Shown one piece after another: positions 1 through 64,000 of a DNA stretch of 64,000 nt. The notes under the pieces are model-generated. The model was not told the DNA's origin. It worked only from the letters and a program-made list of their open reading frames with translations, and did not search any database. Source of the DNA: an uncultured Spirochaetaceae bacterium (GTDB taxonomy: Bacteria; Spirochaetota; Spirochaetia; Sphaerochaetales; Sphaerochaetaceae); contig CALXLB010000044.1 in NCBI GenBank assembly GCA_944389085.1, forward strand, positions 1-64,000. The letters are read 5' to 3'. Each line of letters starts with the position of its first letter. The first letter of the stretch is position 1. The position numbers and the translations under genes were made by a program.

Positions 1-195
1 ACATCGATTCCCTGATGGATATGATTTATCTTGTATGCTCTGACATCAGGATACCTCTTCCTAATCGTCCAATTCATTTGAAGCAAGTATCTTAGGGAGT
101 ATTTCGCTATGACAGATTACCCACATCCATGCCCGAAGAGCCTTAAAAATATGCATTTTCTTTGCAGATAAGTAATAACGATTTATACTTCAATT
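1..195. other. Non-coding lead-in, possible gene remnant
   Basis: No intact gene is visible. Read on the minus strand, about 110 bases near the window edge stay open and look protein-like, but there is a stop before any plausible start and the rest lies outside the window. It could be the tail of a minus-strand gene or a relic. No function can be assigned. Confidence 0.3.
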
Positions 196-1526
196 ATGCT
201 TAAGAGAAAGATCTAAGAAAGTCTGAAAATCTGAAAAAACAAAGCAGATAAACGTCCTCTCGTTGTCTATGGAACCAGGCAGGTCGGAAAGACAACATCA
301 ATAAGAGAATTCGGCAAAAGTAATTATTCCGCATTTTATGAAATCAATTTTATTAGAACACCTTCTGCCGCTGAGGCATTCCTTTCAGATTTGTCTGCTG
401 AAACGATATTATCCAGGCTCTCTTTGATAGTTCCAGATTTTCACATCGCTGATGGTGATACTCTGATTTTTCTTGATGAAATTCAGGAATGTCCTGAAGC
501 ACGGACAGCTTTGAAGTTTCTTGCAGAATCAGAACGTGTGGATATCATAGCTTCTGGTTCTTTGCTTGGTGTGAAATACAAGGATGTGAAATCATATCCG
601 GTAGGAGCCGTTGAGTATCTGACAATGTATCCGCTGGATTTCGAAGAGTTCATGTGGGCCAAAGGAGTTTCTGAGATAATAATCAGAAGTCTTTCCACCT
701 CCTTTGATAGTCGTACCCCTGTTGATACTTTCGTGCATAACAATCTATTGGGTCTTTTTGAGAATATATAGTCATTGGAGGTATGCCTCGTGCTGTATCC
801 CGCTTCGTTGAGACAGGGAATTTCAACGAGGTACTTGATATTCAACGTGATATTCTCCGCGATTATGAACTGGATATGACGCGCTATGCTGAAGGCAGTG
901 AGAAGCAGAAGATAAGAGCTTGCTTCTTATCCATTCCGAACCAGCTGGCAAAGGACAATCATAAATTCCAGTATTCAGTGATTGAGAAGAAAGCTACTAG
1001 AAGGAAATATGGAACAAGTGTACTTTGGCTTTCCGATGCGGGGGTGGCTTTGTTCTGTTACAACGTTTTCAGATTGGAATTACCGTTAAGTGCTTATAAA
1101 GACGATGACGACTTCAAGCTTTATATGTGCGATACAGGGCTTCTTGTTTCTCAATATGAGGATGGAACAGCCAAGGATATCATCATGGGAAAAGCTGGTG
1201 CTCAGAAGGGAGCTATCTATGAGAATATTATTGCGCAGATGCTCGCAGCCAATGGTTTTCCTCTCTATTTTTACAAGCCAACACAGACACTTGAATTGGA
1301 TTTCATAATCCGTTTCGAGGACTCTGTTGTACCGATAGAAGTCAAATCTGGTGATAATGTAAGATCAAAATCACTATCATCGATTCTCGCAAGAGATAAG
1401 AATGTAACAAAGGCAATACGTCTCTCTGCCCGTAATGTCGGAGAAGAGAATGGTATTATCTCCATTCCTCTATATATGGCTTATCTGATAAGGCAGGATA
1501 CAATGCAAAAGCATTTGGAGATTTAG
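196..1526 (+). pseudogene. Decayed AAA ATPase with DUF4143 (broken)
   Basis: Remnant of the common bacterial ATPase family with an N-terminal P-loop AAA domain and a C-terminal DUF4143 nuclease-like domain. An ATG at 196 opens with MLKRKI, typical of the family. It then meets TAA at 214-216, where relatives usually have Tyr, and TGA at 232-234, where relatives usually have Trp. The frame continues with Walker A GTRQVGKTT (about 271-297) and Walker B FLDEIQ (about 469-486). Near the T run at 755-759 the frame is lost: reading resumes one frame over as EYIVIGGMPRA and runs to the stop at 1526. The C-terminal part keeps KLYMCDTGLL and the nuclease-like LDFII...VPIEVKSGDN. Two nonsense changes plus one frameshift mean no functional product is expected. 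The family is usually found in accessory regions and its cellular role is unclear. Confidence 0.88.
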
Positions 1527-1604
1527 CCGGAATTTCCATGTTTCTCGATTTGAAGGATCCTCATACTCGACAGTTTTCAATATGCTGAATCTTGGAGATC
1601 GTTT

Positions 1605-1949
1605 ATGGCTGTTATTTTTGATTCTTTGCTGGATAAGAATGTTGATGTGTATGTTATTGATGGAATAGAAACTGGGTACATTGACGTTAGGCTAGATCGC
1701 AGGTCTGTTCCAGATGACATTTATGTTTATGAAGTGAGAGATACCAGCAGTGATGGTGGCTGGTATATTGGGAATGTTGAGGATTTTGTACTTGTTAATC
1801 ATGCTGGAACGATTTTCTCGCGAAAACCTTTGCGCATGCTTCATCCTGAATATAACGTTTACATTGATTTATCAGATGAGAATGAACCATGGAGATTGCT
1901 TCCAGAACAGAAGATCTTGAAAGAAATCTTGTTCCCAGATGGAATATAA
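1605..1949 (+). CDS. Small LPD28-like domain protein
   Basis: 114 aa, acidic, with no signal peptide or membrane segment. The start is preceded by TTGGAGA about 7 bases upstream. The core pattern (DVRLDRRSVPDDIYVYEVR, then VLVNHAGTIFSRKPL, then a YIDLSDE stretch) resembles the LPD28 family of small domains found alone or inside large polyvalent proteins of mobile elements. I recognised this from the pattern and could not search for it. It stands alone between a decayed ATPase gene and the convergent AIPR gene, which fits accessory DNA. Biochemical function is unknown; it could also be an unrelated orphan. Confidence 0.6.
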   Translation: MAVIFDSLLDKNVDVYVIDGIETGYIDVRLDRRSVPDDIYVYEVRDTSSDGGWYIGNVEDFVLVNHAGTIFSRKPLRMLHPEYNVYIDLSDENEPWRLLPEQKILKEILFPDGI

Positions 1950-1989
1950 CACTCTGGCTCCCGTCCTTTGAGGCCAGAGTATTATAACT

Positions 1990-3751
1990 TTAGTTCTTTG
2001 AGAATAATTGCTGTGAAAGAGTTCTTATATCGGAATGATTTGATAGTTTTGAACGTAGCTTCTTGATGCTCTTGAAGTATACATCGGAACGTTTCAGATA
2101 ATTGCTTGCATCAATAGACTGATCGATATCTTTTACGGCTTCAAAAAGAGGCGAATAGATATCATCAGAAAGGAGAACGAATAGAGTATTGAAAGCTTCT
2201 TCTTCGTTATCGAGTTTGTTTACGATGATTTTATCGAGAGAGAGGATTTCATCAATTAGTCCTTTGTTGATTGTTTTTTCATCAGAGTTGTCAAGATTTG
2301 TTGCCACTCCTTTCTGTACGAAAAGAGAGGCGAATGTGATGGAAGCCAATGCAAGAGTCCTTGCATTGCGAGTTATAGCGGGAATTGTAGTTGTGATGTT
2401 TTTGTTAATGAATGACTTGTAGTAATTATCAATTTTCAAGATATCTGCATATACCTGAAGATTCCGTTTTGTATTGTATATCAGGTTGTAATATGGTTTC
2501 GCTGTGTCATAAAGATCCTTGAATCCTGTTCTGGTCCACGGCATTTGCAATACAGAGGCCAGTGCTATCTTTCCTAACTGATCGAGCGTTAAATGGCTAT
2601 TCCGATTCTTGAAATGCGGATCAATCTTGTCTCCGTTTTTGGCAATATACTGGATAGGTGGATTAAGTTGCCTGAATGCACCTACAAGATTTGTTTGTTC
2701 AGTTCTGTTTGCTGCAATATCTTTGGCTTTGATAGGTTTCTGCGAATTTGTAGATTCGGCGAGTTCTTGCGCTGTTACTTGGTTCACAGAAGTTTCAGAA
2801 GCTGGAATTTGTATAACCTTGCAAGTGAGATAGAAATCCTTATCAAAATCCGTATTGAATATACGATTAGTCGTCTGCCCTCCATTTACAATGGAGAATT
2901 GTTCAAGCTTAAGGATTTTGCCATCCATTGTGTATTTTTCACAGACTATGACAAGCCCATTGTTGAGATACCAGAATTTTTCAGGATGTTTGGTTATTGT
3001 TTCCTTTAACCCCTGATCGACATTTTTATTTCGTATGTAATAGCGTAGGTTCAAGCCAAGTAGTGATCTATTGTACTTTGCATAGAGCGTTTTCAATGAT
3101 TCAGCAGAAATGTTAACTATGATAGCGTCTCCATTGTAATCGAGATAGTTTTTAGGTTTGTCGAGTATCAGTTCGCCATAGTTCACCCGGCCAGTTTTCT
3201 GTAGTTCACATTCAATATGTGACATTATCTCGTCGCCGAAAAATATCTGTATGTTGTCTTTGTCTCCGATTATCAGATCTCTTGCTTTTTTCTTGATCGG
3301 TTCTTTTGGAACAGCAGATGTGAAATAGACGAATTCAATGTCATCTGTTTCCGTATCTTCCAGACAGTTTGTAAAACGTTGAATAAGCTTATCAGGGTAT
3401 GAACTGAATTTATGCCGTTTCAGAGCTTTCGCAGTTTTGGCCATTTCCTCGATTTCCCCTTGGGCAGTTGTGGTATCAAAATCTTTGGTGAATTTTGTCT
3501 GAATAAGCTCCATTGGATTATTCTCAGCATCTCCAGCAAGACAGATAGCGTCGATACTACCATCATTAGAACCATCAACAATGGCGTATAGTGCTTCATC
3601 ATCAGCATTTGGATAATAGAAGTACTTGTTGCAGATGAAAGTGAAGATGTTAAAATCTTTCAGTCCTTTTAGAAGCTCTGCGTTATCTTCTCTTTCTCTT
3701 TTTTATGAGATTGTTGAAATATTCCCTGGTTTCTTCTGCTTTATTTGCCAT
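1990..3751 (-). pseudogene. AIPR-family (AbiR-like) protein, frameshifted near N-terminus
   Basis: AIPR (abortive-infection phage-resistance) proteins occur in phage-defence and restriction loci. The core family stretch is clear: LGLNLRYYIRNKNVDQGLK, then FWYLNNGLVIVCE, then FSIVNGGQTTNRIF. The obvious reading starts internally at 3513, but the same frame stays open upstream and encodes the normal N-terminal part (LYAIVDGSNDGSIDAICL). The likely true start is the ATG at 3751, with an AAGAGGT ribosome site. It reads MANKAEETREYFNNLIK and then loses frame at a run of six A on the coding strand (plus-strand T6, 3699-3704); five A would restore a protein of about 586 aa. This could be a recent inactivation, a slippage switch or a sequence error. 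It lies 54 bp downstream of the helicase gene, probably in one transcript. A shorter product from an internal start cannot be excluded. Confidence 0.8.
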
Positions 3752-3805
3752 TGTGACCTCTTGGGAAAATTAGATCACAACTTGATCCGGGGCTCAAGAT
3801 TTTAA

Positions 3806-6703
3806 TCAGATTGTCGATGTTATATAATCATAAATGTCGCTTCTGACAGGCGTTTCAAGCTTATAGTTGATTTCAAAAGCTTTTTTATTTTCGACAACGA
3901 CAGGATGTGGCTCTCCCGTGGCATGAATCTCGCCGAGAAAATAGAATTCCTTGCTCGTGTTGTCATCATTTTTGTTTTTACGTACAAAAAGATAGATTTT
4001 ATTATCTTTATCGTTTTCTGTCCGTTTATAGATGTGATTCGCATCGTCAGAATCAATATCTCTTGGTTTCTTGGAGAATGCAATTACTTCAGATTGTGAG
4101 AGGAATTTATCATCATACTTGATGGCATCAGGTTCTTTTTCGTAGTTTATGAAAACCGGCAAAGTCTTTGTCTCTTCATCATATTTGTATCCGCCGATGT
4201 TCAGGGCAGGGATGTTCTGTTTCCAGCAAAGCAGTCTGCATACATCTTCGTATGTGTACTTTTCGAAGAGTACAAAGGATGTATCTTTATACTTATTGCT
4301 GTATCGCTCATTGTTTCTGTAGAGGCCATCTTCGAGGATATCTCTCAGATGGGAACAGAATACAGGATTATTGAGCATCTTTCTGAAAGAGTCTGTGATT
4401 CTCCCTGTTTTTCTGTCGATAATATCGCAGTCATTATATTTGGTCTTCTGTTCCTGCGTTTTTGCAAATGCTGTAGATAGGTTTGCCAGGACAGAAGCTT
4501 GTAATAACCTTCCCACTCCCTCCGTTTTATAGGATAAAAATTCTTCAGCTGCATTGAAATCCTTATTTTCCACGATTTCTTGCAGCAGTCTCAGTTCATT
4601 GTCCCTTTTGCCATCTGAGAAACTATGAGAAATGTAGACAAGTTCCCTTGCTTCCAGTTCAGAGAGTTGTGGAATATTGCCATGTTCTGCATAGTGTAAG
4701 AAATTGTAATACGATCCAAATGTACTGACATAACGCTGGATATCGATATTGTTATCTTCGCGGAAATCTTTGATTGTCGGAATTCTGCCCAGCTTGTTCT
4801 TCAGTTCAAGATATTGGTCTTTCAAGAATGCTTTGTTTGAGAAGTTTGCTTCATCGATTTTCCTGTAAATCATGTCTCTGGCTATTGGATCGAAGTTTAT
4901 TGTTGAACAACCTGGTATGATACGAGTGCCTTCAGCGGCATCGCGTCTGAGATTATCTTTGTTGTATGAGACATCCCCTGAGAGCGCAATTGGTATGAGA
5001 TAGTTCTTTTCATAGTTGGCTATAAAGTCAATAACCACGACAAAGTCTTTGTCATGCGCTTTCCTCAGACCTCGTCCAAGCTGTTGTGTGAAGATGATTG
5101 CTGATTCTGTCGGACGTAGCATGATAATCTGATTGACAAGGGGAATATCCACGCCTTCATTGAATACGTCGACAGAGATAAGGTAATCAAGTTCATTTCC
5201 GCTGTTGTCGTCAGATTGAAGCCTATCTACATATTCCAATCTTTTATCCATTGGAGTTGCACCTGATATGGCTTTGGTTCTCAGACCTTGATGATTCATC
5301 AAAATGGAAAGTTCTTCTGCTTCATTGTTCCTGCTGCAGAAGATCAGTCCTTTTACTCTATTGCCTGAGTGTCCGTAGAATTTTGCTTTTTCAATGATAT
5401 TCTTCACTCTTTCAGAGGATATAAGATGAGAGAATTCGGTGTTATCTGAAAGAGGTTTTCCTTCAACGAATATGTCTGTGATTCCAAAGTAATGGAAAGG
5501 ACACAATAGATCATTTTCCATAGCTTCTCGCAGCCTGATATCACAAGCGATTGAGTAGTCAAAAAGCTTGTAGATGTTGAAATGATCTGTCCTGTCCGGT
5601 GTTGCAGACATTCCAAGCAGAAACCCGGGGGTGAAGTAATCCATGATCCTCTGATAAGAAGGTGCTCCAGCTCTATGAACTTCGTCGATGATGATGTAGT
5701 CAAAGAAATCTGGAGGGAAAGATTTATAGACACTCTCCTTTGACATCATCGCAATGGTTGAGAAGAGGTATTTTTTATCGGTATCTTTTCTGCTTCCCGT
5801 CAGATACCCAATCTCATTTCGGATGGAACTTCCGAGAATTTTCTCGAAACTATCTGCTGCACTTCTGAGTATTTGTTCCCTGTGTACAAGGAAAAGCATT
5901 CTCTTGGGGTTATATGCTTTGACATCAAAGCAGCTGAGAAATGTTTTTCCTGTGCCTGTGGCTGCTATGATAAGTGCTTTCTTCTTACCTTGCGACCTGA
6001 GTTTTTGCAGAGCTGCAGTTGCTTTTTCCTGCATCGCGTTAGGCTTGGTGATGAATGTTTCAATATGTTCCTCAAGCGAATTCGATGCTCTTCTGAGCGC
6101 ATTATGATAAGCTTTGTATCGCTTTTTATAATCATTAAGCCATGATTGTGTCAGAGGTATTGCTTTATCCCAGAGCGAATAAAATGCGGAATTGAAATCT
6201 TCTGTGTATTGTCCTGATTCTAGGGACGTGATGCTTACATTCCACTCGTGATTTGTTTTCAGGGCTGTCTGTGTCAGGTTCGAACTTCCGATTATGATCG
6301 TTGTCTTATCATCAGAAATAAATGAATACCCTTTTGTGTGGAAGCCTTCATTTGTTACTACTCTAGTTTCTATGAAGGAGGTAAATGAGAGCAGTTTCTC
6401 AAGAGCTTCCGGTTCACTGAATGTAAGGTAATCTGTAGTGATTATCTTTCCTTTCACGCCTTTGTCTCTGGCCTCTGCCAGTGCTTGAAGGATCATCTCC
6501 AGACCGCCTCTGTTTATGAAAGCTACAGAGAAGAGGAAGGAATTGCATTCTCTCAAGCATTTTCCCAGCATCTCGCAAAGCAGCATTTCCCTTTCTGTGT
6601 TATCGATGATGATGGGGCGTAGTTCTTTTCGGCTTTCACGTGATGCCTCAATTAAAGCCGTATATGCCGCATCTTGAATATCTTTGGCGAGACTGCTGTT
6701 CAT
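3806..6703 (-). CDS. PLD-nuclease/DEAH-helicase/DUF3427 protein
   Basis: 965 aa, three-part protein. Residues about 30-195 form a phospholipase-D-type nuclease domain with one HxK motif (H122, K124) and GSSN at 139-142. Residues about 225-600 form a superfamily 2 helicase: Walker A ATGTGKT near 248-254, DEVH at 340-343, SAT at 366-368, and a QQLGRGLRK motif VI near residue 560. The C-terminal about 350 aa match the DUF3427 region that follows this helicase type. The single HKD half-site suggests dimerisation or a degenerate nuclease. Such proteins are thought to act on DNA, and the neighbours (AIPR, Vsr-like) suggest phage defence or restriction; that role is inferred. No Shine-Dalgarno precedes the ATG at 6703. 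The frame stays open upstream without a usable start, but the N-terminal length is normal for the family. Confidence 0.88.
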   Translation of the reverse strand: MNSSLAKDIQDAAYTALIEASRESRKELRPIIIDNTEREMLLCEMLGKCLRECNSFLFSVAFINRGGLEMILQALAEARDKGVKGKIITTDYLTFSEPEALEKLLSFTSFIETRVVTNEGFHTKGYSFISDDKTTIIIGSSNLTQTALKTNHEWNVSITSLESGQYTEDFNSAFYSLWDKAIPLTQSWLNDYKKRYKAYHNALRRASNSLEEHIETFITKPNAMQEKATAALQKLRSQGKKKALIIAATGTGKTFLSCFDVKAYNPKRMLFLVHREQILRSAADSFEKILGSSIRNEIGYLTGSRKDTDKKYLFSTIAMMSKESVYKSFPPDFFDYIIIDEVHRAGAPSYQRIMDYFTPGFLLGMSATPDRTDHFNIYKLFDYSIACDIRLREAMENDLLCPFHYFGITDIFVEGKPLSDNTEFSHLISSERVKNIIEKAKFYGHSGNRVKGLIFCSRNNEAEELSILMNHQGLRTKAISGATPMDKRLEYVDRLQSDDNSGNELDYLISVDVFNEGVDIPLVNQIIMLRPTESAIIFTQQLGRGLRKAHDKDFVVVIDFIANYEKNYLIPIALSGDVSYNKDNLRRDAAEGTRIIPGCSTINFDPIARDMIYRKIDEANFSNKAFLKDQYLELKNKLGRIPTIKDFREDNNIDIQRYVSTFGSYYNFLHYAEHGNIPQLSELEARELVYISHSFSDGKRDNELRLLQEIVENKDFNAAEEFLSYKTEGVGRLLQASVLANLSTAFAKTQEQKTKYNDCDIIDRKTGRITDSFRKMLNNPVFCSHLRDILEDGLYRNNERYSNKYKDTSFVLFEKYTYEDVCRLLCWKQNIPALNIGGYKYDEETKTLPVFINYEKEPDAIKYDDKFLSQSEVIAFSKKPRDIDSDDANHIYKRTENDKDNKIYLFVRKNKNDDNTSKEFYFLGEIHATGEPHPVVVENKKAFEINYKLETPVRSDIYDYITSTI

Positions 6704-6850
6704 TACAGCCAGGATAGCAGCTTTTGCTTCTGTGTGCAGCAGAAAAGCGTTTGCTTTGGAATTATCCGAGCACGATTGGAAAGGAATTATCTCATCACTA
6801 TCCGATATGGAAATTTGACTTGAAGCTGATGGGGAAGTGGAGGTTTTTGT

Positions 6851-7180
6851 ATGAGGAAAATGTTTCTTGTTTTATTGGTTGTATTGGTGCTTGCTAGTTG
6901 CGATATCTCAAACATCCTTCCTCCGGGTATCTGGGAAGAGGAGAGGGAAGAGAGCGTTGTATACACGCTTGAAAGCGGTGATAGTGTTTATTATTTCGGG
7001 TTTGTTGCTGATACTGTCATTCGTACTGGTAAATCTGTGCAGGTTGGTCCTTTAAACCTTACTGTTAATGATGACGGCATGGCTGTATTGCCATTCGGAG
7101 AAGCTGTTGTGATTCTCGGTGATACATGTATTACGATTACATATCCTGGTGAGGAATCTCTGGTGTATTCTTCTCTCTGA
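6851..7180 (+). CDS. Small lipoprotein, unknown function
   Basis: 109 aa with a classical lipoprotein signal: MRKMF, a hydrophobic core, and lipobox LASC with Cys about residue 17. The mature part is about 90 aa, acidic then rich in Val/Gly/Thr, probably beta-rich. The start follows a GTGGAGG ribosome site. Its last 44 bases overlap the 3' end of the convergent Vsr-like gene, and it separates that gene from the helicase gene on the other strand. No family recognised; probably anchored to a membrane. Confidence 0.7.
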   Translation: MRKMFLVLLVVLVLASCDISNILPPGIWEEEREESVVYTLESGDSVYYFGFVADTVIRTGKSVQVGPLNLTVNDDGMAVLPFGEAVVILGDTCITITYPGEESLVYSSL

Positions 7181-7571
7181 TAATCCTCATGATCATATCT
7201 GCAATGCCTGGCAGATCATTTCTGATTTCATGTTCCCAGATACGGATTACAGTCCAGCCCATGCTTTGAAGCGTGTGGCTGACTTCTGTATCTTTTACAA
7301 TGTTTCTTTCTATTTTGGGAATCCAGTAATCACGGTTTGTTTTGATGCTGTCTTTGCGGTTTTCCCAGTCGTAGCCATGCCAGAAATCACCATCACAGAA
7401 GATGGCTACTTTGTATTTCTTTACTGAGATGTCTGGGTGTCCGTAGACAGAGGAACTGTTCTTTCTGAAACGCAGTCCGCGATGCCAGAGAGCTTTGGAG
7501 AGCAAAAGCTCGATTGATGTGCCTTTGCCTTTTATCCTGGACATGTTGTAACTGCGTTTCGGGTCTGTCAA
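7137..7571 (-). CDS. Vsr-like endonuclease
   Basis: 144 aa, the normal length for very-short-patch-repair (Vsr) endonucleases. Family features are RSYNMSRIKGKGTSIELLL at the N-terminus, the catalytic Asp in GHPDI (about residue 47), and FCDGDFWHGYDW followed by WTVIRIWEHEI. Classical Vsr nicks at T:G mismatches left by Dcm and has zinc-binding Cys residues in an HGCFWHGHDC-type motif. Here those Cys positions are Asp and Trp, as in the subgroup often linked to cytosine-methyltransferase restriction loci. No methyltransferase gene lies in the window, so the partner is missing or elsewhere. The start overlaps the hydrolase stop as ATGA, so translation is probably coupled. Confidence 0.85.
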   Translation of the reverse strand: MTDPKRSYNMSRIKGKGTSIELLLSKALWHRGLRFRKNSSSVYGHPDISVKKYKVAIFCDGDFWHGYDWENRKDSIKTNRDYWIPKIERNIVKDTEVSHTLQSMGWTVIRIWEHEIRNDLPGIADMIMRIIREKNTPEIPHQDM

Positions 7572-8584
7572 AATTTCTGCTTCTGCCTCTTCAGTTCACG
7601 CTCTGTGATAAGCTGTACATTCTCTACAGGCCGCCCGGCAATGAACTGTCTCATTGCGCATTCGCCTTCTGCTCTGCCTGTTGCATCCCTGTAAGGCATG
7701 AAACCGTGGAATGCTCCTTTTGCCATCAGCGCAGTGGCTTTAGAGCCCGCTGCATTCAATGCATCCGCATAGAGTTTTCCATCATCCGCCAACGGATCCA
7801 GTTCTGCTGTGATGATCAGGGCTGGCGGCAGTCTGGAAAGATCGGAAGCCAGAAGTGGGGAGAACATCGGTGAAAGTATGTCCTTTGGTTCTCTTGCATA
7901 GTTTTTGACATAGAAGGATAACATCTTCTCATTGAGCATCGGACTGTCTTTGTAGTCGAGCATTGATTGCGTTCTCAATCGGCAGTCTGTAATAGGATAG
8001 AAGAGAATCTGTCCGGCAAGCTGCGGTCCTTTTCTGTCTCTTGCCAGCATGGCTGTGACTGCAGCAAGGTTCCCGCCTGCACTGTCTCCTGCAATGTAGA
8101 TTCTGTCTGGGTCGACTTTCCAGTACTTCGCTCCTTCATAAGCCCATAGAAGGGCATCGTAACAATCTTCCACAGCTGTAGGGAATTTCGAAGAAGGGGC
8201 GAGACGGTAATCAATCAGGAGGATTGCTGTCTCTGTTACTTCCGACAGATGTCGCAGGAAAACTGAATAGAAGCTCATGTTGCCGAAGACCCATCCTCCT
8301 CCATGGCAGAAGATGGTCAGAGGTATAAGTCCTGTCAGCTCTGATAACTTCGGGTCTGAGATGTAATAGCCAGTTACGGCTCCTCCAGTTACTGGTATGA
8401 TGAAAGTCGATGCAGCTGGACGCCGAGAGGGACACATCACTCTTTTCACATCCCTTGGCTGTATCGAACTGTTATTTATATTATTTATCAGGTCATCTGA
8501 GAGAGAATCCGGATCCCGGGCCTGCAGTCGGCTCGACATCTCAAGTATTCTTCTCATCCTGCCTGTAATTTTATATTCCGGCAT
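7568..8584 (-). CDS. Alpha/beta hydrolase, HSL/lipase family
   Basis: 338 aa from the ATG at 8584; an alternative TTG at 8623 would add 13 residues. Hormone-sensitive-lipase-type esterase: oxyanion-hole HGGGW, nucleophile elbow GDSAGG, acid residue in AELDPLADDG and His in GAFHGF all occur in order with normal spacing. It probably hydrolyses small carboxylic esters in the cytoplasm; no signal peptide is seen. It sits between a MATE exporter upstream and the Vsr-like gene downstream on the same strand, with a 4-base overlap to the latter. The substrate cannot be told from sequence. Confidence 0.85.
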   Translation of the reverse strand: MPEYKITGRMRRILEMSSRLQARDPDSLSDDLINNINNSSIQPRDVKRVMCPSRRPAASTFIIPVTGGAVTGYYISDPKLSELTGLIPLTIFCHGGGWVFGNMSFYSVFLRHLSEVTETAILLIDYRLAPSSKFPTAVEDCYDALLWAYEGAKYWKVDPDRIYIAGDSAGGNLAAVTAMLARDRKGPQLAGQILFYPITDCRLRTQSMLDYKDSPMLNEKMLSFYVKNYAREPKDILSPMFSPLLASDLSRLPPALIITAELDPLADDGKLYADALNAAGSKATALMAKGAFHGFMPYRDATGRAEGECAMRQFIAGRPVENVQLITERELKRQKQKF

Positions 8585-8637
8585 ATTGTAATCGTAGTAA
8601 TTACACTCAGGGGACGCAAGCAAAAAGAGCGTTTTTT

Positions 8638-9996
8638 CTACGGTTTAGGTGCTCCTTTACGCAATATTTTCGGTAGTTTTGTAAGAAAAACAGTTTCTGT
8701 CACTGTTGCAGAGAGTGCATCCGAGATGGATTCTGCAAGGAAAACTCCTGTTATTCCCAATGGTGTGGATGAGAGAATGAAGACCAAAGGGATGAGCAGG
8801 ATTATTTTCCTGAATATGGCCAGAAACAAGGATATTCTGGCTTGTCCGAGGCCGATGAATGTCTGCTGTGAGCAGCATTGCATGCCGAAAAGTGCCATTC
8901 CTGTGATGAAGAATTTCATGTATGGAATCGCATATTCTATTAGCGTTGTATCGGTTGTGAACATTCCGATTACAGTCTTCGGGAAGATATTGCAAAGACA
9001 TGACATCAGAAAGCAGTATGTGAATTCCACAGCGAGAGAAAAGCGGTATATGCCTTTGACTCTGTCATCCAGGGCCGCTCCGAAGTTGTAGCTTATGAGC
9101 GGAGTAACAGCCTGATTCATTCCATTTACCGGCATGTTTATGAATGTCAGGATGGAGGAGAAGATTGTCATGGTTCCTACAGCCATGTCGCCTCCAAGTA
9201 CCTGTAGCCTGGAATTGAACGCAACGCTGATAGCGGCTTCTGTCGCACTCATGATAAACGGAGAAACACCAAGCCCGATTATAGGGAGAAGGATGTTTTT
9301 CTTTATCATCGGCTTTTTCAGATTGAGCTTCATCGTACTGTGTTTTCCGGAAAGGAATGCAACAACATAGATACCTGAAACTGCTTGGCTTATTACGGTT
9401 GCAATAGCCGCACCTGCTGCCCCCATGTCGAAAACGAATATGAAGATCGGGTCGAGAATGATATTCAGAGCTGCTCCGATGATAACTGTGAGCATGCTCA
9501 TTGTTGTCTTGCCCTGTGCCGAGATGAATGGATTGAGGCCTAGTGTCAGCTGCACGAATGGCGTTCCTATCAGGTAGATGGAAAGGTATTCATTGGCATG
9601 GACAAAAGTTCTCTCCGAGGCTCCGAAGAGGTACATCAGCGGATTCTTGAAAATATAGAAGATGACCATCAGAACTGCTGATAGAAACAGAAGCGATGTC
9701 GCAGATACTGTCAGTATATCCTCTGCTTTCCTGTTCTCTTTCTGTCCGAGTCTGATGGCAGCGAGCGGGCCTCCTCCGCTTCCTATAAGGTTTGAGAATG
9801 CAGTGATGAGAAGAATCACAGGGTATGTTATTCCGACACCGGTGAGAATCTCTGCTCCTGCGCCTTCAAGATGTCCTAGGTAAATCCTGTCTACGATGTT
9901 ATATAAACCATTGACTAGCTGGGCAATAATCAAGGGGAATGCCAGCTTCATCACCAGTGGGGCTATCTTTCCCGTTCCCAGCTGATTCTGTTCCAT
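8638..9996 (-). CDS. MATE-family efflux transporter 1
   Basis: 452 aa, about 12 hydrophobic segments, in the NorM/MepA-like MATE superfamily that exports drugs or metabolites in exchange for Na+ or H+. Typical elements are MKLAFPLIIAQLVNGLYNIVDRIYLG at the start, split here as MKLAFPLIIA and NIVDRIYLG, and a second-half repeat beginning near LPIIGLGVSPFIM. ATG 9996 is chosen over GTG 10005 because GAGAGGT lies at normal spacing before it. First gene of a likely operon with the hydrolase and Vsr-like genes. It is one of four MATE genes within 18 kb. Substrate unknown. Confidence 0.9.
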   Translation of the reverse strand: MEQNQLGTGKIAPLVMKLAFPLIIAQLVNGLYNIVDRIYLGHLEGAGAEILTGVGITYPVILLITAFSNLIGSGGGPLAAIRLGQKENRKAEDILTVSATSLLFLSAVLMVIFYIFKNPLMYLFGASERTFVHANEYLSIYLIGTPFVQLTLGLNPFISAQGKTTMSMLTVIIGAALNIILDPIFIFVFDMGAAGAAIATVISQAVSGIYVVAFLSGKHSTMKLNLKKPMIKKNILLPIIGLGVSPFIMSATEAAISVAFNSRLQVLGGDMAVGTMTIFSSILTFINMPVNGMNQAVTPLISYNFGAALDDRVKGIYRFSLAVEFTYCFLMSCLCNIFPKTVIGMFTTDTTLIEYAIPYMKFFITGMALFGMQCCSQQTFIGLGQARISLFLAIFRKIILLIPLVFILSSTPLGITGVFLAESISDALSATVTETVFLTKLPKILRKGAPKP

Positions 9997-10078
9997 TCTC
10001 AGCACCTCTCAGGGCATTATAGTCTGCAGAAAGAAAACTGAACAGATTGTTTCATCGTTAGTATGCCAGACCGTAAGT

Positions 10079-10107
10079 TCGACAGTGCTGTTCTTATCCA
10101 ATATCAT
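10079..10107 (+). promoter_or_regulatory. Candidate promoter of toxin copy 1
   Basis: TCGACA at 10079-10084 and TATCAT at 10102-10107 are separated by 17 bases. Transcription would begin near 10114 and give a leader of about 95 nt carrying the AACGGTAGGCGGCT block (10126-10139) that also precedes toxin copy 2 (36069-36082). The match is moderate. Confidence 0.4.
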
Positions 10108-10209
10108 CAATCTGGCACTGCTGTAAACGGTAGGCGGCTTCGACCTTGCTGATTTCTTTCGCAAGGCAACAGGATGCTTTCTGAATCCATAAGGATGAAG
10201 GAGGCACTT

Positions 10210-10281
10210 ATGACGGATTTTGAATTATTGTCGCTGGTGATTGCTATCATCAGCCTGGTGATAATAGTCCTGAATAAATAA
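10210..10281 (+). CDS. Holin-like type I toxin, copy 1
   Basis: 23-aa peptide: an acidic N-terminus (MTDFE), one transmembrane helix, and a lysine end (LNK). A perfect AAGGAGG lies 6 bases before the ATG. Size, order of parts and charge pattern match the putative holin-like toxin family (Hol_Tox type; relatives read M-x-x-Y/F-E-x-L followed by a hydrophobic stretch and SKK). Such toxins insert in the inner membrane and are silenced by an antisense RNA. Here an antisense promoter faces the gene from 10404-10376. The whole arrangement is repeated at 36.1 kb. The long GGCGGC leader can pair with GCCGCC just after the stop codon, so the full-length mRNA may hide its ribosome site. Confidence 0.75.
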   Translation: MTDFELLSLVIAIISLVIIVLNK

Positions 10282-10369
10282 GCCGCCCTAAGATACTTGC
10301 AGGTTCCATGGGCGACTTAGTTCGTTCTTAACATGTGAGGTCAGCCGTCTATCGGCAGTGCCTCTTTCT
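10282..10369 (-). ncRNA. Antisense antitoxin RNA, copy 1
   Basis: On the minus strand, TTGACT (10404-10399) and GATAAT (10381-10376) are exactly 17 bases apart, placing the start near 10369. The RNA would run into the toxin 3' region and end at a stem formed by 10280-10288 and 10310-10318 (one mismatch), followed by an A/T-rich stretch. It would be fully complementary to the toxin mRNA 3' end. Its first bases carry a 21-nt block (10342-10362) identical to one in copy 2 (36246-36266). Confidence 0.65.
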
Positions 10370-10477
10370 ATATGAATTATCGTGATTGCAATCCATGTAG
10401 TCAATCAAAACAGCACCGGGCGATGCAACCTCTCAAGTTCGTTTTTCCTTTCAAGAAACATTATTGACCTCATGTTG

Positions 10478-10522
10478 CCGGAATAAATTCAGCCGGAATT
10501 AATTCTACCGGAATCTTTTCTG
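10478..10522. repeat. 15-bp tandem repeat, three imperfect units
   Basis: Three consecutive 15-base units begin CCGGAAT at 10478, 10493 and 10508. The first two differ at few positions and the third diverges after CCGGAATC/T. It lies about 90 bases before the E2-like gene. It could be a protein-binding array or a replication-slippage product. Confidence 0.6.
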
Positions 10523-10614
10523 ATAGGTTAGGTTTTTCCTTGATATGAGAGAAATCAGCAGTCAGGAAAACATATTGTGGACTTTGTGTGAAGATAAGTA
10601 CTATGATATGAAAG

Positions 10615-11466
10615 ATGAAAGAAGGGCGAAGAATCAGGACTCTCGATCCTTTCTCTACGATTATTCCATATATAATGGTGGAGAGGAGCGACAGTCAGAA
10701 TACGATTAACGACTGCTTCGATGTCAGCGGGGCTGAGGCACTGGTCAGGAAACTCAGGGCTGATGGTTATGACTCAATTGGAATTCTCCATATTGTGCTT
10801 GCAGCGTATGTCAGGGCTATTTCCCAGCGTCCTGGAGTAAACAGATATATAAGAGGCCAGAAGATTTATGCCCGCAAAGGCATTGTCATCAATATGGCTG
10901 TAAAGAAGAAGATGAGCATTTCCGGGCAGGAGACTACAATCAAGCTTCACTTTGAGCCTGGTGATACGCTCTATGATGTCTATAAGAAATTCAATGATCT
11001 TCTTAATGAAACTATCCAGGAAGAGGGAAGTGAAAACAGTACGGATGCCGTGGCAAAGATCATTGGATATATTCCAGGACTGGTGAAGAAGTGGGTTATC
11101 TGGCTGCTGAAGCTTCTTGATTACTTCGGGCTTCTGCCGATGGCGCTTCTCAATGCTTCGCCATTCCATGGTTCGATGTTCATAACAAGCATGGCTTCAC
11201 TGAATATCCCGCCTATCCGCCATCATCTTTATAATTTCGGCAATGTTCCCGTTTTCATTGCATTCGGTGCAAAGCGTCCTGAACTTGTGCTCGATATCGA
11301 TGGTAATGTGACAAAGAGAAAGGTCATTGATTTTGTCGCCAATCTCGATGAGAGAATCTGTGATGGCTATTACTATGCTTCTGCTCTGAAGATATTCAAG
11401 AAGTATCTTACATATCCGGAAGGATTGCTGAATCCGCCGGAAGAGGTGGTGGAAGACCTTCCATGA
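10615..11466 (+). CDS. E2-like acyltransferase-fold protein, catalytic His replaced
   Basis: 283 aa, resembling the catalytic domain of 2-oxoacid dehydrogenase E2 / chloramphenicol acetyltransferase but without lipoyl or peripheral-subunit-binding domains. The end carries DERICDGYYYASA where true E2 enzymes have HRxxDG; the catalytic His is Glu here, as I recall for this stand-alone family. It therefore probably does not act as a normal acyl transferase. A hydrophobic stretch near residues 150-190 (VIWLLKLLDYFGLLPMALL) may touch the membrane. A metY gene follows after 28 bases. No E1 or E3 gene is adjacent; the fused E1 gene is 35 kb away. Function unknown. Confidence 0.7.
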   Translation: MKEGRRIRTLDPFSTIIPYIMVERSDSQNTINDCFDVSGAEALVRKLRADGYDSIGILHIVLAAYVRAISQRPGVNRYIRGQKIYARKGIVINMAVKKKMSISGQETTIKLHFEPGDTLYDVYKKFNDLLNETIQEEGSENSTDAVAKIIGYIPGLVKKWVIWLLKLLDYFGLLPMALLNASPFHGSMFITSMASLNIPPIRHHLYNFGNVPVFIAFGAKRPELVLDIDGNVTKRKVIDFVANLDERICDGYYYASALKIFKKYLTYPEGLLNPPEEVVEDLP

Positions 11467-11494
11467 CCAGAGCTTTTTGTCCTACTATCGCTGT

Positions 11495-12769
11495 ATGGAC
11501 AGAGCTACTATTTGTGTACAGGAAGGCTATAAGCCAGAAAACGGAGAGCCAAGGGTTCTTCCGATCTATCAGAGTACGACTTATAAATATGACAGTGCAG
11601 CAGAGCTTGCCAAGCTCTTTGACCTCGAGAGCGATGGTCATATGTATACACGTATTTCCAATCCTACTGTGGCATGTGTGGAGAAGAAAATAGCTGCACT
11701 TGAAGGCGGAGTGGGAGCTATGATGACCTCTTCTGGCCAGGCGGCTTCTTTGATTTCTGTTTTCAATATCGCTTCAGCCGGTGATAATTTCATCATGATG
11801 GGCAATCTCTATGGAGGTACCACAAACCTCTTTCTTGTAACGATGAAGAGGATGGGAATAGAGGCCCGTGTCGTATCTCCAGAGATGAGTGATGAGGAGA
11901 TTCTCTCTCTTTTTGATGACAGAACGAGACTCTTCTTCGGAGAAACAATTGCCAATCCATCTCTTGCAGTTTTTGATTTCGACAGATTCGCACCTCTGGC
12001 ACATTCCAAAGGCGTACCTCTTATTATTGATAACACTTTTGCAACCCCTATCCTCTGCCGTCCGTTTGAGCATGGAGCGGATATCGTCATACATTCCTCG
12101 ACAAAATACATGGACGGCCATGCTGTTGTTGTCGGCGGCATGATTGTCGATGGCGGTACCTTTGACTGGACGAAAGGCGGAAAGTATCCGGAGCTGACAG
12201 AGCCTGATGAATCATATCATGGTGTTGTCTATACAGAAGCATTCGGAAAAAGTGCTTATATCACCAAAGCGAGGGTGCAGCTGATGAGGGATCTGGGGTC
12301 TACTCCGCAGCCTATTGCAGCTTTCCTTCTCAATCTTGGCCTTGAGACGCTGGATCTGAGAATACGCAGGCATTCTGATAATGCACTTCGTGTGGCAAAG
12401 TATCTGGAGACTCGCACTGATCTGATTGAAAGCGTCAGTTATCCCGGCCTTGAAAGTTCTCCGGAACATGAGAGGGCAGTGAAGTATCTCGATGGAGGTC
12501 TCTCTTCCGGTGTTGTCTCTTTCTCAATGAAAGGCGGAAGGGAGAAGGCTATGCGCTTCATGGATTCTCTTCGTCTTGCATCTATTGTCGTGCATGTGGC
12601 AGATGCCCGGACATGTGTTCTGAATCCCGCCTCAACGACTCACCGGCAGCTTTCTGATGAGATGCTCAGAGAAGCGGGGATAGATCCAGGCTTTGTGCGT
12701 TTCTCCGTTGGCATCGAGAGCGCTGACGATATCATCAGCGATATCGAAGGAGCACTTGCATGCCTATAA
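11495..12769 (+). CDS. metY: O-acetylhomoserine sulfhydrylase
   Basis: 424 aa from ATG 11495. PLP-dependent Cys/Met-metabolism enzyme: joins O-acetylhomoserine and sulfide (or methanethiol) to give homocysteine (or methionine) in the cytoplasm. The PLP lysine is K204 in SSTKYMDGH, and YTRISNPT and the long insertion [13 protein letters not shown] are typical of the MetY branch. The longer TTG start at 11477 is less likely since [11 protein letters not shown] matches the family's start. No strong ribosome site is seen, so it may depend on translation of the E2-like gene 28 bases upstream. It overlaps metA by 10 bases and works with it. Confidence 0.92.
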
Positions 12770-13710
12770 AGATTCCTAACAGTCTTCCTGCACGGCAGAC
12801 ACTGGAGAGCGAGAACATCTTCGTGATGACTGAGACAAGAGCACGTACACAGGATATGAGACCGCTGCGTATTGCTCTTCTCAATCTCATGCCGACGAAG
12901 ATAGCGACTGAGACACAGCTTTCGCGTCTCCTGGGCAATACACCCTTGCAGGTCGAGCTGACGCTTGTCCAGGTTGAAAGCCATGTTTCCAGGAATACAC
13001 CAGAAGAGCATATGCTTTCTTTCTATAAGCCTTTCAGTGCCATAGAGCATGAGAATTTCGATGGAATGGTTATTACAGGAGCTCCTGTGGAGAACATGGA
13101 TTTCGAAGAGGTTGAGTACTGGAAAGAGCTATGCCGCATTATGGATTGGTCCAAAAGCCATGTGCACTCTGTCTTCCATATCTGCTGGGCCGCTCAGGCG
13201 GGGCTTTATCATCATTTCGGTATAGGTAAGAAGAGGCTTGATAGAAAACTTTTCGGTGTTTTCCCTCACAGAGTCATTTATCGTAATCCGGTGCTTCTCC
13301 GTGGTTTTGATGATGTCTTCTATGTTCCTCATTCCCGGTATACAGAGAGTGACAGGGAGGCAATGCTGCGCGAGCCGAAGCTGAAAATCCTCTCTCTCTC
13401 GGACGAGGCTGGAATCTATGCCTCCATGACGGAAAGCGGACGGCAGATATTCATCACCGGGCACTCGGAGTATGATCGAGACACGCTGAAGAATGAGTAT
13501 CTCAGAGACAGAAATGCTGGGCTGGATACAGCGATTCCTGCAAATTATTTCCCGGGTGATGACCCCGAGAAGGAACCGGTGATGAGCTGGAGAAGCCATG
13601 CTAATCTTCTCTATTCAAACTGGCTTAACTACTTTGTCTATCAGACAACACCGTACAATCTCTCACAACTGAGTGACCAAAGTGGTGCTTTTCCCGGAAA
13701 TGCAAATTGA
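12760..13710 (+). CDS. metA: Homoserine O-acetyltransferase (MetA fold)
   Basis: 316 aa, full length. Transfers an acyl group to homoserine, the first step of methionine synthesis. Catalytic residues are in the expected places: C142 (HICWAAQAG), H235 and E237 (GHSEYD). Residue 111 is Glu (ITGAPVE). In this family Glu at 111 goes with acetyl-CoA use and Gly with succinyl-CoA, so acetyl-CoA is predicted despite the historical name succinyltransferase. That matches the overlapping metY gene, whose enzyme uses O-acetylhomoserine. The two genes form a two-step operon. No methionine riboswitch is seen upstream. Confidence 0.93.
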
Positions 13711-13772
13711 TTATTCATTTTTTTAAATATTTATGCAGAACCAGTAGCATAAAAAGCACTTTTGTGTATAAT
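13710..13772 (+). promoter_or_regulatory. argC promoter region with possible arginine box
   Basis: A consensus -10 TATAAT lies at 13767-13772, 24 bases before argC, with only a weak -35. Upstream, the minus strand at 13719-13710 reads AATGAATAAT, identical to one half of the classical ArgR/AhrC box, within an A/T-rich stretch. Arginine repression is plausible but is not proven by one half-site. Confidence 0.4.
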
Positions 13773-13795
13773 TATGCCATCGTATAGGAGGCATT

Positions 13796-14830
13796 ATGAT
13801 AAAAGCAGCTGTGCTTGGAGCTACTGGATATGCAGGTGCTGAACTGATGAGGATTCTCTCTCAGCATAAAGACGTGGAGATTGTCTATCCAGCATCCCAT
13901 TCATATGCAGGATCGAAATTCTCGGACATCTATCCAGGTATGAAGGGCGTACTGGATATGGTGCTGCGTGAAGATGATATAGAAAAAGCGGCGGAGGAAG
14001 CTGATGTCATATTCCTCTCATTGCCGGCAGGGCTTGCATCTTCACTGGTCACGGATAAGATTCTATCCTCTGCTGTTGTCATAGATCTCGGTGCAGATTT
14101 CCGCCTTCATGATAAAGCTGTGTATGAAGCCTGGTACCGTACAGAACATCATTCACCATCTCTTCTGCAGGAAGCTGTCTATGGGCTTGCTGAGATCCAT
14201 CGGGATGAAATCCGCGGGAAAAGGCTTATCGCCAACCCTGGCTGCTATACGACTTGTTCCATCATGACGCTCTATCCGCTTGTGAAGAATGGTCTGATTG
14301 AGAAAGATGGCATCATTATCGATGCCAAGAGCGGAACTTCCGGTTCTGGCAGGGGAGAAAAGCTGGGTTCGCTCTTCTGTGAAGTCAATGAATCCATCAA
14401 AGCATATGGTGTGACAACTCATCGCCATACACCGGAAATAGAGCAGGAGCTCTCGCTTGCAGCAGGGGAGAGTATCGTGCTGCAGTTCACTCCTCATCTT
14501 GTTCCGATGAACAGGGGGATTCTGGCAGATTGCTATGCTCATCTTGTCTCTGGCGTTACGGAAAAAGATGTCGAGGAAGCTTATTCTGTATACAAGGATG
14601 AACCGTTTGTACGTATTGTTTCCAATCCTCCTGAGACACGATATGTGAAAGGCACGAACTGTATCGATATCTCATGGCGTCTGGATAAGCGTACCGGGAA
14701 TATTGTCGCGATGGGTGCTATCGATAATCTGGTAAAAGGTGCAGCTGGACAGGCTGTGCAGAATATGAATATTGTCTTCGGCCTTGAAGAGACTGAAGGA
14801 CTTTCACTGGGAGCTGGTTGTCCCTTCTGA
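13796..14830 (+). CDS. argC: N-acetyl-gamma-glutamyl-phosphate reductase
   Basis: 344 aa. Third step of arginine synthesis: NADPH-dependent reduction of N-acetylglutamyl-phosphate to the semialdehyde. The nucleotide-binding loop GATGYAGAE is at residues 8-16 and the catalytic Cys is C150 in ANPGCYTT; the later THRHTPEIEQ stretch carries the active-site His. An AGGAGG ribosome site precedes the ATG. It heads the argC-argJ-argB-argD operon; argF, argG and argH are not in the window. Confidence 0.95.
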   Translation: MIKAAVLGATGYAGAELMRILSQHKDVEIVYPASHSYAGSKFSDIYPGMKGVLDMVLREDDIEKAAEEADVIFLSLPAGLASSLVTDKILSSAVVIDLGADFRLHDKAVYEAWYRTEHHSPSLLQEAVYGLAEIHRDEIRGKRLIANPGCYTTCSIMTLYPLVKNGLIEKDGIIIDAKSGTSGSGRGEKLGSLFCEVNESIKAYGVTTHRHTPEIEQELSLAAGESIVLQFTPHLVPMNRGILADCYAHLVSGVTEKDVEEAYSVYKDEPFVRIVSNPPETRYVKGTNCIDISWRLDKRTGNIVAMGAIDNLVKGAAGQAVQNMNIVFGLEETEGLSLGAGCPF

Positions 14831-14844
14831 TAGGAGTTTTATAT

Positions 14845-16056
14845 ATGGAAATCATAAATGGCGGAGTTACATCTGCTCTTGGCTTCAAAGCAGCCGGTAT
14901 ACATGCAGGACTGAAAAAAGCAAAAAAGGATATGGCACTGCTTGTCTCTGAGACAGATGCAGTGACAGCAGCTGTCTTCACGACGAACAAGGTTAAGGCT
15001 GCTCCTGTTATCTGGGATCAGGGAATAGCACTGGGAGGTACTGCCAAAGCTGTTGTCGTCAACAGCGGCAATGCCAATGCCTGTACCGGAAAGCAGGGGT
15101 TGCAGGATGCGGAGACAACTGCAGAAATGGCAGCCCAGCTGCTTTCGACGGAAAAAGGAAAGGTCTATGTCTCATCAACAGGTGTCATCGGTGTTCCTCT
15201 GAATATGGCATTGATTAAAGATGGCGTAAAAGCTCTTTCCACTCTTGTGTCAGAAGCTGGTGGCACGGATGCAGCAGATGCTATCTGTACGACTGATACG
15301 TTCAGAAAGGAAGCTGCGGCAACTGTCATGATCGGCGATAAGCTTGTCACTATCGGAGGCATGGCAAAAGGCTCTGGCATGATACACCCCAATATGGCGA
15401 CAATGCTGGCTTTCATCACCACCGATGCTGTTATTTCCAGGGAGACGCTGCAGAGGCTTCTCGGATACACGGTTGAAGAGACGTTCAATATGATTTCCGT
15501 TGACGGAGATACATCAACCAATGATTCATGCATAGTGCTGGCAAATGGTATGGCAGGGAATGAGGAGATTATCTATGGAACGGAGGAGTATGAGGCTTTC
15601 GCAGAAGCTTTCCATTACGTTCTTGGAACACTTGCCAAGCTCATTACACGTGATGGAGAGGGGGCTGGAAGATTCATCGAGATGAATGTTGTCAACGCGC
15701 TCTCCGATAAAGATGCGAAAATCCTGGCACGTTCTGTCATCTCCTCCTCCCTCGTCAAGGCGGCTTTCTTCGGTTCCGATGCTAACTGGGGAAGGATACT
15801 CTGTGCTATGGGATACTCCGGTGCGGATTTCGATCCAGATCTTGTCGATCTCTCTTTCTCTTCTGCAAAAGGAACCATCGAGACAGTCAAAGGCGGAGAA
15901 CCTCTGCCGTTCTCCGAGGAGAAGGCAAAGGAGATTCTTCTTGAGAAGGAAATCACAGTGACAGCTGATTGCCATCAGGGCTGTGGTAAAGCTACTGCCT
16001 GGGGCTGTGACCTCACATATGACTATGTGAGAATCAATGGAGATTACAGGAGCTAG
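14845..16056 (+). CDS. argJ: Bifunctional ornithine acetyltransferase/N-acetylglutamate synthase
   Basis: 403 aa. ArgJ moves the acetyl group from N-acetylornithine to glutamate, recycling it in the arginine pathway. The self-cleavage site is visible as HPNMATMLAF, with Thr about residue 186 as the new N-terminus of the beta chain and catalytic nucleophile. The precursor KGSGMI motif precedes it. ATG 14845 is chosen because TAGGAG lies before it and MEIINGGVTSALGF matches the family's start. Presence of ArgJ rather than a separate deacetylase implies the cyclic route. Confidence 0.94.
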   Translation: MEIINGGVTSALGFKAAGIHAGLKKAKKDMALLVSETDAVTAAVFTTNKVKAAPVIWDQGIALGGTAKAVVVNSGNANACTGKQGLQDAETTAEMAAQLLSTEKGKVYVSSTGVIGVPLNMALIKDGVKALSTLVSEAGGTDAADAICTTDTFRKEAAATVMIGDKLVTIGGMAKGSGMIHPNMATMLAFITTDAVISRETLQRLLGYTVEETFNMISVDGDTSTNDSCIVLANGMAGNEEIIYGTEEYEAFAEAFHYVLGTLAKLITRDGEGAGRFIEMNVVNALSDKDAKILARSVISSSLVKAAFFGSDANWGRILCAMGYSGADFDPDLVDLSFSSAKGTIETVKGGEPLPFSEEKAKEILLEKEITVTADCHQGCGKATAWGCDLTYDYVRINGDYRS

Positions 16057-16057
16057 C

Positions 16058-16939
16058 ATGTACGAGAAAGAACAGGCAAAGGCTGAAATTCTTATTGAAG
16101 CCATACCTTATATCAGAAAATTCGCAGGAGAGACTGTTGTCATCAAATACGGTGGCTCTGCTATGGTGGATGAAAAGCTGAAGAAAGCAGTGATTAAAGA
16201 TGTGGCTATGCTCAAATATCTGGGTCTTAATCCTATAATTGTCCATGGCGGTGGCAAGGAAATCACTGCTACTCTGGAGAAGATGGGAAAAGAGACCCTC
16301 TTTGTCGATGGCCTGAGGGTTACGGATGCAGAGACAGCGGGTGTTGCTGAGATGGTTCTCTCCGGTTCTGTAGGGAAAAGCCTTGTCGAGAATCTGGAAT
16401 CTGTGGGGATCAGGGCCTGTGGTATCAATGGAAAAGACGGTCATACACTGATGGCGAAGAAGAAAATAGATGAGAAGGGCAGAGACCTCGGATTTGTCGG
16501 TGAGATTGAGAAGGTCGATAAAACACTTATTGATACGCTTATCGCTGCAGATTTCGTGCCTGTCATCTCTCCTGTCGGCGTTGATTCCTTCTCACAGACA
16601 TACAATGTCAATGCTGATTACGCAGCTACAGCCATTGCAGGTGCCCTTGATGCTCAGAAGCTTGTATTCATGACAGATGTTGAAGGCATCCTCCGCGATA
16701 AAGATGATCCTAAATCCATAATCCGCCGTATGAATGCCAGAGAAGCTGTTGAGCTTATTGCAGATGGTACAATCAAAGGTGGTATGATTCCGAAAGTTGA
16801 ATGCTGCCTCGATGCGATAGAAAAAGGAGTCAAGTCCGTACACGTCCTCGATGGACGTCTGCCTCATTCGATTCTGCTGGAAATCTTCACAGCGGAAGGC
16901 ATCGGCACAATGCTTACTCCGGAGGTGAAAAATGTCTGA
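16058..16939 (+). CDS. argB: Acetylglutamate kinase
   Basis: 293 aa. Phosphorylates N-acetylglutamate with ATP, the second arginine step. Amino-acid-kinase fold with VVIKYGGSAM near the N-terminus, IIVHGGGKEI for the substrate loop and GGMIPKVECC near the C-terminus. The start at 16058, one base after the argJ stop, has ACAGGAG before it. The N-terminal helix of about 20 residues is the type seen in arginine-inhibited hexameric kinases, so feedback inhibition by arginine is plausible. It overlaps argD by 8 bases. Confidence 0.95.
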   Translation: MYEKEQAKAEILIEAIPYIRKFAGETVVIKYGGSAMVDEKLKKAVIKDVAMLKYLGLNPIIVHGGGKEITATLEKMGKETLFVDGLRVTDAETAGVAEMVLSGSVGKSLVENLESVGIRACGINGKDGHTLMAKKKIDEKGRDLGFVGEIEKVDKTLIDTLIAADFVPVISPVGVDSFSQTYNVNADYAATAIAGALDAQKLVFMTDVEGILRDKDDPKSIIRRMNAREAVELIADGTIKGGMIPKVECCLDAIEKGVKSVHVLDGRLPHSILLEIFTAEGIGTMLTPEVKNV

Positions 16940-18113
16940 TCAGAAGATTGTAGAACTCGGGAAAGCCAATTATATGAATAACTATTCCCAGTTTCCGATT
17001 GCCATTAAAAGCGGAAAGGGAATGGTACTGACAGATGAGGATGGAAAGGAATATCTCGATTTCGTTGCAGGCATTGCTGTCAATGCGCTTGGGTATGGCA
17101 ATGAAGATGAGAAGAAGGCTCTTCTTTCCGTAATTGATAGCGGTGTGCTTCATACTTCCAATCTTTATTACAATGCTCATGCTGTCCATGTTGCTGAAAT
17201 GCTCAATAAGCTGGCAGGATCAGAGGAGGTCTTTCTCTGCAATAGCGGAGCAGAGGCCAATGAAGCTGCTTTGAAGATGGCAAGGAAGTATGGTTCAGAG
17301 AAGGGCAAGGATGTGATTATCTCCTTCCAGCACTCCTTCCATGGACGCACTTATGGAGCTATTACCGTGACGGGGCAGGATAAATACCATAAAGGATTTG
17401 CTCCTATGCTTCCCGGTGTGGCCTATGCTGAATACAACAATCTTGATTCTGTGAAAGCTCTTGTCGATGAGCGCACAGCAGCAATCATTGTGGAACCGCT
17501 TCAAGGAGAAGGTGGAATAATTCCTGCAGAAAAAGATTTTCTCGAAGGATTGAGAAAACTTGCGGATGAGAATGATTTCCTTCTTATTTTCGATGAGGTG
17601 CAGTGCGGCATGGGCAGAACTGGCAAGCCGTTCTGTTTCCAGAACTATGGGATCGAACCCGATATCCTTACTCTGGCAAAGGCCCTTGGCGGAGGATTGC
17701 CGATGGGAGCAACACTGGCTTTCAAGAGGGCTAAGGGTATTTTCACTCCCGGAGATCATGCTGCTACTTTCGGAGGAAATGTCGCAGCTTCTGCTCTTGC
17801 TGGGGTTGTGCTTTCGAAGCTTCCTGAACTGTCGGCGAAAGTGGCTGAGAATGGAGCATATCTTGGGAAGAAGCTGGAAGAGCTTGTGAGAAAATACCCC
17901 TCTCTCTGTACAGAAGCCCGTGGTATGGGGTTCATGAGAGGACTGGATCTGAAAGTTCCTCCTCGCAGTGTCATTGCAAAGTGCATGGAGAAGGGCCTTC
18001 TGGTCTGTTCGGCAGGATATACGGTTCTGCGCTTTGTACCTCCTCTGATTGCTTCGAAGAGCGATATCGATAAAGCTATCGCTATCGTGGATGAGGCGCT
18101 TTCGGAATTATAA
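16932..18113 (+). CDS. argD: Acetylornithine aminotransferase
   Basis: 393 aa, class III PLP aminotransferase. Converts N-acetylglutamate semialdehyde to N-acetylornithine with glutamate as donor. Family marks: NSGAEANEAALKMAR, the FDEVQCGMGRTG stretch with the PLP-interacting Asp, and LAKALGGGLPMGA with the Schiff-base Lys. Last gene of the arg operon and translationally coupled to argB. The following ABC-transporter gene starts 7 bases after the stop, so transcription may continue into it. Confidence 0.95.
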   Translation: MSDQKIVELGKANYMNNYSQFPIAIKSGKGMVLTDEDGKEYLDFVAGIAVNALGYGNEDEKKALLSVIDSGVLHTSNLYYNAHAVHVAEMLNKLAGSEEVFLCNSGAEANEAALKMARKYGSEKGKDVIISFQHSFHGRTYGAITVTGQDKYHKGFAPMLPGVAYAEYNNLDSVKALVDERTAAIIVEPLQGEGGIIPAEKDFLEGLRKLADENDFLLIFDEVQCGMGRTGKPFCFQNYGIEPDILTLAKALGGGLPMGATLAFKRAKGIFTPGDHAATFGGNVAASALAGVVLSKLPELSAKVAENGAYLGKKLEELVRKYPSLCTEARGMGFMRGLDLKVPPRSVIAKCMEKGLLVCSAGYTVLRFVPPLIASKSDIDKAIAIVDEALSEL

Positions 18114-18120
18114 TGCTCTT

Positions 18121-19080
18121 ATGGCGGAACACGTTCTGGATGTAAGGAATCTGAGGGCAGAATATCCATCAGCTGATGGTGCTATCACAGCAGTTGATGA
18201 TCTTTCATTCTCTATTTCAAAGGGAGAGTGCCTTGCTCTTGTCGGAGAGACAGGAAGCGGTAAGAGCACTGTAGCACTCTCTATCCTGCGTCTGGGAAAA
18301 GCTCTTGTATCTGGTGAGATTCTTCTCGACGGAGAGAATATTCTGTCCCTCTCAGAGTGTGAGATGCAGCGCATTAGGGGGCGTAAGATTTCAGCTATCT
18401 TCCAGGACTCGATGTCAGGTCTTAATCCTGTTATTACAATCGGGCATCAGATGGCAGCTGTCATAAGACTGGGCAATAAAGAAGCTAGGCGGCAGGAAGT
18501 GAAGGAGAAATGCCTTTCCTTTCTCTCTTCTGTCGGTCTGGATGATGTGAACAGGGTTTATTCTTCCTATCCTCATGAGCTTTCGGGCGGCATGAGACAG
18601 CGTGTGATGATTGCTATGGCACTCTCCGCAGGATCCCAATCACTCTTGGTGGCTGATGAGCCGACTACAGCCCTCGATGCAACAGTACAGAAAGGTGTTC
18701 TCGCGCTTTTACGAGACCTGATAGATGAAAAAGGCATGTCCATGCTTCTTATCTCCCATGATCTTGGAACAGTTGCCGCTGTAGCCGATCGTGTTCTTGT
18801 CCTTTATGGTGGAGTGGCCATGGAAGAAGGAGACATCTCCTTGTTCCTTGCATCCTCTCTTCATCCTTATAGCAAAGCTTTGCTGAAAGCGGCCAGAGAA
18901 GATCTGTTCTCATTGCCCGTATCTGAAGAAACTGTTCCAGGATGCCGTTTTGCTCCGCGCTGCGATGAAGCAGAGGAGAGGTGTTTCCTTTCATGCCCTC
19001 CGATATACAACGTAGGAGAGCGTAAGGTAAGATGCTGGAAATATGGAGCTTGTGATGGATGCAGTTCTTTCTGTCAGTAA
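18121..19080 (+). CDS. Oligo/dipeptide ABC transporter ATPase (OppD/DppD type)
   Basis: 319 aa. Walker A GETGSGKST, Q-loop IFQDSMSGLNP, signature LSGGMRQR, Walker B LLVADEPTTALD and H-loop ISHDLGT are all present. The C-terminal extension with clustered Cys (PGCRFAPRCDEAEERC...) is the Opp/Dpp-type region that can bind an iron-sulfur cluster or metal. It powers peptide or nickel-type uptake together with the overlapping OppF-like ATPase. No permease or binding-protein genes are adjacent, so partners must lie elsewhere. ATG 18121 gives MAEHVLDVRNL; earlier in-frame starts lie inside argD. Confidence 0.9.
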   Translation: MAEHVLDVRNLRAEYPSADGAITAVDDLSFSISKGECLALVGETGSGKSTVALSILRLGKALVSGEILLDGENILSLSECEMQRIRGRKISAIFQDSMSGLNPVITIGHQMAAVIRLGNKEARRQEVKEKCLSFLSSVGLDDVNRVYSSYPHELSGGMRQRVMIAMALSAGSQSLLVADEPTTALDATVQKGVLALLRDLIDEKGMSMLLISHDLGTVAAVADRVLVLYGGVAMEEGDISLFLASSLHPYSKALLKAAREDLFSLPVSEETVPGCRFAPRCDEAEERCFLSCPPIYNVGERKVRCWKYGACDGCSSFCQ

Positions 19081-19978
19081 TCTCACAAAAAGCTTTGGAG
19101 ATCATCTGGTCCTCGATGATATCTCGTTTACCCTGAAAAAAGGAGAGACTCTGGGCATTGCAGGTGAATCAGGCAGCGGCAAGACGACTCTCGGCAGGAC
19201 GCTTCTTCGTCTCATCGAACCTGATTCCGGTTCCATTATCTTTTCTGGAATTGATATCTGTAAGTGCACAGCGAGTGAGATCAGAAAACTGCGGAAGAGG
19301 ATGCAGATCATATTCCAGAATCCATACTCATCTATAGATCCATATGAGAGAGTGTTCGATGTCATTCGCGCTCCTCTCGTAAATGCTTCGGCCGGAAGAA
19401 GAGCAGAGCAGAGGAAGATGGTTAGGGAAACACTTGGCCTTGTCGGCCTTCCTGTCTCTGCCATGGATAAAAGAGCAGGAGAATTCTCCGGAGGCGAGAG
19501 ACAGCGTATTGCAATAGCGAGAGCCATCATAACATCCCCTGATCTTATAATCGCAGATGAATGTGTCTCTTCCCTCGATGTCTCCGTACGTGCTGGAATA
19601 CTCCGCTTGCTGCTGTCCTTACAGAAAGAACTGGGGCTTTCATATATCTTCATCAGCCATGATCTTTCTTCTCTGAAATGCATGAGCCACTGGATTGCTG
19701 TGATGTATCACGGGCGTTTTGTGGAGATTGCGCCTTCTGCGGTTTTATTCTCTGAACCTCTTCATCCCTATACGAGGGAACTTCTAGCTTCAGTATTGCT
19801 TCCAGAAACAGGGGCGAGGGAAGCTCTCCGGGATTCAGGGAGCGCAGAATTCCCTTCAAGTCCTTTCTCCGGCTGTCTCTATGCTCATCGCTGTCCGATG
19901 AGAGATAAATGCAGTATGAGATGTCCTCAGCTGAAGGAAGTCTCTCCTGGGCATTCCGTTGCCTGCAATTTTTTCTAA
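19055..19978 (+). CDS. Oligo/dipeptide ABC transporter ATPase (OppF/DppF type)
   Basis: 307 aa. Complete ABC ATPase: Walker A GESGSGKTT, IFQNPYSSIDP, signature FSGGERQR, Walker B LIIADECVSSLD (Cys where Pro is common) and ISHDLSS. A C-terminal Cys-rich stretch (CLYAHRCPMRDKCSMRC) is typical. ATG 19055 is preferred over 19043 because GGAG lies 6 bases before it. It overlaps the OppD-like gene by 26 bases, so the two are made together and presumably form the ATPase heterodimer of one importer. The transmembrane partners are not in this window. Confidence 0.9.
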   Translation: MDAVLSVSNLTKSFGDHLVLDDISFTLKKGETLGIAGESGSGKTTLGRTLLRLIEPDSGSIIFSGIDICKCTASEIRKLRKRMQIIFQNPYSSIDPYERVFDVIRAPLVNASAGRRAEQRKMVRETLGLVGLPVSAMDKRAGEFSGGERQRIAIARAIITSPDLIIADECVSSLDVSVRAGILRLLLSLQKELGLSYIFISHDLSSLKCMSHWIAVMYHGRFVEIAPSAVLFSEPLHPYTRELLASVLLPETGAREALRDSGSAEFPSSPFSGCLYAHRCPMRDKCSMRCPQLKEVSPGHSVACNFF

Positions 19979-20020
19979 GATTGTTTGCATCGTTTTGCAA
20001 CTGGGGATAGTATCAGAAGT

Positions 20021-21388
20021 GTGAGAAGACTCAGTACGGAGGATAAATTCCGACAGATGACAGAGACGCCAGTGAGGCGTCTTATTGCTACTCTTGCAGT
20101 TCCTACTGTAATCAGTAATCTCATTTCTACGCTCTATAATGCGGCAGATACTTTCTTTGTCGGTCAGATATCAACATCTGCTTCAGCGGCAGTCGGCGTT
20201 GCGCTCTCACTGCAGGCAGTGATTCAGGCAATCGGCTTCTTTTTCGGGCAGGGCAGTGGAAACAATATGTCAAGGCAGCTGGGAGCCCATCATGAGAACA
20301 CTGCTGAGGTCCTTGCTTCAACAGGCTTCTTCTCCTCATTTATCCTCTCCCTCATTGTGACAGTCTTCGGGCTGTTCTTTCTGCAGCCAATGGCAGTTTT
20401 CCTTGGTTCTTCGGAGACGATACTGCCATATGCGGTGGATTACATGTTCTGGATACTTCTGGCGTCTCCTTTTATGGCTTCATCGCTTGTACTGAATAAT
20501 CAGCTGAGGTTCGAAGGCAATTCATTTTACTCGATGATCGGTCTGACAACAGGAGGTATTCTGAACCTCTTTCTCGATCCGCTCCTTATTTTCGCTTTCG
20601 ATATGGGAATTGCCGGAGCTGCTATAGCGACAGCTGTAAGCCAGATCATAAGCTTCATACTGCTTCTGGTCTTCTCACAGAAGATAGGAACTGTAAAGAT
20701 ACGAATCTCAGCTTTCAAGCCTTCCAGAAAGATATTCGGCATGATCTTCAATGGTGGTCTGCCATCGCTTTGCAGACAGAGTGTTGCAAGTGTTGCCATG
20801 ATCTGCCTGAACAATGCGGCGAAACCATTTGGCGATGCAGCAATAGCTGCTATGGCGATTGTCAACAAGATCGGCAATTTCACTAATTCCGTATTGCTTG
20901 GTGTGGGGCAGGGATTCTAGCCTGTCTGCGGTTATAATTTCGGGGCTGGTAAATATAAGAGAGTAAAGGAAGGTTTCTGGTTCTGCGTAAAATCGATGTC
21001 AGTGCTTCTCATTGTACTGGCAGTTGCGGAGTTTATCTGGGCGTCTCCTATTGTGGGATTCTTCAGAAAGGGAGACCCGGATGTTATTGAAATCGGCTCA
21101 ATCGCTCTGCGTCTGCGATGCTTTACGCTGGTTTTCTCTTCCTGGATAACTATAAGCAATATGCTCCTGCAGACAACAGGAAAGATGTGGAGAGCTTCAA
21201 TCCTGGGCTTTGCGCGTCAGGGCATAATACTTATACCGATTGTCTGGATACTGCCGCCGTTCATAGGTATCTGGGGCATACAGATTGCACAGCCATTGGC
21301 AGATCTTATCACATTCATGATGTCGGTGCCGATGACAATGAGCGTAATCAGGAAAATGAACGAAGGAGCAAGCCGGGACCTGTCCTGA
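20021..21388 (+). pseudogene. MATE-family transporter 2, interrupted by amber codon
   Basis: A full-length MATE gene (about 455 codons) with one in-frame TAG at 20918-20920. Before it the protein reads LLGVGQGF and after it PVCGYNFGAGKY in the same frame. Relatives have Gln at this point (GQGFQPVCGYNFGA), so a single CAG-to-TAG change explains the break. The remainder runs open to 21388 with no other damage, so the mutation is recent or an error. The first half alone (about 300 aa, seven or so helices) would not form a normal transporter. The start is uncertain: GTG 20021 fits the family's N-terminus (STEDKF...MTETPVRRLI), with ATG 20057 as alternative. Confidence 0.88.
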
Positions 21389-21727
21389 TCAGAGATTCTC
21401 TTTGCTGATAGCCTCAACAGTGCTTTTCAGGATTGTTTCCAGATGTGCATAGTCTGCAGGGATTTTTTCTTCACTTACTTCCTCAAGTCTGGAAGCAGCT
21501 GTCCTGAGATTGTTCAGACCAAGCTTTTCAGCGCTCTTCCTGATTCTGTGGGCCTCTTTCTTCACGCTTTCCTTATCATTGGCGTCTACTGCATTCTTCA
21601 ATGCCTGATAATCTGCAGAAGCAAATGCTTTCAGCGTCTCTTTAAGGGCGGAAACATCTCCGCAGAAATCCTCTATTACTGATTCATAATCCATGCCGAT
21701 CGCCCCGGCCAGGCTTTTAATGCTCAT
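21389..21727 (-). CDS. Hpt-like histidine phosphotransfer domain protein
   Basis: 112 aa, all-helical and acidic. The centre KKEAHRIRKSAEKLGLNNLR resembles the phospho-His helix of Hpt domains (AHxLKGSAxxLG), with His in AHRIRKSAEKLG as the candidate phosphate acceptor. Hpt proteins relay phosphate between hybrid kinases and response regulators. No kinase or regulator is nearby. The start at 21727 (MSIKSLAGAIGMDYES) is chosen because the domain begins there; no good ribosome site is visible. It follows the lysR gene on the same strand and converges on the broken MATE gene. Confidence 0.65.
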   Translation of the reverse strand: MSIKSLAGAIGMDYESVIEDFCGDVSALKETLKAFASADYQALKNAVDANDKESVKKEAHRIRKSAEKLGLNNLRTAASRLEEVSEEKIPADYAHLETILKSTVEAISKENL

Positions 21728-21794
21728 GCTAGGAATATCGCAAAGGATGAAACGGCAGTCAATGAGAAATTGATAAAATGGCCGTTTTTGCCGC

Positions 21795-22688
21795 TTATAT
21801 TTCAGTTTTTCCGCATCCCCGATTATCTGAATCAGATAAGAATTGCAGGAAACTTCCAACAGCTGGTGATGTAATGGTATTCTTCTTCCAGCAGAGGACA
21901 CTGCCTGTTATAAGAGGTGGATGAAGAGGTATGAATGAAAGATCCTCGAAACCTGAAAATAAGTTTAAGCCTATAGCTGTGCCGACACCTGTCCGGACAA
22001 GCAAAGCCACGTTCCGGCCAAGGTTGTAGCGTGCAGCTATATTCACTTTGTCAAAAGAGCATCCCAGCCAGTTCTCAAGTGTTAATCTCACTTCGCTGCG
22101 CATTGGAATGATAAGTGCTTCATTCTGCAGATCCTGGGGAGTCACAGCGGATTTCCCTGCAAGCGGTGAGGTGGAAGAGACAATTGCGCCCCAGTGTTCC
22201 TTTGTTTTCAGATGCAATGTCTCAAAGCGTTCTGTGTCGTCAGGTTCTGTCATCAAGGCTATGTCCACCAATCCTTTCTCGATCTCTTCTCTGATTGTAT
22301 CGACATTAGCTGTAATCATTCTGTAGCTTACTGCGGGGTGAAGCGTCCTGAATTCTGACATGGCAGAGGCTAACTCTTCCATGCTGTCTGTCTCTGTGCA
22401 CCCGATGGATATTTCTCCTGTAATCTCTTTGTCCTTTGTCCCGATGTTCATTGCTGTAGAATCTGCCAGAGAAATGATTTCCTCAGCTCTTCGCTTGAGG
22501 TACATGCCATCTTCTGTCAGCTTCATCGAGTATTTGCCTCGTTTAAAGAGCTTTGTTCCAAGCTCATCTTCTAGGTTCTGTATCTGTCTTGTGAGAGTGG
22601 GCTGTGTCACATGAAGAATCGATGCTGCATGTGTGATATTCTCTTCCTCAGCGATTGCAAGAAAGTATCTAAGGGGTCGTAGTTCCAT
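21795..22688 (-). CDS. LysR-family transcriptional regulator
   Basis: 297 aa. N-terminal winged helix-turn-helix with the LysR pattern MELRPLRYFLAIAEEENITH...LHVTQPTLTRQIQNLE, then an effector-binding domain. It probably controls the divergent CMD-cupin gene, with which it shares a 112-base promoter region containing two perfect inverted repeats, and also its own expression. The effector is unknown. The final about 10 residues (DSDNRGCGKTEI) are hydrophilic and not conserved in the family as far as I can judge. Confidence 0.9.
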   Translation of the reverse strand: MELRPLRYFLAIAEEENITHAASILHVTQPTLTRQIQNLEDELGTKLFKRGKYSMKLTEDGMYLKRRAEEIISLADSTAMNIGTKDKEITGEISIGCTETDSMEELASAMSEFRTLHPAVSYRMITANVDTIREEIEKGLVDIALMTEPDDTERFETLHLKTKEHWGAIVSSTSPLAGKSAVTPQDLQNEALIIPMRSEVRLTLENWLGCSFDKVNIAARYNLGRNVALLVRTGVGTAIGLNLFSGFEDLSFIPLHPPLITGSVLCWKKNTITSPAVGSFLQFLSDSDNRGCGKTEI

Positions 22689-22725
22689 TCCCTGATTATA
22701 TCTGAAATATAGAGTTTATCTATTT

Positions 22726-22768
22726 CTTATTATGAAAAATAAGTATTAGACATATCAGTCTGCTGATA
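22726..22768. promoter_or_regulatory. Two palindromes between lysR and the cupin gene
   Basis: CTTATT (22726-22731) with AATAAG (22738-22743), and TATCAG (22753-22758) with CTGATA (22763-22768), are two perfect inverted repeats. The second contains a T-N11-A-type spacing expected of LysR binding sites. They lie midway between the two divergent starts and are the likely operator of the LysR protein. Confidence 0.55.
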
Positions 22769-22800
22769 CTAAATTTCTTTCTGGAGATGATGGAGGTCTT

Positions 22801-23535
22801 ATGGTTAAACAGACAGCAGGGCGTGATGCCCTTACAGGTTTTGCGGATGAATTTGCTCATCTCAATGATGACATACTCTTCGGAGAGGTATGGTCGAGAG
22901 AAGACAGACTCTCTCTGAAGATGAGATCAATACTTACTATAACGGTACTTGTATCGAAAGGTCTTATTGATTCTTCTTTCCAGTATCATATGCAGACTGC
23001 GAAGAAGAACGGTGTCGCAAAAGCAGAGATGGGGGAGATTCTCACTCATGTGGCTTTCTATGCAGGCTGGCCAAATGCATGGGCTGCATTCAGAGTTGCA
23101 CTTGAAGTCTATAAGGATGATGAAGGGAAGGACGGAGGCATGTTCGGCCTTGGAGACCCCAATGATGAATATGCCAAATATTTCATCGGTAAGTCATATC
23201 TCAAACCGCTTACAGATTCGAAGGAAACTGTCTTCATGGCGAATGTCACATTCGAGCCCGGATGCCGCAATAACTGGCATATACATCACTCTGATAAAGG
23301 CGGCGGACAGATTCTTCTCTGTACATCAGGGCGTGGATGGTATCAGGAGGAAGGAAAGGATGCGCAGGAGCTTCACCCTGGTGATGTCATCACAATCCCC
23401 AGAGAAGTGAAGCACTGGCATGGTGCGGCAAAGGATAGCTGGTTCAGCCATATCGCAGTGGAAGTTCCAGGGGAGAATACAAGGAACGAATGGTGCGAAG
23501 CAGTAACGGATGAGGTTTACGGAAAGCTTAAGTGA
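22801..23535 (+). CDS. Carboxymuconolactone decarboxylase-like/cupin fusion
   Basis: 244 aa with two domains. Residues about 5-105 are a CMD/AhpD-like helical domain (MRSILTITVLVSKG, then THVAFYAGWPNAWAAF); the redox CxxC pair of AhpD is absent. Residues about 135-225 are a cupin with the metal-binding pattern WHIHHSDKGGGQ and a second His motif in VKHWHGAAKD. Such fusions are annotated as decarboxylases or quinone/aldehyde-detoxifying proteins, but their substrates are mostly unknown. A GGAGG-like site precedes the start. Divergent from lysR, which probably senses the related compound. Confidence 0.85.
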   Translation: MVKQTAGRDALTGFADEFAHLNDDILFGEVWSREDRLSLKMRSILTITVLVSKGLIDSSFQYHMQTAKKNGVAKAEMGEILTHVAFYAGWPNAWAAFRVALEVYKDDEGKDGGMFGLGDPNDEYAKYFIGKSYLKPLTDSKETVFMANVTFEPGCRNNWHIHHSDKGGGQILLCTSGRGWYQEEGKDAQELHPGDVITIPREVKHWHGAAKDSWFSHIAVEVPGENTRNEWCEAVTDEVYGKLK

Positions 23536-23718
23536 GAAACCAAGCCGGAGGTGTCACAGCCTCTCGGTAATTGAGGCAGGGCTTATTATGAGAAAATCTG
23601 TATCACCTCTGGAAAATGATTCTGATATGACATTCTCGAAGCGATTGGAGTGAAGAAAACAGTACTGCCTTTGATAGATGCATAATCTCTGTTGAGAAGA
23701 GACAGGAGCTGTTTTATC

Positions 23719-25116
23719 ATGACAGCAAAAGGATACGCTATGGTTTCTCGCTCTGCCTCTGGAAAGATGGATATGCTTTCCGGAAGTCTTTTGGATAAGA
23801 TTCTTATCTTCGCTCTTCCGCTTGCTGCCAGCAGTATATTGCAGCAGCTTTTCAATTCAGTTGATGTTGCTGTCGTCGGCAATTTCGCCAGGGATAAGGC
23901 TGCCGCTACAGCTGCAGTAGGCAGTAATGGATCTGTAATCAACTTGATCATCAATCTCTTTGTCGGGATATCGGTGGGTGCAAATGTCGTTATCTCAGGA
24001 TATCTAGGAGGCCACAATGAGGAGAAAGCTGGCAGAGCAGTCCATAGTGCGATGACGATTGCTGCTATCAGCGGGGTGATTCTTCTTTTTATCGGAGTAT
24101 CTGTTGCAAAACCTATCCTTATATTGATGAATACACCGGAAAATGTTCTGGATTACGCTGTTCAGTATCTTAGAATCTATTTCCTTGGAATGCCGTTCAT
24201 AATGGTCTATAACTTCGGTTCTGCTGTCCTCAGAAGCATCGGAGATACTAAACGTCCTTTGATCTGTCTTGTCGTCTCTGGTGTGATCAATGCCTGTCTG
24301 AATCTTGTTCTTGTGATTGTCTTTCATCTTGATGTTGCAGGTGTTGCCATCGCGACAGTATTCTCGAATGTCGTGAGTTCAACGATGGTCGTAATATTTC
24401 TCATCAGAGAGAAAAGTGCTGTAAAACTTGACCTGAAGAAGCTTGGAATTGCAAAGTCTGATCTGCAGAGAATGCTGGCAATAGGCGTACCTGCAGGATT
24501 GCAGAGCATGGTTTTTTCTGTGTCGAATGTAATCATACAGTCGGTGATGAACGGATTCGGTACATCCGCTGTCGCGGGGTCTGCCGTTTCTCTGAACTAT
24601 GAGAATTTCTCTTATTACATCATCGCTGCTTTCAATCAGGCCTGCGTAACATTCACAAGCCAGAATTACAGTGCAGGAAATTATGATCGCTGCCGCCGTG
24701 TCTTCCGTCTTTGCATGTTTTTGGGAATGGTGATGACTGCTGCATTGAGCTGGTCTTTCATTCTTGGTCGCCATTTCTTCATTTCGCTTTTTACAAGCGA
24801 ACCAGAGGTTGCAGGATATGCAGTGACTAGGATGATGATAATCCTTTCCCTGAACTTCCTTTCCAATACATATGAAATCGGAGGAGCCTCATTAAGAGGT
24901 ATCGGCAAGTCGATGACACCAGCGGTTCTCACAATCTTCGGAACCTGTATTTTCCGTCTCTTCTGGGCTTATACAGTCTGCAGGGCTTATCCATCTTTTG
25001 ATGTCCTCTTGAGTGTCTACCCGATATCTTGGTGTATCACAGGAAGCGCGGTGCTTATTGCAAGCTTCCTGATCAGGAGAAGACTGTTTGTCAATCCAGT
25101 CAGAAAATTAGCTTAA
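23719..25116 (+). CDS. MATE-family efflux transporter 3
   Basis: 465 aa from ATG 23719 (AGGAG 11 bases before). About 12 membrane helices; starts its membrane part with ILIFALPLAASSILQQLFNS, and the second half begins near AIGVPAGLQSMVF. The motif SVDVAVVGNFAR replaces the usual AD-x-x-FVG. Na+ or H+ coupled export of drugs or metabolites is expected; no substrate can be inferred. The 183 bases before it hold no gene that I can recognise. It converges on MATE 4. Confidence 0.9.
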   Translation: MTAKGYAMVSRSASGKMDMLSGSLLDKILIFALPLAASSILQQLFNSVDVAVVGNFARDKAAATAAVGSNGSVINLIINLFVGISVGANVVISGYLGGHNEEKAGRAVHSAMTIAAISGVILLFIGVSVAKPILILMNTPENVLDYAVQYLRIYFLGMPFIMVYNFGSAVLRSIGDTKRPLICLVVSGVINACLNLVLVIVFHLDVAGVAIATVFSNVVSSTMVVIFLIREKSAVKLDLKKLGIAKSDLQRMLAIGVPAGLQSMVFSVSNVIIQSVMNGFGTSAVAGSAVSLNYENFSYYIIAAFNQACVTFTSQNYSAGNYDRCRRVFRLCMFLGMVMTAALSWSFILGRHFFISLFTSEPEVAGYAVTRMMIILSLNFLSNTYEIGGASLRGIGKSMTPAVLTIFGTCIFRLFWAYTVCRAYPSFDVLLSVYPISWCITGSAVLIASFLIRRRLFVNPVRKLA

Positions 25117-25162
25117 GGATATCCAGCTGCATGGCAAATCAGGCACTTCATTCTCTAATTCT

Positions 25163-26491
25163 CTATAGTTGCTTGTTTTTATATGCTGAATAAGTCATCA
25201 GGAAGTAGATGCTCCAGCCAATCGGGACCACATACCATACCACAGCCACTCCGAATCTGGGGGCGAGAAGCATGGAGCCAATGACTCTGAAAGAGAGGTT
25301 CGCAATGCTTGCAAGTGTGAAGAACCTCATCTCTCCAAGTCCTCTGAGAACTCCTCCTGTAACCATGGCAAAGCCCAGTATGGAGTAGAAGAAGCAGAGG
25401 AAAGAGAGATAGTTTTCGCATGTTCTGTAAGCTTCTGCAGTACCTTCTTCCCCAAGGAACAATGCTGCAATGATATTCCTTCCTGGCAATAGCAGGAGAC
25501 AGATAAGGGCTCCTGAGATGATTATGAGGAGCAAAGCAGCCTTGTAACCGCTCCTGATTCTCTCTTTTTTCCCTGCTCCTGCATTCTGGGCTGTGTATGG
25601 ACTGATTGCATTGCCCGTTGCTGAAAGAGGCACTGTGGCGATGTTGTCGACTCTGATTGCTGCAGAGTATCCGGCAAGTACAGCAGTCCCGAATGTGTTG
25701 ACGACACTCTGCACAAGCATCATGCCTGCAGCTATCGTTGATTGCTGGATGATTGATGGAATTGCTATTGCTGTCATCTCTTTCAGAAGGGAGGCTGAGA
25801 AGTATCTTTCTGCTCTCCCTTGCAGCTTGTTCAGTACTTTTATGAGGATGATGAATGAAAGCAGTGCAGATATTGCCTGCGAGACAAGTGTCGCCCATGC
25901 AGCTCCTTCTATACCCATTCCAAGTCCTGCTACAGCAATGATATCCAGACCGACATTCAGTAAGGATGAGAATACAAGAAGACAGAGTGGTATTGATGAT
26001 TTCCCCAGTGATGTGAAGACAGATGAGAAAATATTGTAGATGAAAAGAAATGGCAGACCAAGAAAATATATCTGGAGATAGGATACAGCTTCTTCCATGA
26101 TATCCCCTGGTGTTCTCAGCAATGAGAGGATTGATGGAGAGAGCGCATACCCGATGCTGGCAAGGATGATGGAGAATAGGGCGAATGAAATCACTGCGGT
26201 GCTGATGCTCTCTTTCATTCTGCTGTATTGGTGTGCTCCGAATTCCCGGCTTGTGACTACAGTTGCACCTGATCCTCCTCCGATTGCAGCTGCAATGAAG
26301 ACTGATGTGAGTGCGGATGAGGCTCCGACAGCAGCAAGGGCTCCTTCTCCAACAAAGCGTCCTACGATTACTGAATCTGCCATTGTGTAGAACTGCTGGA
26401 AGAGAGAACCAAGTATAAGGGGCAGTGCCAATCTTACGATTGATGGCAGAGGAGGCTCTGTAATAAGGTAATCATCAGCACGTTTTTTCAT
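25163..26491 (-). CDS. MATE-family efflux transporter 4
   Basis: 442 aa with about 12 membrane helices. N-terminal LALPLILGSLFQQFYTMADS and VIVGRFVGEGALAAVGA are clear MATE signatures, and an internal repeat begins near AIPSIIQQSTIA. It points towards MATE 3 with 46 bases between stops, and away from the purO-like gene. MATE 3 and MATE 4 are only distantly similar, so this is not a recent duplication. Confidence 0.9.
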   Translation of the reverse strand: MKKRADDYLITEPPLPSIVRLALPLILGSLFQQFYTMADSVIVGRFVGEGALAAVGASSALTSVFIAAAIGGGSGATVVTSREFGAHQYSRMKESISTAVISFALFSIILASIGYALSPSILSLLRTPGDIMEEAVSYLQIYFLGLPFLFIYNIFSSVFTSLGKSSIPLCLLVFSSLLNVGLDIIAVAGLGMGIEGAAWATLVSQAISALLSFIILIKVLNKLQGRAERYFSASLLKEMTAIAIPSIIQQSTIAAGMMLVQSVVNTFGTAVLAGYSAAIRVDNIATVPLSATGNAISPYTAQNAGAGKKERIRSGYKAALLLIIISGALICLLLLPGRNIIAALFLGEEGTAEAYRTCENYLSFLCFFYSILGFAMVTGGVLRGLGEMRFFTLASIANLSFRVIGSMLLAPRFGVAVVWYVVPIGWSIYFLMTYSAYKNKQL

Positions 26492-26547
26492 CTTGCTATG
26501 ATTTTAATTCGCTTTAAATCTTTCGTCTCTCTCTGTATCATCGGAAT

Positions 26548-27198
26548 ATGAGAGCTGGAGAATATCTTAAAAGTATTGATTATCCCGGACGTATCATAGC
26601 CTCCGGTACTGATATCGATGGGAAGGATGTTTTTGTCTATGCTATCACAGGGCGTAGTGAGAGCAGCCGCAACAGGGTACTTGAAAACAAGAATGGACAG
26701 GTATTCACATGTGTGTATGATTCCGAGGCTGAACTTGTATCTCCGGAACTGCTGGTTTATCAGGCGGTTGTTGCTGCAGAGGATTTTGTCCTGATAGGCA
26801 ATGGAGATCATACAGGGCCGCTCTCTTCAGCTGTGGAAGATGGTAAAGCGTTGGATGAGGCTTTTGCTGAAATCTGCTATGAGCCGGATGCACCTTCTTT
26901 TACTCCTCGCATTGCCTCATTGATAACATCCGATGCTTCCGTTTTCATGATTGCCCGAAAGAATGGAGATAAGTGCGAGAGAAGGCTTTACCGTTATCCG
27001 AAAGAGAAGGGTATAATGCATATCATCCATACTTATTCATCCAATGGCTCTCCCTTGCCGTCTTTCTCCTCACTGCCTGTCAGAGCGGCGGTTTCTCCGG
27101 CTGAAGAGATCTGGAATGCTCTGTCTTCGGATTTCCGCGTCGCATTGTATTACAGACACGGAAGCTATGAGAGAGTCATCAATGCAAAGGGGGAATGA
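26548..27198 (+). CDS. IMP cyclohydrolase, PurO-like
   Basis: 216 aa. Family of the archaeal-type IMP cyclohydrolase: N-terminal YPGRIIASGTD..FVYAITGRSESSRNR and the later FLIGNGDHTGP-type motif (here FVLIGNGDHTG). It would close the ring of FAICAR to give IMP, the last step of purine synthesis. The next gene encodes the preceding step (AICAR transformylase), and the two overlap region at ATGATATG makes coupling likely. Together they replace the usual fused PurH. An acetyl- or substrate role other than this is unlikely given the pairing. Confidence 0.85.
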   Translation: MRAGEYLKSIDYPGRIIASGTDIDGKDVFVYAITGRSESSRNRVLENKNGQVFTCVYDSEAELVSPELLVYQAVVAAEDFVLIGNGDHTGPLSSAVEDGKALDEAFAEICYEPDAPSFTPRIASLITSDASVFMIARKNGDKCERRLYRYPKEKGIMHIIHTYSSNGSPLPSFSSLPVRAAVSPAEEIWNALSSDFRVALYYRHGSYERVINAKGE

Positions 27199-27199
27199 T

Positions 27200-28363
27200 A
27201 TGGAGAGGCTGGAACTCAAATATGGTCTGAATCCGAACCAGGGGAATGCATATATCTATCGCAAAGGCGGACTTCCGATTACCATTCTGAATGGCCGTGT
27301 GGGATATATAAACCTTCTTGATGCTCTCAATGGATGGCAGCTGGTCTCTGAACTGAAAGCTTCCCTTTCTCTTCCGGCGGCTGCTTCATTCAAGCATGTT
27401 TCTCCTGCAGGTGCTGCCGTTGCTGTTCCGCTTTCTGAAAAAGAGAGGAAGATGTATTTTGTAAAAGGAGAGCCTTCTCCTTTGGCAACTGCCTACATAA
27501 GAGCGCGTGGAACGGACAGGATGAGTTCTTTCGGTGATTTTATCGCACTTTCTGATATCTGCGATGTCTCAACCGCCAGTGTTATAGCAAAGGAAGTTTC
27601 AGATGGCATTATAGCTCCTGGGTATGATGAAGAAGCCCTTTCTCTGCTGAAAGCCAAGAAGAAGGGTTGTTATACAATAATCCAGATTGATCCTGACTTC
27701 AGAGCTGAAGAGAATGATGAGAGAATGGTATTGGGTATCACATTCTCGCAGAAGCGTAATGATTTCATGCCTTCTGAGATGACTTTCTCCAATCCTGTAA
27801 CGCAGAAGAAAGAGATTCCTGCTTCTGTCCGTACGGATCTTGTTCTCTCTCTTCTGACGCTGAAGTACACGCAATCGAATTCTGTCTGCCTTGCATACAA
27901 TGGACAGACAACAGGAGTAGGGGCCGGGCAGCAGTCCAGATTGCATTGTACGCGTCTTGCCTGTGATAAATCCGATATCTGGCACCTGAGGCAGAGCGAT
28001 AAAGTGCTTTCGCTTCCGTTCAGGAAGAACCTGAGCAGGAATGAGAAAGATAATGCGATAGTACAATACCTCTCTCCAGATCCTGAGATTGATGTCATAG
28101 ATAACTGGCAGGAATACTTTACAGAGAGGCCAGATGCTATGAGTGAGGATGAGAGAAGAGAGTATCTTGCATCCGTTTCTGGTGTGTCCCTTTCTTCGGA
28201 TGCTTTCTTCCCTTTCCCGGATAATATCGTCAGAGCCGGGCGTTCAGGGGTAGGGTATGTTGCTCAGCCAGGAGGAAGCATCAGGGATGATCTTGTGGTT
28301 GGAAAAGCTGATGAGAATGGCATGGTCATGTTCTTCACAGGTGCAAGACTTTTCCATCATTGA
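27200..28363 (+). CDS. AICAR formyltransferase (stand-alone)
   Basis: 387 aa. Corresponds to the C-terminal transformylase part of PurH, without the MGS-like cyclohydrolase domain. Uses 10-formyl-tetrahydrofolate to formylate AICAR. Motifs: LKYGLNPNQG at the start, SFKHVSPAGAAV with the catalytic Lys-His, SSFGDFIALSD, and a C-terminal DAFFPFPDN..VAQPGGSIRDD region. ATG 27200 is one base after the stop of the PurO-like gene. The longer in-frame reading from 27044 lies inside that gene and is rejected. This short type is common in Lachnospiraceae-like Firmicutes paired with a PurO-like protein. Confidence 0.92.
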   Translation: MERLELKYGLNPNQGNAYIYRKGGLPITILNGRVGYINLLDALNGWQLVSELKASLSLPAAASFKHVSPAGAAVAVPLSEKERKMYFVKGEPSPLATAYIRARGTDRMSSFGDFIALSDICDVSTASVIAKEVSDGIIAPGYDEEALSLLKAKKKGCYTIIQIDPDFRAEENDERMVLGITFSQKRNDFMPSEMTFSNPVTQKKEIPASVRTDLVLSLLTLKYTQSNSVCLAYNGQTTGVGAGQQSRLHCTRLACDKSDIWHLRQSDKVLSLPFRKNLSRNEKDNAIVQYLSPDPEIDVIDNWQEYFTERPDAMSEDERREYLASVSGVSLSSDAFFPFPDNIVRAGRSGVGYVAQPGGSIRDDLVVGKADENGMVMFFTGARLFHH

Positions 28364-28409
28364 GTCTTTTCCTGTTAACACTCTCCTCTGATGGGAATAT
28401 TATCTCGGT

Positions 28410-29693
28410 ATGGAATTCACAGACTTTGGCAAAAAGTTGTCGTCACACTCAGGCATCCTGCAGCTTATGGATGATATCGCACGTCCGCTTCCTCCTTCGC
28501 TGAGAGTAAGGCCTCTCGGAGGTGGAAATCCTGCGAGAGTCGGAGAAGTGGAGAAAGCATACAGGAAGGAGATGGAGAATCTCCTTGCAGATGGTGAGAG
28601 ATTTGAGAATGTGCTATGCCACTATGATTCACCGCAGGGCAGGGTTGAGTTCCTCAGAGCTGCTGCAGCTTTCTTCAGAAAGACATATGGCTGGGATATA
28701 ACTGAGGAGAACATTGCTCTGACAAATGGAAGTCAGAGTGCGATGTTCTATCTGTTCAATCTCTTCTCAGGTACGGCAGATGGAAGAAAGAAGACTCTGC
28801 TGTTTCCTCTGATGCCAGAGTACATCGGTTATGCAGATCAGGGTATCGAAAGCGATACTTTCGTCAGCCTTCCATCCAGATGTGAATACTACGATGACAG
28901 GACTTTCAAATACGTTCTTGATACGGAAGCTGTAGAGAAATACCTTGCCTCTCATCCGGAAGTCGGTGCGATGGCTGTATCCAGACCTACTAATCCCAGC
29001 GGCAATGTGCTGACGGATTCAGAGATCAGAAAGCTTTCTGAGCTTGCTCATAAGCATTCGATTCCGCTCATTGTTGACAATGCCTATGGCTTGCCGTTCC
29101 CTGATATCATCTTTACCGATGATGCTGCGCCTCTCTGGAATGAGGACATAGTACTTTCGATGAGTCTGTCTAAAATTGGTCTGCCATCTATCAGGACAGG
29201 TATAGTGCTTGCCCGGAAAGAGATTGCGAAAGCCGTGGGGAATATCAATGCAATCGCTGCATTGGCAACAGGATCAATGGGCCCTGTCATTGCTGGCAAT
29301 CTTCTATCTTCCGGAGAGCTTACTCGTCTTGCATCAGAGGTTGTCAGGCCTTTTTATAAGGCAAAAGCTGATAGAATGGAGATGCTTGTCCGGAAGTACT
29401 TTGATGGTACAGACTGGTATCTTCATCGTATAGAAGGTTCAATTTTCTGCTGGATATACCTTCCTTCTCTGAGAATTCCTACGCTTGAGTTCTATTCGCT
29501 CCTGATGGATGAAGGTGTAATCACTGTACCCGGAGAGTATTTCTTCTTCGGCAGCGATGAACAGAAAGAAGGAAAGCCTTATCCCCATGAGCACTATGAC
29601 AAGTGTCTTCGTCTCAATTACTCTGGCGATGACACTCTGATAGAGGAAGGCGTGGAGATTATCAGCAATCTGTACAGGAAATATTCCCTCTGA
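28410..29693 (+). CDS. avtA: Valine-pyruvate aminotransferase-like enzyme
   Basis: 427 aa, class I/II PLP aminotransferase of the AvtA type. N-terminal FGKKLSSHSGILQLMDD and PLGGGNPARV match the family start. The PLP lysine is in SMSLSKIGLPSIRTG, and TNPSGNVLT and VDNAYGLPFP are cofactor contacts. The enzyme is expected to interconvert valine and pyruvate with 2-oxoisovalerate and alanine. It stands alone between purine genes and the pyrophosphatase gene. Exact substrates are inferred from the family. Confidence 0.85.
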   Translation: MEFTDFGKKLSSHSGILQLMDDIARPLPPSLRVRPLGGGNPARVGEVEKAYRKEMENLLADGERFENVLCHYDSPQGRVEFLRAAAAFFRKTYGWDITEENIALTNGSQSAMFYLFNLFSGTADGRKKTLLFPLMPEYIGYADQGIESDTFVSLPSRCEYYDDRTFKYVLDTEAVEKYLASHPEVGAMAVSRPTNPSGNVLTDSEIRKLSELAHKHSIPLIVDNAYGLPFPDIIFTDDAAPLWNEDIVLSMSLSKIGLPSIRTGIVLARKEIAKAVGNINAIAALATGSMGPVIAGNLLSSGELTRLASEVVRPFYKAKADRMEMLVRKYFDGTDWYLHRIEGSIFCWIYLPSLRIPTLEFYSLLMDEGVITVPGEYFFFGSDEQKEGKPYPHEHYDKCLRLNYSGDDTLIEEGVEIISNLYRKYSL

Positions 29694-29701
29694 TTTTCTT
29701 T

Positions 29702-29730
29702 TTGACGATGCTGTAAAGCCATTTTAGACT
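29702..29730 (+). promoter_or_regulatory. Promoter of membrane pyrophosphatase gene
   Basis: TTGACG at 29702-29707 and TAGACT at 29725-29730, spaced by 17 bases, 43 bases before the ATG. A sigma-70-type promoter fitting a separately transcribed hppA. Confidence 0.55.
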
Positions 29731-29772
29731 GAAAATAGATGCGGCTTATTTGCTGCACTCAAAGGGGTGCCC

Positions 29773-31851
29773 ATGGAGCAGAATCTTCATCTATTCTACG
29801 GTCTGTCATTTCTGACAGTTGCTATTGCTTTTGCCTTCGCTCTTTATCTCTATCTCTGGGTCAGAAAGGCAAAGGTGAAAAATAAGAGAATCGAGGAAAT
29901 CTCGCAGCTGATAAAAGAAGGTGCAAATACCTTCATGGCACGTGAGTACAAGATACTCGCAGTCTTCGCCATTGCTGTAGCTGTCATTGTCTTCCTGATT
30001 CTTCCTCAGCCGATATGGAAAGGACAGGTGGTCAGCAATCTTTCGATGGCTCTGGCTTATCTTGCAGGTACTGTTTTATCTGCTATCGCAGGTAAAATAG
30101 GCATTATTGTCGCCACTCTTTCCAATGCACGTACTGCAGAGAGTGCTGAAGAAGGCATAAGGCCTGCCTTCCTCACAGGTTTCCGTGGCGGAGCTGTGAT
30201 GGGGCTGCTTGTAGTCGGCTGTTCGCTTTTCGGTGTCACTGCAGTGCTTATGCTCACATCTGATTCCTCTATTCTTCTCGGATTCTCATTCGGAGCCAGT
30301 TCGCTTGCACTGTTTGCAAAGGCAGGCGGCGGAATCTTCACGAAGACTGCAGATGTCGCGGCGGATCTGACAGGAAAGGTCGAACTGGGCATACCGGAAG
30401 ATGATCCACGTAACCCTGCTGTTATTGCTGATAACGTCGGCGATAACGTCGGTGATGTTGCTGGCATGGGGGCAGACCTCTTTGATTCCAATGTTGCTGC
30501 AGCTGCTTCTGCTTTAGTCATAGCATCATCGCTCTCAGGTGCAGGCCTTGATACTATCTCAATGGTCTTCTGTTATTCCTTCTTGGGCCTCCTTGCCTCT
30601 GTCATAGGTATAGCTACAGCAAGAGTAGGTAAAAACGGGAATCCTACGCATGCGCTCAATTCATCGACCTATGTTACTACTGCAGTCTTCCTTGTGCTGA
30701 CAGCTGTTGCCACAGCAGTATTTCCGGGATTTTCCTGGAGAATCTGGGGAGCTTCCTCTGTGGGGCTTCTTGTCGGAGTTATTATAGGTATCACGACTGA
30801 TTACTTCACGGATGATACAAAGCCGATAGTGAGGAAAGTGGCACATGCTTCATCCTCTGGTCCTGCTTTCACGATTCTCTCTGGTGTCTCTTATGGTTTT
30901 ATCTCAGCGCTTCCTGCCATGATTGGTATCGCCATATCGGCACTTGTCGCTTACAAGCTCTGTGATCCGATAGGAGATGGCTTTGCTATCTTCGGTATAG
31001 CTATGGCAGCAGTCGGTATGCTCAGTATTGTCGGCATGATTATCTCCAATGATGCTTATGGACCTATTGTTGATAATGCTCGCGGCTTGGCGGAGATGGG
31101 AGGTCTTGGAGAAGAGACTATCCGCATCGCAGATGAGCTGGATAGCGCTGGAAATACTGTGAAAGCGGTCACAAAAGGTTTCTCGATCGGAGCTGCAGGC
31201 CTTACGGTCATCTCTCTTCTTGGGGCATTCATGTCGGAAGTGAACGTGGCTCTGATAGAGGCAGGTAAGGAAGCTATTACGGGATTTGATATAATGGAGC
31301 CGACTGTCTTCTTTGGTGTGCTGATCGGAGCTGCTGTCCCTGCCGTATTCTCTGCGATGCTGATTCTCGGTGTTGACAGGAATGCAGAGAGAATGGTGGC
31401 AGAGATTCACAGACAGTTCAGAGAGATAAAAGGACTGAAAGATGGAAGTGCTTCTCCTGACTATGGCAAATGCATAGACATTGCTACATCAGGAGCTCTG
31501 AAGGAACTGGTACCTGCTGGACTTATGGCTATATTGATGACGCTTGCTGTTGGTTTCATAGGAGGGCCAGAGGCAATTGGCGGCTTCCTGCTTGGAAATA
31601 TCGTCAGCGGCCTTCTTCTTGCGCTTTTCATGTCCAATTCAGGCGGTCTCTGGGATAATTCGAAGAAATATGTTGAGGCGGGAGCCGAAGGCGGAAAGGG
31701 AAGCGAAGCGCATAAAGCTGCTGTTATCGGAGACACTGTCGGAGATCCGTTCAAAGATACTGCAGGACCTTCAATCAATACTCAGATCACAGTAGTTTCT
31801 CTTGTCTCGTCACTCTGTGCAGCGATTTTCGTCTCTCTATCTCTTTTCTGA
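29773..31851 (+). CDS. hppA: Membrane-bound proton pyrophosphatase
   Basis: 692 aa, about 16 membrane helices. Hydrolyses pyrophosphate and pumps ions across the inner membrane. Substrate-site motifs DVAADLTGKVELGIPEDDPRN (split: DVAADLTGKVE, GIPEDDPRN) and DNVGDNVGDVAGMGADLFDSN (split: DNVGDNVGDVAGMGAD, LFDSN) are intact, as is the C-terminal GDTVGDPFKDTAGPS. The residue deciding potassium dependence is Lys (SAGNTVKAVTKGFS); Lys here marks the K+-independent H+-pumping class, Ala the K+-dependent one. ATG 29773 follows AAAGGGG; a GTG six bases earlier is less likely. Useful to an anaerobe saving ATP. Confidence 0.95.
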   Translation: MEQNLHLFYGLSFLTVAIAFAFALYLYLWVRKAKVKNKRIEEISQLIKEGANTFMAREYKILAVFAIAVAVIVFLILPQPIWKGQVVSNLSMALAYLAGTVLSAIAGKIGIIVATLSNARTAESAEEGIRPAFLTGFRGGAVMGLLVVGCSLFGVTAVLMLTSDSSILLGFSFGASSLALFAKAGGGIFTKTADVAADLTGKVELGIPEDDPRNPAVIADNVGDNVGDVAGMGADLFDSNVAAAASALVIASSLSGAGLDTISMVFCYSFLGLLASVIGIATARVGKNGNPTHALNSSTYVTTAVFLVLTAVATAVFPGFSWRIWGASSVGLLVGVIIGITTDYFTDDTKPIVRKVAHASSSGPAFTILSGVSYGFISALPAMIGIAISALVAYKLCDPIGDGFAIFGIAMAAVGMLSIVGMIISNDAYGPIVDNARGLAEMGGLGEETIRIADELDSAGNTVKAVTKGFSIGAAGLTVISLLGAFMSEVNVALIEAGKEAITGFDIMEPTVFFGVLIGAAVPAVFSAMLILGVDRNAERMVAEIHRQFREIKGLKDGSASPDYGKCIDIATSGALKELVPAGLMAILMTLAVGFIGGPEAIGGFLLGNIVSGLLLALFMSNSGGLWDNSKKYVEAGAEGGKGSEAHKAAVIGDTVGDPFKDTAGPSINTQITVVSLVSSLCAAIFVSLSLF

Positions 31852-31902
31852 ATCTTTTCTCCCCATCCTCTTTGCTGATAGAATCAGGCGAAGGATTGCA
31901 GG

Positions 31903-32637
31903 ATGGGAAGGAATCTGATAGTCGGTGATATACACAGCCAGTATGGACTGCTGATGGAAGTGCTTTCATCAGCAGCGTTCAATCCGGATGAAGATGTCCT
32001 TTATTCTGTGGGAGACATTGCCGACAGAGGTCCTGAGACAGTGCGGCTCATACAGTTCCTCTCTTCCTTGCCATCGTATAAGCCTGTCATTGGCAATCAT
32101 GATCTATGGCTTCGTGATTATCTTGTCTCAGGTCTTTGCCCGTCAATCTGGATGGATGGCAATGGAGGACAGCGTACCGTCAAGGATTTTATCCGTTCCT
32201 TTGTCTCCGATAAGGAGAAGGTAATGATGGGTGAATGGCTTTCCCATGCTCCCTATGTGCGTATTGAAGAGCATTATATAGTCATGCATGGCGGCGTGCC
32301 TCCGCTCTGGACACTGAGAGAACTGGAGAAGATTGCCTCTCTGCCTCCAAGCACTATCGGATATGCCGGCATAGAAGATCCTGATAATTCTCCTATCTGG
32401 AACAGGACTTATCTGCAGAGTGCCATGGCGTTTGAGAATGGTGCAGATCCTGCTGTACTGCAGTCGCCGCTGCAGACGGATAAGAAAATCTTCATCGGCC
32501 ATACACCTCTCAATACGCCTTTCCATTCAGAGCGCTATCATCTGACTGCTATCGATACTGGAGCTGGACATGGCAGGAAACTTACGCTCATGGATATGGA
32601 TACGCTCCGTTACTGGCAGGCAGGGAAGGATGATTAA
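31903..32637 (+). CDS. Metallophosphatase, serine/threonine phosphatase/ApaH-like
   Basis: 244 aa. Calcineurin-like fold with the three metal motifs GDIHSQY (9-15), GDIADRG and GNHD, followed by VMHGG and FIGHTP. Members dephosphorylate Ser/Thr in proteins or cleave diadenosine tetraphosphate; the sequence does not decide which. Cytoplasmic, no signal peptide. The stop overlaps the start of the next gene by 8 bases, so the two are co-translated. Confidence 0.85.
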   Translation: MGRNLIVGDIHSQYGLLMEVLSSAAFNPDEDVLYSVGDIADRGPETVRLIQFLSSLPSYKPVIGNHDLWLRDYLVSGLCPSIWMDGNGGQRTVKDFIRSFVSDKEKVMMGEWLSHAPYVRIEEHYIVMHGGVPPLWTLRELEKIASLPPSTIGYAGIEDPDNSPIWNRTYLQSAMAFENGADPAVLQSPLQTDKKIFIGHTPLNTPFHSERYHLTAIDTGAGHGRKLTLMDMDTLRYWQAGKDD

Positions 32638-33481
32638 AAAAGTTCTCTTATTTCTCTGTATCGTCATGCTCAGTCATCTTCCTGCTGCTTCTTTTGAGAG
32701 CGTCGCTTCTTCCTTTCTGCCTGCTGTGATGATTTATTCAACCACTGGGTCTGAATCCGCAGCTGCAGAAGAACTTGATGATGTCGGCATGCTCTCCCTC
32801 TCATTGCCTGCAATGGTCTCCTCATCATCGCTCTCTCTTGAAGGTCTGCTCTCAGGGAATATTCTGAGAATGGGAAAGAATACAGTTTCCATTGCATTGC
32901 TTGCCGGAAGATTGCAGAAGGAGGAGGTGACGGATCTCTCTGGTGTTCTGCACTTTTCTCCCTCTATATCTTCGGATGGTGCTATTTCCCTCTCTCTTGA
33001 TTATGATGACGTGTCTGGTAAATGGAAGAATGGTGAGGTCTTTTCCATAGATGGATTTCTGACTGTCTCTGTGGAAGCAGAACGGAATATGCTTTCTTTT
33101 TCCGTCAATACCGGAGATATCGCTATCAATGAGGATACATTATTCTCAGGCAGAGCAGCATCTCTTTCCGTCTCACTCTCAGAGGATAGTTATATGGAGT
33201 TCCTGAAAGAGAGAGGATGGGACAGGGCGATGCTCAGGGCAAATGCAGCTTATGTCCTGTCTCTGTTTGAGCCTTTCCGAAGTCTTGATGTATTTCTTTG
33301 GCTGTCTCGGTGCGATTCTTTGTCCGCTCTCGATATTGCTTCTATTGTCTTCTTCATGCCAGCTGATGATTTTCCTCTCGATTCCCTCTCGCTCAGGCTC
33401 TCAGCAGATGGAAGAGAGTGTGATGCTGATGTGGAAAAAGCCTTGTCGATAGCTCTCTTTCTTTTGTCTCTGGTCTCATGA
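32630..33481 (+). CDS. Secreted or surface protein, unknown
   Basis: 283 aa from ATG 32630 (GGAAGG before it). N-terminal signal peptide MIKKVLLFLCIVMLSHLPAA with a probable cut after PAAS. The mature part is very rich in Ser and Leu, with alternating beta-like stretches, and no Cys cluster or known catalytic motif. It may be a periplasmic or outer-membrane-associated protein specific to spirochaetes. No family recognised. Coupled to the phosphatase gene by an 8-base overlap; the flavoprotein gene follows after 24 bases. Confidence 0.65.
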   Translation: MIKKVLLFLCIVMLSHLPAASFESVASSFLPAVMIYSTTGSESAAAEELDDVGMLSLSLPAMVSSSSLSLEGLLSGNILRMGKNTVSIALLAGRLQKEEVTDLSGVLHFSPSISSDGAISLSLDYDDVSGKWKNGEVFSIDGFLTVSVEAERNMLSFSVNTGDIAINEDTLFSGRAASLSVSLSEDSYMEFLKERGWDRAMLRANAAYVLSLFEPFRSLDVFLWLSRCDSLSALDIASIVFFMPADDFPLDSLSLRLSADGRECDADVEKALSIALFLLSLVS

Positions 33482-33505
33482 AGATTCAGATGGTAATATG
33501 GCTGT

Positions 33506-34612
33506 ATGGATGAAAAAAAGAAAGCTGTCATCATCGGTGGTGGTATAGCCGGCGTACAGGCTGCTGGAGCAATCAATGGTATGTCCATTCATCTTATTTC
33601 CGATGAGCCTTATCTGCCATATTACAGGATGAGAATAGAGGAAATCTTCAGTGGAAGTACCCCTGAATCTTTATATATGCACCCCCAGTCCTGGTATGAG
33701 GAAAAGGGGATTGAACTGATCAATGGGCATGTATCATCAATCGATAGGGAATCGAAGATTGTCAAACTCTCCGATGGACGTGGGATTTGTTATGATAAGC
33801 TGCTTCTTGCAACGGGCAGCCATGCAAGGAGAGTGGAACTTCCCGGTACCATAGAGAGGAGTTTTGTGCTTCGTTCGATGGACGATGCTGTGAGAATGAG
33901 GAAGGAACTGGAAAATGCAGATAGTTTTGCAGTTCTTGGCGGAGGGCTTCTGGGACTGGAAGCGGCTTATTCAGTTGCCTCCGATTTCCATATTCCTGTC
34001 ACTGTTCTGGAAACTGCCCCTTATATCCTTCCCAGACAGCTTGATAAAGAATCTGCTGAGATACTGAGTGCGAAACTGCTTGAGAGCGGTGTTACGGTGA
34101 TCACATCGGCTTCCGTGAGAGAATGCTGCGGTGATTATCTCGTGCTTGCAAATGGAAGGAAGATTCCTGCTTCTGTTTTCTGTTTTTCAATAGGAGTAGA
34201 TCCTGCCAAGGAACTTGCAGAGGGGGCACATCTTACTGTCAATCGCGGGATAGTTGTGGGGGAGAATCTTGCTTCTTCCGATCCTGATATATTCGCCTGC
34301 GGAGATTCGGCAGAACTTAATGGCCGTACGTTCGGCCTGGCTTTGCATGCTCGTGAGATGGGGAGTGCAGCGGCTAAGGCAATGATGGGAGAGTGTGTGT
34401 CGTATAAGCCATCTGAACCTACCGCTCTCTTGAAAGTCGGTGGTATTGACGTTGTATCCTTTGGTACTCCTGAAGGTGAGAAGAAAGTTGAGACAGATGG
34501 TGAGAAGAGGCGTACATTCTTCATAAAAGATGGAATCATAGTAGGAGCTGTACTCTTGAATGATAAAGCTTCGATGATGAGTGTGAAAGCAATGATCGGA
34601 AAGAAAGCATGA
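33506..34612 (+). CDS. NAD(P)H/FAD-dependent oxidoreductase
   Basis: 368 aa. Two dinucleotide folds: IIGGGIAGVQAA at the N-terminus for FAD and VLGGGLLGLEAAY in the middle for NAD(P)H, with IFACGDSAE near residue 270 contacting FAD. The pattern follows NADH-rubredoxin reductase / nitrite-reductase large-subunit FAD domains. No redox-active CxxC. It probably passes electrons to a small redox protein such as rubredoxin, for example in oxygen defence of an anaerobe; that partner is not in the window. The malic enzyme gene follows after 15 bases and may share its transcript. Confidence 0.85.
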   Translation: MDEKKKAVIIGGGIAGVQAAGAINGMSIHLISDEPYLPYYRMRIEEIFSGSTPESLYMHPQSWYEEKGIELINGHVSSIDRESKIVKLSDGRGICYDKLLLATGSHARRVELPGTIERSFVLRSMDDAVRMRKELENADSFAVLGGGLLGLEAAYSVASDFHIPVTVLETAPYILPRQLDKESAEILSAKLLESGVTVITSASVRECCGDYLVLANGRKIPASVFCFSIGVDPAKELAEGAHLTVNRGIVVGENLASSDPDIFACGDSAELNGRTFGLALHAREMGSAAAKAMMGECVSYKPSEPTALLKVGGIDVVSFGTPEGEKKVETDGEKRRTFFIKDGIIVGAVLLNDKASMMSVKAMIGKKA

Positions 34613-34627
34613 GGAGGAGAGAATTAT

Positions 34628-35908
34628 ATGGACAATCTTGAGAGAAAAGCATTGGATTATCATAGTGTGGGCTGCCCGGGTAAAGTCTCAGTAGTGCCTA
34701 CAAAGCCCTGCAGGACTGCAGAGGATCTGGCTCTTGCATATACGCCAGGGGTTGCAAAACCTGTATTGAGAATTGCAGAGAACCCGGAGGATGCATATCG
34801 CTATACAGCAAAAGGCAATCTTGTTGCTGTTATTTCCAATGGTACGGCTATTCTCGGATTAGGAAACAGGGGTGCTCTGGCATCCAAGCCTGTAATGGAA
34901 GGAAAGGGAATCCTTTTCAAGCGTTTTGCTGATATCGATGTCTTTGATATCGAGATAAATGAGAAAGACCCGGAGAAGATTGTCGATATCGTTGCCTCCA
35001 TTTCTCCGACCTTCGGTGGAATCAATCTTGAGGACATCAAAGGGCCGGAGTGCTTCTATATTGAGAAGGAACTCATCAAGCGCTGCGATATTCCTGTCTT
35101 CCACGACGATCAGCACGGTACAGCTATCATTGCAACTGCAGGCTTGATGAATGCTGCAGAGATTACAGGCAGAAAGCTCTGCGATATGTCTGTTGTCGTG
35201 AATGGAGCAGGGGCGGCTGGCATCTCATGTGCTCGCATGTTCATTGCAGCAGGTGTGAAGAAAGAGAATCTCGTCATGCTGGACAGCCGCGGTGTCATTT
35301 ACAAGGGAAGAGAAGGTCTTACAGCTGAGAAGGCGGAATTTGCTGTCTCTACTGATAAACGTACTCTCGCAGATGCGGTAAAAGGTGCTGATGTCTTCAT
35401 GGGTCTTTCCGTCAAAGGCTGTCTTACTGGCGAGATGCTGAAGACAATGAACACAGATCCTGTGGTTTTTGCTATGGCTAATCCTGATCCGGAGATCACT
35501 CCAGAAGAGGCATTTGCTGCCAGGGAGGATGTGATTATGGCAACAGGACGCTCCGATTATCCTAATCAGATCAACAATGTTCTCGGCTTCCCGTTCATCT
35601 TCCGCGGTGCGCTCGATGTAAGGGCTTCCCGTATCACAGAGAATATGAAGATGGCTGCAGCTCATGCACTTGCTGCCCTGGCAAAGGAAGAGGTCCCCGA
35701 AGAAGTGAGAAAAGCTTATGGCGGCGAGGATTTTTCGTTCGGCAGGAAATACATTGTTCCAAAGCCATTTGATCCGAGAGTCATTGAGTATGAAGCTGTC
35801 GCCGTAGCAAAAGCTGCCTGCGAAGATGGGGTTGCTGCTTCTCCTATTACAGATTGGGATGGCTACAGGGCAGAACTCAAAGAGCGTATGGCTAAGTACT
35901 GGAAATAA
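34628..35908 (+). CDS. Malate dehydrogenase (oxaloacetate-decarboxylating), malic enzyme
   Basis: 426 aa, the short bacterial malic enzyme without the phosphotransacetylase-like tail. Converts malate to pyruvate and CO2 with NAD(P)+. Motifs: [47 protein letters not shown] (metal site) and [12 protein letters not shown] (nucleotide loop). An AGGAGAG ribosome site is present. A terminator follows directly, so the operon with the flavoprotein gene ends here. Cofactor choice cannot be told with certainty. Confidence 0.94.
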
Positions 35909-35920
35909 TAAAGTTGGAGT

Positions 35921-35948
35921 GGAAGGGCTTTTACCCTTTCATTTCTTT
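35921..35948 (+). terminator. Terminator after malic enzyme gene
   Basis: GGAAGGG...CCCTTTC stem (35921-35940; A/T loop) followed by ATTTCTTTT. It ends the flavoprotein-malic enzyme transcript. Confidence 0.65.
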
Positions 35949-36133
35949 TCATAGGTATGTAACAAAAAAGGCTCTGTTCAGAAAGTTGTGTGATTAAGGG
36001 AATAGCAAAGTAACAAAAAAGGATGAAATATTTTTGCTTATAGAATAGTGTAATTTTGGCACCGCCATAACGGTAGGCGGCTGGTATCGCTTCGGACTCA
36101 ATCCGGAATTTCCGATTGGAAGGAGGTGGTGCT

Positions 36134-36202
36134 ATGGACGATTATCAGATTCTGATGATTGTATTCACAGTCATAGGTTTGATTGTTGCTTCAAGAAAAT
36201 AG
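36134..36202 (+). CDS. Holin-like type I toxin, copy 2
   Basis: 22-aa peptide MDDYQILMIVFTVIGLIVASRK: acidic head, single transmembrane helix, basic tail. AGGAGGTGGT lies just before the ATG. It has the same design as copy 1 at 10.2 kb; the peptides differ but the surrounding RNA elements are conserved. The leader block AACGGTAGGCGGCT (36069-36082) and a 21-base block after the gene (36246-36266) are identical to copy 1. It would be silenced by the convergent RNA from 36308-36280. Confidence 0.78.
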   Translation: MDDYQILMIVFTVIGLIVASRK

Positions 36203-36273
36203 CCGCCATTTTGACCCCGGCGGCTACGTAAGTTGCTAAAAGGGCCAGCCGTCTATCGGCAGTGCCTTTCTAT
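36195..36273 (-). ncRNA. Antisense antitoxin RNA, copy 2
   Basis: Minus-strand promoter TTGACA (36308-36303) and GATATT (36285-36280), 17 bases apart; start near 36273. It ends at a perfect 8-bp stem (36219-36226 with 36200-36207) followed by TTTTC on the minus strand, right over the toxin's stop codon. Predicted size is about 80 nt and it is fully complementary to the toxin mRNA 3' end. Confidence 0.7.
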
Positions 36274-36313
36274 GTTCATAATATCATTTCTTTTGAATAA
36301 TTTGTCAATTTAC

Positions 36314-36559
36314 AAAAAAGACTGTCCGTTCCTTTTTCGGACAGCCTTTCCATGCCCCGGATTTCTGATTTTCCAAGGGGGCCAACGTATCTTTTAAGTC
36401 GTCTCCACGACTGCTCTGATACATTTCGGGGGTATCTGAGCTGTTCCCCGCCAGATCTTTCTTCTGGCTTTGTTCTTTGTCCGCTTTCCTGCGGCTCCTC
36501 AGATGCTTCAGGGTGCATCTAAGACTTTTTCCTTGCAGGATTTACTCTTCCTGCCTCAC
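36314..36559 (-). ncRNA. Structured non-coding RNA, unassigned
   Basis: A free-standing RNA gene of about 245 nt. Promoter: TTGACA (36594-36589) and TATGGT (36571-36566), spacing 17. Terminator: GGCTGTCCG/CGGACAG stem (36346-36338 with 36328-36322) and six T on the minus strand (36319-36314). Between them lies a chain of hairpins: 36535-36540/36549-36554, 36501-36506/36515-36520, 36481-36484/36491-36494, 36450-36455/36463-36468, 36413-36422/36432-36441 (nine pairs, one mismatch) and 36397-36402/36407-36412. GGA occurs at least eight times on the transcribed strand, several times in loops (AGGAAA, GGAG), a pattern of RNAs that titrate CsrA. It does not match 6S, RNase P, tmRNA or SRP RNA by eye. 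An 80-aa reading frame inside it is not believed. Confidence 0.7.
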
Positions 36560-36623
36560 ATCTACACCATAAAGGCAGATGGATGAGTTGTCAACAAAAA
36601 TTTTCTTTGTGCAATAGGGTAAA

Positions 36624-37226
36624 TCAGCTGTGTTTCACTCCCGCGATATCTTTCAGCTGAGCTTTGGCATTTGTCAGTGTTGCCTGATACTGTCCTTCAA
36701 GGCGTTCCATGTTCTGTCTGGCAGCTGCCATGAATTCCTTGTCATTCTCGAAGGAGAGATGGACTTCCGTACCATACTGGTCTGAAAGCTTCTGGGATTT
36801 CTCATCGAGAATAGGCTGGTACTGTGCTTTCATCTTCTCGAAGAGATCTTTCCTGTGCTTCGGATACTGGCCGAGGAAAGCGATAAGCTCATCCATCAGG
36901 CCCATTGCTGAAGCGTTTCCGTTTGTGGCAATCTCGACAAGAGCTTTGATTTTTTCCATTCTCTCTGCATTTTCGTTTTCATCCTGAGGTAATGAAAGGT
37001 TTGCCTCTGCTGTGAGGATAAGAGCCTCTTTGACAGCATCTGGATTGAGTTGTTTCAGTTCACTCTCCATCTCCTCACGTGAAATAGCGTCATCGTCGGA
37101 GAGAAAGCGTCCTGCTGTCCTCCTGGCTTTGTCGACATCGCTGTTGTATTTGATTTTTTCCTTATCCATCTGGATGCCCTCTGTACGTTCAAGGGCAATC
37201 TCCCATGCACTTTTGATTTTTCCCAT
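36624..37226 (-). CDS. Conserved-looking helical protein, unknown
   Basis: 200 aa, very rich in Glu, Lys, Ala and Gln, no signal peptide or membrane segment. N-terminus MGKIKSAWEIALERTEGI is an amphipathic helix. The rest is probably a long helical or coiled-coil protein, with periodic Leu/Met around residues 60-130 and 150-195. I recall similar spirochaete proteins that begin with KIKSAWEIA but no function is known. The start was set at the ATG giving this N-terminus; no clear ribosome site lies before it. Confidence 0.65.
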   Translation of the reverse strand: MGKIKSAWEIALERTEGIQMDKEKIKYNSDVDKARRTAGRFLSDDDAISREEMESELKQLNPDAVKEALILTAEANLSLPQDENENAERMEKIKALVEIATNGNASAMGLMDELIAFLGQYPKHRKDLFEKMKAQYQPILDEKSQKLSDQYGTEVHLSFENDKEFMAAARQNMERLEGQYQATLTNAKAQLKDIAGVKHS

Positions 37227-37313
37227 GCTTTGAATATATCCAAACATCACATTACTGGCCAGAGCCTGAAGACAAAATGCCGCCTTGATTGTTGGCGGCA
37301 TGCTCGATTCATC

Positions 37314-38777
37314 TCAGACTGTGATCTTCCTGCTCTCATGTTCTGCGGCTACTTCCGCAGGGGTTTTGTCAGGAAGTCTTGCGGCTCCATGATAATCTTT
37401 TGCTGGAATCAGATTGCCTGATGCCAGATGCTTTTTCGCTTCTTTTATCGCTTCTGAATACTGCGGCAACCATTTTTCCTGGGCAACAAGCATTTCATCG
37501 ATCATCTGCCATACTTCCGGAGGGTTGCAGACAGCTCCTGTAAGCGGATCGAGAAGAACTGCTTGCTTTAACAGGTTCACATCTCCGTGAACTGCTGCCT
37601 CGACTGCAAGCTTCTGCACCCATATCGATTGTGAGCATATTGCGGCACAGCCAAGCGGAAGATCTCCGACTTTGGGGATGCTTATGCCATTTCCATCAAC
37701 ATAACAGGGAACTTCAACAACTGATTCCCATGGAAGGTTAGTGATACATCCTTCATTCATTACGTTGAAATGACCTCTGTAGCATCTACCCGTTTCCAGT
37801 GATTCAATAATGTAGGAACAATGTTCTTTCCCTCTTTCTGAACCATCCAGTTTAGTTGGAGGAGCTGCCAGGATTTTCGGGTAGTCTGTCTCAAACCAGT
37901 TGCGCTCCTCTCTGGTCTCTCTCAGATAGCCTCCGGTTTCGCCATTGATCCATTTTCCCAGATCAATCCAGTCTTTTATTTCATCTGGACGCTTTCTGTA
38001 CCATGCAAGATATTCTGAAAGATGTCCATTGGACTCGGTGGAGTAATATCCGAAACGCCTGAGGATATCAATTCTGACTTTTTCTTCTCTGCTGTATTTC
38101 TCATGTTTCTCGAAAGCTTTCAGAAGCTCTGGTATCATGTCTTTCCCATGATGCTTTATTGAGATGTACCATGTCTGATGATTGATACCGGCACAGATTA
38201 TATCAAGTTCGTCGCGTGGGATATTCAGAACTTCCGCTATTTGCATTTCTCCATGTATCTCACCATGGCACAATCCGATGGTCCTTACTCTTCCATACTT
38301 ATTGCATGCCCATGTTGCCATCGCATTCGGATTGGAATAATTAAGCATAATAGCTCCAGGCTCTGCAACTTCGCGTATGTCCTTGCAGAATTCCAGCATC
38401 TGGGCAATGACCCTCTGACCATACATGATTCCGCCTGTGCAGAGTGTATCGCCGACACATTGATCTACGCCATATTTAAGTGGTATCTCGATATCTTTTT
38501 CGAAAGCTTCAAGTCCGCCGATGCGTACACAGTTGATGATGTATCTTGCATTTCTGAAGGCTTCACGCCTGTTTGTTGTGGATTGTATTCTGATTGGGAT
38601 ATTGTTTGCGTCCAGGTCTCTCTGGCACAGAGCTCTTGTTTTCTCAAGATTATCTGCATTGATATCTGTGAAGGATATCTCTATATCATGAAACTCTGGA
38701 ACAGACAGGATATCCTTGAATAATGTACGTGCAAAGCAAAGACTGCCTGCACCAATGAAAGTTACTTTGAAACTCAT
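37314..38777 (-). CDS. Glycoside hydrolase family 4 (alpha-galactosidase-like)
   Basis: 487 aa. GH4 enzymes use NAD+ and a divalent metal and cleave by a redox mechanism. Visible: N-terminal nucleotide fold KVTFIGAGSLCFA, the acidic FTDIN after it, NYSNPNAMATWA, the metal-binding GLCHGEIHG with Cys and His, and AGINHQTWY. Overall similarity is to MelA-type alpha-galactosidases, but GH4 specificity (alpha-galactoside, alpha-glucoside, galacturonide, phosphorylated sugars) cannot be fixed by eye. ATG 38777 has AAGGAG before it. Divergent from an AraC regulator that probably induces it. No sugar transporter is adjacent. Confidence 0.88.
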   Translation of the reverse strand: MSFKVTFIGAGSLCFARTLFKDILSVPEFHDIEISFTDINADNLEKTRALCQRDLDANNIPIRIQSTTNRREAFRNARYIINCVRIGGLEAFEKDIEIPLKYGVDQCVGDTLCTGGIMYGQRVIAQMLEFCKDIREVAEPGAIMLNYSNPNAMATWACNKYGRVRTIGLCHGEIHGEMQIAEVLNIPRDELDIICAGINHQTWYISIKHHGKDMIPELLKAFEKHEKYSREEKVRIDILRRFGYYSTESNGHLSEYLAWYRKRPDEIKDWIDLGKWINGETGGYLRETREERNWFETDYPKILAAPPTKLDGSERGKEHCSYIIESLETGRCYRGHFNVMNEGCITNLPWESVVEVPCYVDGNGISIPKVGDLPLGCAAICSQSIWVQKLAVEAAVHGDVNLLKQAVLLDPLTGAVCNPPEVWQMIDEMLVAQEKWLPQYSEAIKEAKKHLASGNLIPAKDYHGAARLPDKTPAEVAAEHESRKITV

Positions 38778-38929
38778 TCGATATTCTCCTTGTTTATTCT
38801 GCTTGTGGATTCTACCTGTCTTCTTTGAAATAGGTGGAAGCAAAGGTACTTTTTTCTTGCAAGATGTAATAAATCGTCTGATTTTTAATCTTTCTAGCTG
38901 TAGAATCCGTATATGGAAAGGAGAAGAGA

Positions 38930-39817
38930 ATGATAAAAGGCAGCATTACAGCATTCTATGCGCTATCACTTCAGGAGTTTCATATGAACTCACATTCACA
39001 TGACAGTTTTGAAATTATGTATGTGACGGGTGGCAGTTGTATTGTTTACTGCGATGATGACAAGTATACGCTTGCTCCCAATCATTTCATATTCATACGT
39101 TCTGGTGTACCGCATCGCTTGGAAATCTGCCGTGAGAAACCCTGCTCGATACTCAATCTGGAATTTGTCCTCTCTGAAACAGATGGCAGTATTCCTCTTG
39201 AAGGGCTTGTGGAAAGGTGTGGGGAGTTCCGAAGCCTGTGGAATAAAATGCCTGATTGCTTCTGTGGCCAGGACCTGAGAAACCTTGGGTATTCTCTGAA
39301 GGATCTGATTTCTCATATCCAGAAGTCTTCTGCTGAAGGGGATTTCCTTTTGCAGCTTATCATGACGCGGACAATGGCTGAACTTGCATACTCGATTATC
39401 TCAGGCAGGAATGAGGCGGGGTACTGTTATATCAGGAAGGCTTGCGATTATCTCAATCAGCATTTCCATTCCGGTATAAGCATACCGGAATTAGCTTCAT
39501 ATATAGGTATCAGTAAATCCTATCTTCAGGCATTGTTCTCAAAGGCTATAGGTTGCAGCATCATGGAGTATGTTGTCAGAAAGCGTATGGAAGAGGCGGT
39601 GTTCCTCCTTGTAAACAGTACATTCTCAATCATAGATATTTCCACTGCTGTAGGGTTCAACAGCCGTCAGCATTTTTCTCTCACTTTCACAAAGCATTAT
39701 GGTGTTAGTCCTCAGGCATATAGAAGTACACACAGGCGTGTGCTTGAGCCGGATACAGGACAGAAGCGCTATATTCTGGATGGCAAGAGGCTCACATATC
39801 GCAATTTCAGCAAGTGA
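38930..39817 (+). CDS. AraC-family transcriptional regulator
   Basis: 295 aa. N-terminal cupin-like sugar-sensing domain (HSHDSFEIMYVTGG, then HFIFIRSGVPHRLE) and C-terminal double helix-turn-helix of about 100 aa (ISIPELASYIGISKSYLQALF and IIDISTAVGFNSRQHFSLTF... each half typical of AraC). GGAGAAGAGA precedes the ATG. It shares a 152-base promoter region with the divergent GH4 gene and likely activates it when the matching sugar is present. The effector sugar is inferred, not known. Confidence 0.9.
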   Translation: MIKGSITAFYALSLQEFHMNSHSHDSFEIMYVTGGSCIVYCDDDKYTLAPNHFIFIRSGVPHRLEICREKPCSILNLEFVLSETDGSIPLEGLVERCGEFRSLWNKMPDCFCGQDLRNLGYSLKDLISHIQKSSAEGDFLLQLIMTRTMAELAYSIISGRNEAGYCYIRKACDYLNQHFHSGISIPELASYIGISKSYLQALFSKAIGCSIMEYVVRKRMEEAVFLLVNSTFSIIDISTAVGFNSRQHFSLTFTKHYGVSPQAYRSTHRRVLEPDTGQKRYILDGKRLTYRNFSK

Positions 39818-39879
39818 TGGTATGAATATCAGGGTAGGATGTGGACGCAAGAAGGCTAATTCTGTAGGCTGTCTGTGTT

Positions 39880-40515
39880 ATGGACAGCGGTATTGTCTAT
39901 GCCTTTGATATCTTCGGAACTGCAATCTTTGCAATTACCGGTGCTGTCAAAGGTGTAAGGAACAGACTTGATTTTCTAGGTGTCATTGTATTCGCCATCA
40001 CTGTAGGATGCGGGGGCGGTATGCTGAGGGATACGATTCTGGGAATCTTCCCGATAGCTGTCTTCCGTGATAACGCATATATCTTCATCTGCATAGCCAT
40101 GGGAGTGCTGGTTTTTCTGCTCAGTCCTAAGACCGTTGGCAGATGGGCTATTATCCAGTATCTGGATGCTATAGGGCTTGGTGTTTTCACAGCCATTGGC
40201 TGTGTGAAAGCTGAAGCGCTGGGATTGGGTGCAATCGGTGTTGTTGCCAGTGGTGTGTTCGGTGCTGTCGGAGGAGGTGTCCTCAGGGATGTTTTCTGCC
40301 ATGAGATACCGATGGTGCTTACCTCTGATTTCTATGCTTCGGCTTCAATCCTTGGTGGTATTCTGTTTGTAATACTTTTCAAGGCCGGTGTCTCCGGTGA
40401 CATCCTGATGTATTCGACGGCTTTATTCACTATGACGCTGCGTATGCTTGGTTATCATTTCAAGTGGAGATTGCCTGTTGCCAGAATGGTAGGAGAGGAG
40501 AAACGTGACCGATAA
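39880..40515 (+). CDS. TRIC-family cation channel (UPF0126)
   Basis: 211 aa, seven membrane helices made of two repeats, each with a Gly-rich signature: GCGGGMLRDTILG and GAVGGGVLRDVFC. TRIC proteins form trimeric K+-permeable channels in the inner membrane; bacterial physiological role is unclear. Full length. It overlaps the alaX-like gene by 11 bases, so the two are co-translated although no functional link is evident. Confidence 0.88.
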   Translation: MDSGIVYAFDIFGTAIFAITGAVKGVRNRLDFLGVIVFAITVGCGGGMLRDTILGIFPIAVFRDNAYIFICIAMGVLVFLLSPKTVGRWAIIQYLDAIGLGVFTAIGCVKAEALGLGAIGVVASGVFGAVGGGVLRDVFCHEIPMVLTSDFYASASILGGILFVILFKAGVSGDILMYSTALFTMTLRMLGYHFKWRLPVARMVGEEKRDR

Positions 40516-41635
40516 GCTATATTACTCAGACAGTTATCTGAAATCTGCCGAGGCTACGGTGGTTGCTGTAGAGAATGATGGCATTATTCTTGATCGTACG
40601 GTCTTCTATCCTGAAGGCGGAGGTCAGCCTGGGGATAAGGGAACATTCGGCAAGTGGAAGATTGTGGATACGCGAAAGAATGCAGATGGGGAACCTTTGC
40701 ATATCATTGAGGGTGATAAACCTGGTATAGGGACAAAAGCCACTCTCAGTCTTGATTGGGAACATCGGTATTTCTATATGACAGAACACAGTGCCCAGCA
40801 CCTTGTATCTGCACTTCTTTTCAGGCATGGGGTCGGAACAGTTGCTGTCCATCAGGGAGAGCGGTTCTTCACTGTTGAGACTGATAAGGAAGATGTGTCC
40901 GATGATGTGCTTCTCTCTGTCGAGGATGAGGCTGGGAAGGCTATCCGTGCTTCGCTTGCTATCACACAGCGTGAGATGAGCCATAAGGAAGCTGAAGAAC
41001 TTGGTATGAGAAGGTCCATAAAGGTTGAAGGAGATGTGAAAGTTGTCTTCATAGAATCTCTCGATGCAGTTGCCTGCGGCGGGGTCCATCTTAGATCAAC
41101 AGGGGAAATCGGGGAGATCCAGTACTGTGGTTCAGAGCGCATCCGTTCCCACATACGTACTATCTGGAAGTGCGGAGATCTTTCAGTTCAGTACAGAAGA
41201 CGGAATAAGGAAATTGTCTCCTCTCTTTCAGCTCTCTTCTCTGCAGAGGATGAGCATATAATCTCTGCAGCCAGCCGGATCGTGCAGGAAAACGGAGAGC
41301 TTAAACATGAGCTGAAGAAGGCTGAGAAGAGAATTGCAGCGATGGAACTCTCGGTCAATGATAATGATGGCTCTATCCCTGTCATCTTCAGGTCTTCGGT
41401 TCCTGTTGCTTCCTTTGATGGAATTATCGTGGAAAATGATGGCAAAACAGTTTTCATTGTTGACGATTATGGCCATTTCATGTTTCATGGGACAAAAGAA
41501 GGTTTTGACATCCTGAAAGCAGAGCTGCCGGTCAAAGGTGGCGGACGGGGGAATATTTACAGAGGATCTGTTTCAGGAGATGTAAGTTCTATTCTGGGGA
41601 AAGCGGAGGTTTTGCTTAATGGGAGAAGCTCTTAG
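40505..41635 (+). CDS. Alanyl-tRNA editing protein, AlaX-L type
   Basis: 376 aa. Free-standing editing domain of alanyl-tRNA synthetase that removes Ser or Gly from mischarged tRNA-Ala. Zinc ligands: EHSAQHL (two His) and CGGVH (Cys and His). N-terminal FYPEGGGQPGDKG matches the second-additional-domain start. The C-terminal about 140 aa hold a coiled coil (ENGELKHELKKAEKRIAAM) and a DHHA1-like end with GGGRGNIYRG. This makes it the long AlaX form. It overlaps neighbours on both sides (11 and 17 bases). Confidence 0.9.
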   Translation: MTDKLYYSDSYLKSAEATVVAVENDGIILDRTVFYPEGGGQPGDKGTFGKWKIVDTRKNADGEPLHIIEGDKPGIGTKATLSLDWEHRYFYMTEHSAQHLVSALLFRHGVGTVAVHQGERFFTVETDKEDVSDDVLLSVEDEAGKAIRASLAITQREMSHKEAEELGMRRSIKVEGDVKVVFIESLDAVACGGVHLRSTGEIGEIQYCGSERIRSHIRTIWKCGDLSVQYRRRNKEIVSSLSALFSAEDEHIISAASRIVQENGELKHELKKAEKRIAAMELSVNDNDGSIPVIFRSSVPVASFDGIIVENDGKTVFIVDDYGHFMFHGTKEGFDILKAELPVKGGGRGNIYRGSVSGDVSSILGKAEVLLNGRSS

Positions 41636-42245
41636 GAAAGAAGAGGGGGCTGAGGAAAATACTGAGGATATGAAAGAACACAAGGATGTGCATCTGAACT
41701 GGAAGAAGATTGCACTTATCGGGACGATTCCTATCATCCTGATCTTCATAGGTTTCTTTCTTGTCGTTAAATATATTGGAGGAGAAAACTATACTGCTGC
41801 CGTTGACTGGTTCGATGAGAACTTCGGACTTACTGGCATCTTCCTCTATGTCTATGTGGTTGATACTCTCATCCTGCCATTATCGCCGGACTTTGTATTT
41901 CCTATAGTCGCCTCGATGAGCCCCTGGATTGCCATACCTGTAATCGGAACAGCTTCAATGCTTGGCGGTATCACATCCTACGCTGGCGGTCTGCTTCTGC
42001 ATAAGATTCCTCTTATCAAGAGATATACCGATAAAGCTAAGGAGAAATGGGGTGCTTATATAAAGAAATATGGAACGCTTTTTGTCGTCATCGCTGGCTT
42101 GTTCCCTCTTCCGTTCTCCACAATCTGCGTGCTTGCAGGAGCATTGAAGATGCCGGCAAAGAAAGTGCTGCCCGCAACAGCCGTGCGCTATATCAGGGCA
42201 GCAGTCTATTTCTCTCTCTTCAGGGCGGGATTGCTTATTCTATAG
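41619..42245 (+). CDS. VTT/DedA-like membrane protein
   Basis: 208 aa. Hydrophilic acidic N-terminus of about 28 aa, then four to five membrane helices. The centre with SPDFVFPIVASMSPW and GGITSYAGGLLLHKIP, followed by FVVIAGLFPLPFSTICVLAG, is the VTT (SNARE-associated/DedA) pattern. DedA proteins act in membrane lipid handling such as undecaprenyl-phosphate or lipid flipping. The third gene of the TRIC-AlaX-VTT overlap cluster; its 3' end overlaps the convergent purB gene by 11 bases. Confidence 0.8.
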   Translation: MGEALRKEEGAEENTEDMKEHKDVHLNWKKIALIGTIPIILIFIGFFLVVKYIGGENYTAAVDWFDENFGLTGIFLYVYVVDTLILPLSPDFVFPIVASMSPWIAIPVIGTASMLGGITSYAGGLLLHKIPLIKRYTDKAKEKWGAYIKKYGTLFVVIAGLFPLPFSTICVLAGALKMPAKKVLPATAVRYIRAAVYFSLFRAGLLIL

Positions 42246-43632
42246 CCTTTCTTGCTTCTGCTATCACAAGGGAGGTGCGGTATGCCGCATCTCCTGTGTA
42301 ATCATGAGCATCAAGAAGCTTTTCGATTTCCTCTTCTTTCAGGTATCTGAGGATTCTCTCATCTTGTATCAGATTCTTCTTCAGCGGATTGCCCATTCCT
42401 TCCTGGACGCTCTGCCAGGCTGCAAGTGATTCTTCTCTTATGACCTCATGCATCTCCTGTCTGTCAGCACCTCGCCGTCCCAGTTCCATCAGAAGGCGTT
42501 CTGTAGCAGCGAAAATACCGTAATCATTCATCAAGCGTTCTGTGGCTGTGCTGTGGATGTTCATACCTCTGACGATCTTCAGTTCAGTAAGGAGCATCTC
42601 ATCGGTTGCGATGAAGGCTTCAGGAATGAAGATTCTTCTGTTTGCGCTGTCATCAAGCGTGCGTTCCAGAATCGATGATGATGCGTTCATCCATGCTGCC
42701 TGATACTGGCTTTCGACAATACGTGAGAGCGAGCAGATCTTCTCTGAGTTGATCGGATTGCGCTTGAATGGCATGGCAGATGAACCAACCTGCTTCTTTC
42801 CGAATGGCTCAGAGAATTCTCCGATGGGCGGGGACTGGAGGATTCTTAAATCAAGAGCGAACTTATGGAGTGTAGCAGCAATGGAAGACAGAGCTGCGAT
42901 TATCCTCATGTCCTGCTTTCTGGTATAAGTCTGAGTCGCTGCAGTGAATGCCTTGATACCCAGCTCATCCATGACCATGTTCTCGAGTTCTGCAGCTGTT
43001 ACGGGAGTTCCTGCAAGGAGCACGGAGTAGCTTGCAGCTGTTCCTACTGCACCTTTCATGCCTTTGCCCTTGATAGATGCGAGGACTTCGGCACATTCCT
43101 TCCTGTCTTCTGTAAGGTCCTGCAGCGTCTGGCTGAGTCTGTAGCCGATAGTCGTGATCTCCGCAGGCTGGATGTGTGTGAAGGCCATCGTTGCTGTGTC
43201 TTTATATTCCTCGGCTTTATCTGCAAGAGCGGAAATCAGAGTGTCGAGTCTTGAGATGGTCAGGGAAAGGGCTTCTTTGAAGCGTACGGCATCGGCATTG
43301 TCCAGAGCATCCATGCTTGTAGCACCCAGATGTATGATTCCGCCGGCCGTTGGACACTGCTCAGCATATGTCTTTATCTCAGCCATCAGATCATGGTGGA
43401 TGGTATTCTCTATTTCTGCTGCTCTCTCGATATCGATATCATCTTTGTGAGCTTCCAGTTCCTTCACCTGTTCTTCTGTGACAAGACCTGCTTTCGCCTC
43501 TGCCCGGGCCAGGGCAATCCAGACACGTCTGAGAAGCTTTCTTTTGTGTTCCTCTGAGAAGATATGCTTCATCTCCTCTGAGCCATACCGCCAGGTAAGC
43601 GGACTGATGAATGTGCTGTGATCGTATTCCAT
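42235..43632 (-). CDS. purB: Adenylosuccinate lyase
   Basis: 465 aa from ATG 43632, GAGGTTCTC before it. Cleaves SAICAR to AICAR and adenylosuccinate to AMP. Signature GSSAMPFKRNP holds the mobile loop with the catalytic Ser; HLGATSMD and AFTHIQPAE contain active-site residues. Its N-terminal part (EYDHSTFISPLTWRYGS) matches the family's long form. It lies 200 bases downstream of purA on the same strand with a structured RNA segment between. Longer starts upstream are rejected as they lie in that segment. Confidence 0.93.
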   Translation of the reverse strand: MEYDHSTFISPLTWRYGSEEMKHIFSEEHKRKLLRRVWIALARAEAKAGLVTEEQVKELEAHKDDIDIERAAEIENTIHHDLMAEIKTYAEQCPTAGGIIHLGATSMDALDNADAVRFKEALSLTISRLDTLISALADKAEEYKDTATMAFTHIQPAEITTIGYRLSQTLQDLTEDRKECAEVLASIKGKGMKGAVGTAASYSVLLAGTPVTAAELENMVMDELGIKAFTAATQTYTRKQDMRIIAALSSIAATLHKFALDLRILQSPPIGEFSEPFGKKQVGSSAMPFKRNPINSEKICSLSRIVESQYQAAWMNASSSILERTLDDSANRRIFIPEAFIATDEMLLTELKIVRGMNIHSTATERLMNDYGIFAATERLLMELGRRGADRQEMHEVIREESLAAWQSVQEGMGNPLKKNLIQDERILRYLKEEEIEKLLDAHDYTGDAAYRTSLVIAEARKAIE

Positions 43633-43665
43633 GAGAACCTCAGTGAGAATTATAGCAAAGAAAAA

Positions 43666-43785
43666 GGAGGAACGCATCCTTGCTTCCTCCTGCTATTCTT
43701 TCCGGCCTGTTTCCATTGGAGGCCTTTTGTATTCTGTCTTGATGATAACTCTCTGAAGCGAGGCGTTCATCAAGAACAATGGAAA
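43666..43785 (-). promoter_or_regulatory. Structured RNA between purA and purB, candidate cis-element
   Basis: On the minus strand this contains a nested pair of perfect 9-base inverted repeats: TTTCCATTG/CAATGGAAA (43785-43777 with 43718-43710) enclosing TCTTGATGA/TCATCAAGA (43775-43767 with 43745-43737). A competing hairpin GGCCT/AGGCC (43724-43720 with 43708-43704) uses the same CAATGGAAA strand in its loop. A terminator-like stem GGAGGAA/TTCCTCC (43690-43684 with 43672-43666) followed by TTTTTC ends it, 34 bases before purB. The arrangement looks like a ligand- or protein-controlled leader but matches no riboswitch I know. Confidence 0.5.
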
Positions 43786-43804
43786 TCCTCGTTGTTTCTT
43801 TGTT

Positions 43805-43828
43805 AAAAATCCTCCCCGGAGGGAGGAT
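43805..43828 (-). terminator. Terminator after purA
   Basis: Perfect 7-bp stem ATCCTCC/GGAGGAT (43828-43822 with 43815-43809) followed by TTTTTAA on the minus strand, 5 bases after the purA stop. Some read-through or a second promoter must feed purB. Confidence 0.75.
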
Positions 43829-43832
43829 CTGG

Positions 43833-45119
43833 TTACTTCTTGCGGATGATCAGCTGATCACGCTCAGGACCTACTGAGATGTATGTGATGTGTGTGTTCA
43901 GCATTTTCTCCAGTGCGAGGATGTAGGTTTTTGCCTTTTCCGGGAGCTCATCCCATTCTCTGCATTTTGTGGTATCTGCCATCCAGCCTTCGAATGTCTC
44001 ATAGATAGGCTTTGCATCTTCCTGAAGTCTTGTTTCAGGCAGGTGAGAATAGTACTCCCCATTGATGTTGTAGCCTGTACATACCTTGATTTCAGGGAAT
44101 GTGTCGAGTACATCGAGCTTTGTGAGGGCAAGATCTGTCACTCCGTTCATGTAGCATGCGAAATCTGCAGCGACTGCATCGAACCATCCGCAGCGTCTCG
44201 GGCGACCTGTCGTGACACCATATTCGTGTCCGATATCCCTGAGCTTCTCGCCATCTTCATCAAAAAGCTCCGTCATATATGGGCCGCCGCCGACAGATGT
44301 CGAATAGGCTTTTGCAACACCGACGACAGTGGAGATGCAGCGTGGAGGGATACCTGCACCATTGCAGCCTCCTGCGACTGTCGGATTGGAGGATGTTGTA
44401 TATGGATAGATTCCCCAGTCGTTGTCTCTCATGATTCCGAGCTGGCCTTCGAGAAGAATCTTCTTGCCGCTCTCGACTGCATCTCTGATGACTGGAGAAG
44501 CATCGATGATGTGGTCACCGAACATTGCTCTCCACTCAGCACATTTCTTCAGCATATCCTCAAGTGTGACTGTTTCCAGCCCGTAATACTCGAGATCCCT
44601 GTTCTTCTTCGGAAGGATGAGTTTCAGTCTCTCTTCCAGTCTCTCTTCATCGAGGATGTCTGCAGCTCTGATACCCATTCTGGCAGCTTTATCTGAGTAG
44701 CAAGGGCCGATGCCGCGCTTTGTAGTACCGATTTTCTCTTTATCGCTGCGCTTTCCTTCCTCAGCTCCATCCAGTGCCATGTGGTATGGCATGATGATAT
44801 GAGCTCTCTCATCGATGAAGACATTGGAAATCTCCAGATCTGCTGTCTTCCTGATATTCTCCAGCTCTTCATGCATCCTGTCGAAATTGACGACTGTACC
44901 AGCTCCGACAATATTCATTGTCTCTGGGTTGAAAATACCGCTAGGAAGAATATGAAGACCGAATTTGCCTTTATCATTGATGACAGTATGGCCTGCGTTA
45001 TCTCCACCCTGGAAGCGGATTACAAGATCAGCATCGGATGCCAGATAATCAACAACGCGGCCTTTGCCTTCATCGCCCCACTGGACGCCGACAACGGCGT
45101 TTACATTATATGATGCCAT
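43833..45119 (-). CDS. purA: Adenylosuccinate synthetase
   Basis: 428 aa. First step from IMP to AMP: joins IMP and aspartate using GTP. N-terminal VVGVQWGDEGKGRVVDYL is the GTP/IMP loop with catalytic Asp, NAGHT follows, and IGTTKRGIGPCYSDKA and TGRPRRCGWFDAV are family signatures. GGAGGCACT lies 11 bases before the ATG. It overlaps the phosphoribosyltransferase gene by 14 bases and works with purB, the next gene on this strand. Confidence 0.95.
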   Translation of the reverse strand: MASYNVNAVVGVQWGDEGKGRVVDYLASDADLVIRFQGGDNAGHTVINDKGKFGLHILPSGIFNPETMNIVGAGTVVNFDRMHEELENIRKTADLEISNVFIDERAHIIMPYHMALDGAEEGKRSDKEKIGTTKRGIGPCYSDKAARMGIRAADILDEERLEERLKLILPKKNRDLEYYGLETVTLEDMLKKCAEWRAMFGDHIIDASPVIRDAVESGKKILLEGQLGIMRDNDWGIYPYTTSSNPTVAGGCNGAGIPPRCISTVVGVAKAYSTSVGGGPYMTELFDEDGEKLRDIGHEYGVTTGRPRRCGWFDAVAADFACYMNGVTDLALTKLDVLDTFPEIKVCTGYNINGEYYSHLPETRLQEDAKPIYETFEGWMADTTKCREWDELPEKAKTYILALEKMLNTHITYISVGPERDQLIIRKK

Positions 45120-45675
45120 TTAGAAGTGCCTCCTTTCCCTGTTTTCTGAGCTCTTCGAACATCTCTTTCTCTTTTGCTGTATGTTCCTCGATATCGTCGG
45201 CATCCCATGGATATTTGATCCAGAGGTCCTCGATTTCCAGAGCAGGGTAGTATCTCTTTATCTCTGGCGGGAACTCAACATCTTTTTTCTTGAGTTTGTT
45301 GTGAAGAACAAGAACTGCGATTTCCTTCGGTTCGTAGGAAAGAAGCTCTCCGACACAGTAACCAAGTGTTGCCCTTGTATCATCAACCTCATCGATCAGA
45401 AGGACATTCTTGCCCCTCAGCTGTGACTGCACCTCATCAATCCACTGGATTTTTGTCGGATGCTCACGATGTTTATGATCCATGCCGTAGTAGGAGATAC
45501 CGACAGCATAGATTGGGCGGTTGATGAATGTCTTTATGATTCTGGCAGGAATGAAACCACCTGAGCCGATTGCGACAATCACATCTGGATCGAAACCAGA
45601 GTCATCAATCTTCTTTGCAAGATTCTTTATAAGCTTATGTACTGTATTGTAGCTGACGTAAAATTTATCAATCAT
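45106..45675 (-). CDS. Phosphoribosyltransferase (xanthine/hypoxanthine type)
   Basis: 189 aa. Type I PRTase with PRPP loop VLLIDEVDDTRATL (an extra acidic pair is common) and the IAIGSGGFIPARI motif near residue 35. The C-terminal KYPWDADDIEEH resembles the xanthine-guanine/Hpt-like family from yeast Xpt1 and some bacteria. It probably salvages a purine base. Base specificity cannot be told. Start is one base after the hpt stop; it overlaps purA by 14 bases, so hpt, this gene and purA are co-translated. Confidence 0.85.
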   Translation of the reverse strand: MIDKFYVSYNTVHKLIKNLAKKIDDSGFDPDVIVAIGSGGFIPARIIKTFINRPIYAVGISYYGMDHKHREHPTKIQWIDEVQSQLRGKNVLLIDEVDDTRATLGYCVGELLSYEPKEIAVLVLHNKLKKKDVEFPPEIKRYYPALEIEDLWIKYPWDADDIEEHTAKEKEMFEELRKQGKEALLNGII

Positions 45676-45676
45676 C

Positions 45677-46234
45677 TCAATTCTCCGGAATCATCTCTGC
45701 GATATAAGGAAGTGTCCTGTGTCTCTCCTTATAATCCAGGCCATAGCCGACAACCCAGACATCTGGAATCTCAAAGCCGCTGAAACGGATATCAACATCG
45801 ACAAGATGGCGGGATGGCTTATCCAGGAAGACTGTTGTCTCTACGGACTTTGTACCGCGTGCCTTGAATGCTTTTGTCAGATAATCGAGAGTGGAACCGC
45901 TGTCGAGGATATCTTCAACGATGAGCACATGGTGTCCTGCCAGATTCTCTCTGGTATCCATGAGAAGACGGACTTCTCCTCTTTTGTCTCCCTTGTTCCC
46001 ATATGATGAGATAGCGATGAAATCAACGACGTGAGGAACTGTTAGGCGACGTGAAAGATCTGCCATGTATATGAAGGACCCCTTCAGCACTCCTACGAGG
46101 ATCAGGGGTTCTTCTATATCCTTGTATGCTTGATTGATCTCATCGGCAAGCTCTGAGACACGGTGTGCGATAGTCTCTTCATCGAAGAGAACACGCCTGA
46201 GGTCGTCCGGAAGGGACGTTCTTTCTTCTGCCAT
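45677..46234 (-). CDS. hpt: Hypoxanthine-guanine phosphoribosyltransferase
   Basis: 185 aa. Salvages hypoxanthine and guanine to IMP and GMP. The PRPP loop is VLIVEDILDSGSTL and LVGVLKGSFIYMADL is the family's N-terminal active-site segment; PDVWVVGYGLDYKERHR near the end binds the base. ATG 46234 has TGGAGAA before it; longer reading from 46324 lacks family similarity. First gene of the hpt-PRT-purA operon, feeding IMP to the AMP branch. Confidence 0.93.
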   Translation of the reverse strand: MAEERTSLPDDLRRVLFDEETIAHRVSELADEINQAYKDIEEPLILVGVLKGSFIYMADLSRRLTVPHVVDFIAISSYGNKGDKRGEVRLLMDTRENLAGHHVLIVEDILDSGSTLDYLTKAFKARGTKSVETTVFLDKPSRHLVDVDIRFSGFEIPDVWVVGYGLDYKERHRTLPYIAEMIPEN

Positions 46235-46362
46235 TAATTTCTCCAGATTACTATTGAGATATGAACAGTTTAATGGGGATTTGACGTTTTGAGAAGATAG
46301 CGGATGTCCTCGTCTGAAAAACAATCCTCAACGTGCTATAATCATGATATAAAGGAGGAGAT

Positions 46363-46857
46363 ATGCAGAAAATTGGCTTTGATCAGCTGGAACTCAATCC
46401 ATTCACAGTTATCGGCAATGACAATTTCCTGCTTACTGCGGGGACGATGTCAGAGTGGAATACCATGACAGCGGGGTGGGGTGGCCTTGGGTATCTTTGG
46501 AATGATCCTGTAGCGTTTGTCTTTGTCAGGAAAGAACGTTACACGCTGCACTATATGGAGAAATCGGGAGTCTTCACTCTATCTTTCTTTCCTCCGGAGA
46601 AAAAAGATGTGCTGCAGTTCTGCGGTTCCACATCAGGACGCGATACAGATAAAGCCGCCGGAGCAGGAATAACACCTGTGACAGTCGACGGGTCTGTAGC
46701 ATTTGAGGAAGCCAATCTCATCATCACATGCCAGAAGGTATCTGAGTCGGTCGTTTCCGGCGACACTATCATTGACGAGGATATCAAGAGGCTTTATCCT
46801 CAGGAGGATTGGCACAGAATGTTCATAGGTCGCATTCTGGGCGTTTACATCAACTGA
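46363..46857 (+). CDS. Flavin reductase-like protein
   Basis: 164 aa. Flavin-reductase-like FMN-binding fold: NPFTVIGNDNFLLTAGTM, then SEWNTMTAGWGGLGYLW and FVRKERYTLHYMEKSGVFTLSF, the region that holds FMN. Small proteins of this family occur in anaerobes with unknown partners. AAGGAGGAG precedes the ATG, and a TATAAT lies at 46337-46342. The E1 gene follows after 10 bases and may share its transcript. Confidence 0.85.
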   Translation: MQKIGFDQLELNPFTVIGNDNFLLTAGTMSEWNTMTAGWGGLGYLWNDPVAFVFVRKERYTLHYMEKSGVFTLSFFPPEKKDVLQFCGSTSGRDTDKAAGAGITPVTVDGSVAFEEANLIITCQKVSESVVSGDTIIDEDIKRLYPQEDWHRMFIGRILGVYIN

Positions 46858-46867
46858 GGCTTGAATT

Positions 46868-48811
46868 ATGGATTACATCTCCCTCTTTTCGTCCATGCTC
46901 CGTTCGCGTTATTTCGAAAAAGAGCTGGAGAGACTTTCTGAAAATGGCCTGATTTACGGGACTTATCATCTTTCGATAGGGCAGGAGGCAGTGGCTGCTG
47001 GTCTTGCTGCCTCTCTCTCTGATGAGGACTGGATAGTTCCGACACATCGATGTCACAGTTTCAATGTTGCCAGATCCTCCGATCTGGAAGCCATGTTCGC
47101 GGAAGTACTGGGAACGCGTTATGGTCTCTGTAAGGGGCTTGGCGGTTCGATGCATATGACAGATACTGATCATAACAATCTTGGCTCTTCGGCTGTCGTG
47201 GGTTCCGGTATTGGGCTTGCTTCTGGTATTGCGCTTGCAAAGAAACTGAAAAATGAAGACGGTATCGCAGTCGCTATCTTCGGCGATGGTGCATCATCAC
47301 GTGGTATTCTCTATGAAGTGATGAACGCAGCGTCGCTGTGGCATCTTCCGCTTCTTTTCCTTCTGGAGAACAACCAGTATGGGATGTCAGCTGCTTCCGG
47401 AAAAATGATAGCCTCTGATGGCATACATAAGCGTGCAGAGGGGTTTCTTATCCCTCATGAGTGTATTGATGGTAATGATGTGATAGCAGTACAGGAAGCT
47501 GTTGCTTCAGCCCGCGAACGGATTGTGAGAGAACATAAACCGTATTTTATCGAGGCAATGACTTACAGGCAGTGTGGCCATAGCCGCTCTGATAAGCTCC
47601 TTTACAGAACACATGAAGAGGAAGAAGAGTGGCAGAAAAAAGATCCTATTGCCATCTTTTCTGCTTTTCTTACTCTTTCCGGAATCGCCACAAAAGAGGA
47701 GCTTGCTGCAATTGAAGACAATGTACGGGATGAAGTGAGATCAGCAGCAGAATCTGCTTTGAAGCATAAAGATGATTGCCTTTCGCTTTCTGAGGCTGAG
47801 TGCTATGTCTGTGCTCCTTCGCCTAAAAGAAAAGCCAGTAAGGGCAGACTCCACAGAGGAACTTATCGTGAAGCTGTCAGGGAAGGGCTTTCCGAGATAC
47901 TTGCCTCTGATGAATCGGCATTTCTTATGGGTGAAGATATAGCTGTATATGGCGGATGCTTCGGAGTGACAGGAGATCTTTATAAGAAATATGGAAACAG
48001 AGTCATCGAGACTCCTGTCTCTGAAGAGGGCTTCACATCGATGGCAGTAGGTGCTGCTGCGATGGGAATGCACCCGATTGTCGAGCTGATGTATGGTGAT
48101 TTCTCGACGCTCGCCTCCGATCCTGTCATCAATCATGCGGCTAAGCTCCGTTTCATGTCCGGCGGACAATTATCCTGCCCGATGGTGCTTCGTACTCCGA
48201 TGGGCGGTCTGACTGGCCATGGCGCGCAGCATACACAGTCGCTGGAGACTATGTTCCTCTCCATTCCGGGGCTGAAGATTGTCGCTCCATCTGATCCATA
48301 CAGTGCAAAGGCGTTACTGAAGAGTGCCTCTGAAGATGCTAACCCTGTGCTTTTCTTCGAACATAAGGCACTTTATGACAAGCAGGGGGACATAGGCGAC
48401 GAGAAAACGTATCTGCCACTTGGTAAGGCTATCGTCACAGGTTCTGGCGACAGGCTTTCCGTCATCGGATATTCCAGAGCATTCAGTGCGGCCTCTGATG
48501 CTCTTTCAGACCTGAAAGATGAGATTACCTTCATTGATCTGGCAACAATCAAGCCTCTGGATAAGGAGACGATAGTTTCATCCTTCTCTGTTACAAAGAA
48601 GGCCCTGATCGTACAGGACACTCCACAGGAGGGAAGTGTAGGAGAAATGGTGCTTTCCTTGCTTTATTCTCTTCCGTGTTATATTCCCGGATCTGTAGTC
48701 CTGCTTTCTGCTTCCTCTCTCCCTCTTCCTCCTTCCAGAAAGCTGGAAGAAGCTGTGCTTATTTCATCATCTCGGATAAGAGAGGCCGCAGAGAGCCTTC
48801 TTACCCTTTGA
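46868..48811 (+). CDS. 2-oxoacid dehydrogenase E1, alpha-beta fusion
   Basis: 647 aa. One protein joins the alpha part (about 1-320) and beta part (about 335-645) of thiamine-diphosphate-dependent E1 (pyruvate/branched-chain/acetoin type). The ThDP motif is GDGASSRG...LENNQYG, with HRCHSFNVA and GGSMHM near substrate. The beta part starts at TYREAVREGLSEIL and carries GEDIAVYGG, ETPVSEEGF and FDLATIKPLD-like (IDLATIKPLD) stretches. The joint is a basic SPKRKASKGR linker. Neither lipoyl E2 nor E3 genes are adjacent, so the enzyme may act with distant partners. Fusion form is seen in several bacteria. Confidence 0.9.
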   Translation: MDYISLFSSMLRSRYFEKELERLSENGLIYGTYHLSIGQEAVAAGLAASLSDEDWIVPTHRCHSFNVARSSDLEAMFAEVLGTRYGLCKGLGGSMHMTDTDHNNLGSSAVVGSGIGLASGIALAKKLKNEDGIAVAIFGDGASSRGILYEVMNAASLWHLPLLFLLENNQYGMSAASGKMIASDGIHKRAEGFLIPHECIDGNDVIAVQEAVASARERIVREHKPYFIEAMTYRQCGHSRSDKLLYRTHEEEEEWQKKDPIAIFSAFLTLSGIATKEELAAIEDNVRDEVRSAAESALKHKDDCLSLSEAECYVCAPSPKRKASKGRLHRGTYREAVREGLSEILASDESAFLMGEDIAVYGGCFGVTGDLYKKYGNRVIETPVSEEGFTSMAVGAAAMGMHPIVELMYGDFSTLASDPVINHAAKLRFMSGGQLSCPMVLRTPMGGLTGHGAQHTQSLETMFLSIPGLKIVAPSDPYSAKALLKSASEDANPVLFFEHKALYDKQGDIGDEKTYLPLGKAIVTGSGDRLSVIGYSRAFSAASDALSDLKDEITFIDLATIKPLDKETIVSSFSVTKKALIVQDTPQEGSVGEMVLSLLYSLPCYIPGSVVLLSASSLPLPPSRKLEEAVLISSSRIREAAESLLTL

Positions 48812-48835
48812 ATTTCCTTGCATTATCAATATAAT
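48808..48835 (+). promoter_or_regulatory. Candidate promoter of pheST
   Basis: TTGAAT at 48808-48813 and TATAAT at 48830-48835, spacing 16; 29 bases before pheS. No T-box-like leader fits in this short space. Confidence 0.5.
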
Positions 48836-48864
48836 CATCATCTGTATTTCTGAAGGAGATATTA

Positions 48865-50403
48865 ATGGATATCGATGTGAAGAACCTGCATCCGCTTGAA
48901 GTAAAGCTCTTGAGGTATGTAAATGCCGGTGAGGATATCACAGAAGAGCGTATCGCAAACGGACTGGGATATAAGACAGGACAGTGCAATCAGGCTTTCT
49001 CATGGCTTTCGGCAAAGGGATGCCTGGAAGAAGTCTCTAGAACCAAGAGAACGATTTATGAACTTACAGATACAGGCCGTGCAATGCAGAAAGAAGGCCT
49101 CCCTGCAGAGAGAATCTACTCATTTCTGAAGGATAATGGTCCTCATGCAATGCCTGAGATTGCTTCAGCTCTCTCTCTGGAGAAGAGCGATGTAGGTTCT
49201 GCCTTCGGTCTTCTTTCTTCCAAAGGTTCTCTGAAGATGAATGATGAGAGAAAGGCGGAGATCGCTGGAGAAATTGCCGATGAAGTGAAGATTCAGCGCT
49301 CTATCCTCGACAAAGCTGCTGCTGCATCTTTTCTCGATGAGTCATCTCTTTCGGATGAAGAGAAAAAAGCTATCGCACCGCTTTCGAAAAAAAGAGGTGC
49401 TTCCTCTTCTCCTTTCCGCATTCAGGAGAGAGAGGATGTTGTCTATCATCTGACAGCAGATGGAGAGAAGACTAAGGATGCTGTCATCAAGGCTAATATC
49501 ACAGGTGAGGAATTTGGTGTTCTTACACCGCAGATGATTCAGACAGGTGCATGGAAGAACGGCACATTCCGTCCATATGGCATCAATGCACCGACTTCCA
49601 GATTGATTCCTGGCAGAAGAAATGCATATTCAGAGTATCTGCAGTGGGTCAAGGATAAGCTCATCTCCCTCGGCTTCGAGGAATTCGATGGACCACTGGT
49701 GGAGAATGAGTTCTGGAACGGAGATGCTCTTTTCATGCCTCAGTTCCATTCTGCCCGTGATATCCACGATGTCTACTACGTCAAGGATCCGGTTCATGCG
49801 AAGCAGATTGATGAGCCATGGCTCAGCCAGGTAGCTGCAACTCATGAGAATGGCTGGCAGACAGGGTCAAGAGGCTGGGGATATACATTCGATCATGAGT
49901 TCACAAGGCGCCAGGTCCTCAGAAGCCAGGGAACTGTGCTCTCTGCCCATCAGCTGACAAAAGCACATGTGCCAGGCAAGTATTTCGGCGTTGTCCGCTG
50001 CTTCAGATATGATCAGGTAGATGCGACACATGGTGCTGACTTCTACCAGACAGAGGGTATTGTCATAGGAAAGGATGTGAACCTCAAGAACCTTCTGGGA
50101 CTTCTGAAGATGTTCGCAGAGGAGATTGCAGGTGCGGAAGAAGTCAAATATGTCCCTGGTTACTTCCCATTTACAGAACCATCGATTGAGGTGCATATCA
50201 AGCATCCTGTTCTTGGCTGGTTCGAGCTGGGTGGATCCGGAATCTTCCGTCCAGAGGTTACAGAGCCGCTTGGAATCAAGGAGCCTGTTCTCGCATGGGG
50301 CCTTGGCATCGATAGAATGGCTCTCATGCATCTGGGTCTCAATGACCTCAGAGAGCTCTTCACTCCAGATATCGAGAGTGTAAGAACAAGGAGGGGAAAC
50401 TAA
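48865..50403 (+). CDS. pheS: Phenylalanyl-tRNA synthetase alpha subunit, archaeal type
   Basis: 512 aa, much longer than the about 330-aa bacterial PheS. The N-terminal about 200 aa contain winged-helix DNA/tRNA-binding repeats (ANGLGYKTGQCNQAFSWLSA, LSLEKSDVGSAFGLLSSKG) as in archaeal and eukaryotic PheRS. The catalytic class II core is in the second half: GFEEFDGPLVENEFWNGDALF, TRRQVLRSQGTVLSAHQL and the motif 3 GLGIDRMALMHLG. AAGGAG precedes the ATG. The stop overlaps pheT by one base. Spirochaetes are known to carry this transferred type. Confidence 0.95.
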   Translation: MDIDVKNLHPLEVKLLRYVNAGEDITEERIANGLGYKTGQCNQAFSWLSAKGCLEEVSRTKRTIYELTDTGRAMQKEGLPAERIYSFLKDNGPHAMPEIASALSLEKSDVGSAFGLLSSKGSLKMNDERKAEIAGEIADEVKIQRSILDKAAAASFLDESSLSDEEKKAIAPLSKKRGASSSPFRIQEREDVVYHLTADGEKTKDAVIKANITGEEFGVLTPQMIQTGAWKNGTFRPYGINAPTSRLIPGRRNAYSEYLQWVKDKLISLGFEEFDGPLVENEFWNGDALFMPQFHSARDIHDVYYVKDPVHAKQIDEPWLSQVAATHENGWQTGSRGWGYTFDHEFTRRQVLRSQGTVLSAHQLTKAHVPGKYFGVVRCFRYDQVDATHGADFYQTEGIVIGKDVNLKNLLGLLKMFAEEIAGAEEVKYVPGYFPFTEPSIEVHIKHPVLGWFELGGSGIFRPEVTEPLGIKEPVLAWGLGIDRMALMHLGLNDLRELFTPDIESVRTRRGN

Positions 50404-52103
50404 TGCCTAAGATTGAAGTACCTGAGAATATCTTCTTCCACCTTCTTGGCAAGAAGATGACAGATGATGAGCTTGTTGACATCTTCCCTGTTGCAAAAGC
50501 AGAGCTCGATGGACATGACAAGGAAAACAGTGTCATAAAGATTGAGCTTAATGATACAAACCGTCCGGACCTCTGGTCGGCAGCTGGTGTCGCACGTGCT
50601 CTTAAATGCTATGAAAGCGGAGTGATTCCTCATTATGATTTCTTCTCCACCGCCGATGACGAGAAACCGAGCGATGGACGTATGGTCATTGACGATGAGA
50701 GTGCAATTGGTATCCGTGATTACTCCATAGGTTTCGCAGCTCGCGGAAAGACAGTGGATAATGACCTTCTCGTCAACCTGATCCAGAGTCAGGAGAAGCT
50801 CTGCACCAATTTCGGCAGAAAGAGAAAGACGATTGCTATGGGTATCTATCGCTCAGAGCTGATCAAATATCCTGTTCATTATGCGGCAGTCGATCCTGAT
50901 AAGACAAAATTCGTACCGCTGGGAATGGATGAGGAGCTCTCACTGCGTGAAATCTGTGCCAAGCATCCCAAGGGAAAGGAATATGGACACATTGTCTCAT
51001 CATTCCCGCGTTTCCCATATCTTTATGATGATAACGGTGATACGCTTTCATTCCCTCCTGTAATCAACAGTGCTCGCATTGGAGCTGTGGAAATCGGGGA
51101 CTCTGATTTCTTCATCGAAGTTTCGGGGCCTATTCTCGACGATCTTCTCTTAGCTGTCTCCATCCTTGCCTGCGATATGTCTGATATGGGCTTTGAGATT
51201 CTTCCTGTGAAGTGCCGCTTTGCAAAAGATACTCCTTATGGACGTGAGATTACAGTTCCATATTACTTCCAGAAGCCAGCTACAGCTTCTCTTGAGCTTG
51301 TACATCATAAGCTGGGTGAGGAGCTTTCTGCTGAAGAGTGCATCAAAGCGCTTCAGAAGATGGGCGTACACGCTGCTGTCTCCGGGGAGGAAATCACAAT
51401 ACAGGTTCCTGAGTACCGCAATGACTTCCTGCATGGTGTCGATATCGTAGAAGACATCATGATCGGTCATGGTCTTGCTTCTTTTGCTCCTGTAATGCCT
51501 GCAGATTTCACGATCGGGCGCTTGTCACCTGTTGAGGAGTTCTCAAGAAAGGTAAAAGGCATTCTTGTCGGTCTTGGCTTCCAGGAAATGATGTACAACT
51601 ACCTCGGGTCAAGGAGAGAGTATATCGACAATATGCACGTCACAGGTGATGATGCTGTCTTCATCGCAAACCCGATGAGTGAGAACTATGAGGTCATAAG
51701 GCCATCTGTACTTCCATGCCTTCTTGAAAGCGAGTCTGTCTCAGGCCATGCTGTCTATCCTCATAATATCTTTGAAATCGGCAAGATCACTGTCAAAGAT
51801 GCAGAAGACAACAGCGGAACAAGAACAATCGACAGTCTTGGATTCTTCTCTTCCAATGTTGCTGTTGGTTATAACGATGCTGCTTCTTACATCAATACTC
51901 TGATGTATTTCCTCAGAAAGGATTACACATTAAGTGAGGCAGGAGATGACCCGAGATTCATCCCAGGCCGTGCTGCTGCTATCATCTACAAAGGTGAGAA
52001 GGTCGGAGTCTTCGGTGAGACTCATCCTCAGGTTCTTGAATCCTGGGGCTGTTCGATGCCTTCCATAATGGCTGAGATCGATCTCGATAAGCTGATGATG
52101 TGA
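50403..52103 (+). CDS. pheT: Phenylalanyl-tRNA synthetase beta subunit, archaeal type
   Basis: 566 aa, shorter than the about 800-aa bacterial PheT and lacking its EMAP-like N-terminal and C-terminal anticodon-binding domains. It begins MPKIEVPENIFFHLLGK, with B3/B4-like and B5 domains following (LNDTNRPDLWSAAGVARAL, then EYRNDFLHGVDIVEDIMIG) and the B6/7-like GVFGETHPQVLE near the end. Partner of PheS in the (alpha-beta)2 enzyme that charges tRNA-Phe. ATG overlaps the pheS stop (TAATG). A terminator follows. Confidence 0.95.
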   Translation: MPKIEVPENIFFHLLGKKMTDDELVDIFPVAKAELDGHDKENSVIKIELNDTNRPDLWSAAGVARALKCYESGVIPHYDFFSTADDEKPSDGRMVIDDESAIGIRDYSIGFAARGKTVDNDLLVNLIQSQEKLCTNFGRKRKTIAMGIYRSELIKYPVHYAAVDPDKTKFVPLGMDEELSLREICAKHPKGKEYGHIVSSFPRFPYLYDDNGDTLSFPPVINSARIGAVEIGDSDFFIEVSGPILDDLLLAVSILACDMSDMGFEILPVKCRFAKDTPYGREITVPYYFQKPATASLELVHHKLGEELSAEECIKALQKMGVHAAVSGEEITIQVPEYRNDFLHGVDIVEDIMIGHGLASFAPVMPADFTIGRLSPVEEFSRKVKGILVGLGFQEMMYNYLGSRREYIDNMHVTGDDAVFIANPMSENYEVIRPSVLPCLLESESVSGHAVYPHNIFEIGKITVKDAEDNSGTRTIDSLGFFSSNVAVGYNDAASYINTLMYFLRKDYTLSEAGDDPRFIPGRAAAIIYKGEKVGVFGETHPQVLESWGCSMPSIMAEIDLDKLMM

Positions 52104-52120
52104 TTCTTCACGTTTGACTC

Positions 52121-52153
52121 AGTGGCTCTGCTTAAGGTGGGGCCACTTTTCTT
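52121..52153 (+). terminator. Terminator after pheT
   Basis: AGTGGC (52121-52126) pairs with GCCACT (52142-52147), followed by TTTCTT. It ends the pheST transcript and separates it from the lipoprotein pair. Confidence 0.65.
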
Positions 52154-52230
52154 ATCTCCTGCCATTTAAAAAATTTATTTCAGGGAACAGATTATCCCAT
52201 GTTACACTAAAACAAAAAGGAGAGATGAAA

Positions 52231-52710
52231 ATGAGAAGAACAAGATTGTTTTATGCTTTACTCATCTTTGTGCCGCTTGTGCTGCTTGCTGGATTCACAT
52301 CCTGTAGATCAAATCCATCCATCATTTTACCCCCCCCCACGATGAATGAACCAGATGCCTCTGATCTCCCAGGTCAATGGGCTGTTTATGTCTATGATCC
52401 CGAATCAGAACAGGAGGGGATTGTTCCAGCCATTATAGAAATCAGGGTTGGGTCTTTTATTTTCGGATTATTCGACGATAAGTCGTCAAAATGGATTGGA
52501 ATGCAGATTGAATCCGAAAGACAGGAAGTGGATGGTTGGTATATTGTATCATTTCCTGCTGATCCTGGCGAAGAACCTATGAGTATCAAGTTCCGTTTTA
52601 AAGATGGCGATGTGGATACTTTGGAATGTAATGTATCTCCTTTGGGAATTAATTGTACTCTGAAACGCCTGCCTGAACCGATTGATATCACGATTGTTCA
52701 AGTCCCTTGA
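52231..52710 (+). CDS. Lipoprotein copy 1 with in-frame poly-C tract
   Basis: 159 aa. Lipoprotein signal with Cys at 25 (LLAGFTSC; relaxed lipobox of the spirochaete kind), then a short SNPSIILPPP neck and a beta-rich mature part. Nine C at 52330-52338 encode three Pro beginning at codon 34 and keep the frame. Downstream WYIVSFPADPG and IKFRFKDGDVDTLEC are shared with copy 2. AAAAGGAGAG precedes the ATG at 52231; the ATG at 52225 is too close to it. Unknown function, probably surface or periplasmic. A length change in the tract would turn the gene off. Confidence 0.78.
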   Translation: MRRTRLFYALLIFVPLVLLAGFTSCRSNPSIILPPPTMNEPDASDLPGQWAVYVYDPESEQEGIVPAIIEIRVGSFIFGLFDDKSSKWIGMQIESERQEVDGWYIVSFPADPGEEPMSIKFRFKDGDVDTLECNVSPLGINCTLKRLPEPIDITIVQVP

Positions 52711-52734
52711 TTATAATTGTTGAGTGAAATATGA

Positions 52735-52779
52735 ATCCCTCAGATTTGGTTTTTTCCAGCCAGTCTGGGGGATTATTTT
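52735..52779 (+). terminator. Terminator after lipoprotein copy 1
   Basis: Ten-pair stem (52735-52744 with 52764-52773, one G-U) with TGG/CCA inside the loop, then TTTTTG. Copy 2 has a closely similar terminator, so it was part of the duplicated unit. Confidence 0.7.
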
Positions 52780-52857
52780 TGCTTCTTCTTGTCTTGATTG
52801 CTGTAGAGAATTGAAGTTTCCATGTGCTACACTGAAGCAATAAAAGGAGAGATGAAA

Positions 52858-53308
52858 ATGAGAAAAACAAGCTTGCGTTATGCATTGCTCATCTTTTTAT
52901 CGCTTGTAATGGTTGCAGGATTCTCTTCCTGCAAGTCGGATCCTATCCTTATCCTACCCCCCCCAGCAGGTAAGTGACCCCACAGCTGATCTTATAGGCC
53001 AGTGGGATGTAAAGTCGGTTCCCGGTGCTCCTTCATATATTGTAGAGATTGGAGATGGGTATTACATACTTGCGATCCCTGAAGATTCAGGATATGAGGG
53101 AAATAAATTTGAATCTGACAGACGAGAGATTGATGGCTGGTATGTTGTTTCATATAAACCATCTGATACGTTTGCCATGACCATTAAATATCGTTTTAAA
53201 GATATAAATACTTTGGAATGTATTGCTGTTTTCTCAGATGGGGGAGAGATGTTTTATACATTATACCGCCGAACGGAACCAGTTGAGATAGAAATAGTGG
53301 GACCGTGA
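52858..53308 (+). pseudogene. Lipoprotein copy 2, out of frame at poly-C tract
   Basis: Paralogue of copy 1 with the same leader and promoter surroundings (CTACACTG...AAAAGGAGAGATGAAAATGAGA). Signal and Cys at 25 (VAGFSSC) are intact. At codon 34 eight C (52957-52964) shift the frame, and a TGA at 52975-52977 ends a 39-aa product. The rest of the mature protein is fully open in the next frame (DLIGQWDVKSVPG, FESDRREIDGWYVVSY, IKYRFKDINTLEC) to 53308. Seven or ten C would restore a protein of about 150 aa. The tract sits at exactly the same codon as in copy 1. Phase variation is likely; mutational decay or sequencing error are alternatives. Confidence 0.8.
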
Positions 53309-53341
53309 TTCAATAAAGATTTATTGGACATTTAGTAAAAA

Positions 53342-53374
53342 CCCCTCAGTTTTGGTTTTCACCAGGCTGAGGGG
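53342..53374. terminator. Bidirectional terminator, lipoprotein 2 / trxA
   Basis: Perfect 8-bp stem CCCCTCAG (53342-53349) with CTGAGGGG (53367-53374), extended by TGG/CCA; A/T runs on both sides let it work for the lipoprotein on the plus strand and thioredoxin on the minus strand. Confidence 0.75.
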
Positions 53375-53395
53375 ATATTTCTTTCTGAGGTTTTT

Positions 53396-53701
53396 TCAGA
53401 GTCCAAGCATTCTCTTCAGAGCAGCTTCATCTCTGACGCCTGTTGCTCTGTCTACGACTTTGCCATCGCGGAAGACGATGAGTGTAGGGATAGCCTGTAC
53501 ATCAAAATCTCCAGCGAGATCAGGATTATCATCTACGTTGCATTTGCAGATTTTCGCTCCGCTTAGAGCTTCTGCAGAGTTCTCAAGGATTCTTGTCTGC
53601 ATCTTGCAAGGACCGCACCAAGGTGCCCAGAAATCTACAAGCACAGGGCCTGCTGCATTCTTTACTTCTGCATCAAAAGTTGCTTTTGTTATCTCAATCA
53701 T
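53396..53701 (-). CDS. trxA: Thioredoxin
   Basis: 101 aa. The redox site is FWAPWCGPC with Cys 29 and Cys 32; cis-Pro is in AIPTLIVF. General cytoplasmic disulfide reductase working with thioredoxin reductase (not in the window). GGAG lies before the ATG. Length is slightly short but complete. Followed by the terminator it shares with the lipoprotein gene. Confidence 0.95.
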   Translation of the reverse strand: MIEITKATFDAEVKNAAGPVLVDFWAPWCGPCKMQTRILENSAEALSGAKICKCNVDDNPDLAGDFDVQAIPTLIVFRDGKVVDRATGVRDEAALKRMLGL

Positions 53702-53732
53702 AATTAACTCCTGTTATTTTACTCAAAGATAA

Positions 53733-54767
53733 TCATGGAACGAGTATTTCGGCAAGGATAGCGAAAGCTCCCGTCCTGTCTGTCAGGCCCATGACAGGAT
53801 AGCTTATTACAGAAACAGGTATTAAGCCCTGAGTATAAACAAAGTCCAGGCGTTCATACATGCTGCCGTTCTTTCTTGTCGTTCCGCCATCTGTTTCTGC
53901 AGTGAAATGGGAAGCTCTGTATGTATCGAGCCATTCATTCTCTTCCAGATATGTTGAGACTGGGAATTCCAGATCACTCCTGTACCGGAATGGAGTGAAC
54001 TCAATCCAGTCTTCTCCCGATGGCTGGGAAGAAGAGAGGGCTAGAATCTTTTCCTTGTCAGTCATGGCTTCTGCCGTTGCCTTGACTGCATTGAGTTCCT
54101 CTTCATCATTTGTGAGGGAAAGTGCCCAGGATTCAGCCTGACTCTCATCTGCAGGCATATTGTTTGCGAATGAGAGCGGTGCTATCTCAATATCTTTTGT
54201 TGTTGTGATGAAGAAGGAAGAACTCTCTGCACCTGCTGTCTTCAGAAGCGGACGATGCAGTACCGTTCCTCCCTCCATCGTTATAGCATCCCATCCTGCC
54301 GCTTTCGCACCAGCCACCTGATTCTCCAGTGAGCCTGTCAGGATAACGAAATCAGGGAGCATATCCCTGTTTGCTCCGAGAATCCTCTCTGCATCTGCTT
54401 CTGTCATTGGTTCGTAACCAAGAGGCAGCATCAGCACTTTGATTACTGTTATTCCATCAGGAGCTGTGCTGTTTGTTCTCTGAGGTGTGTAAACATGAGG
54501 ATAGCTGAGCGTCGAGAGATCTTCTGGATACTCATTCACCTCAGCCTTGCGCCTCAAAGCCGCTCTGTGTTCTGCTTCTTTCTGGGAATTCTCTATAGCC
54601 TCTTCGGATTTGTTCTGGTTCTCCTGCAGAATTACAGCATATTTTGTGGATGGATAACCTGTTGTTTCCGGTATGGATATCCTCTGATAGCCTTTCCTTG
54701 AGGTGTAAACCGCACAGGAAGAGAGAAGGAGTATGGAGAAGAGAATCACGAGAGCACGTTTGATCAT
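53733..54767 (-). CDS. Lipoprotein with endonuclease/phosphatase-like fold
   Basis: 344 aa. Signal MIKRALVILFSILLLSSC with Cys about residue 18; exported lipoprotein. The middle (LPDFVILTGSLENQVAGAKA) and the end (YERLDFVYTQGLIPVSVISYPVMGLTDRTG) recall the exonuclease-endonuclease-phosphatase (EEP) superfamily, but the usual catalytic SDH triad near the end reads LTDRTG, so activity is doubtful. An unstructured Gln/Glu/Lys-rich stretch lies at 55-80. Unknown function. It overlaps the HIT gene by 4 bases (ATGA), and trxA follows after 31 bases. Confidence 0.65.
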   Translation of the reverse strand: MIKRALVILFSILLLSSCAVYTSRKGYQRISIPETTGYPSTKYAVILQENQNKSEEAIENSQKEAEHRAALRRKAEVNEYPEDLSTLSYPHVYTPQRTNSTAPDGITVIKVLMLPLGYEPMTEADAERILGANRDMLPDFVILTGSLENQVAGAKAAGWDAITMEGGTVLHRPLLKTAGAESSSFFITTTKDIEIAPLSFANNMPADESQAESWALSLTNDEEELNAVKATAEAMTDKEKILALSSSQPSGEDWIEFTPFRYRSDLEFPVSTYLEENEWLDTYRASHFTAETDGGTTRKNGSMYERLDFVYTQGLIPVSVISYPVMGLTDRTGAFAILAEILVP

Positions 54768-55165
54768 ATCTTCAGTTTCTCCCCATAGGCTGCAGCTTCA
54801 CCATCTGCATATTTTTCTTTTTTGAATACAGGCGTCTTTCCGTCTCCGCTGTAACGAGGAATGACATGTATATGCAGGTGTGGAACTTCCTGTCCCGAGG
54901 CGGGGCTGTTGTTGATCATTATATTAGTACCTTCTGCCTTGAGTACTTCTCTTTGCTTCTGGTCGACTTTTCTGGCAATTTCCATCATATGGGAAAGCGT
55001 AGCCATTGGAATCTCTGTGAAAGTAGGGCAGCACTCTTTTGAGATGACAAGAGCATGGCCCTTGGAGACTGGATTGATATCGAGAATAACGAGGCACAAA
55101 TCATCCTCGTAAAGCTTGACTGATGGTATTTCACCATTGATGATCATTTCAAATACAGTAGCCAT
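54764..55165 (-). CDS. HIT-family nucleotide hydrolase
   Basis: 133 aa. Histidine-triad motif HLHIHVIPR near residue 97, with FEMIINGEIPSVKLYEDD at the N-terminus as in HinT-type proteins. They cleave nucleoside phosphoramidates or dinucleotides. ATG 55165 matches the family start; the longer reading to 55276 is not supported. Coupled to the EEP-like lipoprotein gene by a 4-base overlap. Divergent from fusA. Confidence 0.9.
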   Translation of the reverse strand: MATVFEMIINGEIPSVKLYEDDLCLVILDINPVSKGHALVISKECCPTFTEIPMATLSHMMEIARKVDQKQREVLKAEGTNIMINNSPASGQEVPHLHIHVIPRYSGDGKTPVFKKEKYADGEAAAYGEKLKI

Positions 55166-55361
55166 ATAATGAATACTAGCATCAAGCTTGGCTTTTGTCG
55201 CCTCTGGAAAGCTCTCTTCTTCTTTTCTTTGCCTGACAAGGGAATGCAGAACTCTTCTGATGAATATATCTTGCACAAGATGCTGAAAATCAATATTATG
55301 CCAATCTGGTGGCTTTCGGCCGCTGTGTTTTTGAGAATCATATTACTGAGAGGTTAATTAT

Positions 55362-57473
55362 ATGGCACATGACTTACTGGGCATGAGGAATATCGGAATC
55401 AGTGCTCATATCGACTCGGGAAAGACAACTCTTTCCGAACGCATCCTCTACTTCTGCAACAAGATCCACGCAATTCACGAGGTTCGCGGCAAAGATGGAG
55501 TCGGAGCTACGATGGACTCGATGGAGCTCGAAAGAGAAAGAGGAATCACAATTGCCTCTGCTGCAACAAACGTAGAGTGGAAGGGGCATGAGATCAATAT
55601 CATCGATACTCCGGGCCACGTCGACTTCACAATCGAGGTTGAGAGATCTCTTCGTGTTCTCGATGGAGCTATTCTCGTTCTCTGCTCAGTCGGTGGTGTT
55701 CAGTCACAGTCCATTACTGTAGACCGCCAGATGAAGAGATATCATGTACCTCGTATCGCTTTTGTAAACAAGTGCGATAGAACAGGTGCAAATCCTTACA
55801 GGGTTAAGGACCAGCTGATTGAGAAGCTTGGTCTCAATGCTGTTCTTATGCAGATTCCAATCGGACTTGAGGACAGACTCCAGGGTGTAGTAGACCTTGT
55901 CAATATGAAGGCAGTTTACTTCGATCAGGGAGCAGATGGTCTTCAGGAGAGAATCGAGGAAATCCCTGAGGAGCTGATGGCAGAAGCTCAGGCAAAGAGA
56001 GAGGAGCTTCTCGATGCAGCTTCCATGTTCTCCGATGAGCTGATGGAGGCAATCCTGGAAGACAGCGTAACACCTGAGATGATCAAGGCTGCTGTAAGAA
56101 AGGGAACAATCGGTCTCCAGCTCTGCCCTGTATTCATGGGTTCTGCATATAAGAACAAGGGTATCCAGACACTTCTTGATGGTGTTATTGATTACCTGCC
56201 GAATCCTACAGAGGTTCAGAACGTTGCTCTTGATCTCGATGACAATGAGAAAGAAGTTGTCCTTGAGTCAAAAGAGGATGAGAAACCTGTTATCCTGGCA
56301 TTCAAGCTTGAGGACGGCCAGTTCGGACAGCTTACATACATCAGAATCTATCAGGGAAAGATCAAGAAGGGTGACACTCTTCTCAATACAAGAACAAAGA
56401 AGAGATTCAACGTCGGAAGACTTGTCAAGATGCATGCATCAACTATGGAGGATATCTCAGAAGCTGGATGCGGTGAGATTGCAGCTCTCTTCGGTATTGA
56501 CTGTGCATCAGGCGATACATTCTGCGATCCTTCACTCAACTACTCAATGACAAGTATGTTCGTTCCTACACCTGTTATCTCCCTTGCTATCAAGCCGGTT
56601 GACAAGAAGGCTGCAGATAACATGGCTAAGGCTCTCAACCGCTTCACAAAGGAAGATCCTACATTCCAGACATATGTTGATCCTGAGTCAAATCAGACAA
56701 TCATCAAGGGAATGGGAGAGCTTCACCTCGATGTCTACATTGAGAGAATGAAGAGAGAGTACAAGGCTGAGGTTGAAGTCGGTAAGCCAGAGGTTGCTTA
56801 CAGAGAGGCTATCAGCCAGAAGGCAGAGTTCAACTATACACACAAGAAGCAGACTGGTGGTTCTGGTCAGTATGCACGCGTTGCAGGCTATATTGAGCCG
56901 ATTGTACAGACAGACCCGGATGAGCCTGCAAAGGATTATGAGTTTGTCAACGAAGTAAAGGGTGGTGCAATTCCTACTGAGTACATTCCTTCCTGCGACA
57001 AGGGCTTCCAGAGCGCAATGAAGAAGGGTACACAGGTCGGTTTCCCTGTCATCGGCGTACGCTGTGTCGTAAACGATGGCCAGTGGCATCCTGTTGACTC
57101 CTCTGATATGGCTTTCCAGACAGCTGCAATCGGTGCATTCAGAGAAGCATTCGAGAAAGCAAAGCCGGTTATCCTTGAACCTATCATGAAGGTTGAAGTC
57201 AATGGACCTTCTGAGTTCCAGGGCAACATCTTCGGTTCAATCAACCAGAGAAGAGGTATGATTGTCTCCTCAACAGAGGATAACAACCAGTGCCAGGTTA
57301 TTGCTGAAGTTCCTCTTTCAGAGATGTTCGGATACTCCACAGTCCTCCGCTCACTCACACAGGGTAAGGCAGAGTTCACAATGGAAGTCGAGAAGTATGG
57401 ACGTGTTCCACAGTCTGTATCCGATGAACTCAAGAAAGAGTATCAGGAGAAAAAGAAAGCAGCCCAGAAATGA
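55362..57473 (+). CDS. fusA: Elongation factor G, spirochaete type
   Basis: 703 aa, five domains. Moves tRNA and mRNA on the ribosome using GTP. G1 is [10 protein letters not shown] with Ser where most bacteria have Ala, then [16 protein letters not shown] and NKCDR for G2 to G4. The [18 protein letters not shown] pattern fits the spdEFG1/mitochondrial EFG1 lineage known from spirochaetes and planctomycetes, which is specialised for translocation; a second factor handles recycling. Domain IV ([14 protein letters not shown]) is intact. It is alone, not in an rpsL-rpsG-fusA-tuf operon. Confidence 0.95.
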
Positions 57474-57496
57474 TTGGGTGACAGAGAGAGCACTTT

Positions 57497-57526
57497 GCTG
57501 CAGGGCTTGGTTCCTGCAGCTTTTTC
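57497..57526 (+). terminator. Terminator after fusA
   Basis: Perfect 8-bp stem GCTGCAGG (57497-57504) and CCTGCAGC (57513-57520) then TTTTTC. Confidence 0.85.
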
Positions 57527-57652
57527 TTTGCCTTGTGAAAGCTTTTCTTCAGCATTCTTGCCCACTTCTGCTGATTTTACCCATTTATTCATTTTCTTGA
57601 TGTGATTCCGTTATAGCCATGTTATAATACCTTTAACAACGGAGGTGCAGAA

Positions 57653-58360
57653 ATGGATATCAAGGAACTTAACAGCGTAAGTCCACTTCGCGTCTTTGAC
57701 GAAGCTATCAACGGCGGACTCGGACGCGGCAATCTCGGTGTAATCGTATCACGGCATGGAATCGGAAAGACGGCATGTCTTGTTCACCTTGCTACAGATA
57801 AGCTCTTTAAAGGAGAGAGCGTCATTCACGTATCATTCTCGGGTAATGTCGAGCATGTCATAAACTGGTATAAGGAAGTATTCAGAGAGATTTCAGAGAT
57901 GCAGTCTCTCGATGATGCGGCACTTGTCTATAATGCAATACTTGCAAACCGTGTCGTCATGAACTTCTCTCAGGAACAGGTTCCTGTTGAAAAGATTCTT
58001 GCTTCTCTTGAAAGCTTGATCAATCAGGGATCGTTCAAAGCCGATTGTGTTCTTTTTGATGGTTATAAACTCACTGTCGCAGATGAAGAGGATATCATCA
58101 AGATCAAAGAATTCGCTAAGAAGATGAATATCGAGGTATGGTTCTCCGTATCTCCTGTCAGGCCGGATGTGGTGTATGATGAGCATGGTGTGCCTAATAC
58201 TCTTGTTAAGTACTATGATCTCATCGATGTCCTTATTGCACTCCGCTATGATGATAAGATTGATAAAGTCGTCATGACAGTTGTCAGATCTCACCATGTC
58301 AATGTACCGAAGCCGATGCAGGTGAACCTCGATCCGCGAACGATGCTTATTTCCAAATAA
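57653..58360 (+). CDS. RecA/KaiC-like P-loop protein, unknown
   Basis: 235 aa. Walker A SRHGIGKT at residues 33-40 (Arg-His instead of the usual Gly/Pro pair), then a Walker-B-like DCVLFDGYK near residue 128. The layout suits a RecA/KaiC-fold ATPase without a second domain. No signal or membrane part. GGAGG precedes the ATG and a TATAAT lies 24 bases upstream of it. Similar proteins appear to be conserved in spirochaetes, but I know of no assigned role. It lies alone, convergent with ispF. Confidence 0.7.
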   Translation: MDIKELNSVSPLRVFDEAINGGLGRGNLGVIVSRHGIGKTACLVHLATDKLFKGESVIHVSFSGNVEHVINWYKEVFREISEMQSLDDAALVYNAILANRVVMNFSQEQVPVEKILASLESLINQGSFKADCVLFDGYKLTVADEEDIIKIKEFAKKMNIEVWFSVSPVRPDVVYDEHGVPNTLVKYYDLIDVLIALRYDDKIDKVVMTVVRSHHVNVPKPMQVNLDPRTMLISK

Positions 58361-58385
58361 GCTTTAGGCCGCCTGAAAAGGCGGC

Positions 58386-58847
58386 TTAATCTTCAGCAAT
58401 CACAATGGCCTCTGCTTGTATTGCGAGGCCTTCTCCAATGGGGCCAAGTCCCTCTGCTGTCTTTGCTTTCACAGAGACTCTATCCAATGGAAGTTTCGTA
58501 AGTTTTGCAATGTTTTCCCTGATTGCTGGAATATGTTCCCGCAGTTTTGGTCTCTCGAGAATCACAGTGCTGTCGATGCTCAAGAGCCGGGCACTCAGCA
58601 TGGATATGACTCTCTCAAGCATAATACTGCTGTCCATTCCTTCTGTCTCTTCTGATGTATCAGGAAATAATGCACCGATATCACCGGCTGCATAAGCTCC
58701 AAGAATTGCATCAATGATGGCATGAATAAGAACATCTCCATCAGAATGTGCTATTTCACCGGTTCCTGAGGGTATCGTTACGCCTCCAAGTACTAATGTT
58801 CTGCCTTTGCCGAGACGGTGAATGTCAAAGCCTGTTCCCGCTCTCAT
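58386..58847 (-). CDS. ispF: 2-C-methylerythritol 2,4-cyclodiphosphate synthase
   Basis: 153 aa. Fifth step of the non-mevalonate isoprenoid pathway. FDIHRL gives the metal-binding Asp and His, HSDGDVLIHAIIDAILGA and DIGALFPDT form the active site, and KAKTAEGLGPIGEGLAIQAEA is the C-terminal loop. Overlaps ispD by 23 bases and is the last gene of carD-ispD-ispF. Confidence 0.95.
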   Translation of the reverse strand: MRAGTGFDIHRLGKGRTLVLGGVTIPSGTGEIAHSDGDVLIHAIIDAILGAYAAGDIGALFPDTSEETEGMDSSIMLERVISMLSARLLSIDSTVILERPKLREHIPAIRENIAKLTKLPLDRVSVKAKTAEGLGPIGEGLAIQAEAIVIAED

Positions 58848-59640
58848 CCCACTTATCTCCTTCCTGCAGAAGCTCTCTCATGTGGCGTGAAGCTTCAGCG
58901 CTCTTTCTGCCTTCTTCTCTGGCTTTTATATAGGCTTTTGCCTGTTCTTCTGCATCGGGAATGTCAGTGATATATGTAATCTTCTTGTTCTCAATGCTCC
59001 CGGAAGAGACTGTGCATGAGTAACCGGCGCTTATGAAGACGGCTGCATCATCGTCTGCTTCCAGTGCGGTAAATCTGTCGTAGGCATCAAGAATCTCCTC
59101 GCGGCGGAAAATCTGCGGAGTCTGTACTGTGATCAATGATGAACGGTCGATATTCTCGCTGATGAGTCCGTCCTTTCCAAGCTTTTTGACAGCATCCGTT
59201 ACGCGCAGTGCTGGGACGGCCCCTCCTGTGACAGTAGCTGCGGCTAATGTTCTTATAATCAGTCCTGTATCTACATAGGGTCTTGCTCCATCATGGATGG
59301 CTATGTAGTCAAAGGGTATTTCCAGTGTCCTCAGCTTTTCGAGCGCGGCTTTGACAGATTCCTTGCGCGTCATGCCTCCCTCGACTATCAGAAGCGGGAT
59401 TGTTCCGATGTCACAAAGATCCTCAAGTGCAACGATTGTCTCGTCTTCCGCTCCATGAGGGCATGTTACAACGACAGCGGCAAGGGATGGAATGCTGTAA
59501 AAAGGTCTTGTTGCTCTTGAAAGCACAGTGTGTCCATCAATTGAAAGGTACTCTTTCTTTGCCTGCACGCTTCCGGACTGAGAGAATCTTGTGGAAGATC
59601 CTGCGGCTGTTATGATTACTGCAAAAGGTGGTATGCTCAT
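58825..59640 (-). CDS. ispD: 2-C-methylerythritol 4-phosphate cytidylyltransferase
   Basis: 271 aa, longer than the usual about 230. Third step of the non-mevalonate pathway. N-terminal VIITAAGSSTRF is the CTP loop, with IAIHDGARPYV and VTDAVKKL following. The C-terminal about 40 aa (EEQAKAYIKAREEGRKSAEAS...) is a charged helical tail, perhaps a trace of the fusion between IspD and IspF seen in other bacteria. Overlaps carD by 4 bases and ispF by 23. Confidence 0.93.
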   Translation of the reverse strand: MSIPPFAVIITAAGSSTRFSQSGSVQAKKEYLSIDGHTVLSRATRPFYSIPSLAAVVVTCPHGAEDETIVALEDLCDIGTIPLLIVEGGMTRKESVKAALEKLRTLEIPFDYIAIHDGARPYVDTGLIIRTLAAATVTGGAVPALRVTDAVKKLGKDGLISENIDRSSLITVQTPQIFRREEILDAYDRFTALEADDDAAVFISAGYSCTVSSGSIENKKITYITDIPDAEEQAKAYIKAREEGRKSAEASRHMRELLQEGDKWDESGNRL

Positions 59641-60125
59641 TTCTCAAGTTTGGCGAAGATTTTCTTCTTCATCTCCTCAGTGCCTATTCCTAGCACAGAG
59701 GAGGACTCATCGACAAGAATGGAAAGCGCATTATCGTAGAGCTTTCTTTCCTGAACAGGAAGCTCTTTGACTTTTGAGCGTCTGTAGAGAGAGTTCACGA
59801 CCTTTGCAACAGAACTGAGGGTACCTTCCTTCATCAGCTCCTGATTCATCAGAAGTCTCTGCTTCCAGTCCATTCCTCTGCTTTCTCTCTTCTCCGAAAG
59901 TGAAGAGAGGGCCTTTCTTGTCTCTGTGATGCTTGCCAGATGCCTCAGCCCTAGGGCTGAAGCGTTATCAACGGGTAATAGCACATCCATCTCCGAAGCT
60001 GTGATCTGCACTCGGTAGTATTCTTTTTCTCTCCTTGTCTCACGGGAAAGGATGCAGCCCACGCCCTGCATAGGGTAGACTACTGCATCTCCGACTTTGA
60101 ATAAGGATTTTTCTGTGCTATTCAT
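59637..60125 (-). CDS. CarD/CdnL-family transcription regulator
   Basis: 162 aa. N-terminal RNA-polymerase-interacting domain (FKVGDAVVYPMQGVGCILSRE) followed by a helical DNA-binding part (GMDWKQRLLMNQELMKEGTL...AKVVNSLYRRSK). CarD stabilises open complexes at housekeeping promoters, including rRNA promoters. First gene of a likely operon with ispD and ispF, an order typical of spirochaetes. Confidence 0.9.
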   Translation of the reverse strand: MNSTEKSLFKVGDAVVYPMQGVGCILSRETRREKEYYRVQITASEMDVLLPVDNASALGLRHLASITETRKALSSLSEKRESRGMDWKQRLLMNQELMKEGTLSSVAKVVNSLYRRSKVKELPVQERKLYDNALSILVDESSSVLGIGTEEMKKKIFAKLEK

Positions 60126-60241
60126 ATATAGATTCTACCATGATTTATCCATTTCGCATCGGAAATTATTTCACTTTACACAATACTGTGCTTTGTAACA
60201 TTTGACTTTTAATACTCTCTCAATGCGGGTATACTCGTTTC

Positions 60242-61759
60242 ATGGCTGAAAAAAGAACCAGAAAAGCAGGTGTGCTCCTGCATATAACATCGCTTCCATC
60301 AGATTACGGTATAGGTGATCTTGGAGAGAATGCCTATAAATTCGTTGATACTCTTGCAGACTCCTCTGTAGGACTCTGGCAGATGCTGCCTGTAGGGCCT
60401 ACAGGCTATGGAGATAGTCCATATGCAGCACGTTCGGCATTTGCTGGTAATGAGCTTCTGATTTCTCCTCGTCTTCTCTACCTTGATGGTTATATCGATA
60501 TAAATGACGCAATGAATAAGATACCTTCTTCCGATCGGGTGGATTACGGAGAAGTGAGAAAGCTGAAGATGCCGATGCTCAGAAGGGCTGCAGAAGCATT
60601 CCTGGATAACAAAGGTCTTCCTTTCAAGGAGTTTGAACGTTTCAGAGAGAAGGAGAGCTGGTGGCTTGAAGATTATGCTCTCTTTCAGGTACTGACTGAT
60701 GAGTTCAATGATTCCCGCTGGTTCCTTTCATGGCCGGAAGAGCTCAAAATGCGTCATCCAGATGCAATCACAAAGAAAAGGGAAGAGAAAAAGAGAGAGA
60801 TAGATATATATGCTGTATTGCAGTATTTCTTCTATAAACAGTTTACCGAACTGAAGATCTATGCCAACGAGCGCGGAGTGAAGCTTATCGGGGATATTCC
60901 TATCTTTGTTGCCGGAGACAGCTCTGATGCCTGGTCAAAGAGGGAGCTTTTGCAGATCGATGAATGCGGTGAGCAGGAAGCTTCTTCCGGTGTTCCGCCA
61001 GATGCTTTCAGCGCAGATGGACAGCTCTGGGGCAATCCTCTTTACAGATGGGAGAAGCATGTTGAGACAGGTTTCAGATGGTGGATTGACCGCTTCAGGA
61101 AGAACCTTGAGCTTTTTGATATCGTACGTGTCGATCATTTCCGTGGTTTTGAAGCCTGCTGGGAAGTGCCGAAAGGTGCGACAACTGCAAAGAACGGTAA
61201 GTGGGTCAAGAGCCCTGGGCAGCAGCTTTTCGATGCTCTGCGCAAGGAACTGGGAGATAATCTTCCTGTCATTGCAGAGGATCTCGGTGTCATCACTGCT
61301 GAAGTTGAAGACTTGAGAGTGAGAAACGGCTTCCCTGGCATGAAGATTCTTCAGTTTGCATTTGCCTTCGATAACGGTGACTGGCAGACGGATAATCCTT
61401 ATCTGCCGCATAACACAGAATATCTTTCTGTAGCTTATACCGGCACCCATGACAATAATACCACTCAAGGCTGGTATGACAGTCTGGATGATGGCATGAA
61501 GGACTATGTGAGGAGATACTTCGAATGCGGAGACGGTGAAGTTCTGTGGAGGATGATACGTTCTCTGATGGCTTCTCCAGCTATGTATGCAATCTTCCCG
61601 ATGCAGGATATCCTCGGATTGGGAGAGAAAGCCAGAATGAATGTTCCCTCCACATGCGGTACATCCAACTGGTCCTGGAGAATGTCAAAAGCTGATCTCA
61701 CATCGCCGTCTTTTGAAGGGATAAAGTATTATTCACATCTCTATGGGCGTGACAAGTGA
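60242..61759 (+). CDS. malQ: 4-alpha-glucanotransferase
   Basis: 505 aa, GH77. Transfers glucan chains between malto-oligosaccharides, used in glycogen or maltodextrin metabolism. Landmarks: LHITSLPSDYGIGDLG, LIGDIPIFVAGDSSDAW, DIVRVDHFRGF with the catalytic Asp nucleophile, VIAEDLGVI with the acid Glu, and YTGTHDNNTTQGWY. Complete. The stop overlaps rsmE by 4 bases; the reason for the pairing is unclear. Divergent from carD. Confidence 0.95.
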   Translation: MAEKRTRKAGVLLHITSLPSDYGIGDLGENAYKFVDTLADSSVGLWQMLPVGPTGYGDSPYAARSAFAGNELLISPRLLYLDGYIDINDAMNKIPSSDRVDYGEVRKLKMPMLRRAAEAFLDNKGLPFKEFERFREKESWWLEDYALFQVLTDEFNDSRWFLSWPEELKMRHPDAITKKREEKKREIDIYAVLQYFFYKQFTELKIYANERGVKLIGDIPIFVAGDSSDAWSKRELLQIDECGEQEASSGVPPDAFSADGQLWGNPLYRWEKHVETGFRWWIDRFRKNLELFDIVRVDHFRGFEACWEVPKGATTAKNGKWVKSPGQQLFDALRKELGDNLPVIAEDLGVITAEVEDLRVRNGFPGMKILQFAFAFDNGDWQTDNPYLPHNTEYLSVAYTGTHDNNTTQGWYDSLDDGMKDYVRRYFECGDGEVLWRMIRSLMASPAMYAIFPMQDILGLGEKARMNVPSTCGTSNWSWRMSKADLTSPSFEGIKYYSHLYGRDK

Positions 61760-62463
61760 ATATTATCCTTTTAGATGAAAATGAGCTTTTCCTGCCATCA
61801 TCTGATGACAGGGCAAAGCATATAAAAGGAGTGCTCCATTTAAAGCCTGGTGATAATTTCCGGGCAGGAGTCATCAATGGAGACGAGGGGATGGCAACGA
61901 TTCTTTCTTCCGATAAAGAAGGGATCAGGCTTTCTTTTCAGCCTTCCGGAGATGCTTCGCGGCTTTATCCTCTGACGCTGATTGTCGCACAGGTCAGGCC
62001 GATCTGCATGCGCCGTATTCTGCGTGAAGCTGTTTCGATGGGAGTCGGGAAAATACTGCTTCCTGTCTCAGATCTCGGAGAGAAGAGCTATCTTTCTGCT
62101 TCACTCTATACGGAAGGGGAATATAAGAAGATTCTGCTCGATGGTGCTATGCAGGCTGGCAAAACAGGGGTAAGCTCTGTCTCTGTGCTTTCTTCTGTTG
62201 AGGAAGCGATAAAAGAAGCAGAAGGAGAAGAGAAAATCCTTCTCGATAACAGAAAAGGCGCAAAACGCCTCTCAGAGGCTATGCTGAGCGGAAAGAGTGT
62301 TGTGCTTGCAATCGGGCCTGAACGTGGCTGGTCTGAGCGTGAAGCAGAACTTTTTATAGAAAATGGTTATAGTCCCATGCTGATAGGCAGCCGTATTCTC
62401 AGAACCGAGACTGCGGCTGTGGGGGGAACGCTTCTTGCGCTTTCACGCATGGATTACGTTTGA
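61756..62463 (+). CDS. rsmE: 16S rRNA (uracil-1498-N3)-methyltransferase
   Basis: 235 aa. SPOUT-fold methyltransferase acting on the 30S subunit. N-terminal PUA-like part (FLPSSDDRAKHIKGVLHLKPGD) and the C-terminal knot AIGPERGWSEREAELF...ILRTETAAVGG are typical. Start is a GTG or ATG within the 4-base overlap with malQ. thyX follows after 10 bases. Confidence 0.93.
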   Translation: MNIILLDENELFLPSSDDRAKHIKGVLHLKPGDNFRAGVINGDEGMATILSSDKEGIRLSFQPSGDASRLYPLTLIVAQVRPICMRRILREAVSMGVGKILLPVSDLGEKSYLSASLYTEGEYKKILLDGAMQAGKTGVSSVSVLSSVEEAIKEAEGEEKILLDNRKGAKRLSEAMLSGKSVVLAIGPERGWSEREAELFIENGYSPMLIGSRILRTETAAVGGTLLALSRMDYV

Positions 62464-62473
62464 AGGAGAAGAT

Positions 62474-63295
62474 ATGCATTGCATCGTACCTGAAGCTGAG
62501 GAAATCCTCGACAAAGAGTATCCTGTTCTTGATCATGGTTTTGTACGCCTCGTTGATTATCTTGGTTCTGATCAGCGCATTGTGCAGAGTGCCAGAGTAA
62601 GCTATGGAGAAGGTACCAAGACTTACAGACAGGATAAGGGGCTTATCAATTACTTGATGAGGAATGATCATACATCGCCTTTTGAACAGGTCGTATTCAC
62701 ATTCCATGTGAAAATGCCGATTTTCGTTGCACGCCAGTGGACAAGGCATCGTACAGCCCGCATGAATGAGATTTCAGGCCGATACTCTGTAATGAAAGAT
62801 GAAGTATATATCCCAGCGGCAGAGAATATTGCTCTTCAGAGCGAAGATAACAAGCAGGGAAGAGCTTCAGAACCAGTTGATGCAGAGACTGCAAAGAAAA
62901 TCCAGAGCATTATGGCCTCTGATGCAGAGCGTGCTTTCGAGAATTATCACCAGATGCTTGATATGGGGATTGCCCGTGAGATTTCCCGTATCGATCTTCC
63001 TCTTTCTCTTTATACAGAGTTCTATTGGGAGATAGATCTTCATAATCTTTTCCATTTCCTCAAGCTCAGACTGGATAATCATGCACAGTTTGAGATCAGG
63101 CAGTATGCTATCGTCATGCTTGAGATGATCCGCCGCGTCTGTCCTATCGCAACAGAGGCTTTTGAGAACCACAAGCTCAAAGGAAGAAGCTTCTCAGGCC
63201 GTGAGATGGATGCTATCAAGGCTATGCTCCGCGGAGAGGAATGCCCTCTCGAGAAGAGAGAGAAGGAGATTTTCCTGGAGAAGCTAAATAAGTGA
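62474..63295 (+). CDS. thyX: Flavin-dependent thymidylate synthase
   Basis: 273 aa. Makes dTMP using FAD and methylene-tetrahydrofolate without ThyA. The signature RHRTARMNEISGRYS (RHRxxSxNExSxRYS with Ala for the first Ser) is present, after WTRH, and DLHNLFHFLKLRLD matches the conserved DLxNLxHFLxLR stretch. AAGGAGA precedes the ATG. Length slightly longer than the core family (about 220), with extra N- and C-terminal helices, as is common in spirochaetes. Overlaps the convergent hydrolase gene by 12 bases. Confidence 0.95.
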   Translation: MHCIVPEAEEILDKEYPVLDHGFVRLVDYLGSDQRIVQSARVSYGEGTKTYRQDKGLINYLMRNDHTSPFEQVVFTFHVKMPIFVARQWTRHRTARMNEISGRYSVMKDEVYIPAAENIALQSEDNKQGRASEPVDAETAKKIQSIMASDAERAFENYHQMLDMGIAREISRIDLPLSLYTEFYWEIDLHNLFHFLKLRLDNHAQFEIRQYAIVMLEMIRRVCPIATEAFENHKLKGRSFSGREMDAIKAMLRGEECPLEKREKEIFLEKLNK

Positions 63296-63958
63296 GTTCT
63301 CTCCTGTGAAATTGCTGATGAGTATATCTGCAATCTTCTCTGATCCATCGATGTAGGATGAGTGACTCTCTCCAGGGAGGATGAGAAGACGGGAAGATGG
63401 AATGGAGGATGCTATGAACTTAGTATCCTCTTCTTTTATCATGTCATTCTCACCTGCAGTTATCAGTGCAGGAACTTTGATCTTCTCCAGATCTTCTTTC
63501 GTTATTCTGGGTTCCGTCGCTATCATCCTGGCTTTCGGATCGGGCTGGAATACAGACAGTTTTCTGTAGCCAAGTCTGTAAAAGAATTTAAGTCCTTTGG
63601 GATTTGAATTTGCTCCGCTTGCAGCGATGGCACTTACACTGTCTGGATGAGTATAGGCAAGAATAAGAGCCGCAATGCCTCCGTCGGAAAAGCCATAGAC
63701 GATTGGTTTGTCGAGTTCCAGAAGGATAATGAATCGGTAAACATCATCAGCAATGAGATCATAGTGAAGCGGTACATTCTTGCCGCTCTCACCGTGACAG
63801 CGGGAATCGATTCTGTATACCGTGAAATGTTTTTCAAGCAGAGGCAGAGCAGTCTCGAATATTGAGATATCCTCTCCGCTTCCGTGCAGCATTATAAGTG
63901 GTATGCCGCTTCCCGATATTTCGTAATGTAGCCTTACTTTACCGTTTTCCAGAAACAT
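63284..63958 (-). CDS. Alpha/beta hydrolase
   Basis: 224 aa from ATG 63958 (MFLENGKVRLHYE). Oxyanion region HGSGED, nucleophile elbow GFSDGG, Asp in TAGENDMI and His in GESHSSY are in order. Small esterase/peroxidase-type fold; substrate unknown. A start 18 bases further upstream is possible. The gene ends inside the thyX 3' end on the opposite strand. Confidence 0.85.
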   Translation of the reverse strand: MFLENGKVRLHYEISGSGIPLIMLHGSGEDISIFETALPLLEKHFTVYRIDSRCHGESGKNVPLHYDLIADDVYRFIILLELDKPIVYGFSDGGIAALILAYTHPDSVSAIAASGANSNPKGLKFFYRLGYRKLSVFQPDPKARMIATEPRITKEDLEKIKVPALITAGENDMIKEEDTKFIASSIPSSRLLILPGESHSSYIDGSEKIADILISNFTGENSLI

Positions 63959-64000
63959 ATCTTGATTATAACGCAAAACATGGCATCTTTCCTCGGGTTG

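Follow-up and report, generated by a model that had tools for sequence, protein, structure and literature searches.

A tandem pair of probably phase-variable lipoprotein genes, one node of a genome-wide set of G/C runs in an uncultured member of the Sphaerochaetaceae

Two tandem genes for predicted lipoproteins in an uncultured spirochaete carry a run of C's at the same codon, nine in the first copy and eight in the second, which raises the question of whether these runs act as switches or whether one copy is simply broken. The genes lie in the window, the whole stretch of 64,000 nucleotides that was analysed, which belongs to a 2.27 Mb draft genome in 112 contigs. The PheT protein encoded in the window shares 92% identity with its counterpart in Candidatus Ornithospirochaeta stercoripullorum, so that the genome is most likely that of another species of Candidatus Ornithospirochaeta (Sphaerochaetaceae). 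The pair very probably consists of two phase-variable lipoprotein genes that are switched by slipped-strand C runs and that sit among about 30 such loci across the genome.

In the ORF translation copy 1 is open throughout, and its run begins nine residues past the lipobox cysteine. Copy 2 closes shortly after its shorter run, and another frame stays open beyond the tract for ∼113 codons (Table 1). The preliminary description had placed an in-frame C9 and an out-of-frame C8 at codon 34 and had taken copy 2 to be intact for about 115 codons past its tract, all of which is borne out. Its further claim, that one or two bases turn the genes on or off, stands in part: copy 2 comes into frame with one C fewer or two more, but C9, the length found in copy 1, leaves it closed. 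In this pair the length of the tract decides, near the start of a gene that is otherwise intact, which frame is read. The N-termini (...LLAGFTSC and ...MVAGFSSC) contain a lipobox by pattern and by eye, and lipidation of both proteins is predicted.

Table 1. Features of the lipoprotein gene pair in the window and positions of the runs in related family members
Feature	Position	Strand	Remarks
Copy 1 lipoprotein gene	52231..52710	+	ORF from ATG at 52231, 159 aa; ribosome-binding site AAGGAG at 52217-52222; in frame, ON in consensus
Copy 1 signal peptide and lipobox	52231..52305	+	Cys25 at 52303-52305; sequence MRRTRLFYALLIFVPLVLLAGFTSC
Copy 1 C9 tract	52330..52338	+	Codons 34-36 (PPP); on minus strand G9 then TA
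Terminator-like hairpin 3' of copy 1	52752..52772	+	From hairpin scan
Copy 2 as read at C8	52858..52977	+	Signal peptide, Cys25, neck; stop after 39 codons (...LILPPPAGK*); OFF in consensus
Copy 2 C8 tract	52957..52964	+	Starts codon 34; on minus strand G8 then TA
Copy 2 mature domain, shifted open frame	52976..53308	+	47% residue identity to copy 1
Hairpin CCCCTCAG...CTGAGGGG, then T-rich DNA, 3' of copy 2	53342..53374	+	By eye; probable terminator; 17-nt loop, beyond limits of hairpin scan
Signal-peptide runs of the family			L226 G9, L227 G10, L228 G10, L229 G9, L237 G9, L233 G7, L241 G6, L231 G6 (decayed)
Neck runs of the family			Two window copies (C9, C8), L235 C9, L234 C8
Promoter runs of the family			L230 G9, L242 G9

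Both runs are homopolymers longer than expected by chance within an ORF, and no other C/G run in the window reaches seven; the next longest are C5 and G6. Codon usage was considered as their origin and ruled out, since CCC, TTA and CTA are all rare codons. CCC accounts for 8.2% of proline codons, which puts the probability of CCCCCCCCC for PPP at ∼0.0006 per site, and the leucine codons that precede the runs (TTA and CTA) make up 2.9 and 2.5% of leucine codons. Nine C's for PPP are improbable even once, yet the run stands at the identical codon in both copies.

Copy 2 might instead be a fixed pseudogene, closed when its C-rich neck acquired an ordinary frameshift following the duplication, with no switching involved. 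That it is out of frame in the consensus fits such a history, as does the lack of any run in two family members elsewhere (L236 and L240), but the reading frame downstream of the tract is open and retains all nine family-invariant residues, the differences from copy 1 number 38, 32 and 61 at codon positions 1, 2 and 3, and the same type of lesion recurs across the family and the genome, all of which leaves a fixed pseudogene very unlikely. The bias towards position 3, together with the nine invariant residues, argues that most of the divergence arose under coding constraint. Judged by this pattern of substitution, copy 2 is not an old pseudogene, and its present OFF state would be recent or intermittent.

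The probable phase variation extends beyond the window pair, and most of the candidate switches belong to lipoprotein genes or closely precede them. Pattern searches, together with fetched stretches, located 31 distinct C/G runs of at least eight in this genome, compared with ∼2.4 expected by extrapolation from shorter runs (Poisson log10 p ∼ -23). By inspection, about 25 of these 31 runs fall inside or shortly before a gene whose product has a lipoprotein signal peptide; others are found upstream of a PapD-like chaperone gene, beside a YitT-like gene and inside two phage tail-collar genes. At least one such run is present in each of 48 genomes of the genus (median 14), with lengths read from one consensus draft genome per species. 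In ∼1 Mb of sequence from the genus, some of it retrieved around tracts and some from loci chosen for the TA flank described below, the length spectrum was 2313 for G4, two for G7, 26 for G8, 63 for G9, 16 for G10, seven for G11 and three for G12. The gap at G6–G7 and the rise to a peak at G9 indicate that the long runs are a population of their own.

This spectrum also bears on the idea that the C8/C9 difference is an error of sequencing or assembly. Homopolymers are error-prone in sequencing, the assembly is a draft and several tracts are no more than ∼100 bp from a contig end. Error would not, however, single out lipoprotein starts or promoter spacers or leave G6–G7 nearly empty, nor would it account for runs in 48 of 48 genomes, 45 of which share the TA neighbour. 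As a general account error is barely credible, and a one-base error at copy 2 itself is possible.

The runs are of two kinds. In the promoter kind, a G run separates TTGAC(A) from TAnnnT, in most cases ∼100 nt upstream of the cysteine codon; where a tract is preceded by TTGAC and followed by TA, the sixth position of the hexamer is T in 47 of 47 cases. The commonest spacer of these tracts is 19, mostly at G9. Sigma-70 promoters prefer a spacer of 17, so that contraction of the run should raise transcription. Nine paralogous lipoprotein promoters of this genome (contigs C15, C51, C54, C66, C68, C86, C90, C98 and C101) share the form TTGACAAAT..ATACC-Gn-TAGGCT with G8, G9 or G11, near-identical leaders and similar flanks. 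For C68 and C90, the 32 bp upstream of the run and the 75 bp downstream of it are the same, and the only difference is one G. Several of the nine are at contig ends and probably break the assembly. Runs of the coding kind occupy the signal peptide or the stretch directly past the cysteine. Among 21 coding tracts with a ribosome-binding site and start (one ambiguous tract omitted), seven are in frame and 14 out of frame, the one third that random phase predicts. In promoters of the Treponema pallidum type the poly-G run is between the -35 and -10 elements or just before the transcription start; other loci of this genome and two family members have this arrangement, and the runs of the window pair lie in codons 34 onward.

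The promoter tracts also help to weigh a further alternative, in which the runs do not vary in length and the out-of-frame copy yields a little product through transcriptional slippage or ribosomal frameshifting. RNA polymerase is able to slip on homopolymers, and the C run is long enough for it. Such a process leaves unexplained both the promoter-spacer tracts, which are not translated, and the DNA-level length differences between near-identical loci; as a substitute for phase variation it is highly improbable, and alongside phase variation it could coexist.

Slipped-strand phase variation, as proposed in the preliminary description, draws further support from the gene family of the window lipoproteins. 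A profile built from eight members gave 17 matches in 13 of the 48 genus genomes; with L238, a weak partial match, left out, the family has 16 members, 14 of which carry or retain a run in the signal peptide, neck or promoter spacer (G6 remnants counted). L226 and L227 have near-identical flanks, one base of difference in the run and opposite phase, and in L241, L233 and L228 three lengths occur at one place. A single lipoprotein family thus has this type of switch at three distinct positions, which would point to repeated selection for switching rather than to an inherited accident. Together with the length spectrum, the length differences at near-identical loci, the one third in frame and the bias towards lipoproteins, this recurrence favours phase variation of the pair.

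The orthologous pheT–trxA locus was sought for a comparison of tract lengths, and the pair is absent from it in every relative examined. Tract length does differ among otherwise near-identical copies elsewhere, both between relatives and between paralogues. The pheT–trxA junction (window 52104-53395) measures 54–85 bp in some relatives and in others holds different, unrelated genes (ankyrin-repeat, lipoprotein and others; L089, L091, L093, L094, L100 and L108 were compared), like an insertion hotspot. A mobile origin of the pair is unsupported, with no match in phages or plasmids, and conservation along the family alignment is nowhere high enough for viral contigs to be scanned with it. The two genes had been described as duplicated promoter–gene–terminator units. 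The duplication is evident in the 5' regions, which are 79% identical over 146 nt from leader to run, and hairpins follow both copies; a sigma-70 consensus promoter was not found upstream of either, which counts against the switch model, and only TACACT is common to both. A further lipoprotein-like gene of 344 aa (MIKRALVILFSILLLSSCAVYTS...) lies on the minus strand at window 53733-54767, with no C/G run and no Pfam family above the cut-off.

The G runs have a marked flank. On the G strand, TA comes directly after 28 of the 31 runs of at least eight in this genome and after 479 of 650 (74%) across the genus, compared with 78 in a reversed control, and 45 of the 48 genomes share this neighbour. 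Loci L059-L088 and L207-L225, picked for their TA flank, were kept out of these frequencies and of the ORF-located count given next. An intrinsic preference of G runs for TA is ruled out by its frequency of only 4–6% at G2–G6. In promoter tracts the TA is the start of the -10 box. Among ORF-located tracts of three unselected genomes (G000, the genome of the window, G043 and G018), 16 of 19 have it, in all three frames, on both strands and without the rest of the -10 box; a -10 function in coding tracts is ruled out, T being found at hexamer position 6 in nine of 27 (a set that includes the loci picked for TA) versus 47 of 47 promoter tracts. In G324, from another family of the class (f18) and by inference treponeme-like, TA follows only four of 14 ORF-located tracts against 16 of 19 (Fisher p 0.003), while several f18 genomes have it at about half of their runs. 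Elsewhere in the phylum it is missing from most run-rich genomes, for example in G030 (3/199) and G073 (6/368). Seven loci of G324 (L256, L257, L262, L270, L275, L278 and L280) have G8–G9 between TTGACA and TAnnnT, and poly-G switches in promoter spacers may accordingly be widespread in the class, far outside T. pallidum.

It is conceivable, if rather unlikely, that the genus has G(n)-TA as its slippery element: a signal in the DNA itself, which does not depend on gene strand, frame or promoter function and would mark sites for the creation, maintenance or enhanced slippage of runs, perhaps through a dedicated factor. The mark makes a testable prediction about what renders a homopolymer hypermutable and offers an easy way to recognise phase-variable genes in the metagenome-derived genomes of relatives.

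Pfam gave no family for the window lipoproteins. An AlphaFold model from two sequences is a β-barrel (mean pLDDT 81.6, pTM 0.71). In comparisons with solved structures the best VIA-align Z was 9.2, with most rows at 7–8, and the best Foldseek E was 7.8e-4. The lipocalin-like lipoproteins 4gzv and 4qrl of Bacteroides and T. pallidum Tp0751 (5jk2), with Z of 8.6, 8.3 and 9.2, resemble the model in the predicted antiparallel barrel and in a G-x-W motif near the N-terminus, but differ in sharing only 9–20% identity and no Pfam family, and no function is implied by the likeness. These Z values are middling by the tool's own grading, so that the model only suggests a lipocalin-like fold.

During replication, slipped-strand mispairing would add bases to the C run or remove them. 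One third of lengths would be in frame, and the others would yield a peptide ending soon past the lipidated cysteine, so that each cell might make neither, one or both of the predicted exported, lipid-anchored barrel proteins; the consensus would represent a state with copy 1 ON and copy 2 OFF. A G run in the coding N-terminus would likewise act as a translational switch at some loci, and one between -35 and -10 as a transcriptional switch through spacer length at others. The window lipoproteins may be surface antigens; switching would take place inside the population and could confer a benefit in immune, phage or niche bet-hedging.

Homopolymer phase variation is a known kind of mechanism, also found in Neisseria. 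Among spirochaetes, the T. pallidum poly-G promoters (tprE/G/J, tprL and tp0126) have G runs of similar length (∼8–10). The tp0126 tract forms part of the -35/-10 spacer, for which 17 is the optimum, and transcription of tprE/G/J occurs only with eight or fewer G's (PMC7864442; PMC3373638). Many loci of the present genome resemble tp0126 in having the run between these elements upstream of exported proteins. The window pair differs in that its run is coding and past the lipobox cysteine, the targets are mostly lipoproteins rather than Tpr proteins, and the family combines promoter and coding tracts. G/C-tract contingency loci are known from Campylobacter jejuni and other Campylobacter. C. jejuni strains have 18–39 potential phase-variable genes (PMC8355987), a number similar to the 31 runs here, in G/C tracts mostly within ORFs with an intergenic minority; the targets there are glycan and flagellar genes, whereas here they are lipoproteins, many tracts are in promoter spacers and TA follows most G runs. 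The mycoplasma Vlp and Vpma systems also express several phase-variable surface lipoproteins combinatorially, but Vpma switches by site-specific recombination (reviewed in PMC11868660). Within the literature collection that was searched, 'Sphaerochaeta' and 'phase variation' do not occur together in any paper. New to us are the lineage, by which poly-G/C phase variation is extended to an uncultured gut group of the Sphaerochaetaceae, the promoter and coding switches within one gene family and the G(n)TA mark.

G(n)-TA occurs alike in the lipoprotein genes of the host and in phage tail genes carried by this genome. For the tail-collar genes, the viral relatives are too distant for lengths to be compared at strain level. 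The genes are three tandem tail-collar-like genes (G000:C59:22500-27500, minus strand; L051), one of them without a run. In the other two, both out of frame, G9-TA falls precisely where an N-terminal helix-like stretch gives way to the YPVGS/YPIGS collar part; this looks like phase variation of a prophage tail fibre with the signature of the host genes.
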